Below, piece by piece: positions 1 through 64,000 of a DNA stretch of 64,000 nucleotides (positions are counted from its first letter, which is position 1; each line of letters opens with the position of its first letter). This DNA is from Candidatus Thermoflexus tengchongensis (GTDB lineage Bacteria > Chloroflexota > Anaerolineae > Thermoflexales > Thermoflexaceae): the NCBI GenBank assembly GCA_016842085.1, contig JAEVEX010000010.1:1-64000 (forward strand). The letters run 5' to 3'. The position numbers and the translations under genes were made by a program. The notes under the pieces are model-generated. The model saw nothing but the letters and a program-made list of their open reading frames with translations, made no database searches and had not been told where the DNA came from.

Positions 1-126
1 GGGGACAATGTGAATTTGCGGGTGCGGTTGATTGCGCCGGTGGCGATTGAGGAGGGGCTGCGCTTCGCCATCCGGGAAGGCGGGCTGACCGTCGGCGCCG
101 GCGTCGTCACCCGCATCCTGGATTAG
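1..126 (+). CDS. tuf: Elongation factor Tu, C-terminal end (truncated by window start)
   Basis: Frame-1 translation [41 protein letters not shown] matches the EF-Tu C-terminus. Confidence 0.95.
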
Positions 127-218
127 ATTAGGAGTTACGCAGTTGGGTGAAGGAGGTAGCGAGGATGAGCCAGATAACTCCGGATGGCATCCCGAATGAT
201 GGCGGCCTTGGAGGCCTT

Positions 219-246
219 GGAGTGCGGTGCCTAGGCACCGCACTCC
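219..246. repeat. 28-bp perfect palindrome, family A (GGAGTGCGGTGCC-TA-GGCACCGCACTCC)
   Basis: Direct reading; 13-2-13 design. Confidence 0.95.
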
Positions 247-427
247 CCGCTCACCCCGGTGCGCACACTTAGGTGGGTTCATCTCCTTTCCCTCCCTGGG
301 AGCAAAACCTTCACATTGCTATGAACTCACGCTATATATCGTAGGAGGTATGGGGGTTACCTGCCAACCGCGTAACTCCTATAATGTCGGGCTTGGCGAT
401 GGGGAACAAAGCCATGGAGGCCTTCTC

Positions 428-1708
428 ATGACGACGCTGGCCATCCAGTTCAGGTTTCCACCCAATCCCGAGATCGATCGGCTTCTAAGCTCTTGCAAGG
501 CGATGGTTATGGAAGCCGTCTCCTGGGCGCTGGAGAACAACAAGACGGCCACCCATACCATCGTCAAGGAGCTTTACCCGTCCTTTCGGGAGAGGTTTCC
601 GGAACTCCATTCCAGGTGGGTTCAAAAATCCGCCCGGACGGCGGCGGCCATCGTCCACGCCTTCCGGCGGCGGAAGCGGCGGGGACGCGAGAAGAAGGGC
701 AGGCCGAAGATCGGGGAGGCCTGGGTTTATGTGGACAAAAGCACCTTCCGCTGGGAGTGGGATGGAACCCATCTGACGATTCGAATCACCATCAGGCCCG
801 GAGCACATCCGGTGGTTCTCCGTTTTCGACCTCACGGGAAGTATCGGCGCTTGATCGAAGCCTGGGCGCGTGGGGAATGTGACTTCGGAGAACCGACGCT
901 CAGCCGGACAAGGCTCATGATCCCCTTGAAGTTCCCCGATATCCCGGCCTATGAGCCTCGTGCCGTCTGCGGCATTGACAGCAACGAGCGGAGTCTGGAT
1001 GGCTTTGAAAGCAACGGGGCCGCCTGGACGATGGACACGTCGTGGGCGGCGATGAAATGCGCCGATCATGATCGCCGGATTCGCCGTGGAACCCGGGGAA
1101 AGCAAAACCCGAAAGCAAGGGAAAAGATTATCCGCAAGCATAGCCAGCGACGCCGGAACCGAACTCGGGAATTCTGGCATGGGGTGGCATGCACACTGGT
1201 CTGGATGGCCATGCGCACAGGCGGCGCGCTGGTTGTGGAATCCCTGCGGGGAATGAAGAGGCGGATCGCACGCTCTATGCCGAGGCGGCTTCGACAGCGA
1301 CTGCTGAACCACTGGAGCATCCGAACGTTCCATCGCATCCTCTGCCACAAAGCAAGGGTCTACGGAGTTCCCCTGCTGTGGATTGACCCACGGGGCACCA
1401 GCAGAGCCTGCCCGGTATGCGGGGGGAACCTAAGGGGGCAGGTGGAGTTGGTGTGCCCCGGATGCGGGTTGAAGGGAAATCGCCATGTCCTGGCGGCGTG
1501 GAACATTGCCAGGCGGGGACAGGCGAAACTCCCCATTGGGGGAACGGGAGATCCGGAAAAGGGCATGGCCCGTTTCCGGAAGCTCCAGTCCCCCAAATGG
1601 GGACAGGGAGTGCGGCGCCTGGGCGCCGCACTCCATTCGGCTCCCGGTCGCCCTCTTCCTGTTCAGGTCTGGTCGGGTCAGCTCGCCGGCTGGCCGCCGA
1701 CAGCCTGA
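428..1708 (+). CDS. TnpB-like RNA-guided nuclease family protein; third RuvC motif degenerate ([10 protein letters not shown])
   Basis: [27 protein letters not shown]...CPGCG zinc finger; start at MTTLAIQF more plausible than the 227 ORF start. Confidence 0.8.
1531..1602 (+). ncRNA. Candidate omegaRNA-like scaffold overlapping the tnpB 3' end
   Basis: Outer stem 1531-1543/1589-1602 (one bulge) enclosing hairpin 1552-1580 (TCCGGAAA..GGGC ATG GCCC..TTTCCGGA). Confidence 0.4.
1607..1634. repeat. 28-bp palindrome, family A (GGAGTGCGGCGCC-TG-GGCGCCGCACTCC)
   Basis: Direct reading; 13-2-13. Confidence 0.95.
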
Positions 1709-1800
1709 ACACAGGGGGAAGCGCAGGCAACTGCGTAAGTCCTATAGATAAGGGTTTCAGGTCTTCAGGCTCGAGATCCCAGATACCTGTGGTGAGGCCT

Positions 1801-2109
1801 ATGGCCAAGCAGCGATTGCGAATCCGTCTGAAGGCATACGATCACCGGATCCTGGACGAATCCGCTCGCCGGATTGTGGAGGTGGCGGAACGCACCGGCG
1901 CACGGGTCATCGGCCCGATCCCGCTTCCGACGAAGCGGGAACGGTTCACCGTGATCCGCTCGCCGTTTATCGATAAGGACTCCCAGGAACATTTCGAGAT
2001 CCGCACTCACAAACGGCTGATCGATGTTCTGGATCCGGATCCAAAAACCATCGATCAGCTGATGCGCCTGAACCTTCCGGCGGGTGTGGATATCGAAATC
2101 AAGATCTGA
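1801..2109 (+). CDS. rpsJ: 30S ribosomal protein S10
   Basis: [29 protein letters not shown]...; S10 family. Confidence 0.97.
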
Positions 2110-2383
2110 GCTGCCCGGAGGCTTCCTGACGGTCGGAAAGTCGCCAGAGGTGGCTTCCTGAGACGGGAAGGTTCGGGGGTTGCGCAGGTTGCTCTCCTCT
2201 GAGGGCTTGTGGGGCCGGTCCGGCCCCAAAGAAGATCTTTTTCCCCTTTCTGTGGCCCAAAGGGCCATGGAAAGGGGCCATCCGGCCTTCTCGATCGAAG
2301 CCCAAACGGCGCAGGTCCTGATGATGTGGATTTCGGGGATGATGGGCCGGAACAGGTGACCAGTCCCCACGGGAGGTGAACGG

Positions 2384-3025
2384 ATGAAAGGCTTGCTGGC
2401 ACGCAAAATCGGGATGACCCAGATGTTTAATGAGCAGGGCGAAGTGGTCCCGGTGACGGTTCTCCGGGCCGGGCCCTGCTATGTGACACAGCTTCGGACG
2501 CCCGAACGAGACGGTTATGCCGCCATCCAGCTGGGCTTTGAGGAAACCAGGCCCCGGCGGCTGACCCAGGGCGAACTGGGGCATCTGCTCAAGCGGAACC
2601 TCCCCCCGCTGCGGGTGCTGCGGGAGATCCGCCTCCCTGGCCCGGAGGCTCTGGCCTCTTACCAGGAAGGCCAGGTGCTGACGGTCTCGATCTTCTCGCC
2701 CGGGGAACGGGTGGATGTGACAGGCTGGTCAAAAGGGCGTGGCTTTGCCGGAGGGATCAAGCGCCACGGTTTCGCCCGGCAGGCGAAAACCCACGGCCAG
2801 TCGGACCGCCATCGCGCTCCCGGATCGATCGGGACCAACACCGATCCCGGTCGGGTGGTGAAAGGGAAGCGCATGGCCGGCCATTACGGGAATGAGCGCG
2901 TGACGGTCCGGAACCTCCAGGTCGTGTGGGTGGATCCGGAGCGCCATTTGATTGCCCTGAAAGGCGCTGTCCCAGGTCCCCGGGGTGGACTGGTGATTAT
3001 TCGACAGGCCAAACGGCCTTATTGA
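2384..3025 (+). CDS. rplC: 50S ribosomal protein L3
   Basis: MKGLLARKIGMTQMFNEQGEVVPVTVL; operon position. Confidence 0.97.
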   Translation: MKGLLARKIGMTQMFNEQGEVVPVTVLRAGPCYVTQLRTPERDGYAAIQLGFEETRPRRLTQGELGHLLKRNLPPLRVLREIRLPGPEALASYQEGQVLTVSIFSPGERVDVTGWSKGRGFAGGIKRHGFARQAKTHGQSDRHRAPGSIGTNTDPGRVVKGKRMAGHYGNERVTVRNLQVVWVDPERHLIALKGAVPGPRGGLVIIRQAKRPY

Positions 3026-3123
3026 GTGGGGCTTTTGGGAGTGCGGGTCGCCTCCAGCGGCTCGCGCCCTGCGAAAAATATCTCACGCGGAGCGTTCGGG
3101 GACAAGTTCAAGGAGGCATTGCA

Positions 3124-3801
3124 ATGCGTGTGCCGGTCTGGAACATAGAAGGACGGCAGGTGGGGGAGATCGAGCTGCGACCGGAAGTGTTCGAAGCTCC
3201 AATCCATATTCCGTTGATGCATCAGGCGCTGGTTCGGCAGCTGGCCAACGCCCGCCTGGGGACTCACAAAACGAAGACGCGAGGGGAAGTGCATTATAGC
3301 AGCCGAAAGATGTGGCCCCAGAAACACACCGGGCGAGCTCGCCAGGGCAGCCGGGATGCGCCCCACTGGTATCACGGAGGGGTGGTGTTCGGACCGCGGC
3401 CGCGCAGTTATGAGCAGAAGATGCCCAAGAAGATGCGCCGTGCGGCTTTGCGTTCCGCGCTCTCCGTGAAGGCAAAGGAGGGCCAGATCCTGGTGCTGGA
3501 TCGCCTGGAGCTGCCGGAGCCGCGGACCCGGCTGATGAAGGAGATCCTGGAGCGGCTGCCGGTCGGCAAAAGCGCCCTGATCCTGCTCGCTGGACCGAAC
3601 GAGAACGTGAAGCGGGCGGTGCGTAATCTGCCCAATGTGGCTTATCTCCATGCCATGTGCCTGAATATTCGGGATCTTTTCAAGTATGAAACTCTGATTA
3701 TTCCACAGGATGCGCTGGCCATGATTGAGGACTGGCTGACGCGTCCTGTGATCCGGAAGAAGTTCGCACTGTCTCAGGCGGAAGCTGCATCGATGGCTTG
3801 A
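3124..3801 (+). CDS. rplD: 50S ribosomal protein L4
   Basis: ARQGSRDAPHWYHGGVVFGPRPRSYEQKMPKKMRRAALRSALS; operon position. Confidence 0.96.
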   Translation: MRVPVWNIEGRQVGEIELRPEVFEAPIHIPLMHQALVRQLANARLGTHKTKTRGEVHYSSRKMWPQKHTGRARQGSRDAPHWYHGGVVFGPRPRSYEQKMPKKMRRAALRSALSVKAKEGQILVLDRLELPEPRTRLMKEILERLPVGKSALILLAGPNENVKRAVRNLPNVAYLHAMCLNIRDLFKYETLIIPQDALAMIEDWLTRPVIRKKFALSQAEAASMA

Positions 3802-3829
3802 GCGAGAGCCCTGAGCGGGGGATGGGAAA

Positions 3830-4138
3830 ATGGACCTGTATGAAGTGATCAAACGGCCGGTGATCACCGAGAAGACCACCCGGCTCAAGGAGATGAATCA
3901 ATACGTGTTTGAGGTGGATCCACGGGCGAACCGTCACCAGATTCGGGAGGCGGTGGAGAAGATCTTTAACGTCCGCGTTCTGGATGTGCGGATTATCAAT
4001 GTCCCGGCCAAGCGACGGCGGGACTGGCGGGCGCGGATTCTCAGCAGCAAGCCCAAGCAGGTGGTCCGCCGCCCGGGCTGGAAGAAGGCGATCGTGAAAA
4101 TCGCCCCGGGCCAGCGGATCGATCTCTTTGAGGTCTAA
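3830..4138 (+). CDS. rplW: 50S ribosomal protein L23
   Basis: MDLYEVIKRPVITEKTTRLKEMNQYVFEVDPRANRHQI. Confidence 0.96.
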   Translation: MDLYEVIKRPVITEKTTRLKEMNQYVFEVDPRANRHQIREAVEKIFNVRVLDVRIINVPAKRRRDWRARILSSKPKQVVRRPGWKKAIVKIAPGQRIDLFEV

Positions 4139-4298
4139 GTGCCCATCGTGTTATAGGGTCTCGGGTGGGGCCTGTCGAGCCGATGGGCCAGGAGCTGGCC
4201 CCTCAGGAAGCCTCTGAGGAATCAAATGCAGGCCAGGGCACCGGCTCCCGTCGGTCGGTTCGGCGAGAAAGGATCCCAACGGCGGTGGAGGAGGACCA

Positions 4299-5135
4299 AT
4301 GGGAATCAAGGTCTACAAGCCGACAACGCCCGGTCGCCGCAATGCGACCGGTTACACCTTCGAGGAAATCACCAGGGATGAGCCGGAGAAATCCCTGGTT
4401 GTTCCCTTGAAAAAGCACGCCGGGCGGAACTTCCAGGGCCGGATCACCGTCCGCCATCGAGGCGGTGGTCACAAGCGGCTTTATCGCATCATCGACTTTA
4501 AACGGCGGGATAAAGAAGGCATTCCGGCAAAGGTGATCAGTATCGAATATGATCCCAACCGCACGGCCCGGATCGCGCTGTTGCAGTATGCGGATGGTGA
4601 GAAGCGGTATATTCTGGCCCCCCTGGGCCTGCAGGTTGGGGATATCGTGATGAGCGGACCTCAGGCGGAAATCAAGGTGGGCAACGCCATGCCCCTGGCC
4701 AACATCCCGGTAGGGACCCTGGTGCATAACGTGGAGCTGTATCCCGGGCATGGCGGTCAGATTGCCCGAGCGGCAGGCGCGGTCGCGCAGTTGCTGGGGA
4801 AAGAGGAAGGATATGCCATCCTGCGCCTGCCCTCCGGGGAAATCCGGAGGGTCCGCCTGGAGTGCTATGCGACCATCGGCCAGGTGGGGAACCTGGAGCA
4901 CGCAAACATTCGGCTGGGCAAAGCCGGCCGCAAGCGGTGGCTGGGCATTCGCCCCACGGTGCGCGGTTCGGCGATGTCGCCGCGGGATCACCCGCATGGA
5001 GGTGGTGAGGGCCGGGCGCCCATTGGCCTGCCCTATCCGAAGACACCGTGGGGTAAGCACGCGCTGGGCAAGAAGACACGGCGTAACAAGGCCACCGATA
5101 AATACATCATCCAGCGTCGTCAGAAGAAGAAGTAA
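4299..5135 (+). CDS. rplB: 50S ribosomal protein L2
   Basis: [28 protein letters not shown]...[14 protein letters not shown]. Confidence 0.97.
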
Positions 5136-5216
5136 CATCGAGCCGGCCGATTTCTTCCTGACCGATCGCTTTTCGGGTCGCTGATGCGGAGGGAGCTCTG
5201 AAGGGGGTGATCGAGC

Positions 5217-5498
5217 ATGGGACGCTCGCTGAAGAAAGGTCCATATTGTGATCCCAAGCTGCTGAAAAAGATTGAGGAGCTGAATCGTCGGGGTGAGAAG
5301 CGGGTCATCCGCACCTGGTCCCGCGCCTCGGTGATCTTCCCTCAGATGGTGGGGCACACCATCGCCGTCCATGATGGGCGGCGCCATGTGCCCATTTACA
5401 TTACGGAGCAGATGGTCGGGCACCGTCTGGGGGAGTTCGCTCCAACACGGACCTATCGTGGTCACACGGTCAAGGAAAAGAAAACCGGGGTCCGGTAG
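5217..5498 (+). CDS. rpsS: 30S ribosomal protein S19
   Basis: [38 protein letters not shown]. Confidence 0.97.
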
Positions 5499-5643
5499 CG
5501 CCCTTCGATGCCGGTGACAGAAGCCGGTGGCTCAGATGCGTTGCGCGGCTGGCCTCCCGGAGGGCTTTAAGGCCAATTCGCCTTTCCAACGCGGGTCTGG
5601 CTGTGCAGATCCTGTTATCGAAAATTTCTGAGACGAATGGGGG

Positions 5644-5994
5644 ATGACGATGGCGAATCGGGTTCGGGCGGTCGCCCGTTATATCCGGATCTCGCCTTAT
5701 AAGGCGCGTCTGGTCTGTAATCTGGTTAAGGGAATGCGAGCTGAAGACGCATTAAGCGTGTTGCGTTTTACCCCCAAGAAGGCGGCACGCTATATCGAGA
5801 AGCTGATCCGCTCGGCGATGGCCAACGCGGAGAACAACTACGGCCTCTCGCCCGCGGATCTCTATGTGGTGGATATCCGGGCCGACGATGGGCCCCGATA
5901 CAAGCGGGTCCGTTTCGCCGCCCGAGGTCGGGTTCGCCCCATCCTGAAGCGGACCACCCACCTCACGGTGGTCCTGGAGGAGCGGGTGAGCTGA
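5644..5994 (+). CDS. rplV: 50S ribosomal protein L22 (start may be 5650)
   Basis: YIRISPYKARLVCNLVKGMRAEDALSVLRFTPKKAA. Confidence 0.96.
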   Translation: MTMANRVRAVARYIRISPYKARLVCNLVKGMRAEDALSVLRFTPKKAARYIEKLIRSAMANAENNYGLSPADLYVVDIRADDGPRYKRVRFAARGRVRPILKRTTHLTVVLEERVS

Positions 5995-6046
5995 TCAGGC
6001 TGTTCCACTTTAAGAAGCTGGACTCACTGCGTGCGAGGAGGCGATC

Positions 6047-6739
6047 TTGGGTCGGAAAGTGCATCCGATCGGTTTTCGTCTGGGTATCACGAAAAACTGG
6101 CTGGCCCGCTGGTATGCGGAGGGCCGGGAGTATGTGGAGCTGCTCCATGAGGACCTCAAGCTCCGACAGTTCGTGAAGGAGCAGCTCAAAGAGGCGGGGA
6201 TCGCTCGAATTGAGATCGAGCGGTTTCCCAAGCAGATCAACCTGTATATTCACGCGGCCCGACCGGGTATCGTGATCGGCCGTCGAGGTCTGGGGATTAA
6301 GCAGCTGCGCCAGGCCATCGAGGAGATGACCGGGAAGAAGGCCCGCGTGGAGATCGTGGAGGTTCCCAAGCCCGAGCTGGAGGCGGCCATCGTGGCCGAG
6401 AGCATCGCCCAGCAGATCGAGAAGCGGGTCAGCCATGCCCGGGCAATGAAGCGGGCGATTCAGCAGGCCATGCGGGCCGGGGCGAAGGGGATCCGGATCA
6501 CGGTCTCGGGCCGTCTGGGGGGAGCCGAGATGGCCCGTACGGAGACGCTGATGGAGGGTCGAGTCCCACGCCATACATTGCGGGCGGATATCGATTATGC
6601 CCTGGCGGAAGCGATCACCAAATGGGGGAAGATCGGCGTCAAGGTCTGGATCTACCGTGGGGATACGGAGCCCGGTGCCTATGTGCAACAGACTGCGGAG
6701 ATGGTCGCGCGGGTGACATCGGCGCAACGGGGAGGTTGA
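6047..6739 (+). CDS. rpsC: 30S ribosomal protein S3 (TTG start)
   Basis: GRKVHPIGFRLGITKNWLARWYAEG... Confidence 0.97.
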   Translation: MGRKVHPIGFRLGITKNWLARWYAEGREYVELLHEDLKLRQFVKEQLKEAGIARIEIERFPKQINLYIHAARPGIVIGRRGLGIKQLRQAIEEMTGKKARVEIVEVPKPELEAAIVAESIAQQIEKRVSHARAMKRAIQQAMRAGAKGIRITVSGRLGGAEMARTETLMEGRVPRHTLRADIDYALAEAITKWGKIGVKVWIYRGDTEPGAYVQQTAEMVARVTSAQRGG

Positions 6740-6742
6740 GCG

Positions 6743-7165
6743 ATGTTGATGCCGAAGCGGGTCAAATACCGCAAGCAGATGCGAGGGCGCATGAAAGGCA
6801 AGGAGAGCCGGGGGGTCGAGCTGGCCTTCGGGGAATACGGCCTCCAGGCCCTGGAGCCATGCTGGCTGACCGCCCGTCAGATCGAGGCGGCCCGCCGCAC
6901 GATCGTCCGATTTCTCCGTCAGCGCGGCAAATACTGGATCCGGGTCTTCCCGGATAAACCGGTGACCCGGAAGCCGGCCGAGACCCGCATGGGGAAAGGC
7001 AAGGGAAACGTGGATCACTGGGTGGCCGTGGTGCGGCCTGGCCGTATCATCTTTGAGATCGGTGGGGTGAGCGCCGATATCGCCCATGAGGCATTGAGGC
7101 AGGCTTCCTATAAGTTGCCGATTCGCACCCAGATCATCAGTGCCGAGGAGCAGCAGATCGGGTAG
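6743..7165 (+). CDS. rplP: 50S ribosomal protein L16
   Basis: [52 protein letters not shown]. Confidence 0.97.
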
Positions 7166-7274
7166 CCCCAATGCCGGCCTGTGCGGAAGAGGCCGGCGAG
7201 ATGGGGTCTTTCCCCGCATGCTGCGGATCGTGTAGTGTGCTCTCGGTCGCCAGACATCCAGCAGGGAGGGAACT

Positions 7275-7487
7275 GTGGCCCTTCGTCCTGAGGAAATACG
7301 CAACTGGTCCGATGATGAACTTCGAAATCGGCTGGAACAGATCCGCCGGGAGCTCTTTAACCTGCGGATCCAGTGGGCGATGAACCAGCTTAAGGATGTC
7401 AACCGGATCCGCGCCCTGCGGAAGGATATCGCCCGCATATTGACCATCATGCGGGAGCGGGAGCTGGCTCGGGGGGGTAGGCGATGA
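7275..7487 (+). CDS. rpmC: 50S ribosomal protein L29 (GTG start)
   Basis: EIRNWSDDELRNRLEQIRRELFNLRIQWAMNQLKDVNRIRALRKDIARILTIMRER. Confidence 0.95.
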   Translation: MALRPEEIRNWSDDELRNRLEQIRRELFNLRIQWAMNQLKDVNRIRALRKDIARILTIMRERELARGGRR

Positions 7488-7789
7488 AAGATCGGCGCAA
7501 ACGCTTTATCGGACGGGTGACCAGCGACAGGATGGATAAAACCGTGGTGGTGACGGTGGAGGAGCTGGTGCGCCATCCCCTTTATGGGAAGGTGATCCGC
7601 CGTCGCCGCAAGTTCATGGCTCATAATGAGGGGAACATGGCCCGCATGGGGGACCTGGTGCAGATCGTGGAGTCCCGCCCGTTGAGCCGTCGCAAGCGCT
7701 GGGTCGTGGAGGCGATCCTGGAACGGGCTCAGAAGCCGGTGGAGCCGGTGCCGGAGCAATTGCCCGGTGAGGAGATCCTGGCCGAGTAG
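7484..7789 (+). CDS. rpsQ: 30S ribosomal protein S17
   Basis: RKRFIGRVTSDRMDKTVVVTVEELVRHPLYGKVIRRRRKFMAHNE. Confidence 0.96.
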   Translation: MKDRRKRFIGRVTSDRMDKTVVVTVEELVRHPLYGKVIRRRRKFMAHNEGNMARMGDLVQIVESRPLSRRKRWVVEAILERAQKPVEPVPEQLPGEEILAE

Positions 7790-8022
7790 GGCAGGGGCTC
7801 TCCAGGGGGATTTGCGAGAGGGGGATGTTGCCTTCTTCTGTCCCTTCAAGGATGCGGACGAACTTGTGGCTGAAGAGGGGGCGCCATCCCGCTTTCTTGA
7901 TCGGAGCCTGACTGCGTAAGTTCGAATGGATCCTGGCGTCTATCTCCCGCAGCCTGCCGGGCTGCGGAGGAAGGTTCTATTCCAGGCAACCATATGCGGT
8001 TGGCATTGCAGGAGGCGTATCC

Positions 8023-8391
8023 ATGATTCAGCAGGAGACCCGTCTCAAGGTGGCAGACAATACGGGCGCTCGGGAGATCCTGGTCATCCGTGTGCTGGGC
8101 GGCTCCTACCGCCGCTACGGCTATGTCGGGGATGTGGTGGTAGCCACTGTCAAAGACGCGATCCCGACCGCCACGGTGAAGAAGGGTGAGGTTGTGCGCG
8201 CAGTGATTGTCCGGACGGCGAAGGAATACCGTCGTCCGGATGGGTCAACGATTCGTTTCGATGATAACGCCGCGGTGATCCTGGATGAATTCGGCAACCC
8301 GAAGGGGACGCGGATCTTCGGTCCGGTTGCCCGGGAGCTTCGGGATAAGGGCTTCACCAAGATCGTCTCCCTGGCGCCTGAGGTGCTGTGA
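8023..8391 (+). CDS. rplN: 50S ribosomal protein L14
   Basis: [46 protein letters not shown]. Confidence 0.97.
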
Positions 8392-8545
8392 GCTCGAAAG
8401 GGGAGTGTCCCTGGAGCTATCAGGATATCCGATCAAGTTCGGGCAGCCAGAGGAAATCGAGGGCGATGTTTGATGTTTGCGGAAAAGCAGGGCTTCTCGC
8501 TCTGTTGATCCGGCAGAGGGATCTTCTATCGGGGGAAGAAGGCTT

Positions 8546-8869
8546 ATGGCGGCTAAGGTCAAGCGGGGGGATCGGGTCCTGGTGATCGCCGGAGATGACC
8601 GGGGCGCTCAGGGGGAAGTCCTGCGGGTGCTCCGGAAGGAAAACCGGGTGGTGGTCTCCGGGGTCAATATCGTCAAGAAGCATCAGCGCCCCCGCCCCAC
8701 CGGGCGCGGGCAGGTAGGTGGCATTATCGAATTCGAGGCACCGATCCATATCTCCAACGTGATGCTGATCTGCCCGAAATGCAATCAGCCCACGCGTGTG
8801 GGATTTGTGATAGAACCTGACGGACGAAAGCTTCGTCAGTGCAAGAGGTGTCAGGCGACCTTTGTTTAA
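8546..8869 (+). CDS. rplX: 50S ribosomal protein L24
   Basis: MAAKVKRGDRVLVIAGDDRGAQGEVLRVLRKENRVVVSGVNIVKKHQRP. Confidence 0.96.
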   Translation: MAAKVKRGDRVLVIAGDDRGAQGEVLRVLRKENRVVVSGVNIVKKHQRPRPTGRGQVGGIIEFEAPIHISNVMLICPKCNQPTRVGFVIEPDGRKLRQCKRCQATFV

Positions 8870-8968
8870 TTGGGATCTGCAGGCCGGCAAATCCCCGGCT
8901 TCGGAGGGATTACCCTCGCACCCATCTTTCTCTTTTTGCATCCAGCGAGATCGGGGGAGGCGATCAGG

Positions 8969-9535
8969 ATGGCGGAGACAACCACCAGGGTGGTTCCGCG
9001 TTTGAAACAGCGTTACCTGGAAGAGGTCCGGCCAGCCCTTATGCGGGAGTTCGGCTATCGCAACATCATGGAGGTCCCCCGGGTCTGGAAGGTGGTGGTG
9101 AATGTGGGGGTTGGGGAAGCGGTGACCAACCCCAAGGCCCTGGATTATGCGGTCCAGAATATCGCTACCATCACGGGCCAGAAGCCGCTGGTCACCAAGG
9201 CCCGCAAATCCATCGCGGCCTTCAAATTGCGGGCCGGGCGCCCCATCGGGGTCAAGGTGACCCTGCGTGGGGATCGGATGTGGGCCTTCCTGGATCGGTT
9301 GTTCAACGTGGCCCTTCCACGTATCCGGGATTTCCGGGGAGTCTCGCCGGACTCCTTTGATGGCCGGGGGAATTACACCCTGGGGCTGCGGGAGCAACTG
9401 GTCTGGCCGGAGATCGATTACAGTCAGGTGGATAAGGTCCGGGGGATGGAGATCACGATTGTGACCACGGCGAAAACCGATGCGGAAGCGCGGCGGCTGC
9501 TGGAGCTGCTCGGCATGCCGTTCCGCAAAGGTTAA
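8969..9535 (+). CDS. rplE: 50S ribosomal protein L5
   Basis: [45 protein letters not shown]. Confidence 0.96.
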
Positions 9536-9572
9536 AGCGACCACGGATGTCGGACCCAGGGAGGAGGATGAC

Positions 9573-9755
9573 GTGGCCCGAAAGTGCATGATGTATCGGG
9601 AGATGCGGCGGAAATATAAGGTGCGGGTGCGGAACCGGTGTCGCCGGTGCGGCCGGCCCCGCGCATATATCCGGCGGTTTGCGCTGTGCCGGATTTGCTT
9701 CCGGGAGCTGGCCCTCCAGGGGCTGATCCCCGGCGTTCGCAAGGCCAGCTGGTAA
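9573..9755 (+). CDS. rpsN: 30S ribosomal protein S14, zinc-binding type (GTG start)
   Basis: [38 protein letters not shown] with two CxxC pairs. Confidence 0.95.
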
Positions 9756-9830
9756 ACTTCCGACCATGCCGCTTTGCATGGGAAAGGTGCTGGATGCCCG
9801 GTGAGGAATATCTGGACAGGAGTGAAAACG

Positions 9831-10241
9831 ATGAGCGCTGTGACTGATCCGATTGCCGACATGCTCACCCGGATCCGAAACGCTTCCATGGTAGGGCACA
9901 GCCGGGTGGCCATCCCCAGTTCGAAGATCAAGGTGGCCATTGCCCGGGTGCTCAAGGAGGAAGGTTACATTGAAGATTTTGAGGTGACGAATGATCGGCC
10001 ACAGCCGAAACTGATCATTAAATTGAAATACATCGGCGAGCGCCGTTTCCGAAAGCCGGCCATCTCGGGTCTGAAGCGGGTGAGCAAACCGGGCCGTCGG
10101 GTGTATGTCGGCAAGGAGGATATCCCTCTGGTGATGAGTGGGATGGGGATTGCGATCCTCTCCACCCCCAAGGGCATTCTGACCGATAAGCAGGCTCGCC
10201 GTCTGGGCGTCGGCGGCGAGGTGATCTGTTATGTCTGGTGA
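9831..10241 (+). CDS. rpsH: 30S ribosomal protein S8
   Basis: [47 protein letters not shown]. Confidence 0.96.
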
Positions 10242-10253
10242 GGGGAGGGAACC

Positions 10254-10823
10254 GTGTCGCGTGTAGGAAAGAAACCGATCCCGATCCCGCCCGGGGTCCA
10301 GGTGCGGATCGAAGGCTCGACCGTGACGGTGAGCGGGCCGAAGGGAACCCTGACTCAGACCTTCCATCCGTCCATGCAGATCGCCATCGAGGATGGCCAT
10401 CTGGTGGTGCGACGGCCATCGGATGATCGGAAGCATAAAGCCCTCCATGGCCTGACCCGAGCCCTGCTGGCGAACATGGTGACCGGGGTGACCCAGGGGT
10501 TCCAGCAGCATCTGCGCATCGAGGGCGTGGGCTATCGGGCGGAGCCTATGGGGAAGGCTATCGTGCTGTATCTGGGATATTCCCATCCGATTATTGTGGA
10601 ACCCCCTGAGGGGATCACCTTTGAAGTCAACACGCGGGACCGCATCATCACTGTCTCGGGGATCGATAAACAGCTGGTGGGCCAGGTTGCGGCCAAGATC
10701 CGGGCCCTGCGTCCGCCGGAGCCTTACAAGGGTAAGGGGATCCGGTATACCTACTGGAAAGGCGATCACTGGGAGGATGAGCCCATCCGGCGTAAGGCTG
10801 GAAAGGCCGGCAAGGCCAAGTGA
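10254..10823 (+). CDS. rplF: 50S ribosomal protein L6 (GTG start)
   Basis: [32 protein letters not shown]. Confidence 0.97.
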
Positions 10824-11185
10824 TTCAGGAACAGGAATGGGGCTGAACCCATACGGCGTAGCCACGCGGACAAAATGCCGGGCTCTGTTGTGAGACCGGC
10901 CTTAAAGGTAACGGGTTTTCGCGGGGGTCTTTGAGGCCAGCAGGATTGGCTATCCTCCCCGGGGCCTTTCGGGCTACGCCCGATGGACCGGATGGCCCCT
11001 GCAGGGCGGACCAGCTACTGCCCCCTCCCCACGGCCTGAAGGGTTGTGGGGACGGGAAAGGCGTTCGGGGGCTGGGTGGTGCCGAAGGTGCCTCCAACCC
11101 CCAGGGGGAAGAACACAATCGCAGCAGAGGCAATTGAAATCCTCGGGCTCAGGGATAGAATCCTGGCCCTCAGGAGGAACGGTCG

Positions 11186-11554
11186 ATGAGCTGGGAGCAC
11201 CCACGGGATGAAGGACGTCGACGACGACATCTGCGGGTCCGAAAAAAGGTGTTCGGCACCCCGGAACGGCCCCGGCTTTCGGTTTTCCGGAGCCTGAAGC
11301 ACATCTATGCCCAGATCATTGATGACACCCGGGGAGTTACCCTGGCAGCGGCCTCCACGCTCGATCCCGAGCTTCGGGGGCAGCTGAATGGCCTGACCAA
11401 GACCGAGAAGGCCCGTCTGGTGGGCCGCCTGATCGCTCAGCGGGCCCTGGCGAAGGGGATCCGTAAGGTGGTGTTCGATCGGGGCGGCTATAAATACCAC
11501 GGCCGGGTGAAGGCCCTGGCCGATGCGGCCCGCGAGGCCGGATTGGAGTTCTAA
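11186..11554 (+). CDS. rplR: 50S ribosomal protein L18
   Basis: [39 protein letters not shown]. Confidence 0.96.
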
Positions 11555-11608
11555 GCAGTCCTGACTCACCCCCCATGGAGTAAAAGGAGCTCATAAGGCG
11601 AGGTGGCA

Positions 11609-12139
11609 ATGGCGGAGATCCGGGAAGTTCCCACCGTGGAATATGAAGAGCGAATCGTGGATATCGCCCGCGTGGCGAAGGTCCATAAGGGCGGCCGATC
11701 CTTCTCTTTCCGGGTGGTCGCCGTGGTCGGCGATCGCAACGGACGGGTGGGGGTGGGGATCGGCAAGGCCCGCGCGGTTCCGGAGGCCATGCGGAAGGCC
11801 ACGGAGCGCGCCCGACGGAACATGAAGAAAGTGGCTTTGCTGGGGACAACGATCCCCCATCCGGTGGTGGTGAAGTTCGGGGCCACCCGGCTGGTTCTGA
11901 AGCCCGCTTCGCCGGGGACCGGCGTGATCGCCGCCGGAGGGGTTCGGGCGGTTCTGGAGGCTGCCGGGATTCGGGATGTGCTGACCAAGATCCTGGGAAG
12001 CACCAATCCCGTCAACGTGGTTTACGCCACCATGAAAGGGCTGGAGATGTTGCGCTCCCCGGAAGAGGTCGCCCAGATTCGTGGTAAGCCCGTTGAAGAA
12101 GTCATGCCACCATGGAGCCGGAAGCGCCATGAAGGGTGA
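11609..12139 (+). CDS. rpsE: 30S ribosomal protein S5 (ORF opens at 11603)
   Basis: [50 protein letters not shown]-type S5 signature. Confidence 0.95.
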
Positions 12140-12338
12140 AGGGATTCGACGGCTTCGGATCACGCTGGTGAAAAGCCCTATCGGGTATTCCCAGCGTCAG
12201 CGCCGCACGTTGCGCACGCTGGGCCTGCGCCATTTGAATGATGTGGCGGAGTGGCCGGATACGCCGGTTGTGCGCGGGATGATTCAAAAGGTCAGCCATC
12301 TGGTTCATGTGGAGGAGGTGGAGCGTGAAGCTTCATGA
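12129..12338 (+). CDS. rpmD: 50S ribosomal protein L30
   Basis: [51 protein letters not shown]. Confidence 0.95.
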
Positions 12339-12783
12339 GTTGAAGCCGGCGCCGGGCTCAAAGAAGGAGCGAAAGCGTGTGGGCCGCGGGCTCGGCTCGG
12401 GTCATGGGACCTATGCGGGGCGAGGACGGAAGGGACAGAAGTCTCGTTCCGGCGATCGGAAGATGCCCCCTTATTTTGAGGGCGGACGCACCCCTCTGGT
12501 CCGGCGTCTCCCCAAGGCGCGGGGGGAGGGCTTCACGCTGGTGGAGAAGGTCAGGTATCAGCCGGTCAATGTGGGGCAGCTGAATCGCTTTCCCCCTCAC
12601 AGCGAGATCACCCCGCTGATCCTGGCCCAGGCCGGCCTGCTGCGAGATCCAGAAGAGCCTGTGGTGATCCTGGGGGATGGGGAGCTGGACCGCCCGCTCC
12701 TCGTTCGGGCCCATCGCTTTTCGGCATCCGCCCGGGCGAAAATCGAGGCCGCTGGTGGCCAGGCCGTGGTGATCCCCCATTGA
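12325..12783 (+). CDS. rplO: 50S ribosomal protein L15 (GTG start)
   Basis: [42 protein letters not shown]. Confidence 0.96.
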   Translation: MKLHELKPAPGSKKERKRVGRGLGSGHGTYAGRGRKGQKSRSGDRKMPPYFEGGRTPLVRRLPKARGEGFTLVEKVRYQPVNVGQLNRFPPHSEITPLILAQAGLLRDPEEPVVILGDGELDRPLLVRAHRFSASARAKIEAAGGQAVVIPH

Positions 12784-12845
12784 GGGCCCGATGAAGGGCC
12801 ATTGCGCCAGATCGTTGGGTGGCTGGGAGCTTATAAGGAGGACTC

Positions 12846-14150
12846 ATGCTGGACGCGTTGCGAAACGCATGGCATCTGCCGGATCTGCGGCGCAAGATCC
12901 TTTACACGCTGCTGATCCTGGCCATCTACCGCCTGGCGGCGCATATCCCGGTGCCCGGGGTGGATCGGGCGGCGTTGCAGCAGTTGCTTCAAGGCACCAC
13001 CGCTGCCGGACAGCTCTATATCATCCTGGATCTGCTCTCGGGCGGCGCCATTGCCAACTTCTCCATCATGGCGATGGGGGTCTACCCCTATGTGACGGCT
13101 TCCATCATCCTTCAGCTTCTGGTTCCCATTGTTCCGCAGCTGGAACGGCTGGTGAAGGAAGGGGGATCGGAGGGCCGGCGCAAGCTGGAGCAATACACTT
13201 ATTTCCTCACGGTCCCGCTGGCCGCCCTCTACGCCATCGGCCAGGCCAACCTGCTCAGCGCCCCGGGGCAGGCGGTGCTGCCCAATTTCGGTTTCGCTCC
13301 TCATCAGCTGCTGCCGACCCTGACGGTGATCCTGACCATGACCGCGGGCACGATGTTCGCCATCTGGCTGGGCCAGCTGATCACCGAGCAGGGGATCGGC
13401 AACGGACTCTCGTTGATTATCTTTGGGGGGATCGTGGCCCGGGCCCCATACAACCTGGCTCAGATCTGGACGAGCAATGGCCTGATGGGTATTCTGGTGT
13501 TCCTGGCCCTCACCGTGATCACGGTGGCTGCGATCGTCTTCATCCAGGAGGGACAGCGACGGATCCCCGTCCAGTATGGGCGTCGGGTCCGGGGTCACCG
13601 CATCTATGGGGGCGGCAGCACCTATATCCCCCTCCGGGTGAACATGGCCGGGATGATCCCCCTGATTCTCGCTCAATCGGTGCTGGCGTTCCCGGCGATC
13701 ATCGCGCAATTCTTCCAGTATTCCAGCAATGCGATTGTTGCGGGCATTGCCAGCACCATCGTCAGCGTTTTCTCCGGGTTCCATGACGCCTACTGGCCGA
13801 TGTATTTCGTTACAGTTGTTGCCTTTACTTACTTTTATACGGATGTAATGTTGCAGCAGATGAACTTGGCGGATACCCTGCAGAAGCAGGGTGGATTTAT
13901 CCCGGGCATCCGGCCCGGGAAGGCCACCGAGCAATATATCAACCGGATCTCCCGTCGTATCACCCTGGTGGGGGCGCTATTCCTGGGCATCCTGGCGATC
14001 CTGCCCTGGCCGGTGCGGTCGGTGCTCCAGACCAATGTGCTGCTGTTCAGCAGCGCTGCGCTCCTGATCGTGGTCGGCGTGGTCCTCGATACGATGCGGC
14101 AGCTGGAGGCGCAGCTGGTGATGCGCCATTATGAAGGCTTCATCCGGTAA
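12846..14150 (+). CDS. secY: Preprotein translocase subunit SecY
   Basis: Multi-TM; IPVPGVDRAALQQL, GQLITEQGIGNGLSLIIFGGIVAR. Confidence 0.97.
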   Translation: MLDALRNAWHLPDLRRKILYTLLILAIYRLAAHIPVPGVDRAALQQLLQGTTAAGQLYIILDLLSGGAIANFSIMAMGVYPYVTASIILQLLVPIVPQLERLVKEGGSEGRRKLEQYTYFLTVPLAALYAIGQANLLSAPGQAVLPNFGFAPHQLLPTLTVILTMTAGTMFAIWLGQLITEQGIGNGLSLIIFGGIVARAPYNLAQIWTSNGLMGILVFLALTVITVAAIVFIQEGQRRIPVQYGRRVRGHRIYGGGSTYIPLRVNMAGMIPLILAQSVLAFPAIIAQFFQYSSNAIVAGIASTIVSVFSGFHDAYWPMYFVTVVAFTYFYTDVMLQQMNLADTLQKQGGFIPGIRPGKATEQYINRISRRITLVGALFLGILAILPWPVRSVLQTNVLLFSSAALLIVVGVVLDTMRQLEAQLVMRHYEGFIR

Positions 14151-14205
14151 GATGTTCGCCTGCGCGGATTCCAGGGCGGGTAGTTACACTTGGAGTCGTC
14201 GAACC

Positions 14206-14874
14206 ATGACGCTTGATCTGATCCTGCTGGGGCCTCCAGGCGCGGGAAAAGGAACGCAGGCCAAGATCCTGAGCCAGCGCCTGGGCATTCCTCATGTGGC
14301 CAGCGGTGATCTCTTTCGCGATCACCTGCACCGTCAGACCCCACTGGGCCAGCTGGCCCGTCAGTATATGGATCGGGGAGAGCTGGTGCCGGATGATGTG
14401 ACCATTGGGATGATTCGGGAGCGATTGGAGCAGGAGGATTGCCGCAATGGGGTGATCCTGGATGGGTTCCCCCGAACCCCTGCTCAAGCTCAGGCGCTCG
14501 ATGAGCTCCTGGCCGGGATGGGCCGATCGCTCACGGCAGTCCTCTATATCCGGGTGCGTGATGAGTTGTTGCTCCGTCGTCTGGCGGGGCGCTGGACCTG
14601 TCGGACGTGTGGGGCGGTGTATCATGTTGAGTTCAACCCGCCCCGGGTGCCAGGCCGTTGCGATCTGGATGGGGGGCCGCTGTATCAGCGTGAGGATGAC
14701 ACGGAGGAGGTTCAGCGGCGGCGTATCCAGGTCTATCAGGAGCAGACGGCGCCTCTGGTTTCGTTTTATCGGGAGCGGGGTTTGCTGGTGGAAATCGATG
14801 GAGAGCGTCCTATTCCGGAGGTGACGGAGGAGCTGATCCGGGCGATCGAAGTACGGAAGGCGGTGGATCCATGA
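14206..14874 (+). CDS. adk: Adenylate kinase
   Basis: LILLGPPGAGKGTQAKILSQRLGIPHVASGDLFR; zinc-lid Cys residues. Confidence 0.96.
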   Translation: MTLDLILLGPPGAGKGTQAKILSQRLGIPHVASGDLFRDHLHRQTPLGQLARQYMDRGELVPDDVTIGMIRERLEQEDCRNGVILDGFPRTPAQAQALDELLAGMGRSLTAVLYIRVRDELLLRRLAGRWTCRTCGAVYHVEFNPPRVPGRCDLDGGPLYQREDDTEEVQRRRIQVYQEQTAPLVSFYRERGLLVEIDGERPIPEVTEELIRAIEVRKAVDP

Positions 14875-15707
14875 GCCCACGGGTGATCCCTCGAACGGGC
14901 CGACCGGTGGCGGGGATCCGGCTGAAGACATGGTCAGAGATCCGGATGATGCGGGAGGCGGGCCGGATCGTGGCGGAGGTTCTGGCCGCCATGCGCACAA
15001 TGGTCCAGCCTGGCGTCGCCACCGCTGAACTGGATCGATGGGCTGAGGATTATATCCGCCGCCGGGGGGGGATCCCGGCCTTCAAGGGTTATCCCAGCAT
15101 GAAAGATGAAGGTGGGCCGCCTTACCCGGCCACGCTCTGCACCTCCGTGAACCATGTGCTGGTTCACGGTATCCCCGGCCCCTATCGGCTCAAGGAGGGG
15201 GATATCATCAGCATCGACGTGGGGGTCAATTTCCGGGGCTATTACGCGGATGCGGCCATCACCCTGCCCGTCGGCCCGGTCCCTCCAGAGGTCCGGCGAC
15301 TTCTGGAGGTTACAGAAGCTGCTCTGTGGGCGGCGATCGCTCAGGCCCGGCCCGGTCGACGCCTGGGGGATATCCAGTGGGCCATTCAGCATACGGTGGA
15401 ATCTCAGGGATTCCGTGTGGCCCGCGAATTCACCAGCCATGGGATCGGGCGAGCCCTTCATGAGCCGCCTTCCTTTGTGAATCGGGGTCATCCGGGTCGA
15501 GGCCTTCCCCTGCGACCGGGGATGACGATGGCGATCGAGCCGATGGTCACGATGGGAGACTGGCGGACGCGCATTCTGGAGGATGGATGGACCGTCGTCA
15601 CCCTGGATGGAAGCCTGGCGGCCCATTTCGAGCATACCATTGCGATTACGGAGGGGGATCCGATCATCCTGACCGCTCTGGAAGATGATCCTCGTCTGGC
15701 CTCGTGA
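14871..15707 (+). CDS. map: Methionine aminopeptidase type I
   Basis: TSVNHVLVHGIPGPYRLKEGDIISIDVGVNFRGYYADAAIT...SHGIGRALHEPP. Confidence 0.96.
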   Translation: MSPRVIPRTGRPVAGIRLKTWSEIRMMREAGRIVAEVLAAMRTMVQPGVATAELDRWAEDYIRRRGGIPAFKGYPSMKDEGGPPYPATLCTSVNHVLVHGIPGPYRLKEGDIISIDVGVNFRGYYADAAITLPVGPVPPEVRRLLEVTEAALWAAIAQARPGRRLGDIQWAIQHTVESQGFRVAREFTSHGIGRALHEPPSFVNRGHPGRGLPLRPGMTMAIEPMVTMGDWRTRILEDGWTVVTLDGSLAAHFEHTIAITEGDPIILTALEDDPRLAS

Positions 15708-16000
15708 GCTCTGGCAAGGTCCGGAAATGAAGCAGCGGGTTTCCCTACGGGGGCTCTGACGGCCAGCCCAGCCTTGAAATCCTCTATGGGGAAGCCCACG
15801 GCGCAGCCCCTGATGCGACCAGGCAGGATGACTGACCAACTCTGGGGCTCAGGGTGGAAAGTGGAAGCCTCTCCTTTATCTGGATAAAATAAGAGTTTGC
15901 TGCTCTCATGGCAGCCGCTTCGTTATGTGCAGGGATCAGGTGGCTCATTGTAAATCTGGAGCGCATTCCTCATCTGCGAATCCTGTCGTGGGAGGGCGCG

Positions 16001-16114
16001 ATGAAGGTCACACCATCCGTCCGTCGGCGATGTCCGAAGTGTAAAATCGTTCGGCGCAAGGGAGTGGTACGGGTGATTTGTGAAAATCCCAAGCATAAGC
16101 AACGCCAGGGATGA
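16001..16114 (+). CDS. rpmJ: 50S ribosomal protein L36
   Basis: [37 protein letters not shown]. Confidence 0.96.
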
Positions 16115-16179
16115 TATAAACCGACCGTGAGGCGGGTTGAAATTCAAACATCCGGATCAGCAGATGGAGGGGAAATTCG

Positions 16180-16569
16180 ATGGCACGAATTGCCGGTGTG
16201 GAGTTGCCTCGTGATAAGCGCGTGGAGATCGCCCTTACCTATATTTTTGGGATCGGTCGCTCCCTCGCCAAGAGGATCCTTCAGCAGACCGGGGTGAATC
16301 CGGACAAGCGGGTGAAGGACCTGACGGAGAGCGAGGTGAACCTCCTGCGGGAGACCATTGAGCGGAACTATAAGGTAGAGGGCGATCTGCGCCGGGAAAT
16401 CGCCATGAACATCAAACGGCTGATCGATATCGGGTGTTACCGCGGCCTGCGGCATAAGATGAATCTCCCGGTGCGGGGCCAGCGAACCCGAACCAACGCC
16501 CGCACCCGGAAAGGGCCGCGGAAGACGGTGCCCGGTCGCGGCCGCAAGCGTGGCGCCAAGAAGAAGTGA
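16180..16569 (+). CDS. rpsM: 30S ribosomal protein S13
   Basis: [34 protein letters not shown]. Confidence 0.97.
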
Positions 16570-16633
16570 TCCGGGATGGACACGGCATCCAGGGTGCCCT
16601 GTCCGTTTTCCGACCCTGGTCGATGGGGTTGGA

Positions 16634-16801
16634 TACAATGGGGTATCCGGGCTTTGTGTTTCGCGGGGGCTTCGGAGTTGGGAAATCCCTCCGGAAGTGG
16701 CCCGGTGGGCACAGCGGGTCACCCGACCGACTTCTCCGAGCGGAGGAAACACCGCGCGCTCCTCTCTCCGCCGCTTGAAGCGTGGCCGAGAGAGGAGTTT
16801 T
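16634..16801 (+). ncRNA. Possible ncRNA or S11 leader in rpsM-rpsK gap, ending in a terminator-like hairpin
   Basis: TACAAT -10-like box at 16634; perfect 10-bp stem CTCCTCTCTC/GAGAGAGGAG (16759-16768/16788-16797) followed by TTTT. Confidence 0.3.
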
Positions 16802-16924
16802 CAGGTCAGGGAAGATAGCGGAAGGGAAAGGGCCCGCCGGGCCCCCGGATGGCTGACGATGGGGCTTGTTTACAAAGATTCAGGCCGATGAAATCTGGGT
16901 GGATTCGCCTGGGAGGAGGCATCT

Positions 16925-17311
16925 ATGGCGCGAGGTTCGAGGGGCAGTCGAAAGGCCCGGAAGAATGTCACCCGAGCCCACGTTTATATCCATGCAACGT
17001 TCAACAATACGATCGTTACGGTTACGGATCCCAATGGAGATACCCTGACGTGGGCCAGTGGGGGGACCATTGGCTACAAGGGCTCGAAGAAGAGCACCCC
17101 CTATGCGGCACGTCTGGCGGCCGAACAGGCCGCTCGAAAAGCGATGGATATGGGGGTTCGGGAAATCGATGTCTTCATCAACGGCCCGGGCCCCGGGCGG
17201 GAGGCCGCGCTGCGCGCGCTGCACGCGATGGGGCTGAAGATCCGATCGATCACCGATGTCACGCCCATTCCTCACAACGGATGCAAACCGCCTTCTAAGC
17301 GCCGGGTATAA
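16925..17311 (+). CDS. rpsK: 30S ribosomal protein S11
   Basis: [29 protein letters not shown]-type S11 sequence; [24 protein letters not shown]. Confidence 0.97.
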
Positions 17312-17368
17312 GCTGATCTCACATTTCCTGGGTGGGCTTATCTGTCTCCCGGGTTGGAGGGGCCTTTT

Positions 17369-17418
17369 TGGGGCCGTGCGGGGTACCTTTCGGCGCTCCC
17401 CACGGCCCCAGAAAGGTA
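17369..17418 (+). promoter_or_regulatory. Candidate H-type pseudoknot in the rpsD leader
   Basis: S1 TGGGGCCGTG(17369-17378)/CACGGCCCCA(17401-17410); S2 TACCTTTC(17384-17391)/GAAAGGTA(17411-17418); interleaved ABA'B'. Confidence 0.5.
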
Positions 17419-17485
17419 AGGGGGTGTTTGGTCTCCCAGATATGGGCTTATGATATCAATCTGGTAACCGATTCAGGAGGAACGG

Positions 17486-18124
17486 ATGGCACGTTATATC
17501 GGACCTGTCTGTCGATTGTGTCGCCGAGAAGGTGAGAAGCTTTATCTGAAAGGGGAGCGTTGTTTCACGCCGAAGTGCGCGATTGAACGACGAAATTATC
17601 CCCCGGGCCAGCACGGTCGGGAGTTGCAATTCCGCCGAAGCCGGCCTTCGGATTATGGGCTTCAGCTGCGGGAGAAGCAGAAGCTGCGGCGAATCTATGG
17701 GGTGCTGGAGCGCCAGTTCCGGCGCTACTTTGAAATCGCCCAGCGGGCTCGTGGGATGACCGGCGCCCTCCTGCTGATCCTGCTGGAGCGCCGTCTGGAT
17801 AATGTCGTCTATCGTCTGGGGTTCGCCAGTTCACGAGCTCAGGCGCGGCAGCTGGTTCGCCATGGTCATTTTGAGGTCAATGGCCGCAAGGTCGATATCC
17901 CTTCCTATCAGGTGAAGCCGGGGGATGTGATCCGGGTGCGAGATAGCAGTCGGGAGAAGGAGTATTTCAAGAACATCCTGGAGCGCCTGGAGGGTCATCG
18001 CCCACCGCCCTGGCTGCAGCTGAATCCCCAGGATCTATCCGGCCAGGTGCTGCGTCTTCCGGTTCGGGAGGAAATCGATACGCGGGTGCAGGAGCATCTT
18101 ATTGTGGAGTTCTACTCGCGTTAA
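17486..18124 (+). CDS. rpsD: 30S ribosomal protein S4
   Basis: [27 protein letters not shown]...; S4 domain [39 protein letters not shown]. Confidence 0.97.
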
Positions 18125-18316
18125 TGGGCGGGCTGGACTCTGGGCGAGCCCGCTGATCTCCTTCCCACGAGGCCGGGGAGCCGCAGAGGGAAAGAGAAAA
18201 CAGGGTGAGGGGACGGGCGGGCGGTGGGACTTCCTGCCTGGCCCCCACGAGGAAATCCACTTTCCCGCGGCCCCATGGGCCGCGGGGACCAGTTCCATCG
18301 GCAAAAGGAGGTTTGG

Positions 18317-19297
18317 GTGGCTGGCGTAACGCTGGTTCTGCCGAAGGTGGAAGCGGAAATCCTAACGCAGTCCTATGGGCGTTTCGTTATCAGCCCGCTG
18401 GAGCCGGGCTATGGAGTGACCATTGGGAACGCCCTCCGGCGGGTGCTGTTGAGCTCACTGCCGGGCGCTGCGGTGACCAGCATCCGGATCACGGATGTGC
18501 CCCATGAATACTCAACGATCCCCGGCGTCCGGGAGGATGTGATCCAGATCATTCTGAACATTAAGCAGCTTCGGATGAAGCTCTACGGGGACGGCCCGGC
18601 CCGCCTGCGGCTGGAAGTGGCCGGCGAGGGGGTGGTCACGGCGGCGGATATCCAGTGCCCGCCTGAGGTGGAGATCGTGAATCCCGATCTCTATTTATTC
18701 ACTGTGGATGATGATCGGACCCGTCTGGAGATCGAGATGACCGTCGAGCGTGGGCGGGGATATTCGCCGGCCGAGGAACGGGGCCGCCTGCCGATCGGGG
18801 AAATCCCGGTGGACGCCATCTTCAGCCCGGTCCGGCGCTGCACCTTTGAGATCGATCGGGCCCGTGTGGGGCAGCGAACCACATATGACCGGCTGGTGAT
18901 GGAGATCTGGACGGATGGAACGATGGGGCCGAAAGATGCCTTGATTGAAGCGGCCCGGTTGTTGCTGCAGCACTTCTCCCTGATCTCGGAGTTCGTGGGG
19001 CCCGAGGAGGTGGAAGCCCCGCCCCAGCCGGTGCGGGAGATGATCCCACCCCAGGCTTACGAGACATCTCTGGAGAGCCTGGAGCTGAGCGCGCGGGTGA
19101 TCAATCCTCTTCGACGGGCAGGTATCACCACCGTGGGCCAGGTCCTGGAACTGTTCTATCGGGGGGAGGAGGCGTTGCTCTCGGTTCGCAATTTCGGGGC
19201 CAAGTCCCTTGAGGAATTAAAGGAGCGCCTGATCGAGCGGGGCTTTCTGAGGCCTGAGGATCTGCCGCAGCCCGCAGAGGAGACGGAGGAGGCCTGA
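18317..19297 (+). CDS. rpoA: RNA polymerase alpha subunit (GTG start)
   Basis: YGRFVISPLEPGYGVTIGNALRRVLLSSLPGAAVTSI; alpha-CTD at C-terminus. Confidence 0.97.
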   Translation: MAGVTLVLPKVEAEILTQSYGRFVISPLEPGYGVTIGNALRRVLLSSLPGAAVTSIRITDVPHEYSTIPGVREDVIQIILNIKQLRMKLYGDGPARLRLEVAGEGVVTAADIQCPPEVEIVNPDLYLFTVDDDRTRLEIEMTVERGRGYSPAEERGRLPIGEIPVDAIFSPVRRCTFEIDRARVGQRTTYDRLVMEIWTDGTMGPKDALIEAARLLLQHFSLISEFVGPEEVEAPPQPVREMIPPQAYETSLESLELSARVINPLRRAGITTVGQVLELFYRGEEALLSVRNFGAKSLEELKERLIERGFLRPEDLPQPAEETEEA

Positions 19298-19299
19298 CC

Positions 19300-19674
19300 A
19301 TGCGCCATCGAGTTGCCGGGAAGACATTGAGTCGAGATAAAGACCATCGGGAAGCCCTGGCACGGAATCTGGCCACCCAGCTCTTTCTGCATGGGGCGAT
19401 CGAAACAACCGAGGCCAAGGCGAAATTTGTCCAGGCCTATGCGGAGAAATTGATCACCCTGGCCAAGCAGGCGCTGGAGGATCCTTCGAAGCAGGTGGCC
19501 GCGCGGCGGCTGGCAGCGGCCCGCCTTTATGGCCGCGAGGTGGTCAAAAAGCTTTTCGATGAGATCGCGCCGCGCTACAGGGACCGGAACGGGGGATACA
19601 CCCGGATTTATAAACTCGGATTCCGTCGGGGGGACGCGGCACCGGTAGCCCGTCTGGAGCTGGTTCAGGAATAG
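19300..19674 (+). CDS. rplQ: 50S ribosomal protein L17
   Basis: MRHRVAGKTLSRDKDHREALARNLATQLFLHGAIETTEAKAKFVQAYAEKLIT. Confidence 0.96.
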   Translation: MRHRVAGKTLSRDKDHREALARNLATQLFLHGAIETTEAKAKFVQAYAEKLITLAKQALEDPSKQVAARRLAAARLYGREVVKKLFDEIAPRYRDRNGGYTRIYKLGFRRGDAAPVARLELVQE

Positions 19675-19832
19675 GTGGATCCTTTTGGGTCCGGGAGGGG
19701 CGCGTCCGGCATGGAGGAAGGCTCCTGCTCTCCTCGAGGGGAGTGCTTTATCTCCCTCACATGTTCAGGGCAGCGCGGGTTGTTTTCAATGGTCCGCCTG
19801 TCTTGAAAAGGCTTCCTGTGGCGTGATTCGGA

Positions 19833-20633
19833 ATGCGAATCTGGGCGGCCCTTGCTTATGAAGGCACAAGGTATCGGGGGTTCCAGCGCCTGGCTCCATC
19901 TCATGAACCGACCATCCAGGGCGTTCTGGAGGCGACGCTCCACCAGCTGGCCGGGGCTCCGGTCCGGGTGCGTGGGGCCGGCCGCACCGATGCAGGAGTC
20001 CATGCGTTAGGCCAGGTGGTCGCTTTTGACATCTCCTGGCGGCATTCCCTGCAGGATCTGCAACGGGCCCTGAATGCGCTCCTGCCGTCCGACATGGTCG
20101 TCTGGGCCCTGGGGGAGGCGCCGTCGGATTTCCATCCGCGTCGGGAGGCCCAGGCCCGGATCTATCGCTATCTGATTTACAATGGACGATGGCGGGATCC
20201 GTTCGGGCGCATGCTGGCCTGGCATGTGCCACTGCCGCTCGATGTCGAGGCGATGCGCCAGGCGGCTGCCCTGTGGGTCGGACGCCATGACTTCGGAGCG
20301 TTTGGCCGTCCCCCCAGAGGGCAAAACACGGTGCGGGAGGTCCGAAGGACGGCTGTCGTAGCGGATGGGGAGTGGGTGGTCTTTGAGATCGAGGCGGATG
20401 CGTTTCTTTATCATATGGTGCGCATTATGGTCGCCGTGCTGATCGCCATCGGCCGGGGGGAGCGATCCCCGGAGACGGCGGCGGCCTACCTGAGGCGCCC
20501 GGACGCCTATCCCGCCCATGCCCCGGCCCCGCCTTATGGTCTGTATTTTGTCGGCGCGCGCTATGATCGGATCCCTGTTCCGCTGCCACCGCAGTTCCTG
20601 ATCGACAGCCTTCGAGTGTTAAAGGACCGGTAG
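19833..20633 (+). CDS. truA: tRNA pseudouridine(38-40) synthase
   Basis: YEGTRYRGFQRL, GAGRTDAGVHALGQV, RFHMVR-like FLYHMVR. Confidence 0.95.
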   Translation: MRIWAALAYEGTRYRGFQRLAPSHEPTIQGVLEATLHQLAGAPVRVRGAGRTDAGVHALGQVVAFDISWRHSLQDLQRALNALLPSDMVVWALGEAPSDFHPRREAQARIYRYLIYNGRWRDPFGRMLAWHVPLPLDVEAMRQAAALWVGRHDFGAFGRPPRGQNTVREVRRTAVVADGEWVVFEIEADAFLYHMVRIMVAVLIAIGRGERSPETAAAYLRRPDAYPAHAPAPPYGLYFVGARYDRIPVPLPPQFLIDSLRVLKDR

Positions 20634-20691
20634 GGCTTTATCTGCGTTTCCTTAGGAGTCCAGGCACACCTGTTACAGGAGGGAAAGCACC

Positions 20692-21120
20692 GTGAAGACT
20701 TATGTCACCAAGCCGGCCGATATCCGGGCGGAATGGTGGATTGTGGATGCGACCAATCAGAACCTGGGGCGGCTGGCCAGCCGGATCGCCCAGATCCTTC
20801 GCGGCAAGCATAAGCCGTATTTTGACCCCTCGCAGGATTGCGGGGATTATGTGATCGTGATCAATGCGGCGAAGGTGGCGGTTCATCCCCGTCATCTGGA
20901 GCAGAAGATTTACTACCGTCACAGTGGATATCCGGGCGGTTTGAGGGAAATCCCGCTGCGCCGGATGTTGCAGACCCATCCCGAGCGGGTGATTCAGAAG
21001 GCAGTGTGGGGGATGTTGCCGAAGAACCGTCTGGGGCGACGCATGCTGAAAAAGCTGAAGGTCTACGCCGGGCCAGAACATCCGCACCAGGCTCAGCAGC
21101 CCAAACCGCTTCCGTTGTAA
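20692..21120 (+). CDS. rplM: 50S ribosomal protein L13 (GTG start)
   Basis: [48 protein letters not shown]. Confidence 0.97.
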
Positions 21121-21164
21121 GCATATCCGGCTTCAAACCTGCAATACGGGGGAAAGGAGCGCCT

Positions 21165-21599
21165 ATGGCGGCTGTTGTGGAAGGGATTACCTTTGAGGCT
21201 TTCAAAGGCCGTCCTTATGTCGAGGGTGTGGGTCGACGCAAGCGGGCTGTCGCCCGTGTTCGGCTATACACAGGCGGAAGTGGAGTTTTTATTGTGAATA
21301 ACAAGCCAGTGCAGGATTACTTTGCTCGCGAGCAGGATCTCCACCACCTGTTCGAGCCGCTCCGCCTGACGGGCCTGGAAGGGAAGCTGGACGTCACCGT
21401 GAAGGTGGAGGGAGGCGGCCTCACGGGCCAGGCCGGCGCGATTCGCCTGGGGCTGGCCCGCGCGCTGCTTCTGGTGGATCCGGGGTTGCGTCCTCTGCTG
21501 AAACAGCACGGCATGTTAACGCGCGATCCGCGGGAGAAAGAGCGCAAGAAGCCGGGACTCCGGCGCGCGCGCAAGGCGCCTCAGTCGCCCAAGCGCTGA
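21165..21599 (+). CDS. rpsI: 30S ribosomal protein S9
   Basis: GVGRRKRAVARVRLYTGGSGVFIVNNKPVQDYF...LTRDPREKERKKPGLRRARKAPQSPKR. Confidence 0.97.
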   Translation: MAAVVEGITFEAFKGRPYVEGVGRRKRAVARVRLYTGGSGVFIVNNKPVQDYFAREQDLHHLFEPLRLTGLEGKLDVTVKVEGGGLTGQAGAIRLGLARALLLVDPGLRPLLKQHGMLTRDPREKERKKPGLRRARKAPQSPKR

Positions 21600-21638
21600 A
21601 CGCTGTATCCCCTTCCCACCTCCCGAACGCTTTTCCAT

Positions 21639-21673
21639 CCTCTTCCCCGGGCCCTCTGGGTCCGGGGAAGAGG
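21639..21673 (+). terminator. 12-bp stem hairpin downstream of rpsI
   Basis: CCTCTTCCCCGG / 11-nt loop / CCGGGGAAGAGG. Confidence 0.55.
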
Positions 21674-21836
21674 ACGGATCTCTCCAGAGTTACGGTGCTG
21701 ACCTTCTGGCGGAGAGCCTTCAGGGCCAGGCTGGCCGCCTTCAGCGGCCGGCTCGGCCCCGGGCCGCTGGGGAGATGCTTCCCTCCCTTCCCGCTGTGGC
21801 CGGAGGGAAGGGGTATGTGGCCTTCCCGATCTGGCT

Positions 21837-22688
21837 CTAAGCATTCAGGATCCGCTGGAGCTCACGAAGAACCAGGGCCGGTCGTTCGTCTCGCAAAAGG
21901 GGCAATCGAATCCGGGTCCGGCGGATTTGATCCAGATCGATCGAAGCCAGGATCAAGGCTTCATCGAAATAAGGGCCCTGCACCACCAGATCCCCGTTCG
22001 GATCAAAGATAGTGGATCCCCCCCAGAAGTTCTGCCCATCCTCAAATCCCGCCCGGTTCACATGGATGACGAAGACGGTGAAGAGGCTTGCATAGGCCTG
22101 GTTGACCAGCTCGACCCACCTGGCGCTCCCCAGCTTCCCCGGGGTTCCCAATCCACGCCCCGGGCTCGCCGAGGTGAAGATTAACACCTCCGCTCCATCC
22201 AGCCACAGGAGATAAGGCGGGCTGATATGCCAGAAATCCTCGCAGATCAATAATCCAAAGCGCCCAAAGCGGGTATCGAAGGCCCGAACCCGATCCCCGG
22301 GGGCCATATCCCTTCCCTCATCGAACATCCCATAGGTGGGGAGGTAGACTTTGCGATGGCGGTGAATCATGCGCCCTCCGGATAGATAAGCGCCTGCTGT
22401 GTAATAGCGCCCTCGCTCATCCATCTCCACAAACCCGACGACCAGATCAGCCCGCCGGCTGGCTTCCAGCAGGGGTTGGAGGATGGGATGGCCCGGTTCA
22501 GGACGGATGGCCACTTCGTATGTCAGATCCTGGAGCACATATCCGGTGAGGGAAAGCTCAGGGAACACAATCAGCTCAGCGCCTCGCGCCACCGCGTCCT
22601 CGATAACCTCCAGATGCTTGCGGAGATTGGCTTGCAGATCGCCCAGCAGCGGGTAGATCTGGGCCAGACCGATTTTCAGGGCTTTCAT
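21837..22688 (-). CDS. Carbon-nitrogen hydrolase (nitrilase superfamily)
   Basis: MKALKIGLAQIYPLLGDLQANLRKH; ELIVFPELSLTGY; KVYLPTYGMFDEGR; LLICEDFWH. Confidence 0.9.
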   Translation of the reverse strand: MKALKIGLAQIYPLLGDLQANLRKHLEVIEDAVARGAELIVFPELSLTGYVLQDLTYEVAIRPEPGHPILQPLLEASRRADLVVGFVEMDERGRYYTAGAYLSGGRMIHRHRKVYLPTYGMFDEGRDMAPGDRVRAFDTRFGRFGLLICEDFWHISPPYLLWLDGAEVLIFTSASPGRGLGTPGKLGSARWVELVNQAYASLFTVFVIHVNRAGFEDGQNFWGGSTIFDPNGDLVVQGPYFDEALILASIDLDQIRRTRIRLPLLRDERPALVLRELQRILNA

Positions 22689-23035
22689 TCGGGAACCTCC
22701 ACGGTCGCGGTGTTCTGGATGAATCGATCGGAAGTCCGTTCGATCCCCCGAGGCAAGCATGGAATTGGGGGGATCTGAACAGACCATGGGCCGGGGCCGG
22801 CAGACCCCACATACTTCCGGGTGGATGGCCTGTTGGATTATCGGTTCTGTGAAATAATAACCTGGAAGGGGCGTCTGCCGCCAGAGGCGGTCTGAGGAAC
22901 GTTCCAGGCGGATATTCCGCAGGACTTAGGCGGGATGGCCTCTTCCTTTTAAGGGCCGGGTCGGTTCCAAATGCTCCCGGGGAAGAGGTCAACCGCGCCA
23001 TTCCTCCCAATCTCCTGATGGAGAGGGATCCGGCA

Positions 23036-24220
23036 ATGCGATCCTTATTGCGATGGGGATGGGTTCTGCTTCTCGGGATGGTTGCCTGTGCATCGGTGAC
23101 GAGGCCGCCGAGGTTGATCGTCCTCTGGCATGCCCTGGACCCCGGGCGTGGGACTGCCCTGGCCCGGCTGACAGAGGCCTATATGGCCGAACATCCCGAC
23201 GGCGCGATTTATATGGAGGCGTTCCCCGGAGTCCGGGAGCTGCTGAACCGGTTGCAGCAACCCTCGGAGCGGGGGCCGGACCTGGTTCTGATCCCCACAG
23301 AGGTCGTGCCGGAGTTGTGGGGATCCGGACGGCTGATCCCCCTCCGCCGCTGGCTGGAGGATCCGCAACACGGGCTATCGGCTGAGGAGCAAGACGATCT
23401 GCTGGCCTCCATGACGCCCGGCTCCATTCCATTTCTGCGGGATGGGCTCATCATGTATGCGGATGAAGATCGATTGATGGAATCCGGTTTGGAGCAACTT
23501 CCGGGGGACTGGGAAGGAATTCGCCAGGTGTGCCTGCGGGGAGCGCTGGATCTGAATGGGGATGGACGACCGGATACCGCAGGCTGGATCGCCCCGCGGG
23601 ACGGGCATGTGCTCCAGGGCTGGCTGGCCCGGCGTTCCATGGCTGAGCTGAGGGGATGGATCGAGGACATGGCCTTCATGCTGAGAACCGGATGTGGCCG
23701 CCTGATGGAACCCGAGGCGGCGTTACGGGCTTTTCTGGAGGGCGAGACCGTTATTCTGTTCGGCTCCACCCGCTGGCTTTCCACGCTGGAGCGGGAGACC
23801 GAAGCCGGGCGGTTAAAATTCCGGCTGATGCTGGCTCCCCTGCCCGCTCCATCTGGACAGGGAGAGACGATTCTGCCCGGATGGGGCTGGGATCTGGCGA
23901 TTACAGCTCGGGATCCAGACCAGCAAGCCGCGGCATGGTCCTTTCTGCGCTGGGCCGTGGGGGTCGAGGCCCAGACGCGCTGGGCGCAGGATGCCCGATC
24001 GATCCCCGTCCGTCGAGCTGCAGCCCTGCGCTTGCGCCAGCGGGCAGGGGCGGAAGCCCGGCAGAGCATGGTGCTGAGCTGGGCGCTCCAGGGATATTTT
24101 GAGGAACCCCCAGAGGGCCGGAGCGCTCTGAGCCGTCTGGATGAAGCGCTGAATCTGCTGGAAGGCGGAGCCGATATCTCCGCGATCCTTGAGCGGTTAC
24201 AGAGCGCTTCGCCTCCGTGA
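23036..24220 (+). CDS. Extracellular solute-binding lipoprotein
   Basis: Lipobox LLLGMVAC; LIVLWHALDPGRGTALARLTEAY; solute-binding protein family 1 style. Confidence 0.8.
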   Translation: MRSLLRWGWVLLLGMVACASVTRPPRLIVLWHALDPGRGTALARLTEAYMAEHPDGAIYMEAFPGVRELLNRLQQPSERGPDLVLIPTEVVPELWGSGRLIPLRRWLEDPQHGLSAEEQDDLLASMTPGSIPFLRDGLIMYADEDRLMESGLEQLPGDWEGIRQVCLRGALDLNGDGRPDTAGWIAPRDGHVLQGWLARRSMAELRGWIEDMAFMLRTGCGRLMEPEAALRAFLEGETVILFGSTRWLSTLERETEAGRLKFRLMLAPLPAPSGQGETILPGWGWDLAITARDPDQQAAAWSFLRWAVGVEAQTRWAQDARSIPVRRAAALRLRQRAGAEARQSMVLSWALQGYFEEPPEGRSALSRLDEALNLLEGGADISAILERLQSASPP

Positions 24221-24353
24221 TTCCTGAGGGTGATCGCACGCCTCATCCCGAAGACGCGGCGGGTTTCCCTGTGGAGGCGGCTGGGAACTGTTCGGGGCGC
24301 CGAAGATGCCCCGCACAACCCGGGAAAGCATTTCCTGCGAGGAGGAAGGAACA

Positions 24354-25148
24354 GTGAGTCCCTCCGGCGCTCATCTGGAAGTCTGGTTGCTGACGGCCAT
24401 CGAGGCGGCCCTTGCGGGCGGAGCGGTCCTTCGCACCTACTGGCCCCTGTCCCGCCAGATCCACGAAAAGGGATTCCGGGATTGGGTGACCTCCGCTGAT
24501 CTGGCTGCTCAGGAAGCGATCCTGACGGTCATCCGGCGCCATGGCCCGGAGCATCGGATCCTGGCTGAAGAGGGAGAGCGGGGCGTAGCGGAGGTAAAGG
24601 AGGGGATCGTCTGGGTGGTGGATCCCCTGGATGGGACCACGAACTTCGCCCGGCGGTTTCCATGTTTTTCGGTTTCGGTCGGGCTGCTGGTGGATGGCGA
24701 GCCTGTGGTCGGAGCAATTTATGATCCGCTGAAGGATATGCTCTTCACGGCAGCCCGGGGGCGCGGAGCGTTCCTCAACGGAAAGCCGATCCGGGTGAGC
24801 GAGACGGAGCGGCTGGAGCAGGCACTGATCGGGCTGGATTGGGGGCACCGCAATGAGACTCGAGAACAAATCCTGGGATGGTTGAGCCGGCTGGCAGTGC
24901 GGTGTCAAACCGTGCGCGCCATCGGATCTGCGGCCCTGGGGATGGCCTATGTGGCGGCTGGATGGCTCGATCTCTATTTTCACTTCGCGTTGCAACCCTG
25001 GGATGTGGCCGCTGCGGCGGTGATCGTCCGCGAAGCAGGCGGGGCGCTTTATCAACCGGATGGCACGCCGTGGTCCTTCTGGAACTCCGCTGCGGTGGTC
25101 AGCAATGGGCGGCTGGAGCGCGCGGTCTGGGCCGCCATGGGGATGTAA
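24354..25148 (+). CDS. Inositol monophosphatase family protein (GTG start)
   Basis: AEEGERG, WVVDPLDGTTNFARRFPCFSVSVGL, WDVAAAAVIVREAGG. Confidence 0.92.
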   Translation: MSPSGAHLEVWLLTAIEAALAGGAVLRTYWPLSRQIHEKGFRDWVTSADLAAQEAILTVIRRHGPEHRILAEEGERGVAEVKEGIVWVVDPLDGTTNFARRFPCFSVSVGLLVDGEPVVGAIYDPLKDMLFTAARGRGAFLNGKPIRVSETERLEQALIGLDWGHRNETREQILGWLSRLAVRCQTVRAIGSAALGMAYVAAGWLDLYFHFALQPWDVAAAAVIVREAGGALYQPDGTPWSFWNSAAVVSNGRLERAVWAAMGM

Positions 25149-25261
25149 AGCCAGGCTCGTCCCGCATGGGCGTGAGGGCCGCGCGCTGCGCCACCGCCCC
25201 CCACGCCATGGGGCCCGGGGATGAGCCTCCAGCTCGACCTGAAAAGGCAGGTTCCAGGAAT

Positions 25262-25290
25262 TTGACAGATTCTCTCTGCTCTGGTAACAT
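25262..25290 (+). promoter_or_regulatory. Sigma70-type promoter of csp leader
   Basis: TTGACA-17 bp-TAACAT. Confidence 0.65.
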
Positions 25291-25335
25291 ATGGATGCGT
25301 GGTGAGCGCACGCGTGAAGGGAAGTCGAAGGCCGG

Positions 25336-25371
25336 ACCGCCGGGTCTGCTGAGACGCCCCGGCGGTTTTTT
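25336..25371 (+). terminator. Intrinsic terminator-like hairpin within the csp 5' leader
   Basis: ACCGCCGGG...CCCGGCGGT followed by TTTTTT, ~115 nt upstream of csp ATG. Confidence 0.65.
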
Positions 25372-25483
25372 GTTGATCTGGAATCGGCCCCATGCCGTCC
25401 TCCAGCCTATCGCCAGACCCCTTCGCTTCAAACCGAAGCCTCCGCTCAGGCTTCACCCTAAAACTTTTTAAGGAGTTCGTCCG

Positions 25484-25705
25484 ATGTCTGAAGCACGCAT
25501 GAAGGGGACCGTTCGCTGGTTCAACCGCACCAAGGGTTACGGGTTCATCCGGCCCGATCACGGAGAGAAAGACATCTTCGTCCACTATTCCGGGATCGCG
25601 GGGGATGGTTTCCGGAACCTGGAGGAAGGGGACCGGGTGGAATTCAGCGTCCGGCAGACGGCGAAGGGGCCGCAGGCTTACGATGTGATCCGCACATCCG
25701 CCTGA
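25484..25705 (+). CDS. Cold-shock domain protein
   Basis: GTVRWFNRTKGYGFIRPDHGEKDIFVHYSGI. Confidence 0.95.
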   Translation: MSEARMKGTVRWFNRTKGYGFIRPDHGEKDIFVHYSGIAGDGFRNLEEGDRVEFSVRQTAKGPQAYDVIRTSA

Positions 25706-25728
25706 TCGGATCCTCCGTTAACCCGAAC

Positions 25729-25762
25729 AAAGGCCCTGCCTCTGGCAGGGCCTTTGTTTTTG
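25729..25762 (+). terminator. Intrinsic terminator downstream of csp
   Basis: AAAGGCCCTGCC-TCT-GGCAGGGCCTTT then GTTTTT. Confidence 0.9.
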
Positions 25763-26012
25763 ATGAGCCCTGTTCCCATTCCGGCGAGCCCGGCCGTGGC
25801 TCCAGGAGCCTTTCCCTCCTGCCCTTCTCCAAATTTCTTTGCAGCACAGAGAGGGGGGAGAATGAAAATGGCAGGACAGGTGGCGAAATCCTCTGTTCTC
25901 CCTGCAGCCTGAAAGGGCCGCAGAGAGGGTGAAAATATATTCAGGCTGGAAGGGGTGTTGCGGGCGTGCTCGATCTGCGCAAGCCTGGATCGATCGCACA
26001 GGAGGGTTTGCC

Positions 26013-26639
26013 ATGACAGCGCCTCGTCAAGTCGTTGCGGAAGCAACCCTTCCCTCCGGTCATCGCGTGACGCTGGTGCATGGAGATCTCACGGAAGAAG
26101 AGGCAGACGCCCTGGTGAACGCGGCCAACACCTACCTGAAGCATGGAGGGGGCGTCGCTGGCGCGCTGGTTCGGAAAGGTGGCCCCCAGATTCAGGCGGA
26201 GAGCGATGAATGGATCCGTCGCCATGGACCGGTTCCCGTGGGCGGGGTGGCGATCACCAGCGCCGGACGTCTCAAAGCCCGCGCCATCCTGCATGCGGTC
26301 GGGCCGGTATGGGCAGGCGGGACCCAGGGGGAAGAGCGTTTGCTGGCGGAGGCGATTCATAACGTTCTGAGGATCGCCCGGGAGCAGGGATACGAGCGGA
26401 TCGCGATGCCGGCGATCAGCACCGGCATTTTCGGCTTCCCAAAGGAGCGGGCGGCCCCGATCTTCTGGGAGACGATCGCCGCCTTCGCCGCCGCTCATCC
26501 CGGGGAGCCGCCCCGGGAGATCCGGGTGGTGATCCTCGATGAGGCGACCCTTCGTCCTTTCCTCGCGGCCTTTCAGAAGCGGTTTGGATCCGCTGCAAAG
26601 CAGGCCCCAGGGGCCAGGGAGGAAGGGGAAGCGACATGA
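26013..26639 (+). CDS. Macro domain (ADP-ribose-binding/hydrolase) protein
   Basis: GDLTEEEADALVNAANTYLKHGGGVAGALVRKGG; AMPAISTGIFGFP. Confidence 0.93.
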   Translation: MTAPRQVVAEATLPSGHRVTLVHGDLTEEEADALVNAANTYLKHGGGVAGALVRKGGPQIQAESDEWIRRHGPVPVGGVAITSAGRLKARAILHAVGPVWAGGTQGEERLLAEAIHNVLRIAREQGYERIAMPAISTGIFGFPKERAAPIFWETIAAFAAAHPGEPPREIRVVILDEATLRPFLAAFQKRFGSAAKQAPGAREEGEAT

Positions 26640-26701
26640 GGAGCGAGCCGGGCTCCTTCGGCGCTCTGCCCTGCTCCCTGACCCCAGGGATAGTGGTTCC
26701 C

Positions 26702-27631
26702 TTACCCGCTCAGCAGGCGAACCAGGAGAGCCTTCTGGGCGTGGAGGCGGTTCTCCGCCTGATCGAAGATCACCGAATGTGGGCCGTCCGCCACATCATC
26801 AGTGATCTCCTCGCCGCGATGGGCCGGTAGGCAGTGCATGACGATGACATCCGGCTTCGCCTTCGCCACCAGCGCGGCGTTGACCTGATAGGGTGGAAAG
26901 ATCTGACGCCGGATCTCCGCCTCCGCTTCCTGCCCCATGCTCGCCCACACGTCCGTGTAGATCACATCGGCATCCCGCACGGCCTCCATCGGATCGTGGG
27001 TGAACAGCAGGCGGCTGCCGCTGCGGGCGGCGAAGGCTTTCCCCCGTTCGATAACCGGTTCTTTCAGCATGTAACCCGGAGGCGTTGCGATGGCGAAATC
27101 CACCCCCAGCATGGCACAGATGTAAAGCAGGGCCGTGGCCACGTTGTTCCCATCCCCCACAAAGGCCAGCTTCAGCCCCCGCAGGCATCCTTTCTTCTCA
27201 TAAACCGTGAGCATATCTCCCAGAGCCTGGCAGGGGTGCTCATCGTCAGAGAGCCCGTTGATGACGGGGACCGTTGCATAGCGTGCCATCTCCTCCAGGA
27301 CGGAGTGGGCGAAGACCCGGGCCATAATGGCATCCACATAACGGCTGAGCACCCGGGCGACGTCGGCCACGCTTTCCCGCTTGCCCAGGCCAACCTCCTG
27401 CGGGGAAAGATAGATGGCGTCCCCGCCCAGATGGCGCATGGCCATCTCGAAGGAAACCCGCGTGCGCAGGGAGGGTTTTTCAAAGAGCATCCCCAGGGTC
27501 CTGCCCGCCAGGATCGGCGGCCGAACCCCCGCTTTCCAGTCCGCCTTCATTCGGGCGGCTTCCATGATCATTGCTTCGATCTCCTCCGGAGACCAGTCCA
27601 CCAGGGAGATGAAATGTCGCAAGGGGCTCAT
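26702..27631 (-). CDS. argF: Ornithine carbamoyltransferase
   Basis: [47 protein letters not shown]. Confidence 0.95.
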
Positions 27632-27715
27632 GGAGCTCCTTCCTCCTGAAGGATTGGATTTGTCGATCGGTCTTCGCCCGACATCTCGCCCGGCCCCTAA
27701 ATCCTACGGCCGCAC

Positions 27716-28255
27716 CTATCGAGGTAGGGCAACTGCAAGCAGTTGCCCTACATACACCACCCAGGGATCCTCATATGCATGGATATAGCATGCGCCGGTC
27801 GAGGCTGCGAAGGCCCACGCGGCTTCGTGGGCTTCCGCGTAACTCCGACCGACCGGCCGCAGGTGGACTTCCATAGCCTCCAGGGCCCGGATCTTGTTCC
27901 GGGCGGCGGTTTCCGGTATGAAGACCGTGGTAGGGATTCCTCCCAGCAGCCGGGCGGCGAACGCCACGGCCAGACCGTGGTTGCCTGCAGAGGCGGTGAC
28001 CACTCCTCGCGCGCGCTCCTCGGACGTCAGCTGCGCCAGCCGGGCCAGAGCGCCGCGAACCTTAAACGAGCCGGTCGGCTGCCAGGCTTCGAGCTTCAGC
28101 CAGATCTGGCCCCCAAGCATGCGGTTCAATACGGGGAACGTCCGCAGGGGGGTCGCTGGAAGCACCCGCCGCAAAGTCCGGGAGGCCTCCAGGATTTGTA
28201 TCAGGGAGGGAGCACCAGACCGTGGATCCATGGGTTGCGGTCTCACCGAGGCCAT
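27716..28255 (-). pseudogene. Threonine/serine dehydratase-like (PLP fold II) gene, 3'-truncated
   Basis: WLKLEAWQPTGSFKVRGA; VTASAGNHGLAVAFAARLLG; homology stops at HAYEDPWVV where a palindrome supplies the C-terminus. Confidence 0.85.
27724..27751. repeat. 28-bp palindrome, family B (GTAGGGCAACTGC-AA-GCAGTTGCCCTAC)
   Basis: Direct reading; 13-2-13. Confidence 0.95.
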
Positions 28256-29639
28256 GAGATGCGAGCACGGACCCGAGCCACCACCTCCTCACTGGGCCCG
28301 CGGAGGATCAGCGCCTCTGCCCCTTTCCATTCCAGCCACAACACGTCCTTTCCGACCCAGAGGGCCTGACCGGCGGCCTCCCGGACAGGGCCTCCCCCAT
28401 AACGAGCGGCGGCATAGGATCGATAGGCTTCCACGAACTCGCGGGCCTCCGCCTCGCTATCCCAGGCCACGGCGAGCACCAGCAGGTCCTGACCGGCCGC
28501 CTCGTTCACATAGACCGCATAGCGATCCCCACCCCATCCGGCAGCGGCTTTTTCCGCCTGAGACGCCGGGAGCCGTTCCTCCAGATAGACCCGCATGAAG
28601 AACTCCCCCAGCACGTTCTCATCGACCAGCCGCCAGCTGCTCCCGAGTGTATCGGTGAGGGGCGGCAGCGTCACCCGGATCGGCCGCTCGCGGCTCCGGA
28701 ACTTCTCCGGATGCAGGATCTGTTCGGTGGAGGCCGGCGGATCCCGGAAGGCGGCGTTGACCGCATCCCATCCTCCCTGCTCATATAGCGTCTGAACGAA
28801 AGCGAATCCGGCGTCGTAAGGGAAGGTGAGCTCCTCCCGGATGACCCGGGGAGCGCGGTCGAAGACTTCACTGGGCTGGCGCTGGACGGCCTCCAGCCAT
28901 TCCCGTTGCTCCGTCCGGGAGAGGCGGCTCAGATAGAGCAGCTGCGTGAGGGTCGCATCCCCTTCCACCAGGGCCCGCCGGGCGAGCATCGCGTCATCAT
29001 CCAGATCCTTCGGCCGCTTGCTTTCATCATCCGTGAACCCGAGGGCGACGAGGTCGAAGTGCTGATCCTGCAGAAGGTGCGTGTATTCATGGGCAAAGGT
29101 CACCCGCTCCAGAATCCCCGGCCGTTCCTGGTCGCTGATCACGAAGAATTGTTTGGTGTCCGGGTCGTAGAAGCCCGCGATCTGTTCGGTGTAAAGATCG
29201 AGCAGGAACTCCCGCAGGTTGAAATCCCGGGGCAACAGATCGAAGGCGGCCAGGGTCAGCGTATCCTGGCGGGCCTCTTCTGGCGTGTAATCTTTCTCAA
29301 ACTTCTTCTCCTGATATGCTCGCAACTCCGCCTGCGTCATCAGGGAGCGCGTGTAAGGCCCGGTCGCCTCCAGTCCCCGGATCTGTTCCACCACCCGGGC
29401 GATCCCGTCGAAGACCCTTAGATCCGGTGTGGGGGTTCCTGGCGAGGGGGTGGGTGGGGAAGGGGTGGCGCCCGGTGATGGCATGGTTGCGGTCGACACA
29501 GGCGGGGCACAAATGTCGTGGTGGGAGTAGCAAGGATCGCTGGGGAAGTTAGATGGGCGGCAGACCAGACCAGCGCGACGGCCCCCGCGCTGCAGGCCAG
29601 CACGATCATGATCAGCAACGCGATCCAGAATCGGCGCAT
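28243..29639 (-). pseudogene. Membrane-anchored HExxH metalloprotease-like protein; signal anchor and catalytic domain separated by an apparent 1-nt frameshift near 29508
   Basis: ORF 29418..29639 MRRFWIALLIMIVLACSAGAVALVW + ORF 28243..29499 with FAHEYTHLLQDQHFD; one extra C restores FVPPPVSTATMPSPG. Confidence 0.6.
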
Positions 29640-29754
29640 GATCGCTCCTGAGCAGGAGTTATAGACATTGTCTCTCGAAGCGAAGGGAGGGTCAATTCAT
29701 CCTGGGGTCGCAGGTCAGCCGCGGGGCGGTCGCGCGGATGAGCCGCCCAGCGCT

Positions 29755-30708
29755 TCAAGCGGGAGCCCGCATCAGCCGTTCCAGCAAGGCGGCATCGGAA
29801 CGACGACGGCGGGCGAAGACCTGGGGCCGCTTCCGGGCGACGCGCGGCCAGGTGAGAAGACCGGCCAGCATCCCCCGCAGCCGGGCTCGGGCGGCCGCTC
29901 CCCTCCACGCCCGGAGGGCATCCCACGCGATCTGGAATTGCGCCCGCAGAATCTGCGGCCAGAACTGCCTCAGCAATCCCGCCGGGTAATCTTTGGCGAT
30001 CAGGTAGATGAAATTCCGTCCATCGTAGAAGCTGGCGATCGGCCCGCCGCCGGTGGCGCTCAACTTGTGATAGACCACCGCGGTCGGGACATACCAGCAA
30101 TTCCATCCCGCGATCTGGGCCCGCCAGGCCAGATCCACATCCTCGCACGAGTAAAAGAAATCCTCATCGAAGAGCCCGATGTCCTGGAAAAGCTCCCGCC
30201 GATAGGCGGCCGCCGCCCCGCAGGCGGAGAACACTTCCTCTTCCCGATCATACTGCCCCTGATCCGTCTCCCAGACCCCACGGTTTCCCGGGATCCCATC
30301 CACCCGGTAGTAATCGCCGGCGGAATGGAAGACATCCCGGCGATCGAAGAGGAGGATCCTGGAGGCCAGAAGACCTGCATCCGGATGGCGTTCGAAGGCC
30401 GCCACCAGGGCCTCCAGCCAGGTGGGAGAGGCCTCCGTATCATTGTTCAGGAGCACAAGGATCTCCCCATGGGCGGCGCGGATCCCGGCGTTGACGGCCC
30501 CCGCAAAGCCCCGGTTGGATCCCAGGGCCAGGATCCGGACCTCCGGGTAGCCGGCGAGGAGCTTCAGGGAATCATCGGTGGAACCGTTGTCCACCACCAG
30601 GACTTCCCGCCGGGTATAGGTCTGCCGGCGCAGCGCCTCCAGGCAGGTGGGCAGATGGACCGCGCCGTTCCAGTTGGGGATGATCACCGAGACCAGCGGC
30701 TCGCTCAT
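29755..30708 (-). CDS. Glycosyltransferase family 2
   Basis: VSVIIPNWNGAVHLPTCLEALRRQTYTRREVLVVDNGSTDDSL; NNDTEASPTWL. Confidence 0.92.
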   Translation of the reverse strand: MSEPLVSVIIPNWNGAVHLPTCLEALRRQTYTRREVLVVDNGSTDDSLKLLAGYPEVRILALGSNRGFAGAVNAGIRAAHGEILVLLNNDTEASPTWLEALVAAFERHPDAGLLASRILLFDRRDVFHSAGDYYRVDGIPGNRGVWETDQGQYDREEEVFSACGAAAAYRRELFQDIGLFDEDFFYSCEDVDLAWRAQIAGWNCWYVPTAVVYHKLSATGGGPIASFYDGRNFIYLIAKDYPAGLLRQFWPQILRAQFQIAWDALRAWRGAAARARLRGMLAGLLTWPRVARKRPQVFARRRRSDAALLERLMRAPA

Positions 30709-31553
30709 TCGGCCAGCCATCCTTCTTCCGCCAGGTAAGCCTGCAACGCCTCCGGCCACGCGCGCAGGGTGATCCCCAGGGCGGCCCCACACAGGTTGCG
30801 CAGCGGGGTAAACGGAGGGACCCGGGAGGGGCGAGGGAATTCCGTCAGGGAGATGGGAGTCACCGGGATGTGCGAACGACCGGTCCGACGGAGGATTTCG
30901 ATGGCATACTCGTAACGAGAGCACATCCCCTCATTGGTGAAATGATAGATCCCGTAGGCTTCGGTCTCGATCAGGCGGGCGATCGCTGCCGCCACATCCC
31001 GGGTGTAGCTGGGCGAGCCCACCTCATCATGAACCACGCGGAGGGCCCCCTGTTCATCGGCCCGCTGGAGGATCTTGCGAATGAAGTGATTGCCCCCGGG
31101 GCCGAAGACCCACGCCGTTCGGACGATATAGAAGCGACGAAGCAGATGGGAGACGAACCACTCCCCTGCCCACTTGCTGCGACCGTAGGGGTTGATGGGA
31201 TTGGGAGGATCGAACTCCAAATAGGGCTCGGCTTTGGTCCCATCGAACACTTCATTGGTGCTGATGTAGACCATCGCGGCCCCCGCAGCCCCACAGGCCA
31301 TCGCCACAGTTTGCGTGCCCAGGGCGTTCACCCGAAAGGCCCGCTCCGGATCCCGTGCGCAGCCATCCACATCGGTCATCGCGGCCGCGTGGATGACCAC
31401 ATCGGGCCGATGGCGAAGGATGGCCCGAAAGACCGCCGCGCGATCCGTGATGTCCAGATCGGCGCGGGTCAGCGGAATCAACGAGTGATCCGCCAGGGCC
31501 TCCTGCAGGGCCCGCCCCAGCTGTCCGCCTGCCCCTGTGATCAGGATGCGCAT
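30705..31553 (-). CDS. rfbD: dTDP-4-dehydrorhamnose reductase
   Basis: MRILITGAGGQLGRALQEAL; AAMTDVDGCARDPERAFRVNALGTQ; NPINPYGRSKWAGE. Confidence 0.92.
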   Translation of the reverse strand: MRILITGAGGQLGRALQEALADHSLIPLTRADLDITDRAAVFRAILRHRPDVVIHAAAMTDVDGCARDPERAFRVNALGTQTVAMACGAAGAAMVYISTNEVFDGTKAEPYLEFDPPNPINPYGRSKWAGEWFVSHLLRRFYIVRTAWVFGPGGNHFIRKILQRADEQGALRVVHDEVGSPSYTRDVAAAIARLIETEAYGIYHFTNEGMCSRYEYAIEILRRTGRSHIPVTPISLTEFPRPSRVPPFTPLRNLCGAALGITLRAWPEALQAYLAEEGWLAE

Positions 31554-32005
31554 AAACTTCCTCTACAGGAGATCGTCACGCGTTTGCGATCCGGGGCCAG
31601 CGACAGGATTCCCCCTCCCCGGGCCCTCCGGGCCGCAGAGGAGAGAAATACTCCCTGGGGCCGGGCAGGAACCAGAGGCTCCCGCCCGTCCCTTGAAGCT
31701 TCCGGGAAAAACCCGTTGGGCATCTTCTGATTATAAGGCGAATGGAGGAGGAGGCTGGACACGTCGGAATGAGATGGGGCGTTTCGATGCCCTCCCCTTT
31801 CACATAAGGAGTTACGCAGTTCGATGGGAGCTTGTGGGGCCAGGCCGGCCACCAGAGGTGGCGGGGCTGACCCCGGGCCTCATGAAGGGGGAAGGACCAT
31901 CCACTTCCCAAACTGAGCCCGGCAGCGCATGTTCAGGGAATGTGGAAGAGCCCTGAGGATGCGAGATCTCACGGGTTCGCGTCGCTTTCGAAGGGGAGCC
32001 AGGCA

Positions 32006-32410
32006 ATGGGGATGGAGAAGACGGTTTTGATCTTCGATGGGAACTGTGGTTTCTGTTCCCGGGCGGCGCGGTGGGTGAAGCGCTGGGACCGGAAGCGTCG
32101 AATCCAGCTGGTGCCCTTTCAACAGCCGGGCGCGCCGGAGCGCTATGGCCTGACCCGGGAGGCATGCGAACAGGCCGCGTGGGCGATCACGCCGGATGGC
32201 GCGCGACACCGGGGCGCCGCAGCGATCCTGGTTGCCCTCAGCGAGGCCCTGGGCTGCCCATGGATCCGGGCGGTTTACCGGGTCCCCCTTTTCCGGTGGA
32301 TTGCCGATGCTGGCTATGAGTGGGTAGCCGCTCACCGGGGACATCTGCCAGGAACCCGTCCGTATTGTGAGGAGCATCCCGAGGAATGTGCGGGGAGCTC
32401 GCCTGGATGA
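32006..32410 (+). CDS. DUF393 family thiol-disulfide oxidoreductase-like protein
   Basis: VLIFDGNCGFCSRAARWVKRWD. Confidence 0.88.
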   Translation: MGMEKTVLIFDGNCGFCSRAARWVKRWDRKRRIQLVPFQQPGAPERYGLTREACEQAAWAITPDGARHRGAAAILVALSEALGCPWIRAVYRVPLFRWIADAGYEWVAAHRGHLPGTRPYCEEHPEECAGSSPG

Positions 32411-32444
32411 GGTGGAACTTGCGTAAAGGGGGCGAACCCGCCGG

Positions 32445-32473
32445 GTAGGGGCGACCCGGCGGGTCGCCCCTAC
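32445..32473. repeat. 29-bp palindrome, family C (GTAGGGGCGACCC-GGC-GGGTCGCCCCTAC)
   Basis: Direct reading. Confidence 0.95.
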
Positions 32474-32504
32474 CGTGGGATGGGCGACAGCCCCTCGCCG
32501 AAAG

Positions 32505-32533
32505 TTGACAAATGCCCATTTTCGAGATAAATT
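32505..32533 (+). promoter_or_regulatory. Promoter-like sequence in convergent intergenic region
   Basis: TTGACA-17 bp-TAAATT. Confidence 0.4.
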
Positions 32534-32588
32534 TCACAAGGCCTGCCTGGCCGGGGAGTGGCAGGCCCATGGCTCACCTCCTGGCGCA

Positions 32589-32616
32589 GTGGGGCACGGG
32601 GCATCCCGTGCCCCAC
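32589..32616. repeat. 28-bp palindrome, family D (GTGGGGCACGGGG-CA-TCCCGTGCCCCAC)
   Basis: Direct reading; 12 bp plus one G/T. Confidence 0.93.
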
Positions 32617-32619
32617 GCG

Positions 32620-33894
32620 TCATGATAGGGGATGGGATCGGATCGCCTCCTGCAATTGCCGGAGGGCTGTCGGAACTTCCGGGGAGACCCGATGGGCCTG
32701 TCCCACCGCGCGCATGGCGCTGGGGATATCCTTCAGACCGTTGCCGGTGATCATCACGACGACGGTCTCCTCTTCCCCCATCAGACCTTCCCGAACCGCC
32801 TTCTCCAGCCCGGCGAAAGCGGCGGCCGCCGCTGGCTCTGCGAACACTCCGGCCTCCCGGGCCAGGGTCCGCATCGCGGTCAGGATCTCTTCGTCGGTGA
32901 CCGTGAGAAACGCCCCGCCGGTCTCCCGCACCGCCTGGAGGGCGAAGCGCGCATCCCGCGGCTGGCCCACCGCGATGCTGTCGGCGATGGTGCGCGGCGG
33001 CTCGGGCCGGATGTTCTCCTCCCCCTCCGCCCAGGCCCGGGCCAGCACGGCGGCCCCTTCCGCCTGGATCCCCATCAGGATAGGGGGACGTTCGATCCAG
33101 CCCAGCGCCGTTAGATCTCGAAAGCCCTTCCAGAGCCCGCTCAGGATATTGCCATCCCCGACGGAGACGAACACGCGATCCGGAACCCGGCCCTGAAGTT
33201 GCTCCCAGATCTCATAGGCAGCGGTCTTCTTGCCTTCCCGGGTGAAGGGATTATATGCCGTATTGCGGCAATACCAGCCGAAGGCTTCGGCTGCCGCCAG
33301 GGTCAGGTCGAAGGCTTCATCATAGGTGCCTTCTACCAGGAAAACCTGAGCCCCGTAGATCAGCAGCTGGGCGACTTTGGCCTCCGGAGCGGTATGGGGA
33401 ACGAAAATGATCGCGGGCAGATTCAGGGCCGCCGCCATGCCCGCCAGGGCCGCCGCGGCGTTCCCGGAGGACGCGGTGGTGATCGCGGAGGCGCCTTCCT
33501 CGATGGCTTTCAGGGCCACCACGGCGCTGGCGCGGTCCTTGAATGAGGCCGTGGGGTTGCGCCCGTCGTCCTTGATGTAGATCGCCCGCACGCCCAGCCG
33601 CCGGGCCGTCCGCTCCGCTCGATACATCGGGGTCCAGCCGACGGCCTGCAGAGCTCCTGCGCCCTCCACCCGGTGGATGCTCTCTGGGCGCAGGGGAAGC
33701 AGCGGCGCGTAACGCCAGATGGAGCGGGAGGGATGCCCCCGCAGCTGTCCCGGGCTCACGGTCGCTCGCAAGCGATCGTAGTCATACAGCACGTCGAGGG
33801 TTCCTTCCACGCCGTCACGGGGGCAGACATAACGAACCTCATCCAGGTCATACGTGGCCCCACAACGTCCGCAGCGAAAGCCTGTGGCGAACAT
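32620..33894 (-). CDS. thrC: Threonine synthase
   Basis: FRCGRCGATYDLDEVRYVCPRDG; KDDGRNPTASFKDRASAVV. Confidence 0.93.
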   Translation of the reverse strand: MFATGFRCGRCGATYDLDEVRYVCPRDGVEGTLDVLYDYDRLRATVSPGQLRGHPSRSIWRYAPLLPLRPESIHRVEGAGALQAVGWTPMYRAERTARRLGVRAIYIKDDGRNPTASFKDRASAVVALKAIEEGASAITTASSGNAAAALAGMAAALNLPAIIFVPHTAPEAKVAQLLIYGAQVFLVEGTYDEAFDLTLAAAEAFGWYCRNTAYNPFTREGKKTAAYEIWEQLQGRVPDRVFVSVGDGNILSGLWKGFRDLTALGWIERPPILMGIQAEGAAVLARAWAEGEENIRPEPPRTIADSIAVGQPRDARFALQAVRETGGAFLTVTDEEILTAMRTLAREAGVFAEPAAAAAFAGLEKAVREGLMGEEETVVVMITGNGLKDIPSAMRAVGQAHRVSPEVPTALRQLQEAIRSHPLS

Positions 33895-34255
33895 CGACGG
33901 ACCTCCGGGAGAGGATGGCTGGATCTCCGCTCCGTTGCCAGCGCGTGCCGTCCATTCCGGTGGGATTCTCTGGAGAGGTTTGCGAAGTCCCTCCCCGAGG
34001 AGAAAAGCGACATAAGGGGCGGGCCACGAAGGCGGCCCGTCGCCCCCCAACCCTCAGGGGATCTCTCCATCTGTGTTATACTGAGACCGATTTCCCGCTG
34101 CAAGAGGCATAGCGCGATCTGCCATGGCATAGATGGATTCCGGTGCGGGGCATCCGCCGTTGAGCTCTCATTCGGGGAAGCAGAACGGCCCAGTCCCAGA
34201 AGCCCTCAGGAAGAGGCCAACGGCGTAACTTCTACTACAAGGAAAGGAGCGTCCG

Positions 34256-35470
34256 ATGCAAAAGATCTTTCTGGTGATGGCCGCATGGCTTCTGCTCGCG
34301 CTGGCGGCGTGCGCTCGCCCAACGCCGGCTCCCTCCCCGACGGCCTCGCCGTCGCCCAGCCCATCGCCGGAACCGGCTTCCGGGGCGACCCCGGCGGCGA
34401 CGCCGGATCTCCAGCGCATCCTTTTCCCGACGCCGGAGGACTGGAGCAAGGGGGCCGCGGAGGCACGGGTCACCTTCATCGAATGGGGCGATTTCCAGTG
34501 ACCCTACTGCGGGCAGCTTGCGCCGCTGCTCCGGCGTCTGGTAGACGCCTATCCCGATGAAGTTCGTGTGGTATACCGGCATTTCCCCCTGCGGACCATC
34601 CACGATAAGGCCATGATCACGGCGGAGGCGAGCGAGGCCGCCGGCGCCCAGGGGAAGTTCTGGGAGATGCACGACTGGCTTTTCGATCATCAGGCGGAAT
34701 GGGTCGCCAGCCCGAACATCACCGCGACCCTGATCTCGGCCGCCCAATCCCTGGGCCTGGATGTGGAGCGATTCCGCCGGGATCTGGAGGAGGGCCGTTA
34801 TCGAGCGAAGGTCGAAGCGGCCTATGCCGAAGCGGTGGCCCTGGGGCTCCCCGGCACGCCTTTCCTGCTGGTGAACGGCCGGCCATGGCCCCAGACCCTG
34901 AATTATCTGGAGTATGCCCATCTGGAGGCGATGGTGAAGCTGGCCCGGCTTCAGGATCGGCAATTCGAGGCCCCACCTCCGATGCGCATTGATCCATCCC
35001 GTCGCTACCGGGCCGTTCTGAAGACCGAGAAAGGGGATATCGTGATCGAGCTTTTCGCTGACCGGGCCCCTGTCACCGTCAACAATTTCGTCTTCCTGGC
35101 CCGAAACGGATGGTATAACGATATCACCTTCCATTATGTGATCACCGATGTGGTTGCCATCACCGGGGATCCCAGCGGGACGGGATTCGGCGGGCCTGGC
35201 TACACGATCCCGGATGAGATCACGGAGACCCTGACGTTCGACGCGCCGGGCATGGTCGGGATGCTGAACGCGGGCCCGAACACCAATGGGAGCCAGTTCT
35301 TCATCACCATGGCGCCGCTGCCTCAACTGAACGGCCGCTATACGCTCTTCGGACGTGTGGTGGAGGGATTGGAGGTGGTGCGTATGCTGCGTCCCCGGAA
35401 TCCAGAGGCGGAGCCCGGAGCGCCGCCTGGCGATCGACTGCTGGAGGTGATCATCGAAGAGCAGGAATAG
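34256..35470 (+). CDS. DsbA/thioredoxin-fold lipoprotein fused to cyclophilin-type PPIase; in-frame TGA (34499-34501) proposed as selenocysteine (UPYC)
   Basis: Lipobox LALAAC; VTFIEWGDFQ-(TGA)-PYCGQLAPLLRRLVDAYPDEVRVVYRHFPL continues in the same frame to cyclophilin GPNTNGSQFFI. Confidence 0.8.
34533..34549 (+). promoter_or_regulatory. Candidate bacterial SECIS stem-loop
   Basis: GGCGTCT-GGT-AGACGCC ~31 nt 3' of the in-frame TGA. Confidence 0.4.
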
Positions 35471-35475
35471 ACGGG

Positions 35476-36657
35476 ATGGAAGCTTTGCCCCCTGAGGTGG
35501 TTCCACCGGTGATCCAGGAGCGTGTCTCCCCCCGTGCTCCTTCCACAGGAGCGCTGTGGATGGGGGTTGGGGCACTGGCGGGAGGCCTGTTGTTCAGCCT
35601 GTGGCTGGGCCTGGCGGCCCTGGCGGCGATGCTCCGGCTTCCGATCCCCGCTCCCGGATTGGCGGTGCTCGGCCTGCTCGTCGGAGGCGGGCTTTTCCGG
35701 GAAGGGATGCGGATCGCGCGGGGCGAGCCCGATGCCCCCTGGCCTGGAGCGGAGACCCGGGTCCTGGGGCGGACTTTGCTATTCCTTTTGATTTTGATCG
35801 GATGTGGGGCGATCGCAGAAGCTTTCGGCTCCCGGCTGCCGGTTCTGATCCTGCCGTTCCACGTGGGAGTGGCCGCCCTGGGGCCCTTTCTGGGGTTCAA
35901 CCTCCTGCGCTGGCGCCTGCACGCCCCATGGTCCCGTCGCGCCGGGTGGTGGGCGCTGGGCCTGGGAAGCCTCCTGGTCCCGGCGCTGGCTCTGTTCCTG
36001 GAAAGCATCGCGGGGGCCGTGCTGGTTCTGGTCATGCTGGTGTTGCGCATCCTTCTGGAAGGTCCCGGATTTTTCACCCGGTGGTTTCCCCAGGGATTTT
36101 CGCCCGAGCGGCTCTCGCGGCTCCCCGAGGGCCTGATGGCGGATCCATGGCTCTGGATCGGGATCCTGATCGGAGCCGCTGTCCTGGTTCCCGCGATGGA
36201 GGAAGCCCTCAAGGCCCTTCCCGCTGTGCTGCGGATGCGGGATCCGGCCGCCTCCGGAGTTTCGCTGATCCTGTATGGCGCGATGGGGGGAGCGGGCTTT
36301 GCCCTGGCGGAGAACATGTTGAGCTGGCAACCCGGCATCCCATGGACGTTCACGGCGATCGGCCGCCTGGGCGCGACCGCGCTCCACGTCCTGAATGGGG
36401 GGATGATGGGGTGGGCCTGGAGCCGCGTGCGCCGGGGTCGCTTCCTCGAGGGAGCAGGGGCGTATCTTTTCGCCTGGCTTCTCCATGGCCTCTGGAACGC
36501 GGGGGCCATCGTCATGAGCAGCACGTTCATCCTCCCGCTCTCGATCGAAGCGCGGGCCCTGACGCTCGTCCCGGCGCTGATCGGAATGGGGGTGGCGTTG
36601 CTTCTGGTGATCGGAGGGCTGGGATGGACGCTGCCGATGCTGGAGGAGGCGGAATGA
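35476..36657 (+). CDS. PrsW-like intramembrane protease
   Basis: Multi-TM; PAMEEALKALPAVL (EExxK) and downstream membrane His motifs. Confidence 0.8.
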   Translation: MEALPPEVVPPVIQERVSPRAPSTGALWMGVGALAGGLLFSLWLGLAALAAMLRLPIPAPGLAVLGLLVGGGLFREGMRIARGEPDAPWPGAETRVLGRTLLFLLILIGCGAIAEAFGSRLPVLILPFHVGVAALGPFLGFNLLRWRLHAPWSRRAGWWALGLGSLLVPALALFLESIAGAVLVLVMLVLRILLEGPGFFTRWFPQGFSPERLSRLPEGLMADPWLWIGILIGAAVLVPAMEEALKALPAVLRMRDPAASGVSLILYGAMGGAGFALAENMLSWQPGIPWTFTAIGRLGATALHVLNGGMMGWAWSRVRRGRFLEGAGAYLFAWLLHGLWNAGAIVMSSTFILPLSIEARALTLVPALIGMGVALLLVIGGLGWTLPMLEEAE

Positions 36658-37991
36658 ATCCCATGCGGGTCTGGCGGGATTGGCGAATCCGATCGGCGCG
36701 GCTTCGGGCCTCCCTGGTCTCACCAGAGGGGGCCCGGGATCCCCATCTCCGTCGGAATTTCATCGCGGGGGTGGTGAACGGAACGCTTTTCATCTTCGCC
36801 GAGACCATCCTGGATCCCAATCTGGTGCTGGTCTGGTTCCTTTCCCGCCTGGGCGCCCCCAATTTCCTGCTGGCGCTGGTCTCCCCGATGCGGGATGGGT
36901 TGTGGTTCCTCCCGCAATTGCTGGTTTCCCGGTGGATGCGCCATCAGGTCTACTATATGGGCCTCTATCGGTGGATGGCCCTGGTGCGCGCCCTCGGGGC
37001 CTTCGCCATGGCGCTGGGGGTCTGGCTGGCCGCCCCGCATCCAGCGGGTATGCTCCTTGCCTTCTTTATTCCATATTTCGTGATCTCCCTGGCCTCCGGG
37101 ATCTCCGGTTTGCCCTTTATGGAGATCGTGGGCAAGACCATCCCACCCCGCCAGCGCGGGGTGTTCTTCGCGGCCCGGCTCTTTTTCGGCGGGCTCCTGG
37201 GGCTGGCTGCGAGCGGAATGGTTCGCCTGCTCCTCCAGGAGCAGGCCGGCCTGTCCTTCCCCCACAACGTTGCCCTTCTGTTCCTCATCTTCGCTGTGTT
37301 TACCTCCATCGGGATGGCGGTTTTCGCCATGGTCGTGGAACCGCCCAGCCCCGCGCCGGATGGACGCGCTCCCCTCCCGCCGTGGCGGGAGGCCATCCGG
37401 ACCCTGTGGCGACGAACTTCTTATCGTCTCTTTCTGGGAGCCCGGATCGCCCTGATGTGGGCGGCCATCGCCACGCCGTTCTTCACCGCCTATGCGGTCC
37501 GGGAGCTGAGGGTGCCGGACGCGATGATCGGGCTCTATCTGGGTTTCAACGTTGGAGCCTCTCTGGTTTCAAACGTGCTGTGGAGCTGGATGAGCCTCCG
37601 CCGGGGGCACCGGGCCGTGCTGGAGGGGGCCACCCTGTGCGGCCTGCTGAGCGCGCTGTGGGCGCTGCTCGTTGGTCCCTTGAGCAGGCCCTGGCCCGGT
37701 CTGTCCGGCTGGCTGATGCTTCTGGTGTTTGTTCTGAGCGGGGCCTATGCCTCCGGGGCGGCCATTGGGGGAATGTCCATGCTGCTGGAGATCGCCCCGG
37801 GCCACGACCGGCCGCTCACGATCGGCCTCACGAACACCCTCCTGGGGATCGCCCTGCTCTCCACGTCCACGGGAGGCCTGATCGCCGATCTCATCGGGTA
37901 TCGGGGGTTGTTCGCCCTCTCCTTCGGGTTCTATACGCTGGCCCTTGTGTTGTTGTGGGGGCTGAAGCGAGCGATGGAACCGGCCGCGTGA
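36654..37991 (+). CDS. MFS transporter
   Basis: ~12 hydrophobic segments from MNPMRVWRDWRIRSARLRASL. Confidence 0.85.
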   Translation: MNPMRVWRDWRIRSARLRASLVSPEGARDPHLRRNFIAGVVNGTLFIFAETILDPNLVLVWFLSRLGAPNFLLALVSPMRDGLWFLPQLLVSRWMRHQVYYMGLYRWMALVRALGAFAMALGVWLAAPHPAGMLLAFFIPYFVISLASGISGLPFMEIVGKTIPPRQRGVFFAARLFFGGLLGLAASGMVRLLLQEQAGLSFPHNVALLFLIFAVFTSIGMAVFAMVVEPPSPAPDGRAPLPPWREAIRTLWRRTSYRLFLGARIALMWAAIATPFFTAYAVRELRVPDAMIGLYLGFNVGASLVSNVLWSWMSLRRGHRAVLEGATLCGLLSALWALLVGPLSRPWPGLSGWLMLLVFVLSGAYASGAAIGGMSMLLEIAPGHDRPLTIGLTNTLLGIALLSTSTGGLIADLIGYRGLFALSFGFYTLALVLLWGLKRAMEPAA

Positions 37992-38099
37992 GTTCAGGGG
38001 GGTGCGAATGGGTTCCGATTGGGAAGGCCGGATGACCGTCTCCCGGGTCTTTTGGGCCACCGCGAGGGGGAGCAAAACCCCAGGGGGAAATCCGGTGGA

Positions 38100-40202
38100 T
38101 CACCGGAGCTTCCACACCTGCACGATCCCGCTCCGGAAACCCAGCGTTAGCTGTGTGCCATCCGGGGAAAAGGCCAGGCTGTAAAGGGCATCGTCTTCCT
38201 TCGCCCACCGAAGCCGTTCCGTCCCCTCCGGGATCGCCCACAGGACCAGCCGGCCTCCCGCGTCCCCGGCGGCCAGAAGCCGGCCGTCGGGCGAGAACGC
38301 CAGCGCCCGCACCGGCTTTGAACCCACCGTCAGGGTTCGGCGTTCATAGCGGGCCGTCGCGTCCCAGAGCCGCACGGTCCCATCCTCCAGCCCCGCGGCC
38401 AGATAGCGCCCATCGGGCGAGAAGGCCACCCGGTAAATCCGCACCTCATAGGCCGTCAGAAGCTGGCTCTGACCGCCCGTGGCCGTTTCCCACCCAAGAT
38501 GCAACGCCCCGTCTCCCCCCGCGGAAACCAGCGTTTGCCCATCGGGCGAGAAGGCCACATCCCAGACCTCTGCGGCGTGTCCTTCCAGGCGCATCCGCTC
38601 CTGACCCTGAGCGACATCCCACACCCGCACCGTCCGATCCCATGAGGCAGAAGCCAGCAGCCGGCTATCCGGCGAGAACGCCACGCCCCGCACCGGGCCC
38701 TCATGCCCGGTCAGGATGCGATCCGTGATCCATCCGCCTTTGGGGATCTGGCGATAGAGCCGGATGTGGCCATCCGCCAGCCCTGCTGCGAGCCATCGAC
38801 CGTCCGGTGAGAAGGCCAGGCTCAACCCATCGGCGATCCGAAGCGGAAGGTGCCACCGGGAGCGTCCCGAATCCAGATCATAAAGCCGAACCCGCGCGCC
38901 CTCCACCACCCCCAGCGTCTCCCCGTCCGGCGAGAAGCCGAGATCCCAGATGGGCATCAGCCGGGGGAAGAACCGGTAGCGTTCAGCGCCCGTCGCCACC
39001 TCCCAGATCTGCACCAGCGGCATGATAGAAGCCCGATCTGCCTGTTCCTCTCCCTGAAAGGCCAGCCATCGGCCGTCAGGGGAAAAGACCAGCTGAAGAG
39101 GCCATAACCCTTCGGGGATGCCAGAAGGGAACGCTCGCTCCTCCCCTGTTTTCAGGTCCAGCAGGAAGAGCCCTAACGGTGCCCCTTTCACCCAGGCCAG
39201 GGTGGATCCGTCTGGGGAGAAGGCGGCGGGCCCGCCCGCTCCGGACCAGCGGATCTCGCCGGTCGCTCGGGCCACGATATCCACGGATCCGCCATACTGG
39301 ATGGCCAGCCATCGCTGATCGGCGGAGAGCAGCACCTGGCGGATCCGCGCGCCGGGGCGCTGCCACAGGATCTCCTCCGCGCCGGTGGAAGGATCCAGCG
39401 CTCGAACGGTCCCGTCCGCGCGGCCCACGATCACCCGATGCCCATCGGAGATCCATATCGGTGGGACCACGCTGGGGATGGTGGCCTGCACCTGTGCGCT
39501 GGCCACATCGACCAGGAGCAGATCTTCCGTGGGGGAGCACCGGATACGGAGCGGATCGAGCCACTCCGGGCTTGGGCATGTAACCAGCAATGTCCCATCC
39601 GGGGAGAAAGTCAGGGGAACACGACCCGGAAGCTCCCGGATCTCCCATCCGCTCATCGGATCCAGCAATCGAACGAAGCCCTCCTGATGGCCGGCGGCCA
39701 GCCGTCGAGTGCCTGGGGCCATCGCCAGGCCGAAGCCCGGCATATCGCTTCGGGACCAGCGCTCCCGGCGGGAGGGGATCTCCCAGGCCTTCAGGGTTCC
39801 ATCCTCCAGCCGGCCGATCAGGAGCTCCCCATCCGCTGTGAAGGCCAGCTCCTGGAGGCGCTCCTCCACGGTGAAGAACGCCAGGAGCCGGAGGGAAGGG
39901 AAATGATAGACATAGAGGCGATTGGAAGAGGCCAGCGCCAGCCACGGACGACGAGGAGACCAGGCCATGCGCAGCGGGTAGTCATGGAAACCCCACTGGA
40001 AGAGAGGGGTCGGCTGAAGCGGGGGCTCTGGAGAGGCCGGGGCGGACACGGGCGGGGCGAAGGGGCTTTCACCGATGAGAGGGGTGGGAACGGACGCTGG
40101 GGGGAACGCCGGCCCCCCGGGCGCTCGCTGGCAGAGGGCCAGCAGTTCGACGGTCCATACGAAGGCCATAATCCCCCGAGCGATCGAGCCATTGCGGAGC
40201 AT
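38100..40202 (-). CDS. WD40 repeat protein
   Basis: Many FSPDGR-type repeats, e.g. VAFSPDSRLLASASWDRTVRVWD. Confidence 0.92.
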   Translation of the reverse strand: MLRNGSIARGIMAFVWTVELLALCQRAPGGPAFPPASVPTPLIGESPFAPPVSAPASPEPPLQPTPLFQWGFHDYPLRMAWSPRRPWLALASSNRLYVYHFPSLRLLAFFTVEERLQELAFTADGELLIGRLEDGTLKAWEIPSRRERWSRSDMPGFGLAMAPGTRRLAAGHQEGFVRLLDPMSGWEIRELPGRVPLTFSPDGTLLVTCPSPEWLDPLRIRCSPTEDLLLVDVASAQVQATIPSVVPPIWISDGHRVIVGRADGTVRALDPSTGAEEILWQRPGARIRQVLLSADQRWLAIQYGGSVDIVARATGEIRWSGAGGPAAFSPDGSTLAWVKGAPLGLFLLDLKTGEERAFPSGIPEGLWPLQLVFSPDGRWLAFQGEEQADRASIMPLVQIWEVATGAERYRFFPRLMPIWDLGFSPDGETLGVVEGARVRLYDLDSGRSRWHLPLRIADGLSLAFSPDGRWLAAGLADGHIRLYRQIPKGGWITDRILTGHEGPVRGVAFSPDSRLLASASWDRTVRVWDVAQGQERMRLEGHAAEVWDVAFSPDGQTLVSAGGDGALHLGWETATGGQSQLLTAYEVRIYRVAFSPDGRYLAAGLEDGTVRLWDATARYERRTLTVGSKPVRALAFSPDGRLLAAGDAGGRLVLWAIPEGTERLRWAKEDDALYSLAFSPDGTQLTLGFRSGIVQVWKLR

Positions 40203-40626
40203 CCCGGCTTCCTTTCCCTGTCATCGCCCGGCGATCCCCCTGCTTCGACGGGATTCCATGGCCTCGTCTGGAAGGGTGGGGGAGGGCGAGCAAGATCGTC
40301 TCCAGAATAGGGGATCCTTCGCTTCCTGGAAGACGGGAAGCCTCGCCCCCTCTTTCAGTATAGCCCGCGGGTTCTTCATGGGGACGATGGCCATCCCAAC
40401 CCCGGGGAATGGGAGGCAGGGTGGCAGGGGCAGTCACCGGGCTTATTCCTCAAGACCATGCTTTCTTTTCCCACGGCTGAGGCTTTCCATCCGGGAGACA
40501 GGAAGGAGAGCATAGTCCCCTGGGGAAGCCCGCTGCGCACCCCCCCCATGGGGATGATAAGCGCATTGAAAAGCCCTGTTCCCACGGCGATAGGGGCCGT
40601 GGGCGGGGGAAAGGGAGCAGGTGGGC

Positions 40627-41190
40627 TTATCCAGGCATAGCCGGTGTGAAAGCCGCCTGGGCGGCGCGAGCCCCCTCTTGCAGGGCCCGGATATTCCGCT
40701 CGATCAGATGCCGATGGCGCCCGGGCATGTGCTCCCGGAGCGCATGCTCCACCTGCTCCAGTGTCAGCACCGGGAGCCGGGCCAGCAATGCGCCGACCAG
40801 GATCATATTCGCCAGGCGTCGATCCCCCAGGGCTTCGGCCATCTCGTTCGCCGGGAGAGCCACCACCTCCACATCGGTCCGCTCCGCCGCCCGCCCGGCC
40901 ATGGAGGCGTTCACCACCAGAACGCCTCCGGGTTGCACCAGGGGTTCATATTTATCGAGCGATGGCCGGTTCATCACGATGGCGGCGCGGGGATGGCGGA
41001 CCAGTGGGGAGCCGATCTCTTCGTCTGAAATGATCACCGTGCAGTTCGCGGTGCCCCCCCGCATCTCCGGCCCATAGGAGGGGAACCACGTCACGTTCTT
41101 CCCGGCATCCATTGCGGCATAGGCGAGGATCTGCCCCGCGAACAGGATCCCCTGCCCGCCGAACCCGGCGATGATGATTTCCACCTGCAT
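40627..41190 (-). CDS. 2-oxoacid:ferredoxin oxidoreductase gamma subunit
   Basis: VEIIIAGFGGQGILFAGQILAYAAMDAGKNVTWFPSYGPEMRGGTANC. Confidence 0.92.
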   Translation of the reverse strand: MQVEIIIAGFGGQGILFAGQILAYAAMDAGKNVTWFPSYGPEMRGGTANCTVIISDEEIGSPLVRHPRAAIVMNRPSLDKYEPLVQPGGVLVVNASMAGRAAERTDVEVVALPANEMAEALGDRRLANMILVGALLARLPVLTLEQVEHALREHMPGRHRHLIERNIRALQEGARAAQAAFTPAMPG

Positions 41191-41378
41191 CGACGCGCCT
41201 CCGATCATGGATCTCCAGCAGCCATCATCCTGGGGGTCAGGGATCGCCTCCAGCGGCTCCCCACCCCGAAAAACTATAGACGTATGCGGGCGGCCCGGGG
41301 ATGGCAAAGCGACCTCGCCGCCCTCGAGCCTGGCCGATGAGGGGGCCAGCTGCGCACTTCCTGTTTCAAAACAGGATG

Positions 41379-42167
41379 CTACACCCGTAATCCTTTCAAC
41401 TCGGGAACGACCTTGAATTCCCCCAGCGGGAAGACGGGAATCATCATCTCCTCCACCCATTGCATCGCTTCGATCGGTGACAGCCCCCAGTTGGTGGGGC
41501 AGGTGGAGAGCAGCTCCACGAAGGAGAAGCCCAGCCCGCGCACCTGGGCCTCGAAGGCCATGCGGATCGCTTTCTTCGCCAGGCGGATGTTCCGGGGATC
41601 GTGGAGGCTGCGCCGCGCCACATAGCTGGGCCCCTCCAGGGTGGCCAGCATCTCCGCCATCCGGATCGGGAAGCCGCTGCGGCGCACATCCCGCCCATTC
41701 GGCGTCGTGGTCGTTCGCTGGCCCGGGATGGTGGTGGGTGCCATCTGGCCGCCCGTCATCCCGTAGTTGGCGTTGTTGATGAAGATCACCGTGATGTTCT
41801 CCCCGCGCGCGGCTGTGTGGATGATCTCCCCCATCCCGATGGAAGCCAGATCGCCATCGCCCTGGTAAGTGAAAACGATGCGGTCGGGCAGCATCCGTTT
41901 GATCCCCGTAGCCATCGCGGGTGCCCGGCCATGGGGGGCCTCCACGAAATCCACATCAAAGTAGTTGTAAGCGAAGACCGAGCACCCCACGGAGGCCACC
42001 CCGATGGTGCGCTCCCGCAGGCCCATTTCCTCCAGGACCTCAGCGATCAGGCGATGGGCCACGCCATGGGTGCATCCCGGGCAGTAGTGAGTGTGCACCT
42101 CGATCAGGATGCGAGGGCGCTCATAGACCTTCTCATAAGTTGTCTCCGGCGCGATTGCGGTCACCAT
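41379..42167 (-). CDS. 2-oxoacid:ferredoxin oxidoreductase beta subunit (TPP-binding)
   Basis: [27 protein letters not shown]-type; [39 protein letters not shown]. Confidence 0.93.
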
Positions 42168-42207
42168 CTCGGCATCCCCCTGTTGCAGACTTCGGGTTTC
42201 AGGGAGG

Positions 42208-42234
42208 GAGGCGGGCGGCGAGGCCGCCCGCCCC
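42208..42234. repeat. GC-rich intergenic hairpin (10-bp stem, 3-nt loop)
   Basis: GGCGGGCGGC/GAG/GCCGCCCGCC core read with flanks. Confidence 0.6.
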
Positions 42235-42262
42235 ACCCATCCGGCATGAGTCGCTCGATCCT

Positions 42263-43375
42263 TTACCGCGCGAGACTCCATCGCTGGAACCAGGCCTCCC
42301 GCGGATCCTCCTCCAGGCGCGGTGGCTGTCGGACGACCCGGCGGATCTCCTCCAGGATCTCGTCCGGGAAGGGCACCACGCCGCCCATCCGGCCATAGAA
42401 AGCCACCGGGACACGTCGGGCGACCGCCAGCATCACATCCTCCAGCATCTGGCCCGCATTCATCTCCACCACCAGAAACGCCCGGGCCTGCCGGCAGAGC
42501 GCCTCAATGGCCGCATAAGGGAAGGGACTGAGGGTGATCGGCCGCAACAATCCCACCCGGATCCCTTCCGCGCGGGCGGCTCGCACCGCAGAGAGCGCCA
42601 CCCGCCCGGCGATCCCGAATCCCACCACCACGATCTCTGCGTCGTCCAGGTAATATTCCCGGTAGCGCACCTCATGGGCCTGGATCTGACGCCATCGCTC
42701 CAGCAGACGCTGATTGGTCTTTTCCTCCTCGTAAGGGTCCAGGTAGATGGAGGTCAGAACACGCCGGGGGCGGCCCTGAGCGCCCGTTACCGCCCACTCC
42801 GGCCGGGTCCGGGGAACCTCCCGCATCGGCGGCAGCTCGGCGGGCTCCATCATCTGTCCGATGCTCCCATCCGTCAGCACCACCGCGATCGTCCGGTATT
42901 TCTCCGCCAGATCGAAGGCCAGAACCGTGAGATCGATCGCCTCCTGAACGGTCGCAGGAGCCAGGGTGATCACCCGATAGTCCCCATGGCCACCGCCGCG
43001 GACGATCTGGTGGTAGTCGCCCTGGGAGGGGGCAATGTTCCCCAGGCCAGGGCCGCCGCGCATCACATCAATGATCACGCAGGGGACCTCCGTGCCGGCA
43101 ATATAGGAGAGGCCCTCCATCATCAGGCTGATCCCGGGGCCGGAGGAGGAAGTCATCACCCGGGCGCCGGTGCACGCGGCCCCATAGACCATGTTGATGG
43201 CTGCGATCTCGCTTTCCGCCTGGACGAACACCCGGCCCAGCTCCGGCATGCGTCGGGCCATGTATTCCAGCAGCTCCGTCTGGGGCGTGATCGGATAGCC
43301 GAAGTAAGCCTCCACACCGGCCCGGATGGCTGCCTCGGCCATCGCCTCGTTGCCCTTGAGTAACTCCCGCGGCAT
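42263..43375 (-). CDS. vorB: 2-oxoacid:ferredoxin oxidoreductase alpha subunit, VorB-like
   Basis: [84 protein letters not shown]. Confidence 0.88.
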
Positions 43376-43385
43376 GATTGCCTCC

Positions 43386-43640
43386 TTACGCCAGAGAAGG
43401 AGCTCGCTGTGCCCGGACAGGCGCCTGCCGGTAAACGGTAATGGCCCCCTCCGGACACACCACCGCGCATACCTCACAACCGGTGCATCGCTCCGGGTCC
43501 ACCAGCTGTGCCGGGTGATAGCCCTTCGGCGTCAGGCGATCCCAGGCCAGCCCCAGCACCTGCTGGGGGCAGAAGTGCACGCAAAGCTCGCAACCCTTGC
43601 AGAACCGCTCGTCGACCGTGATCCACCCTTTGACCGACAT
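43386..43640 (-). CDS. 2x[4Fe-4S] ferredoxin (delta) subunit
   Basis: [13 protein letters not shown]...[13 protein letters not shown]. Confidence 0.93.
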
Positions 43641-44068
43641 GGAAGCCTCCTGGAAGGGATAACCCCAGGCCGCCTTTCCCCGGGTTGGGGAATGGGAACA
43701 GGCGTCTTCGACACCCCCCTCCCCAGCCCGAAGGACCCCATCGAGGAAGGTGTCCGAACAGCATGCCATGCCCGAACAAGCGTTCGGATGGCATCGGAGA
43801 GGGGCCTCGATCCTGCGGCGCGCTCAGAACGGCAGGGAAGTGGGGACGTCCAGCGGTGGAGGAAGACAGTGGTTCGGGGAAGGGGTCGGGTGAGGAATAT
43901 AAAAGAATCCCTTCGCTCGATCGCTCGCCACCGGCCCGAAAGCCAGGGTTCCGGAAGGCGGAGGATCGAGCCCACGAGAAGGATCCTGTTCCGAATCCTG
44001 GGCTCGTCCTTCCGTCGGGCGCGGATCATAGCATAAGGGGTGCGTCTTCCACATTTCCACCCTCATTA

Positions 44069-44096
44069 ATTATAAACGAAATTCGTGAAAAGTCGA
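44069..44096 (-). promoter_or_regulatory. Promoter-like sequence upstream of the vor operon
   Basis: Minus strand TCGACT-16 bp-TATAAT. Confidence 0.45.
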
Positions 44097-44222
44097 ATTG
44101 AAGCCGGCAAAAGGGAGATTATTTCGATGAAAATGATGATCGAAAATCAGGGGGATGTATCTTCGGTGTGCTCTCCCATAGAAGAAACCCCTGATGCCCG
44201 ATTCAGATCCCATCCGATGCGA

Positions 44223-44250
44223 GTAGGGCAACTGCTTGCAGTTGCCCTAC
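44223..44250. repeat. 28-bp palindrome, family B (GTAGGGCAACTGC-TT-GCAGTTGCCCTAC)
   Basis: Direct reading; 13-2-13. Confidence 0.95.
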
Positions 44251-44305
44251 GGGGAACGCGGTTGTCGTATTAAGGGGCTATCGGGGGAGAGAAGCCCAGG
44301 GATCT

Positions 44306-45892
44306 TCAGGGAAGCTCATACCGCTGCACTTCCACCAGCTGAAACACCCAGCGCCCGGTCAGCCGGCCGTGGGCTTCCAGCCAGCGCCGGACCAGATCCC
44401 GATCGTCCCACATGGAGGCTTCCGAGTAAATCAGCCAGACCACTCTTCGGCCCTGCACCAGGGCGGCCATCCGGGTTGCCACCTCCGCTTCCCCCAGCAG
44501 ATAGGTCCCTTCGGGGGTCCGGAAGTTGGTGGCCGGTGCCCATGCCCCTTCATAGGGCTGGCGGAAATAATAGTCGAACACATGCTGGATGTAGCCGATA
44601 TGGAAAAGGATGAGTTCCCCCGGGTGGTAACCCGAGGCCACGATACGAGCTGCCGACCGGAAATCCGACTTGATGGGTGTGGCGGCCTGCGCCCACAGGC
44701 CCATGGTCATCGGGGCCAGAACGAGCGCCAGGGCCATCACCCGTCCGATGCGCCCCGGGATCCGTTCCCAGCCGATCGCCACAAGAGCGAACCAGGCGGG
44801 CAGGGCTGCGATAAGATAGCGCTCCACGAAGAGTGGGCGGCAGAGGGAGAGCAGGGAAAGCAAGGCCCACGGACTCAACGCCCATAGCGTCAGCCCGCCG
44901 CGCACCCGCCAGGAGACCCGGCCCGCCAGGATCCCCAGGGCCATCCCTGCGCTCAGAGGGAGAAGCCCCCAATCCGGGAATCCACCCCACACTCCGACCG
45001 CTGCCCCCCAGGCCAGCATCCCCAATCCATCCCACGGAGTCACCCGGGGAAATCCGGTCTCCCCACAGATCGGGCGGATCCCTCCGTTCCATTGAAGCAC
45101 CTGGCCGATCTGCCAGCGCAGCAGGGGGAGATCGGCGATCAGGAGCAACAGGCCCGCTGCGGCCATGCCGGCCAGCGCTTTCCACGACCATCCCTTCCGG
45201 ATCCACGCCAGGGCAAGGAAAGCCGGGAGGAACAGTGCGAAGAGGATGTGGCTGTAGAGCCCCAGCAGCAGCCAGAGGGCCGCTTCGATCCATCCCCGTG
45301 GATCCCGGCGGGCGGCCTCCTGAGCGCCCCAGGCGGCCAGGAAGAGGAACACCAGAAGGGCATACATCTTCGCCTCCTGGCCATACCAGACCAGGAAAGG
45401 CGCCATCGCCAGGAACCACGCGGTCAGCCGTGCGGCGGTGGCCGGCAGATATCGCCGGAAGAGGGCGAACCCCAGGGCCACCGTCAGGGTCCCCAGCCAG
45501 ACCGATGGGAACCGGAGGGCGAATTCCGAATCGCCGGCCAGGCGAACCCACTGGAAAAGCCCGATGAAATAGAGCGGTCCATTGAAGCCCGGGCGGGTCA
45601 GCAGCGCGGCCAGTCGCTCCCATCCCGCTTCATCGCCCCGCTGGAATGCCCCGGCGATCTCCATTGAGAGATCCCGCCCGAACCGCAGGGCATCCACCTC
45701 ATCCCGCCAGAGGGGCTGGGCGGTCAGGGAGCCCACCCGCAACGCGAAGGCGAGGAGAACCAGAAGCAGCAGGCGAGCGTCCGGGTGCCGGCGGGAGGGC
45801 CGGAGGAGGGCCTGGACCATCCGCCCGAGGCCGAAGCTGAATCCCATGCCAGCCAGGAAGGGGAAAAGGGAGACCTCAACGCTCATCGCCAT
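44306..45892 (-). CDS. Membrane glycosyltransferase (ArnT/PMT-like GT-C fold)
   Basis: Multi-TM; RVGSLTAQPLWRDEVDALRFG N-terminal acidic motif. Confidence 0.75.
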   Translation of the reverse strand: MAMSVEVSLFPFLAGMGFSFGLGRMVQALLRPSRRHPDARLLLLVLLAFALRVGSLTAQPLWRDEVDALRFGRDLSMEIAGAFQRGDEAGWERLAALLTRPGFNGPLYFIGLFQWVRLAGDSEFALRFPSVWLGTLTVALGFALFRRYLPATAARLTAWFLAMAPFLVWYGQEAKMYALLVFLFLAAWGAQEAARRDPRGWIEAALWLLLGLYSHILFALFLPAFLALAWIRKGWSWKALAGMAAAGLLLLIADLPLLRWQIGQVLQWNGGIRPICGETGFPRVTPWDGLGMLAWGAAVGVWGGFPDWGLLPLSAGMALGILAGRVSWRVRGGLTLWALSPWALLSLLSLCRPLFVERYLIAALPAWFALVAIGWERIPGRIGRVMALALVLAPMTMGLWAQAATPIKSDFRSAARIVASGYHPGELILFHIGYIQHVFDYYFRQPYEGAWAPATNFRTPEGTYLLGEAEVATRMAALVQGRRVVWLIYSEASMWDDRDLVRRWLEAHGRLTGRWVFQLVEVQRYELP

Positions 45893-47103
45893 AGGAGGCC
45901 GCAGATGGAGACCACTGAAGTTCCCTGCTCATCCGCCGGGCACAGGGCGTAATCCACCTTCTCCCCGGTGGTGGGCTCCAGGATGCGCAGGGCGAGGTAG
46001 ATGGGGGAGACCCCGCACACATTGTTGCGGTCTTTGGTCCGCCGGATCTCCTCGAAGAAACCCGCGGCATCTCCGGCGGCCATGCGTTCGATCAGGGCCT
46101 CGTCATCAGCTTTCAGGCGGGCCCGTCCCTGGAGATCCAGCGGACGGCCGCCGAAAGCCGGGCCGACGTGAGCCAGATCCCCGGCGGCCACGATCACCGC
46201 CCGGCGCCCGGCGATCGCGGCGCGCAGGGTCTCGATAAAGCGGGCGATCACCGGATCGGAGATCGGATCCCGATCCTCCTGGATGAAGGACATCAGGGGG
46301 CCGCAGAGGATGGGCACCAGTTCCACCGGTTTCCCCTCGCGGGTTGCATGCAGCCACACGGCGGCCAGCTCGATGGAGTGTTCCCCTCGATGGCGGAGCT
46401 CGCCGGCGAAGGCGGCTTCCTCCCCCAGGGCCTGGGCCAGGGCCTCCACGATCGGCTGCGCCGTGGGAAGCACACCGAAGGGTGTAGCGTAGTGCTGTCG
46501 GGTCAACGTGATCGATCGGTCCTCCCCATAATGATCCGTCCCCAGGATGACCACCAGGTCGGCCTCCCGCACAAACGGGGCGGCCCGCCTCCAGACCCGC
46601 GCGTAGGTTCGGCCGCCCCGAGCGTAATCGATGTGGGGGCTCACCAATCCGCGCCCGTCCTCTTCGGGATCCTCTCCCGAGGCATCCTCTTCGAAGCGAC
46701 GGAACAGCTGGCGCAGAGCTGTTGGGTCCTCCGGATAGACCTCTTCCGCGAGCATGGGTGGGCGGAAGGGGGCCCGGCGATAGATCTCCAGAGCCCGGGC
46801 CTGGGCCTCCCGGAACCGTTCGTTCTCCAGCAGATACAGCTCATCCAGCGTGGCGATCAGCGAGCGAAGGGTCTCTTCGTCCACTCGAACACCGTAGCGC
46901 ACCATCAGCGCCGCGCGGAGGGCCCGCAGATCCCGTGTGCCGTCACACAGGATCAGCGCCGGCGCCAGGGGTTGCGGGATCATCACCATCTGTTCCGAGA
47001 GCCGGAGAGGATCCCGCACCACCACATATCGGCGGCCATTGCGAACAATCGGGCGCAGATCCACCGGGCGAAGCCGGGGGTAGCGTGTCGGATCGTCCAT
47101 CAT
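45883..47103 (-). CDS. Memo-like protein (AmmeMemoRadiSam system protein B family)
   Basis: LVSPHIDYARGGRTYARVWRRA; ILGTDHYGEDRSITLTRQHYATPFG; GELRHRGEHSIELAAVWL. Confidence 0.85.
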   Translation of the reverse strand: MMDDPTRYPRLRPVDLRPIVRNGRRYVVVRDPLRLSEQMVMIPQPLAPALILCDGTRDLRALRAALMVRYGVRVDEETLRSLIATLDELYLLENERFREAQARALEIYRRAPFRPPMLAEEVYPEDPTALRQLFRRFEEDASGEDPEEDGRGLVSPHIDYARGGRTYARVWRRAAPFVREADLVVILGTDHYGEDRSITLTRQHYATPFGVLPTAQPIVEALAQALGEEAAFAGELRHRGEHSIELAAVWLHATREGKPVELVPILCGPLMSFIQEDRDPISDPVIARFIETLRAAIAGRRAVIVAAGDLAHVGPAFGGRPLDLQGRARLKADDEALIERMAAGDAAGFFEEIRRTKDRNNVCGVSPIYLALRILEPTTGEKVDYALCPADEQGTSVVSICGLLWR

Positions 47104-47918
47104 GATCCTCCTGCGGGTGCTGGGAAATTCGCCTCGATCCAGGCTATATCTTCGGGCTCCAGGGCGAAATCCAGCGCGGCGATGTTCTCCCGGAGATGCT
47201 CCACACGCTCCGTTTTAAAGATCAAGATCACATCCCGTTGCCGGGCCAGGAAGTTCAGGACGATCTGATGAGGGCTCCGCCCATACCGGGCGGCGATCTG
47301 CTCCAGGCCCCGCCAGCGGGAGCTGCGCCGGGGGATCCGGCCTTCCCAGAACGGCGAGTAGCCCGAAACGGTGATGCCGGCCTCCCGGCAGTAAGGCAGG
47401 AGATCCCGCTCGATCTGACGGCGGGTCAGGTTGTATTCCACCTGATCGTTGACCAACGCATAAGGCTGGAACAGCACCTGGGCCCGGCGGAGCTCGCGAA
47501 CACCGAAGTTGCTCACCCCGGCGAACCGCACCTTCCCCTGTTCGATCAGTGTTCGGAACGCCCGAAGCGTTTCCTCCAGGGGGGTATTCCGCTCCAGCCA
47601 GTGCAGGAGATAAAGGTCAATGTAGGAAGTGCCCAGCCTCCGGAGGCTCCCCTCACAGGCGGCCAGGGTCCCGGAGTAAGAGGCGTGCTGAGGCGCCACC
47701 TTGGTGGTCAGGAAGACGCGATCCCGGATCCCGCGGATCGCTTCCCCCACGATCTCCTCTGCCCCCGGATAAATCTCCGCGGTGTCGATGTGGAAGACCC
47801 CCAGATCCACCGCGGCCCGGATGGTCTCTCGCATCGCCGCCGGATCCCGGATGTTCCACGTTCCCAGGGCGAGGTTCGGCAATCGAACGCCAGTGCGTCC
47901 CAGCTCAACCGTCCACAT
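47100..47918 (-). CDS. Aldo/keto reductase
   Basis: LGRTGVRLPNLALGTWNI; VFHIDTAEIYPGAEEIVGEAI; IDLYLLHW. Confidence 0.9.
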   Translation of the reverse strand: MWTVELGRTGVRLPNLALGTWNIRDPAAMRETIRAAVDLGVFHIDTAEIYPGAEEIVGEAIRGIRDRVFLTTKVAPQHASYSGTLAACEGSLRRLGTSYIDLYLLHWLERNTPLEETLRAFRTLIEQGKVRFAGVSNFGVRELRRAQVLFQPYALVNDQVEYNLTRRQIERDLLPYCREAGITVSGYSPFWEGRIPRRSSRWRGLEQIAARYGRSPHQIVLNFLARQRDVILIFKTERVEHLRENIAALDFALEPEDIAWIEANFPAPAGGS

Positions 47919-47964
47919 GGGAGAGCTCTCACCCTTTATTATTTGCGTAAGTCCTGTGCAATGA

Positions 47965-49950
47965 TCAGGGTTCAGCGAACCGGGCCACTTCCCGTCCCAT
48001 TTCCCGGACATCATACCCGGGCAAAGCGGCCACCGCGGTCTGGAACCGGGCCTCATGCAGGAGGTCCAGCACCGGCTGGAGCCAGGGATCCTCATAGAGG
48101 GCCAGCGGGATCACCAGGTCATAGCGTTCGAGGGCCAGGGGGATGAACTCGAGCCCCATCGCAGCGGCTGCCGCGCGGATCCCCAGGCCGACATCCGCCC
48201 GGCCGCTGGCTACCGCTGCCGCCACGGCCAGATGGGTCAGCTCCTCCCGTTCGTAGCCCGGGATCGCCCGGGGGTCAATGCCCAGACGCTGGAGGTGATA
48301 ATCCAGGAGGATCCGGGTTCCCGCCCCTCGCTGGCGGTTCACGAACCGCACATCCGGCCGTGCCAGATCATGCAGATCCCGGATCCCCTTAGGATTCCCC
48401 GGAGCGACCATCAGGCCCTGCTCCCGGTGCGCCAGGGTGACCACCACCACGGGAATTCCGGCGAGATACCGGCGGATGTAGGGCAAATTATATTCGCCGC
48501 TCTCCGGATCCAGAAGGTGGGAGCCGGCCAGATGGCATTCCCCCCGACGGAGGGCGATGAGGCCTCCCAGACTGCCCGCGTTCGCGCTCTGAAGCCTCCG
48601 GCCGGGATGACGTTCCGCCAGAAACTGGGCCATCAAATCCAGGGCCATATCATGGCTGCCGATGGCCAGGATGGTGCCTTCGATCTCCTCCATGGGGGTG
48701 TAAAGCTCGATGGAAACCACCTGGCCCTGATCGTATCCCTCCACAAATCGGGGGATCCGCAGGATTCCATCCGCTCGCACCAGAGAGGACAGGACCCCGG
48801 CTCCGCGGGAGAGGGGCGCCGCCACATAGCGTTCACCCACCCGTCCCACGGTCACCCGCACCCACTCCTCGTCTCCCAGCGGGGAGAGCAGCTTGCGGGT
48901 CAGCACGGCGGAAAGGCGCGGTCGCCGGGAGGGTGGGCGGCCCAGCCAGCGGGCGAGCAGAGGTTCCACAAAGATCTCGCCGGTCAGGGCCGCAGAGACC
49001 GGGAACCCCGGAACCCCAATGACGGGGATGGAACGCCCATCCACCTGGAGCATCCCCAGGATCACCGGGTGGCCCGGGCGCACCGCCACCCCATGCACCA
49101 GGAGGGTGCCCAGGGTGGAGACGACCCGCGCGGTGAAATCCTCACGCCCCGCAGAGGAGCCTGCGTTCATGAGGACCAGATCATGGGTGCGAGCCGCTTC
49201 GCGGGTCGCTTCGAGGAGACGTTCGAAGTCATCGGGGATGATCGGGAAACGGGTGGGAAGTCCGCCCCACTCGCGGATCTGCGCCGCCAGCACCAGGGAG
49301 TTGAATTCGATGATCTCCCCCGGCCGCACCCCTCGTGCCGCAGCCTGCTCGGGGGGAATCAGCTCTGTCCCGGTGGGAAGGATCGCCACCCGGGGCTGAC
49401 GGCGCACGCAGACGTCTGCGTAACCACACGCCGCGATGACTCCCAGATCCACCGGCCGCAGACGATGGTTGGCGGGCAACACCAGCTCGGCGGCGGCGAT
49501 ATCCTCAGCGACCGGGCGGACGTTGGTCCAGGGGGCGACCGGTTGATACAGGGTGATTTGGGTGGCCCGCTCAGGGGCTTCCGCGTCGAATTGCACCTGC
49601 TCCACCGGGACCACCGCGTCCGCCCAGGGCGGAAGGGGATCCCCGGTATCCACATAGCAGGCTCCCTCCCCGGCATCGGCCGGATGGACGGGCAGCACCC
49701 GCGGCTGGGTTTCGGTGGCACCGATTGTATCCTGAGCGCGGAGGGCGAACCCATCCATCGCAGCAGCCGGGTAGGGGGGGACCGACAACCGTGCCCAGAC
49801 AGGCTCCGCCGTGATCCGCCCCAGCGCCTGATCCAGGGGCACGCGCTCGCCCGGGAAGGGTCCATCCAGGCCGGCCTCCGCCAGCGCTCGAAGGAAGCGC
49901 GCCCAGGCTTCCTCCAGGGGGATATCTTCCAGATAGATCCGACGGCTCAT
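47965..49950 (-). CDS. MoeA-like molybdopterin molybdotransferase fused to C-terminal periplasmic-binding-protein-like domain
   Basis: LSVPPYPAAAMDGFALRAQDT; MNAGSSAGREDFTARV; C-terminal GSHDMALDLMAQFLAERHPG...FVNRQRGAGTRILLDYHL. Confidence 0.88.
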   Translation of the reverse strand: MSRRIYLEDIPLEEAWARFLRALAEAGLDGPFPGERVPLDQALGRITAEPVWARLSVPPYPAAAMDGFALRAQDTIGATETQPRVLPVHPADAGEGACYVDTGDPLPPWADAVVPVEQVQFDAEAPERATQITLYQPVAPWTNVRPVAEDIAAAELVLPANHRLRPVDLGVIAACGYADVCVRRQPRVAILPTGTELIPPEQAAARGVRPGEIIEFNSLVLAAQIREWGGLPTRFPIIPDDFERLLEATREAARTHDLVLMNAGSSAGREDFTARVVSTLGTLLVHGVAVRPGHPVILGMLQVDGRSIPVIGVPGFPVSAALTGEIFVEPLLARWLGRPPSRRPRLSAVLTRKLLSPLGDEEWVRVTVGRVGERYVAAPLSRGAGVLSSLVRADGILRIPRFVEGYDQGQVVSIELYTPMEEIEGTILAIGSHDMALDLMAQFLAERHPGRRLQSANAGSLGGLIALRRGECHLAGSHLLDPESGEYNLPYIRRYLAGIPVVVVTLAHREQGLMVAPGNPKGIRDLHDLARPDVRFVNRQRGAGTRILLDYHLQRLGIDPRAIPGYEREELTHLAVAAAVASGRADVGLGIRAAAAAMGLEFIPLALERYDLVIPLALYEDPWLQPVLDLLHEARFQTAVAALPGYDVREMGREVARFAEP

Positions 49951-50098
49951 CGGGGAACTCCCCGGCAAGGAATCCGAACCAGAAGGTATTTTATCCGCGA
50001 ATACCCGGATGTTCCGTTCTCAACCGCTTCGAGGTAGCTCAGGGGCCGGGCGGGGGGGTTGACAGCAGCTGCAGTTTTTATTATCATCCATTTCAGCC

Positions 50099-50688
50099 AT
50101 GAAGCTCTCGGACTGAGCTCGCCAGCAGGGGATCCGCTACCTGACCGCATGGCGGTGGTTCCAGGCGGGCAAGCTTCCCGTTCCTGCCCGGCAGCTCCCC
50201 ACCGGCACCATCCTGGTCGAGGAACCCAACCCGGAAGGCCGCACGGTGCTCTACGCACGGGTCTCCTCCGCCGACCGGAAGGATGACCTGCAGCGTCAAG
50301 GGCAGCGCCTGCAGGCGTTCGCCCTGGAGCAGGGCTGGACGGACTTCGACGTGGTGGCCGAGATCGGTTCCGGGCTCAACGGGAAGCGGAAGAAGCGGCT
50401 GCGGGCGTTGCGCGACCCCCGGGTGAGCCGGATCGTGGTGGAGCACCGTGACCGGCTGGCCGGGTTCGGGTTCGAGATGGTCGAGGCGGCCCTGGCGGCG
50501 GCGGGCAAGCGCGTGGTCGTCGTGGAAGAGGGCGAGGTTGCGGACGACCTGGTGCGGGATCTTCTGGAGATCCTCCCTTCTGCCTGCGGGCGGCTGGAAT
50601 GCGGTGCCTGGGCACCGCACTCCAAGGCGCCGGTCGGCCCGGAACCGTGCCCGGCGGGCGCTGGAGGCGATGGGATGCGGGTGATGCA
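50099..50688 (+). pseudogene. tnpA: IS607-type serine recombinase TnpA, disrupted (TGA at codon 6; palindrome at 50596)
   Basis: MKLSD*ARQQGIRYLTAWRWFQAGKLPVPARQLPTGTILVEE...RRSARNRARRALEAMGCG*. Confidence 0.85.
50596..50623. repeat. 28-bp palindrome, family A, inside tnpA
   Basis: GGAATGCGGTGCC-TG-GGCACCGCACTCC. Confidence 0.95.
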
Positions 50689-51942
50689 GGGGTTTCGCTT
50701 TGAGCTGGATCCCAATGGGGAGCAGCGAGTGGCCCTGGCCAAACACGTGGGAGCGGCCCGCTTTGCCTACAATTGGGGCCTGTCCCGATGTCTGGAAGCG
50801 CTGGAGCAGGGCCTGCCCCTTCCCTCCGCCGCCCAGCTCCACAAGGCGTGGAACATCTGGAAGCGGGAGAACGCCTCCTGGTGGGTGGAGGTGTCCAAGT
50901 GCGCCCCCCAGGAGGCCTTTCGGGACCTGGAGCGGGCTTTCCGCAACTGGAGACAGGGTCGGGCGGGAAGGCCCCGCTTCAAGCGAAAGAAGAGCCTGGA
51001 CGATAACAAGGCCCGCCTGACAGGCTCCATCCGGGTGACCCCTCGCCACGTTCAACTCCCCCGCATTGGAAGGGTGCGCACCAAAGAACGAACAGACAAA
51101 CTGATGGAACTCCTTCAGGCAAAAAGAGCCCGCATTCTCTCGGCCACCATTTCCCGAGAGGCTGACCGCTGGTTTGTGAGCCTCACCTGTGAGGTGGAGC
51201 ACCCTGACCCTTCCCCTCGGAATGGCGATGTGGTGGGCGTGGATCTGGGACTCATGTCCTTCCTGGTGCTGTCCGATGGAACGCGCATCGAAGCGCCGAA
51301 GCCGCTGTCCAGAGGGATGCGGTTGTTGAAGCGTCGCTCCAAGCAACTTTCCCGCAAGCAGAAAGGCTCCAACAACCACCGCAAAGCTTCTCTTCGTCTG
51401 GCCCGGCTGCATCGGCGGATTCGGAACATTCGGCGGGACTGGAGTGCGGTGCCTAGGCACCGCATTCCACCACGGCGCTGGCGAAAACCAAGTCGGCGAT
51501 TGTGGTGGAGGATCTTTCCGTGAAGGGCCTGGCTCGTGGGCGTCTTTCCCGTTCTGTTGCGGATGTGGGCTGGGGGATGTTCCGCCGGATGCTGGAATAC
51601 AAGTGCCAGTGGTATGGAGCGCAGCTCATCATCGCGCCGCGAGATTTCCCATCCACCCAGCTCTGCTCGCAATGCGGGCATCGGAACGGGAGGATTCCCT
51701 TAAACCAACGCGTGTTCTGTTGCAAAGCTTGTGGGCTGGAGGTGGATCGGGATCTCAACGCGGCCATGAATCTTCGCAACTATGGGCTGGCCGCCCTCAA
51801 CGGCCCTACCGGGAGTTCCCCGGGAAGTGACGCCTGTGGAGACTCCTCTGGCGGCGGAACGGCGGAGAGCCGGTCTACGAGCCACGGGTCGAGGAAGCAG
51901 GAAGTGGCCAGTCATTTGTTTCGCCCCGTGGGAGTGAAATAA
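50675..51942 (+). pseudogene. tnpB: TnpB, frameshifted by palindrome at 51441
   Basis: GVDLGLMSFLVLSDG, VVEDLSVKGLARG, DRDLNAAMNL all present but split over two frames. Confidence 0.9.
51441..51468. repeat. 28-bp palindrome, family A, inside tnpB
   Basis: GGAGTGCGGTGCC-TA-GGCACCGCATTCC. Confidence 0.95.
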
Positions 51943-52113
51943 ATGACGATGAGTCACAGAACGGTCTTCGGCACCCCGTATCCCGTGAACCATAGATCCC
52001 CCCGCTTCGTGTGATGAAGCCACATGGGGAGGGAGGAGGGCGATTCCCTTCTGGAATCGCGAACGGATCGCTGCCCTATGGACGGGGCGAATCCCTGTAA
52101 GGAGCGGGGCGGG

Positions 52114-53343
52114 TCATGCCCCTTTCTCGAACAGTGAGACGGTCTCGATGTGATAGGTCTGTGGAAACATATCAAACGGCTGCACCTCCCGCAATTGATA
52201 ACCCGCATCGAGGATGCGGCGGGCGTCGCGGGCCAGGGTGGCGGGATCGCAGGAGACATAGATCCAGCGCCGGGGAGCCAGCCGGAGAAGGGCCTCCAGA
52301 GCCTCCCGGGAGCATCCGGTTCGGGGCGGATCCACCACCACGACCTCAAAGGGCTCCTCCAGCGTCGGCGCGACCGCCTCCACGGTCCCGGCCCGGATCT
52401 CCACATGAGGGAACCGGGCCAGATTATGCTGGGCGTCGGCTACGGCTGCCGGATGCGCTTCGATGCCGACCACCCGTCGGGCAAAAGGCGCCAGATGCGC
52501 GGTGAACAACCCGACCCCGCAGTAAGCATCCAGGACGGCCTCCGTCCCGTGCAGGTCGGACCACTCCACCACCCGATGGACGATTTGTTCGGCCACGGCG
52601 GTGTTGGTCTGAAAGAAGCTGGGGGCTGAGATGCGGAAAAGGAAACCCCCCACTTCCTCCGTGAGATAATCCAGGCCGATCAGCGGGACCGTCTTCTCAT
52701 CCTCCGTGAGAAGGACCAGGGAAACCCGCAGGTCCGTCTCCAGAACGGGCAGCTCGTCTCCTTCTGTTTCGAAAATCACCATTCGATCCCCGGTGCGAAC
52801 GCCACAGCGTAGCGTGAGCCGCCGCAGGGCCAGCCCCTCGATGTCCAGGGCTTCATACAGCTCCTGGAGCATCGGATGGGCAATCCAGCAGCGGGTGATG
52901 GGGACCACCCGATGGGAGCGCATGGCCTGAAACCCCAGGCGGCCATCGGGGGTTACGGAAAACTGGACCTGATTGCGATAGCCCAGGGGATCGGGACTGG
53001 GGATCGTGGGACGCACCGGTGGGTTCTCGATCTTCCCGATCCGGCGCAGCTGATCCCGAACGATCTCGGCCTTGAACTGCAGCTGGGCCTCGTAGCTCAT
53101 ATGCTGGAAATGGCAGCCGCCGCACTCCCCGAAATGGGCGCAGGGAGGCTCCCTCCGCACCGGGGAAGGGGAGACCACGTTCTGGATCCGCCCCCGGGCG
53201 TAGGAGCTCCGATCTTCCACCACTTCGATATCCACGATCTCCCCCGGGATGCCGAAGGGGACGAATATCACTTTGCCCTCATGGCGGCCGATGGCCTCGC
53301 CCCCATGAGCCATTTGTTCCAGCGTCAGGCGGATCCGGTTCAT
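52114..53343 (-). CDS. 23S rRNA (uracil-5-)-methyltransferase, RlmD/RumA family
   Basis: CAHFGECGGCHFQHMSYEAQL; VLDAYCGVGLFTAHLA; VVDPPRTGC; YVSCDPATLARD. Confidence 0.93.
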   Translation of the reverse strand: MNRIRLTLEQMAHGGEAIGRHEGKVIFVPFGIPGEIVDIEVVEDRSSYARGRIQNVVSPSPVRREPPCAHFGECGGCHFQHMSYEAQLQFKAEIVRDQLRRIGKIENPPVRPTIPSPDPLGYRNQVQFSVTPDGRLGFQAMRSHRVVPITRCWIAHPMLQELYEALDIEGLALRRLTLRCGVRTGDRMVIFETEGDELPVLETDLRVSLVLLTEDEKTVPLIGLDYLTEEVGGFLFRISAPSFFQTNTAVAEQIVHRVVEWSDLHGTEAVLDAYCGVGLFTAHLAPFARRVVGIEAHPAAVADAQHNLARFPHVEIRAGTVEAVAPTLEEPFEVVVVDPPRTGCSREALEALLRLAPRRWIYVSCDPATLARDARRILDAGYQLREVQPFDMFPQTYHIETVSLFEKGA

Positions 53344-53404
53344 TTTCCTCTTCCTCTCTCCTGCGAAGGCCTCGGGAAAGGGGCTCTCGTCTTCCCCGCT
53401 CGGG

Positions 53405-54199
53405 TCATTTCACCAATCCCCGCTGGCGGGCGACCTCATAGAGGAGAAGGGCCGCGGCGACGGCGACGTTGAGGGACTCCATCTCCCGCGCCATCGGGAT
53501 CCGTACGGTGCGATGGGACAGATGCTGGGCCTCCGGTCCCGGGCCTGCTGCTTCCCCCCCCAGGATCAGCGTTATGGGCTCCCGCCAGTCGACCTCCAGG
53601 TAGGCATGCGTGCCCCGGGGTGTCGCGAGCCAGATGGTGGTGCCCATCAGGAGAGCGGGGATTTCCGTCCAGGAGGCCGGGCGCACGGGCAGAACGAAGT
53701 GGGCCCCCGCGGCTGCCCGCACCGCCTTCGGATGCCACGGATCGGCGGTCCCCGGTGGGATGATCATCCCCTCCGCACCCGCCGCCGCCGCGCTGCGCAA
53801 TACGGCGCCTACATTCCCTGGTTCCTGAACTCGATCCAGGAGGATCAGGAAGGTCGGTGATGTGGGCCAGGGGAGTTCCGGGATCGGCGCTACGGCGATC
53901 ACCCCCTGGGGGGTCTCCGCCTCCGTGCACATCTGAAGGATCGCGGGGGTGACCTCATAACAGGGCACCCCGGCTGCCTGAAGGCGGGCCAGGGTCTCCT
54001 GAGCGCGGGGGGTGGGATCCGCGTAGAACGCGAAAAGGAGGCGGTATTCCGGATGCTGAGCGCTGAAGCGCAGGGCTTCGTCGATCAGGCGCGGGCTTTC
54101 CAGAACCATTTGTCGGTAGGCGCGACGGGCTTTCCGCTGTTCCAGTAGCGCCCGCACTCGCTTGACTTTCTCATTGGAGGGACTGGTGATCCGGAGCAT
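53405..54199 (-). CDS. TrmH/SpoU family RNA methyltransferase
   Basis: LLDRVQEPGNVGAVLRSAAAAGAEGMI; RIPMAREMESLNVAVAAALLLYE. Confidence 0.93.
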   Translation of the reverse strand: MLRITSPSNEKVKRVRALLEQRKARRAYRQMVLESPRLIDEALRFSAQHPEYRLLFAFYADPTPRAQETLARLQAAGVPCYEVTPAILQMCTEAETPQGVIAVAPIPELPWPTSPTFLILLDRVQEPGNVGAVLRSAAAAGAEGMIIPPGTADPWHPKAVRAAAGAHFVLPVRPASWTEIPALLMGTTIWLATPRGTHAYLEVDWREPITLILGGEAAGPGPEAQHLSHRTVRIPMAREMESLNVAVAAALLLYEVARQRGLVK

Positions 54200-54343
54200 A
54201 TGGGAATACGATATAGCCCATCCTCCGGGCTCTCCCGTTCTCCAGATCGATAGTGAAGAAGAAAAAATACCTCAGGGGGCAGGGCAGCGCGCCAGGCGTG
54301 CGCCGTCCCGCCCCCAGAGCCTGTGGGGATGGAAGCCGAGCCA

Positions 54344-54706
54344 TCAGGCAAGGCCCAGCGCCTGACGAGCGGTTTCGACCAGCCGGGCGAACGCCGCTGC
54401 ATCCCGGACCGCCAGATCCGCCAGGATCTTGCGATTGATGGCGATCCCGGCGGCCCGCAGCCCGGCCATCAACCGGCTATAAGAGAGGCCGTTCTGACGG
54501 GCTGCCGCATTGATCCGCATAATCCAGAGGCGGCGGAAATCCCGCTTGCGCTCCCGCCGATGACGATAGGCGTAAGCGAGGGATTTAATCATCGCCTCGT
54601 GCGCTCGCCGGTAATGCCGGCTGCGGGACCCCCGCTGGCCTTCCACCATCTTCAGAACCTTCTTGTGGCGACGGCGATTCGTGACGCTGCTTTTCACACG
54701 AGTCAT
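54344..54706 (-). CDS. rplT: 50S ribosomal protein L20
   Basis: [68 protein letters not shown]. Confidence 0.97.
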
Positions 54707-54898
54707 CGCGACTTCCCCCTGTATGAGCGAAAAGAATATCCAGGATGAGGCTGGGGTGCCAGAGCCCCCTTTCCCATCCTTTCCTTAACCCTTAATTCAG
54801 GACCTGCACGGCTATGCTCCCATTTTGGGAGGTGGGGCGGTCTCTCCCCAAAAGCCCTCAGGAAGAGGCCCGTGACGGGACTTCTACTTCGTAGAGAA

Positions 54899-54932
54899 GG
54901 CTGGGGCGCCGCTGAAAGGGGCGCCCCAGCCC
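54899..54932 (-). terminator. Strong hairpin between rpmI and rplT
   Basis: GGCTGGGGCGCC / loop / GGCGCCCCAGCC. Confidence 0.5.
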
Positions 54933-54969
54933 ATGAATCTCTTCAAAAGCTATGGAACAACCGGCCCCA

Positions 54970-55182
54970 TTAATCCTTCTTGTCCAGGTAGGGGGCCAGC
55001 CGCTTCACCTGCTTGTAAACGAAAGGCTCGGTCACGGTGAGCATCTCATCGTAAAGCCGCTTGGTGCGTTTAGCGCGCTTGCGCCGCAGGTGGCTGCGGC
55101 CGATCTTCGCGCGCACCAGCTTCCCGCTTCCGGTATAGCGAAGCCGCTTAGCGGTCGCCTTGTGGGTCCGAATCTTGGGCAC
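54970..55182 (-). CDS. rpmI: 50S ribosomal protein L35
   Basis: MPKIRTHKATAKRLRYTGSGKLVRAKIGRSHLRRKRAKRTKRL. Confidence 0.96.
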   Translation of the reverse strand: MPKIRTHKATAKRLRYTGSGKLVRAKIGRSHLRRKRAKRTKRLYDEMLTVTEPFVYKQVKRLAPYLDKKD

Positions 55183-55750
55183 CTTCGATCACCTCCGGGC
55201 TGGATTCCGCTTTCCGTTCCGCTGGCTGCCCTCCCTTGCGACGCAGGGGGGCCAGCACCATCACCATGCTCTGGCCCTCCATACTGGGTGGGGTCTCCAC
55301 CATTCCCACATCGGCCACCTGCTCCGCGAAACGCTGGAGCATCTCCGTGGCCAGCTGCAGGTGCATCATCTCGCGCCCACGCATCCGAACCTGAACCTTG
55401 ACCTTGTTGCCATCGTTGAGAAAACGCCGGGCATCCCGCACCTTGAATCCGACATGGTGGGGATCCGTGGTGGGCCGCAAGCGGATCTCTTTCACGACAA
55501 TTTGTTTGAGGGCCTTGCGGGCTTCCCGTTCCTTCTTCGCCTGTTCGTAGAGGAACTTGCCGTAATCCATGATGCGGCAGACCGGCGGGTCGGCCTGGGG
55601 GGCGACCTCCACCAGATCCAGGCCATACTGGCGCGCCGCCGCGAGCGCTTCCATCAGGGAAACCACGCCGATCTGCTTCCCATCCGGGCCGATCAGCCGG
55701 ACCTGGCGTGCCCGGATCGCCTCATTCACACGATATTTTCGCGCGGAAAT
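55148..55750 (-). CDS. infC: Translation initiation factor IF-3 with probable ATT start codon
   Basis: ISARKYRVNEAIRARQVRLIGPDGKQIGVV; AGGAGG 5 nt upstream of ATT at 55750-55748. Confidence 0.93.
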   Translation of the reverse strand: MSARKYRVNEAIRARQVRLIGPDGKQIGVVSLMEALAAARQYGLDLVEVAPQADPPVCRIMDYGKFLYEQAKKEREARKALKQIVVKEIRLRPTTDPHHVGFKVRDARRFLNDGNKVKVQVRMRGREMMHLQLATEMLQRFAEQVADVGMVETPPSMEGQSMVMVLAPLRRKGGQPAERKAESSPEVIEGAQDSDPQGDR

Positions 55751-55865
55751 ATGATCCTCCTTCCTGGAACAGGATGCCGGAGAAGATCATAGCATGGGGC
55801 CGCTCGAACGTCAAACCCGCCGAAATCCCGGAGGGCACGGCGCCCGCCCCATCGGTAAATCCTGC

Positions 55866-56108
55866 CTAATCCGGCAGATCCGATTCCAGAGGAAGGGCCC
55901 CCGATGAGAGCAGCTCCCGGGCCTGCTCCGCCCACTCGACTGGAACCAGGACCTCGACCCGGTGGAAGGTGGACGCAATCAGGGTATGGATGGCTTCGTA
56001 GCGAAGCCGGGCGGGGATCCCTTCCTGCTCCAGTCGGGCCTGTATCATCTGGCCCTCGATCAGGTTCCCCGCCTCATAGACCAGCACCCAGTCTTCCGAT
56101 GCGATCAA
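55866..56108 (-). CDS. DUF2007-like putative signal-transducing protein
   Basis: DWVLVYEAGNLIEGQMIQARLEQEGIPARLRYEA. Confidence 0.7.
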   Translation of the reverse strand: MIASEDWVLVYEAGNLIEGQMIQARLEQEGIPARLRYEAIHTLIASTFHRVEVLVPVEWAEQARELLSSGALPLESDLPD

Positions 56109-56120
56109 GGGGGCGCTCCT

Positions 56121-56501
56121 TCAGGAACCGCTGCCCTCCGCGGACGACTCGCCGGTTGCTGGAGGCGTGGCGCCTCGACGCTGGGCCATCATTTGCTCAA
56201 ACTGGGCCCGGCTTTCCTCCAGCCATTTCCGAAGCTCCTCCGCGCGGCGCCGCGCTTCCGCTGCGGCCTCCTCCGCCCGTCGACGGGCCTCCATCAGCGC
56301 GGCCTCCGCCTGAGAGCGAGCCTGGGTCGTCAGTTCCTCTGCATGCGTTTTCAGCTCAATCCCCCGTTCCTGCAACAGCCGTCGGGTCTCCTCCCCGGAG
56401 CGGGGCGCAAACAGCAGAGCCACTACGGCGCCCACCAGGGCCCCGGTCAGGAACCCGGCCAGAAAAGCCCCGAACTCTCCACCATGCTCCCGCTCCGCCA
56501 T
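56121..56501 (-). CDS. YtxH-like protein
   Basis: FLAGFLTGALVGAVVALLFAPRSGEETRRLLQERG. Confidence 0.8.
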   Translation of the reverse strand: MAEREHGGEFGAFLAGFLTGALVGAVVALLFAPRSGEETRRLLQERGIELKTHAEELTTQARSQAEAALMEARRRAEEAAAEARRRAEELRKWLEESRAQFEQMMAQRRGATPPATGESSAEGSGS

Positions 56502-56554
56502 ACGTCACCTCCGTATCATAAGGATTGGGGGCTCAATCGTTATCCTTCTCTCCT

Positions 56555-56998
56555 TCACAGCGCTCGGCCGCGCAGCAGGCGGATCAGCGTTCGTAACGCC
56601 TGAGCGACGCCAGCCGCCACACTGGCCGCCTCAATGGTCGGACGGGTCAGACGCCGGCCCAGGAAGGCGCTGGTCCCATATACGGTATCGACCGTCTCCC
56701 GGGCGCGCTGGAGGATCGGCTGGACCTCCTGTTGCAACCAGTCGACGAGGCGGATCAGACGATAGACCAGAAAGAGCGCCACGGCGGTGAGCAGGATCAG
56801 CTGGAGGGTGAGGGCGATGATCAGAATATCCCGCAGGACCGCGGCGGTGGCCGGGTGCATATAGAGGAAAACCAGGAACGCCACCACCAGGGCCAGAGCC
56901 ACCAGACCCAGGAGGATCCAGCCGATGGGAGGCCAGCGACGCATGGGAAGCCCCTGTTTTCCGATTTGCAGGCGAGAGAACCACGATGCTATTTCCAT
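56555..56998 (-). CDS. Small hypothetical membrane protein
   Basis: Two hydrophobic segments then amphipathic helix. Confidence 0.55.
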   Translation of the reverse strand: MEIASWFSRLQIGKQGLPMRRWPPIGWILLGLVALALVVAFLVFLYMHPATAAVLRDILIIALTLQLILLTAVALFLVYRLIRLVDWLQQEVQPILQRARETVDTVYGTSAFLGRRLTRPTIEAASVAAGVAQALRTLIRLLRGRAL

Positions 56999-57254
56999 TA
57001 TAGCTTAAGTAGCCTTCCGCTGGACCAGGGCTTTTCATGCTCTTAGAACCCGCGCCCTCTGGCGCCCATTAAAGGGGCGGAATGGCCCATTCCCCTTGCT
57101 CCCCCGGAGGAGGCGAACTTGACAGAGCGGCAGGTGCCTCTCCCCAGGCCCGGAGAACCGGCTCAGGCACCAGCAGGGACGGGCCGATGGCCGCCCCTGG
57201 GAGTCGAAGGGCGCAGGTCCGGATTGGAAAGCCTTGCAGGGGAGCCGCGCAAAT

Positions 57255-57283
57255 TTGACAAAACCCCCTCTTCTGACTATAGT
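57255..57283 (+). promoter_or_regulatory. Strong sigma70-type promoter ~415 nt upstream of rpoC
   Basis: TTGACA-17 bp-TATAGT. Confidence 0.7.
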
Positions 57284-57697
57284 TGAGAACAGCCCTCATG
57301 AAGACCCGGTTTTCGTGCCGAAATCGATGTGGGAGATCCAGTCCCTGGTTGAGAAGCCCCAGGGAAGGGTCTCTTGTTGTCTTTTACCAGCAGACCCTGA
57401 GGGTTTAGAAGGATTGTTCGGGAGCGCCTCTTCCGGATCCAGCCAGAGCTGAGAAGCCTGCATTCCGCCAGGGGAATGCAGCGCGTAATCCGGATGGATC
57501 ATCCCCATCTCAATCCCGCTCGGTTTTCGCGGTCATCGAGAGGTGGGAAGCTTTTGCCTGTATCGGGAGGAACGTTCTGATCCTCTGACTTCCCTTCCTG
57601 CGGTTTTTCGGGCAGGGGGTTAAGAAAGGTCAGGGGGTGGGGTAGGTGGCTTGACGGCCCATCCCCTCAGAGCGCCATCGGCGAGAAAGGATGCGAT

Positions 57698-60600
57698 TTG
57701 TCCTCAGAGGAGGCACCTGTGGAGGCCAAGGAATTTCGCGCCCTGCGGATCTCGCTGGCATCGCCGGAGCAAATCCTCTCCTGGTCCTACGGCGAGGTCA
57801 CCAAGCCGGAGACCATCAACTATCGCCGGCTGCGGCCGGAGAAGGATGGCCTGTTCTGTGAGGTCATCTTCGGGCCTACCCGGGATTATCAATGCTACTG
57901 CGGGAAGTATAAAGGTCCTCGCTATAAGGGCATTGTCTGCGAGAAATGCGGCGTTGAAGTAACCCGCGCGACAGTGCGCCGGGAGCGGATGGGGCATATC
58001 ACGCTGGCCGCCCCGGTGGCCCACATCTGGTATACCCGGCGCGTTCCCTCTTACCTGGGCTTGCTGCTCGACATCTCCCGCCGCAACCTGGATCGGGTCC
58101 TCTATTTCGCCCAGTATGTGATCACCTCGGTGGACGAGGAGGCGCGGCAGCGAGCCCTGAAGCGCCTGGAGGAAGAATTCGATCGCGAACGCCGCGCGAT
58201 TGAAGCGAAATACCAGAAGGAAATCGAGGCGCTCCTCTCGAAGGTTCAGAAGCTGGAGGAGCGGGAGCGGCAGAAGCTTGCGGATCGGGAGGCGCGGATT
58301 GAGGAGAAGTGGGACGCGGAGGTCGAGGCGCTGATGCGGGAGGCCCAGCGCACCCAGGCCCGGCTGGAGGAGCGGCTGGGCAAGACCATCCGCGTTCCAG
58401 TGGTCTTTGAGCCGACCGGCGAGGTGATCGCGGACGCCGGGGAGACGGTGACCCGCGAGCATCTGGCCGCCCTGAAGCGGATCCTGGACGAGCAGCTGAA
58501 CCGCATCAAGGAAAAAGAGGCGGCGGAGCGCTCCCGGGCCCTGGCGAAAACGGAGGAAACCCTGAAGGCCCTGCGGGAGGCCGCGGAGGAGAAGATCGCG
58601 GCGCTGAAGGATCAGGCCGCCCGCGAGGTGGAGGCCCTGCGTCAGCGGATCCAGGCGGAGCGTGATGAGCTGGTGAGCCTCGCCCCCCTTCAGTTCCTGG
58701 GCGAGAACAAGTATCGGGAATTGAAGAGCAAGTGGGGGCAGGTCTTTAAAGCGGAGATGGGGGCGGAGGCTTTCCTGGAGATCCTGCAGCGCCTGGATCT
58801 GGAGCAGATGGCCAAGGAGCTGTGGCAGGAGATCCGTCAGGCCAAGTCCAAGCAGCGCCGTAAGAAGGCCATCAAGCGCCTCCAGATCGTCCGCGCCTTC
58901 CTGCGGAGCGGCAACCGCCCCGAGTGGATGATCCTGCGGGTCCTGCCCGTTCTCCCGCCGGATCTGCGGCCCATGGTCCAGCTGGATGGCGGTCGCTTCG
59001 CCACTTCGGACCTGAACGACCTCTACCGGCGGGTGATCAATCGGAACAACCGCCTGAAGCGTCTGCTGGAGCTGGGAGCGCCCGATGTCATCATCCGCAA
59101 CGAGAAGCGCATGCTCCAGGAGGCGGTGGATGCGCTCATCGACAACTCCCAGCGGGGCAAGGCCATGTCCCGCCGCGGGCGTCGCGAGTTGAAATCCCTC
59201 AGCGATATGCTGCGGGGGAAGAAGGGGCGTTTCCGCCGGAACCTGCTGGGCAAGCGGGTGGACTACTCCGGGCGCTCGGTGATCGTGGTGGGGCCGCAGC
59301 TGAAGCTCCATCAGTGTGGCCTCCCCAAGACCATGGCCCTGGAGCTCTACAAGCCGTTCGTGATCGCCAAGCTGATCCAGTATAACTATGCGGCCAATAT
59401 CAAGGGCGCCCGGCGGCTGATCGAGCGCCAGCGGCCGGAAGTCTGGGAGGTGCTCGAGGAGGTGATCAAGGAACGGCCGGTGCTGCTCAACCGGGCCCCC
59501 ACCCTCCACCGCCTGGGTATCCAGGCGTTCGAACCGGTGCTGGTGGAGGGCAAGGCGATCCAGATCCACCCGCTGGTGTGCGCCGCCTTCAATGCCGACT
59601 TCGATGGGGACCAGATGGCCGTCCATGTCCCGCTTTCGGATATGGCCGTCTGGGAGGCCCGGAACCTGATGCTGTCCAGCAAGAACCTGCTGCTGCCGGC
59701 CAACGGTGAGCCTGTGGTCGGCCCCACCAAGGATATGGTGCTGGGTTGCTACTATATGACGATGACCCTCCCGGATGGCCAGGGGGAGGCGCGAAAGGTC
59801 TTCGTGAGCCTGGAGGAGGTGGAGCTGGCCTACCATCTGGGCAAGGTCTCGCTGCACACCCCAATCCGGGTCTACACGGATACTGTCTACGATGAAAACG
59901 GCCAGCGGTATGCCGATGGCAAGCCGCGCCGGCGCCTGATCGAAACCACCGTTGGGCGGGTCCTCTTCAACCTGGTGCTGCCCGAGGGGTTGCGCTTCGT
60001 GAATGAGACGATGGACAAGGGCCGGCTCAAGGATCTGGTAGCCCAGTGCTTCCAGTGGCTGGGGCCGGAGGCCACGGTGGAGATGGTGGATCGGCTGAAG
60101 GAGATCGGGTTCCGCTACGCTACCCGTTCCGGCGTCACCATCGCCGTGGCCGATCTCCCGATCCCGCCGGCCAAGCGGGACGTGCTGGCCCGCTATGAGG
60201 CCATGGTGGCTGAAGTGGAGCGCCAGTATCGGCGGGGGCTGCTGACGGAGGAGGAGCGTTACAACCGGGTGATCGACCTGTGGCAGCGGGCGACCAACGA
60301 GGTCGCCGAGGCCGTGAAGCAGATCATGAGCCCGGATAACAACGTAGCGATCATGGCCCTCTCGGGTGCCACCAAGGGCGGCTTCCAGCCGGTGGCGCAG
60401 CTGGCGGGGATGCGCGGCCTGATGGCCGACCCCACCGGCCGGATCATCGAGCTCCCGATCCGCTCCAATTTCCGGGAGGGGCTGACCACGATTGAATATT
60501 TCATCTCGACGCACGGCGCCCGGAAGGGTCTGGCCGACACGGCTCTGCGGACCGCCGATGCGGGCTATCTCACCCGCCGCCTGGTGGATGTGGCCCAGGA

Positions 60601-61972
60601 TGTGATCATCAACGCCCACGATTGCGGCACCCGCTCCGGCATCTGGATCCGGGCCACCGACGATGTCGGCGGCCAGACCCTGCGAGAGCGGATCTTCGGC
60701 CGCGTCCTCGCCGCGCCCGTCTTCGATCCCCGGACCGGCGCGCTGATCGCCGATACCGGCACGCTCCTGGACGAAGGGCTGGCGGAGCGCATTGAGAAGG
60801 CGGGCGTCCAGGAGGTTTATGTCCGCTCGCCCATGACCTGTCAGCTACGTTACGGGGTCTGCGCCCTCTGCTATGGGCGTGATCTGGGGACGGGCCGGCT
60901 GGTGGAAGTGGGAACGGCAGTGGGGATCATCGCCGCCCAGTCCATTGGCGAGCCCGGGACCCAGCTTACTTTGCGGACCTTCCACACGGGCGGTGTGGCC
61001 GGCGTGGCCGACATCACCCAGGGTCTGCCGCGGGTGGAAGAGCTCTTCGAGGCCCGCCGGCATCCCAGGGGCGAGGGCCTGATGGCGGATATCGATGGCA
61101 TCGTCCACATCTACCGCACGGAGGAGGGAGGGCGGCGGATCCGCATCGTGAAGAGCGAGCGGAAGGAAGATTCCTACGAGATCCCCGGCAACTGGTCGAT
61201 CAAGGTGGAGGATGGCCAGGAGGTCGTCGAAGGCCAGGTGCTGGCCAGCCGGGGGGAGCAGCAGATCACCGCCAGGCACAGCGGGCGCGTGGTCTACCGC
61301 AAGGGAGAGCCGCTAAAGGTGGTCTATGAGCTCCGGGAGGAACGGGAATATGAGGTGCCCGCTACCGCCCGCCTGCTGGTAGAGGAAGGGCAGCGGGTGA
61401 AGGCAGGGGACGCGCTGACCGAGGGGCCCAAGAATCCGCATCGAATCCTGCGGCTGCTGGGGCGTGAGGCGGTGCAACTCTACCTGCTCAGCGAGCTCCA
61501 GAAGGTTTACCGCTCCCAGGGCGTGAACATCAATGACAAGCACTTCGAGATCATCATCCGCAAGATGCTGAGCAAGGTCCAGATCATCAACCCGGGCGAC
61601 ACTGATTTCCTGCCCGGCGATCTGGTGGATCGTCTGATCCTCCAGGATATCAACGCCAGGCTGACCGCAGAGGGCAAGCGCCCGGCCACCGCCCAGCAGG
61701 TCCTGCTCGGCATCACCAAGGCGGCCCTGGCGACGGATTCCTTCCTGTCGGCTGCTTCCTTCCAGCATACCATCCGGGTGCTGGCCGGGACGGCCCTGGA
61801 GGGCAAGATCGACGAGCTGCGCGGTCTGAAGGAGAACGTGATCATCGGTCGCCTGATCCCGGCCGGGACCGGGTTCCGGTATTACGCGGAGAAGCGCGGG
61901 ATGGAGGCCATGTCCCGCGGCGGGGCAGGTCCCACGCTGGCGGAGGCGGTGACCACCGCCATCGACCTCTAA
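57698..61972 (+). CDS. rpoC: RNA polymerase beta' subunit (TTG start)
   Basis: [60 protein letters not shown]. Confidence 0.98.
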
Positions 61973-61997
61973 AGGCAGGAAGGCCGGAAGACGGGCT

Positions 61998-62046
61998 CAG
62001 GGGGTTGGGGATGCAGCGCCGGTTCGTTCCCAACCCCCTGTTTTTT
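61998..62046 (+). terminator. Intrinsic terminator of rpoC
   Basis: CAGGGGGTTGGG...CCCAACCCCCTG then TTTTTT. Confidence 0.92.
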
Positions 62047-62109
62047 GGGTAAGACAGGACTTGCGCCGCTGGACTCCTGTGCGTAGCTTCTGCTGAGGTT
62101 CACGGGATC

Positions 62110-64000
62110 ATGCCTCCGATCTTTGTCGCCCTGGATCTGGAGACCACCGGTCTGGACCCGGAAACCGATGCCATCATCGAGATCGGGGTCGTCAAGTTCC
62201 GTGGGGAGACCGTGCTCAACACCTGGAGCACCCTGGTCCGCCCGGAACGGCCGATCCCTCCCTCCGTGGTCGAGCTCACCGGGATCCGGCCGGAGGAGGC
62301 CGAACAGGCACCTCCTCTGCGAGCCGTCCTGCCCCGCCTCCGGGCGATGGTGGGGAATGCGATCCTGGTCGGTCACTCCATCGATCAGGATCTGGCGTTC
62401 CTGCGACGTCATGGCCTCTTCCTGGAAAACGAAGCCCTGGATACCTATGAGCTGGCGGCCATCCTGGTCCCCTTCGCCGGCGGCCATGGGCTCTCCACCC
62501 TGGCTCAGGACCTGGGGATCCCGGTGGGGGTGGTCCACCGGGCGCTGGAGGACGCGCGGCTGACCCATCGGCTGTTCCTGGCCCTGTTCGAGCGCGCCTG
62601 CCAGCTGCCCGAGCCCATCCTGGAGGAGATCGTCCGTCATGCGGCCCATCTTCCCTGGCCGCCCCGGCGCTTCTTCGAGGAAGCACTGCGGACCGTGCAG
62701 CGGGGTCGTTTTACGGATCAGAGCATCGGCGCTCAGTTGCGGGCGAAGGGCCTGGCCACCCCGGAAGCGTATCTGGCCCCTCCTCCCGTGCGAACGCGGC
62801 CTCTGCGCCCCCGGCCGCAACCCCAGCCGATCGATGGGGAGGAGCTGGCCCGGCTGCTGGAGCCCGGCGGCGCCCTCTCCCGGATCTTCCCCGAGTATGA
62901 GCATCGCCCCCAGCAGGTGGCCATGCTTCAGGCTGTTGTCGAGGCGTTTAACGAGGGAAAGCACTGGATGATCGAAGCGGGAACCGGGGTGGGCAAGAGC
63001 CTGGCCTACCTGATCCCCGCTGCTCTCTGGGCCATGCGCAACGGTGAGCGGGTGGTGATTTCCACCAACACCATTAATCTCCAGGAACAGTTGCTCCAGA
63101 AAGATATCCCCATCCTCCAGCGTCTGCTCTCCGAATCCGGTCTGGCGGATGGCTCTGCCCTGCGCGTGGCGTTGCTGAAGGGCCGGGCGCATTACCTGTG
63201 TCCGGCCCGGTTGATGCAATGGCGGCACGTTGGGCCAGCCAGCGTCGAAGAGATGCGGGTGCTGGCCAAGATCCTGGTATGGCTGCCCACGACGCAAACG
63301 GGCGATGGGGATGAGCTCTATCTGCCCACGCCGGTGGAGCGGGCGCTGTGGGCTCGCCTCTCCGCGGACAACGAGACCTGCACGGCCGAGGTTTGCGCCG
63401 CGTGGGGCGAGGGGGGATGTTTCCTCCATCGGGCCCGAAAGGCCGCAGAGGCTGCCCACCTGATCATTGTGAACCATGCGCTGCTCTTCGCCGATGCGGC
63501 AACCCAGAATATGGTGCTTCCCGAATACCGCCATCTGATCATCGACGAGGCGCATCATCTGGAGCAGGCGGCCACAAAACAGCTAACCGTGGAAATCGAT
63601 CGCTTCGGGTTGTTGCGGCTGCTCCAGGAAGCCGGCAGCGCCCGGGAGCATCGAGGCGGGCTGGTTGGAGCATTGCTGAACCTGGGGCGGAGCCTGCCGC
63701 CGGCCCTGCGCAACACCCTGGCGGGCATGACCCGTCGTCTGAGCGATGCGGTGGAGTCGGCGCGAACCGGCGTGGACCTTCTGATGAACGCCCTCACGGC
63801 CTTCCTGGAGGAGACGGCTCCGGGCAGTGGAGAATATACCCGCAGGGTGCTGCTTACGAGTGCCGAACGGAACCGCCCGGCCTGGGCCGCCGTGGAGCAG
63901 GCATGGGGGCTCCTCGCCGTTCGGTGGGGAGCTGTTCAGGAGGCCCTGAACGCGATCCGGGCGTCGCTCACCGAGCTGCTGGATCACGGGTTTGCGGAGG
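62110..64000 (+). CDS. DnaQ-type exonuclease fused to DinG/XPD-like helicase (runs off window end)
   Basis: FVALDLETTGLDPETDAIIEIGVVKF; WMIEAGTGVGKSLAYLIPAALWA; Cys-rich Fe-S-like region; LIIDEAHHLE. Confidence 0.9.
   Translation, partial: MPPIFVALDLETTGLDPETDAIIEIGVVKFRGETVLNTWSTLVRPERPIPPSVVELTGIRPEEAEQAPPLRAVLPRLRAMVGNAILVGHSIDQDLAFLRRHGLFLENEALDTYELAAILVPFAGGHGLSTLAQDLGIPVGVVHRALEDARLTHRLFLALFERACQLPEPILEEIVRHAAHLPWPPRRFFEEALRTVQRGRFTDQSIGAQLRAKGLATPEAYLAPPPVRTRPLRPRPQPQPIDGEELARLLEPGGALSRIFPEYEHRPQQVAMLQAVVEAFNEGKHWMIEAGTGVGKSLAYLIPAALWAMRNGERVVISTNTINLQEQLLQKDIPILQRLLSESGLADGSALRVALLKGRAHYLCPARLMQWRHVGPASVEEMRVLAKILVWLPTTQTGDGDELYLPTPVERALWARLSADNETCTAEVCAAWGEGGCFLHRARKAAEAAHLIIVNHALLFADAATQNMVLPEYRHLIIDEAHHLEQAATKQLTVEIDRFGLLRLLQEAGSAREHRGGLVGALLNLGRSLPPALRNTLAGMTRRLSDAVESARTGVDLLMNALTAFLEETAPGSGEYTRRVLLTSAERNRPAWAAVEQAWGLLAVRWGAVQEALNAIRASLTELLDHGFAE

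Follow-up and report, generated by a model that had tools for sequence, protein, structure and literature searches.

A conserved in-frame TGA in a Thermoflexus DsbA–cyclophilin lipoprotein gene is very likely read as selenocysteine

The window analyzed here, a stretch of 64,000 nucleotides from Candidatus Thermoflexus tengchongensis, contains a long reading frame (34256–35470) interrupted by an in-frame TGA, and the question that this locus raises is whether the TGA encodes selenocysteine (Sec) or marks a damaged gene. An initial annotation, made from sequence alone, had read the frame as a lipoprotein with a lipobox, a Pro/Ser linker, a DsbA domain beginning VTFIEWGDFQ and a cyclophilin domain, had placed the TGA at the first position of CPYC with no other disruption downstream, and had favored recoding over a pseudogene, with a TGC-to-TGA mutation or a sequencing error as the main alternative. 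Translation and Pfam searches bear out the descriptive part: 81 codons are followed by the TGA, 322 further codons and a TAG stop (35468–35470), and a Pro/Ser-rich linker after the lipobox leads into VTFIEWGDFQ, the TGA and PYC. Alignment of 103 orthologs confirms both the position of the TGA in the motif and the absence of any other internal stop.

The encoded protein exceeds the Pfam cut-offs for PF13462, PF01323 (66.3 bits against 25.6) and PF00160 (Table 1). An AlphaFold2 model has a mean pLDDT of 86 and is confident outside residues 1–46; in the model, residue 82 directly precedes a helix (residues 83–98), like the nucleophile in DsbA, and Thr201–Pro202 is predicted to provide the expected cis-proline, the cis state being inferred. 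Among the Foldseek matches inspected, all were cyclophilins and none covered the DsbA half. The neighboring genes encode a threonine-synthase-type PLP enzyme, a PrsW-type protease, an unknown ORF and a WD40 protein, in an order kept in other members of the genus. Phage and plasmid collections returned merely partial, low-identity matches to one domain.

Table 1. Positions, in the window, of the predicted selenoprotein gene and its features.
Feature	Position	Strand	Details and basis
Coding sequence, predicted selenoprotein	34256..35470	+	404 aa with Sec82, TAG stop; translation and orthologs
Ribosome-binding site AGGAAAGGAG	34240..34249	+	sequence; spacing to start proper
Lipobox LAAC, residues 16–19, predicted lipoprotein anchor	34301..34312	+	sequence
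DsbA/thioredoxin-fold domain, residues 61–211 (PF13462, PF01323)	34436..34888	+	Pfam; model pLDDT mostly >90
Sec codon TGA (residue 82), first position of UPYC	34499..34501	+	translation, ortholog alignment
Resolving Cys85 (TGC) of UPYC	34508..34510	+	kept in 55/55 TGA orthologs
H1, 7-bp hairpin GGGCAGC[UUGCGCC]GCUGCUC, proposed spacer helix	34511..34531	+	folding, register comparison
H3, 7-bp hairpin GGCGUCU[GGU]AGACGCC, proposed SelB-binding bSECIS	34533..34549	+	folding, register comparison, covariation, synonymous shuffling
Pro202 of Thr-Pro motif, expected cis-proline of DsbA active site	34859..34861	+	invariant in alignment; cis state inferred
Cyclophilin-type domain, residues 255–379 (PF00160)	35018..35392	+	Pfam, Foldseek
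Cyclophilin active-site segment YVITDVVAI, residues 294–302	35135..35161	+	CypA Arg55/Phe60/Gln63 equivalents are Tyr/Val/Ile

The 103 full-length orthologs, extracted from a search of 396 genomes of the class (Chloroflexota; Anaerolineae or Thermoflexia, according to the taxonomy followed), show directly that the TGA is conserved. The aligned column holds TGA (Sec) in 55 orthologs, Cys in 35, Ser in 5, Asp in 4, Thr in 2, and Ala and Glu in 1 each; the second, resolving Cys is kept in all 55 TGA forms, and no further in-frame stop precedes the gene end in any of the 103. A TGA shared at one alignment column by 55 of 103 orthologs is far beyond chance. Eight of the nine genomes of the genus Thermoflexus contain an ortholog, with TGA in all eight; the assembly of the ninth, which is 76% complete, lacks one. 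Constraint on the frame is likewise shown: comparison within the genus gives a dN/dS of 0.10 for the part preceding the TGA, 0.06 for what follows it in the DsbA domain and 0.09 for the cyclophilin domain, and values below 0.1 downstream of the TGA indicate that the part after the TGA is made and used. Because the orthologs have TGA or Cys and the downstream frame is constrained, we conclude that the TGA reflects neither sequencing error nor decay. The alternative that the initial annotation had ranked first therefore fails, the refutation that it had envisaged from orthologs is not borne out, and its preference for recoding is supported, with Sec insertion itself inferred.

The state of this codon has changed repeatedly. 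The three states at the TGA column require 14 changes on the tree and the Sec label requires 11, at least 8 of them forced by well-supported branches. One same-genus pair consists of a genome with TGA and selB (G303) and a genome with TGC and no selB (G277). A phylum-wide search at E ≤ 1e-90 gave no match outside the class in that sample. As separate observations, one clade (L017, L023, L024 and relatives, family f27) has Ser, Thr, Glu or Asp in place of the nucleophile, and in several of its members a Cys stands four residues ahead of that position (CDFQS/T), possibly a relocated active site; other families of the class (L237, L238, L240–L242, L244, L245) encode a DsbA with TGA in UxxC and no detected cyclophilin match, and the hairpins of these genes sit at other positions.

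Sec decoding requires dedicated factors, whose absence from a complete genome the initial annotation had named as a refutation, and all of them were found. The source assembly (3.89 Mb, 95% complete) contains tRNA-Sec with a UCA anticodon, selA (564 bits, cut-off 268), selB (302 bits, cut-off 242) and selD (378 bits), the last with an in-frame TGA of its own. Every searched TGA genome that is at least 90% complete has selB, and the TGA genomes without selB are 67–89% complete.

Two observations concern the machinery genes themselves. SelD (L055; G000:C90:11133-12068) is a predicted selenoprotein here and in 15 related genomes; its gene has a hairpin about 32 nt past the TGA with the loop CGUGC or GGUCA, and some of these genes also have a hairpin before the TGA. 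A tyrosine-integrase ORF lies about 110 nt downstream of the tRNA-Sec gene (L033 1501-2823; G000:C72:12059-13381), and tRNA-Sec may possibly be the attachment site of an integrative element; no duplicated tRNA end was found in that contig.

The region directly after the TGA, which the initial annotation had suggested for a bacterial Sec insertion sequence (bSECIS), proved to be the right one and richer than proposed, with two hairpins, H1 and H3, of which the second has a canonical GGU-type loop. Folded by itself over 47–62 nt, the window sequence gives no significant hairpin, and comparison across orthologs is therefore needed. We compared three helices, H1, H2 and H3, by position after the TGA, with H3 defined as at least 5 bp in a fixed register (nt 37 and 41 form the closing pair, the first base after the TGA being 0; loop GGU in most). 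H3 is present in 39 of 55 TGA genes vs. 2 of 35 Cys genes, where synonymous shuffling predicts 5.3 and 0.5, respectively. Covariation is shown for its stem: both-side, compensatory changes occur at 5 of 8 pairs, 94% of cells are paired, and a one-base slide makes the pairing collapse. The sequences in the alignment used (A2) were selected for the presence of H3, and this selection inflates the paired percentage and, to a lesser degree, the covariation. At the 5' arm and loop of H3, all 36 distinct sequences use the codon CTG, and 28 of the 36 continue with GTA, a codon used 11 times vs. 184 other Val codons in neighboring ORFs. Across the genus, 2 of the 13 codons from 86 to 98, which span H1 and H3, vary synonymously, compared with 178 of the 276 other codons (Fisher p=0.0006), and both variable sites fall in the H1 loop.

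In the window gene itself, H3 alone folds at −9.9 kcal/mol, and comparison with synonymous shuffles gives P of about 0.03 and 0.02 for the hairpins singly and 0.0006 jointly; the hairpins are not extreme singly, and the weight of the RNA evidence comes from the orthologs. No Rfam family matches 34001–35700. A search of the genome with a covariance model of H1 and H3 returned the selenoprotein gene itself at 65.7 bits and nothing else above 16.8 bits, and the layout is therefore specific to this gene in this genome. The results indicate that H3 is likely the SelB site, an inference made without binding data. As an observation apart, one Cys (TGC) ortholog (L091, genome G275) retains a 6-bp H3 and a 10-bp H1, likely a fossil signal after a recent change from Sec to Cys.

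Published criteria for a bSECIS (model of Zhang and Gladyshev, restated in PMC13188914 Fig. 2) are a 3–9 nt loop with G in the first two positions and the pattern N1-G[G/U]-N-N2, a 4–16 bp stem, a distance of 16–37 nt from UGA to apical loop, and a minimum free energy of −7.5 kcal/mol or lower. H3 meets the loop and stem criterion, read either as UGGUA on a 6-bp stem (U-GGU-A fitting the pattern) or as GGU on 7 bp, and meets the energy limit. H3 differs from the consensus in two respects: its spacing lies at the edge of the limit (37 nt with U and A in the loop, 38 if they pair), and a second, conserved hairpin stands between UGA and the apical stem-loop.

That second hairpin, H1, always accompanies H3 and folds at −6.6 kcal/mol or lower in all 39 H3 genes; its stretch has a median of about −11 kcal/mol in H3 genes, compared with −4 and −6 kcal/mol in H2 and Cys genes, respectively. 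The register of H1 slides by several nucleotides, and there is no conservation of its loop (UUGCGCC, GGA, CACAU, AUUUC and others). Folding of H1 would leave a median of 10 unpaired nt between UGA and the base of H3, near the 11-nt spacer of E. coli fdhF. We infer, with the balance of evidence leaning this way, that H1 is a folded spacer; it remains possible that H1 is a mere pausing element or is itself the SelB site. Fourteen TGA genes without H1 and H3 have instead a single hairpin, H2, 23 nt after the TGA (closing pair 22/29, loop CGUGNU), with covariation of its own, and genome G293 contains two paralogs, one with each layout. Six extra TGA loci in a separate collection have H3 in five (with a clear H1 in four of these) and H2 in one, an independent repeat of both layouts, with the caveat that some may share species with rows already counted.

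According to the bolder reading of these results, the Sec signal consists of two hairpins, in which H3 is placed about 37 nt after UGA and a conserved but register-free H1 cuts the effective distance to about 10 nt, a second lineage uses the nearer H2, and the signal serves a membrane-anchored Sec-DsbA-cyclophilin for which the searched literature has no earlier description. We consider this reading slightly more likely than not. No report of a two-hairpin Sec signal was found in the open-access literature searched.

The sequence-based criteria for a bacterial selenoprotein are fulfilled: a UGA that is conserved and aligned with Cys; SelA, SelB, SelC and SelD; and a bSECIS hairpin in TGA forms (H3 in 39 of 55, H2 in 14 others) vs. 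2 of 35 Cys forms. We conclude that Sec recoding of the TGA is very likely and by far the best reading over mutation or decay, and that the locus very probably encodes a Sec-decoded DsbA–cyclophilin lipoprotein with a bSECIS directly downstream; selenium incorporation is inferred, as there are no 75Se or mass-spectrometry data.

Four other explanations can be set against this reading. The first accepts Sec insertion and holds that H1 is the SelB site and H3 auxiliary. In its favor, H1 has ordinary bSECIS spacing and is present in every H3 gene and, in strong form, in two TGA genes without H3 (G234 and G351); against it, the sliding register and unconserved loop of H1 contrast with the fixed register of H3 and its loop that fits the published pattern, and the genes that lack H1 carry H2, which has a GU loop. 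We consider this explanation unlikely. The second holds that UGA is regulated: termination would predominate and yield a short lipopeptide, and Sec would be inserted only in the presence of selenium. Such behavior is a general property of Sec codons, and the 81 residues made would amount to an anchored linker, but there is no specific evidence here that the short product has a function; this explanation is very unlikely, though not excluded. The third has UGA decoded as an amino acid other than Sec, by a Trp tRNA or a suppressor. Readthrough of UGA by other tRNAs does occur in bacteria, but the position alternates with Cys in homologs, the Sec machinery is complete, the hairpins are of bSECIS type, and TGA is a stop in neighboring genes; this explanation is all but excluded. 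Global reassignment of UGA was rejected outright, since TGA terminates 6 of 7 neighboring ORFs. The fourth, a TGC-to-TGA mutation or a sequencing or assembly error in an ordinary Cys DsbA, has in its favor only that Cys orthologs exist, one base away, and is refuted by the same TGA, with no other stop, in eight genomes of the genus and 47 further orthologs, by the low dN/dS downstream and by recoding hairpins specific to TGA genes.

We compared the protein with known systems. DsbA-like UxxC selenoproteins are known (PMC1088965; PMC13188914 Table 1), and the Thermoflexus protein meets the criteria for DsbA-like selenoprotein form 1 (PF01323 above cut-off; UxxC, here UPYC), sharing the DsbA fold, Sec at the first position of CxxC and a bSECIS downstream; it differs in its cyclophilin fusion, which is not mentioned for that form in either paper. 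The best-scoring NCBIfam model, NF041057 (Rcas_1661 family thioredoxin-like (seleno)lipoprotein, classed as DsbG-like in PMC13188914), aligns over residues 24–209 at 79.2 bits, short of the cut-off of 190 (relatives reach 94.6 and 103.9), and with 247 positions is too short for the cyclophilin domain. Selenoprotein domain fusions in PMC2398784 concern other families, and no report of a cyclophilin fused to a Sec-DsbA was found in the open-access literature searched, which is weak evidence of absence.

The cyclophilin-type domain has the fold of prolyl isomerases of PF00160 (PPWD1, PPIL1, M. tuberculosis PpiA), with about 40% identity, and differs from them in being fused to DsbA, in being membrane-anchored and in lacking the equivalents of CypA Arg55, Phe60 and Gln63, so that the criterion for an active cyclophilin prolyl isomerase is not met. 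Loss of catalytic residues is shown: all eight Thermoflexus proteins have lost the Arg55 and Gln63 equivalents (Tyr or Gln, and Ile, respectively), whereas the Arg55 equivalent is present in 45 of the 47 Sec orthologs from outside the genus, and most non-Thermoflexus orthologs keep both Arg and Gln. The Thermoflexus domain is thus without catalytic residues and is likely only a binding module, binding being inferred.

The mechanism that we propose is that the ribosome would insert Sec at the UGA by means of tRNA-Sec, SelA, SelD and SelB, with H3 recruiting SelB and H1, as a folded spacer, leaving about 10 unpaired nt between UGA and the SelB hairpin. The product would be a selenoenzyme exported as a lipoprotein and acting as a thiol-disulfide oxidoreductase of the DsbA type; in its UPYC active site, the Sec82–Cys85 pair would catalyze disulfide exchange on client proteins outside the cytoplasm and the C-terminal cyclophilin-type domain would probably just bind clients. 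The same genome encodes a separate Cys-DsbA (CPVC) directly followed by VKOR, a pair that we infer should supply general disulfide formation; because this pair exists, a role as isomerase/reductase or specialized oxidase is more probable for the Sec enzyme. Reaction direction and substrates are inferred, and the assignment of this redox role could as readily prove wrong as right.

Since annotation reads TGA as a stop, genes of this kind are easily split or discarded. With more than 50 natural Sec genes, and dozens of versions that have Cys or Ser/Thr/Asp instead, the family provides a comparative system for the retention and loss of Sec. The layout with H1 and H3 suggests folding, in place of length, as a possible means of setting how far the SelB hairpin lies from UGA, and bSECIS searches with a strict 37-nt limit could miss such a layout. 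In this hot-spring thermophile, thiol-disulfide exchange and a cyclophilin fold would be joined on one lipid anchor.
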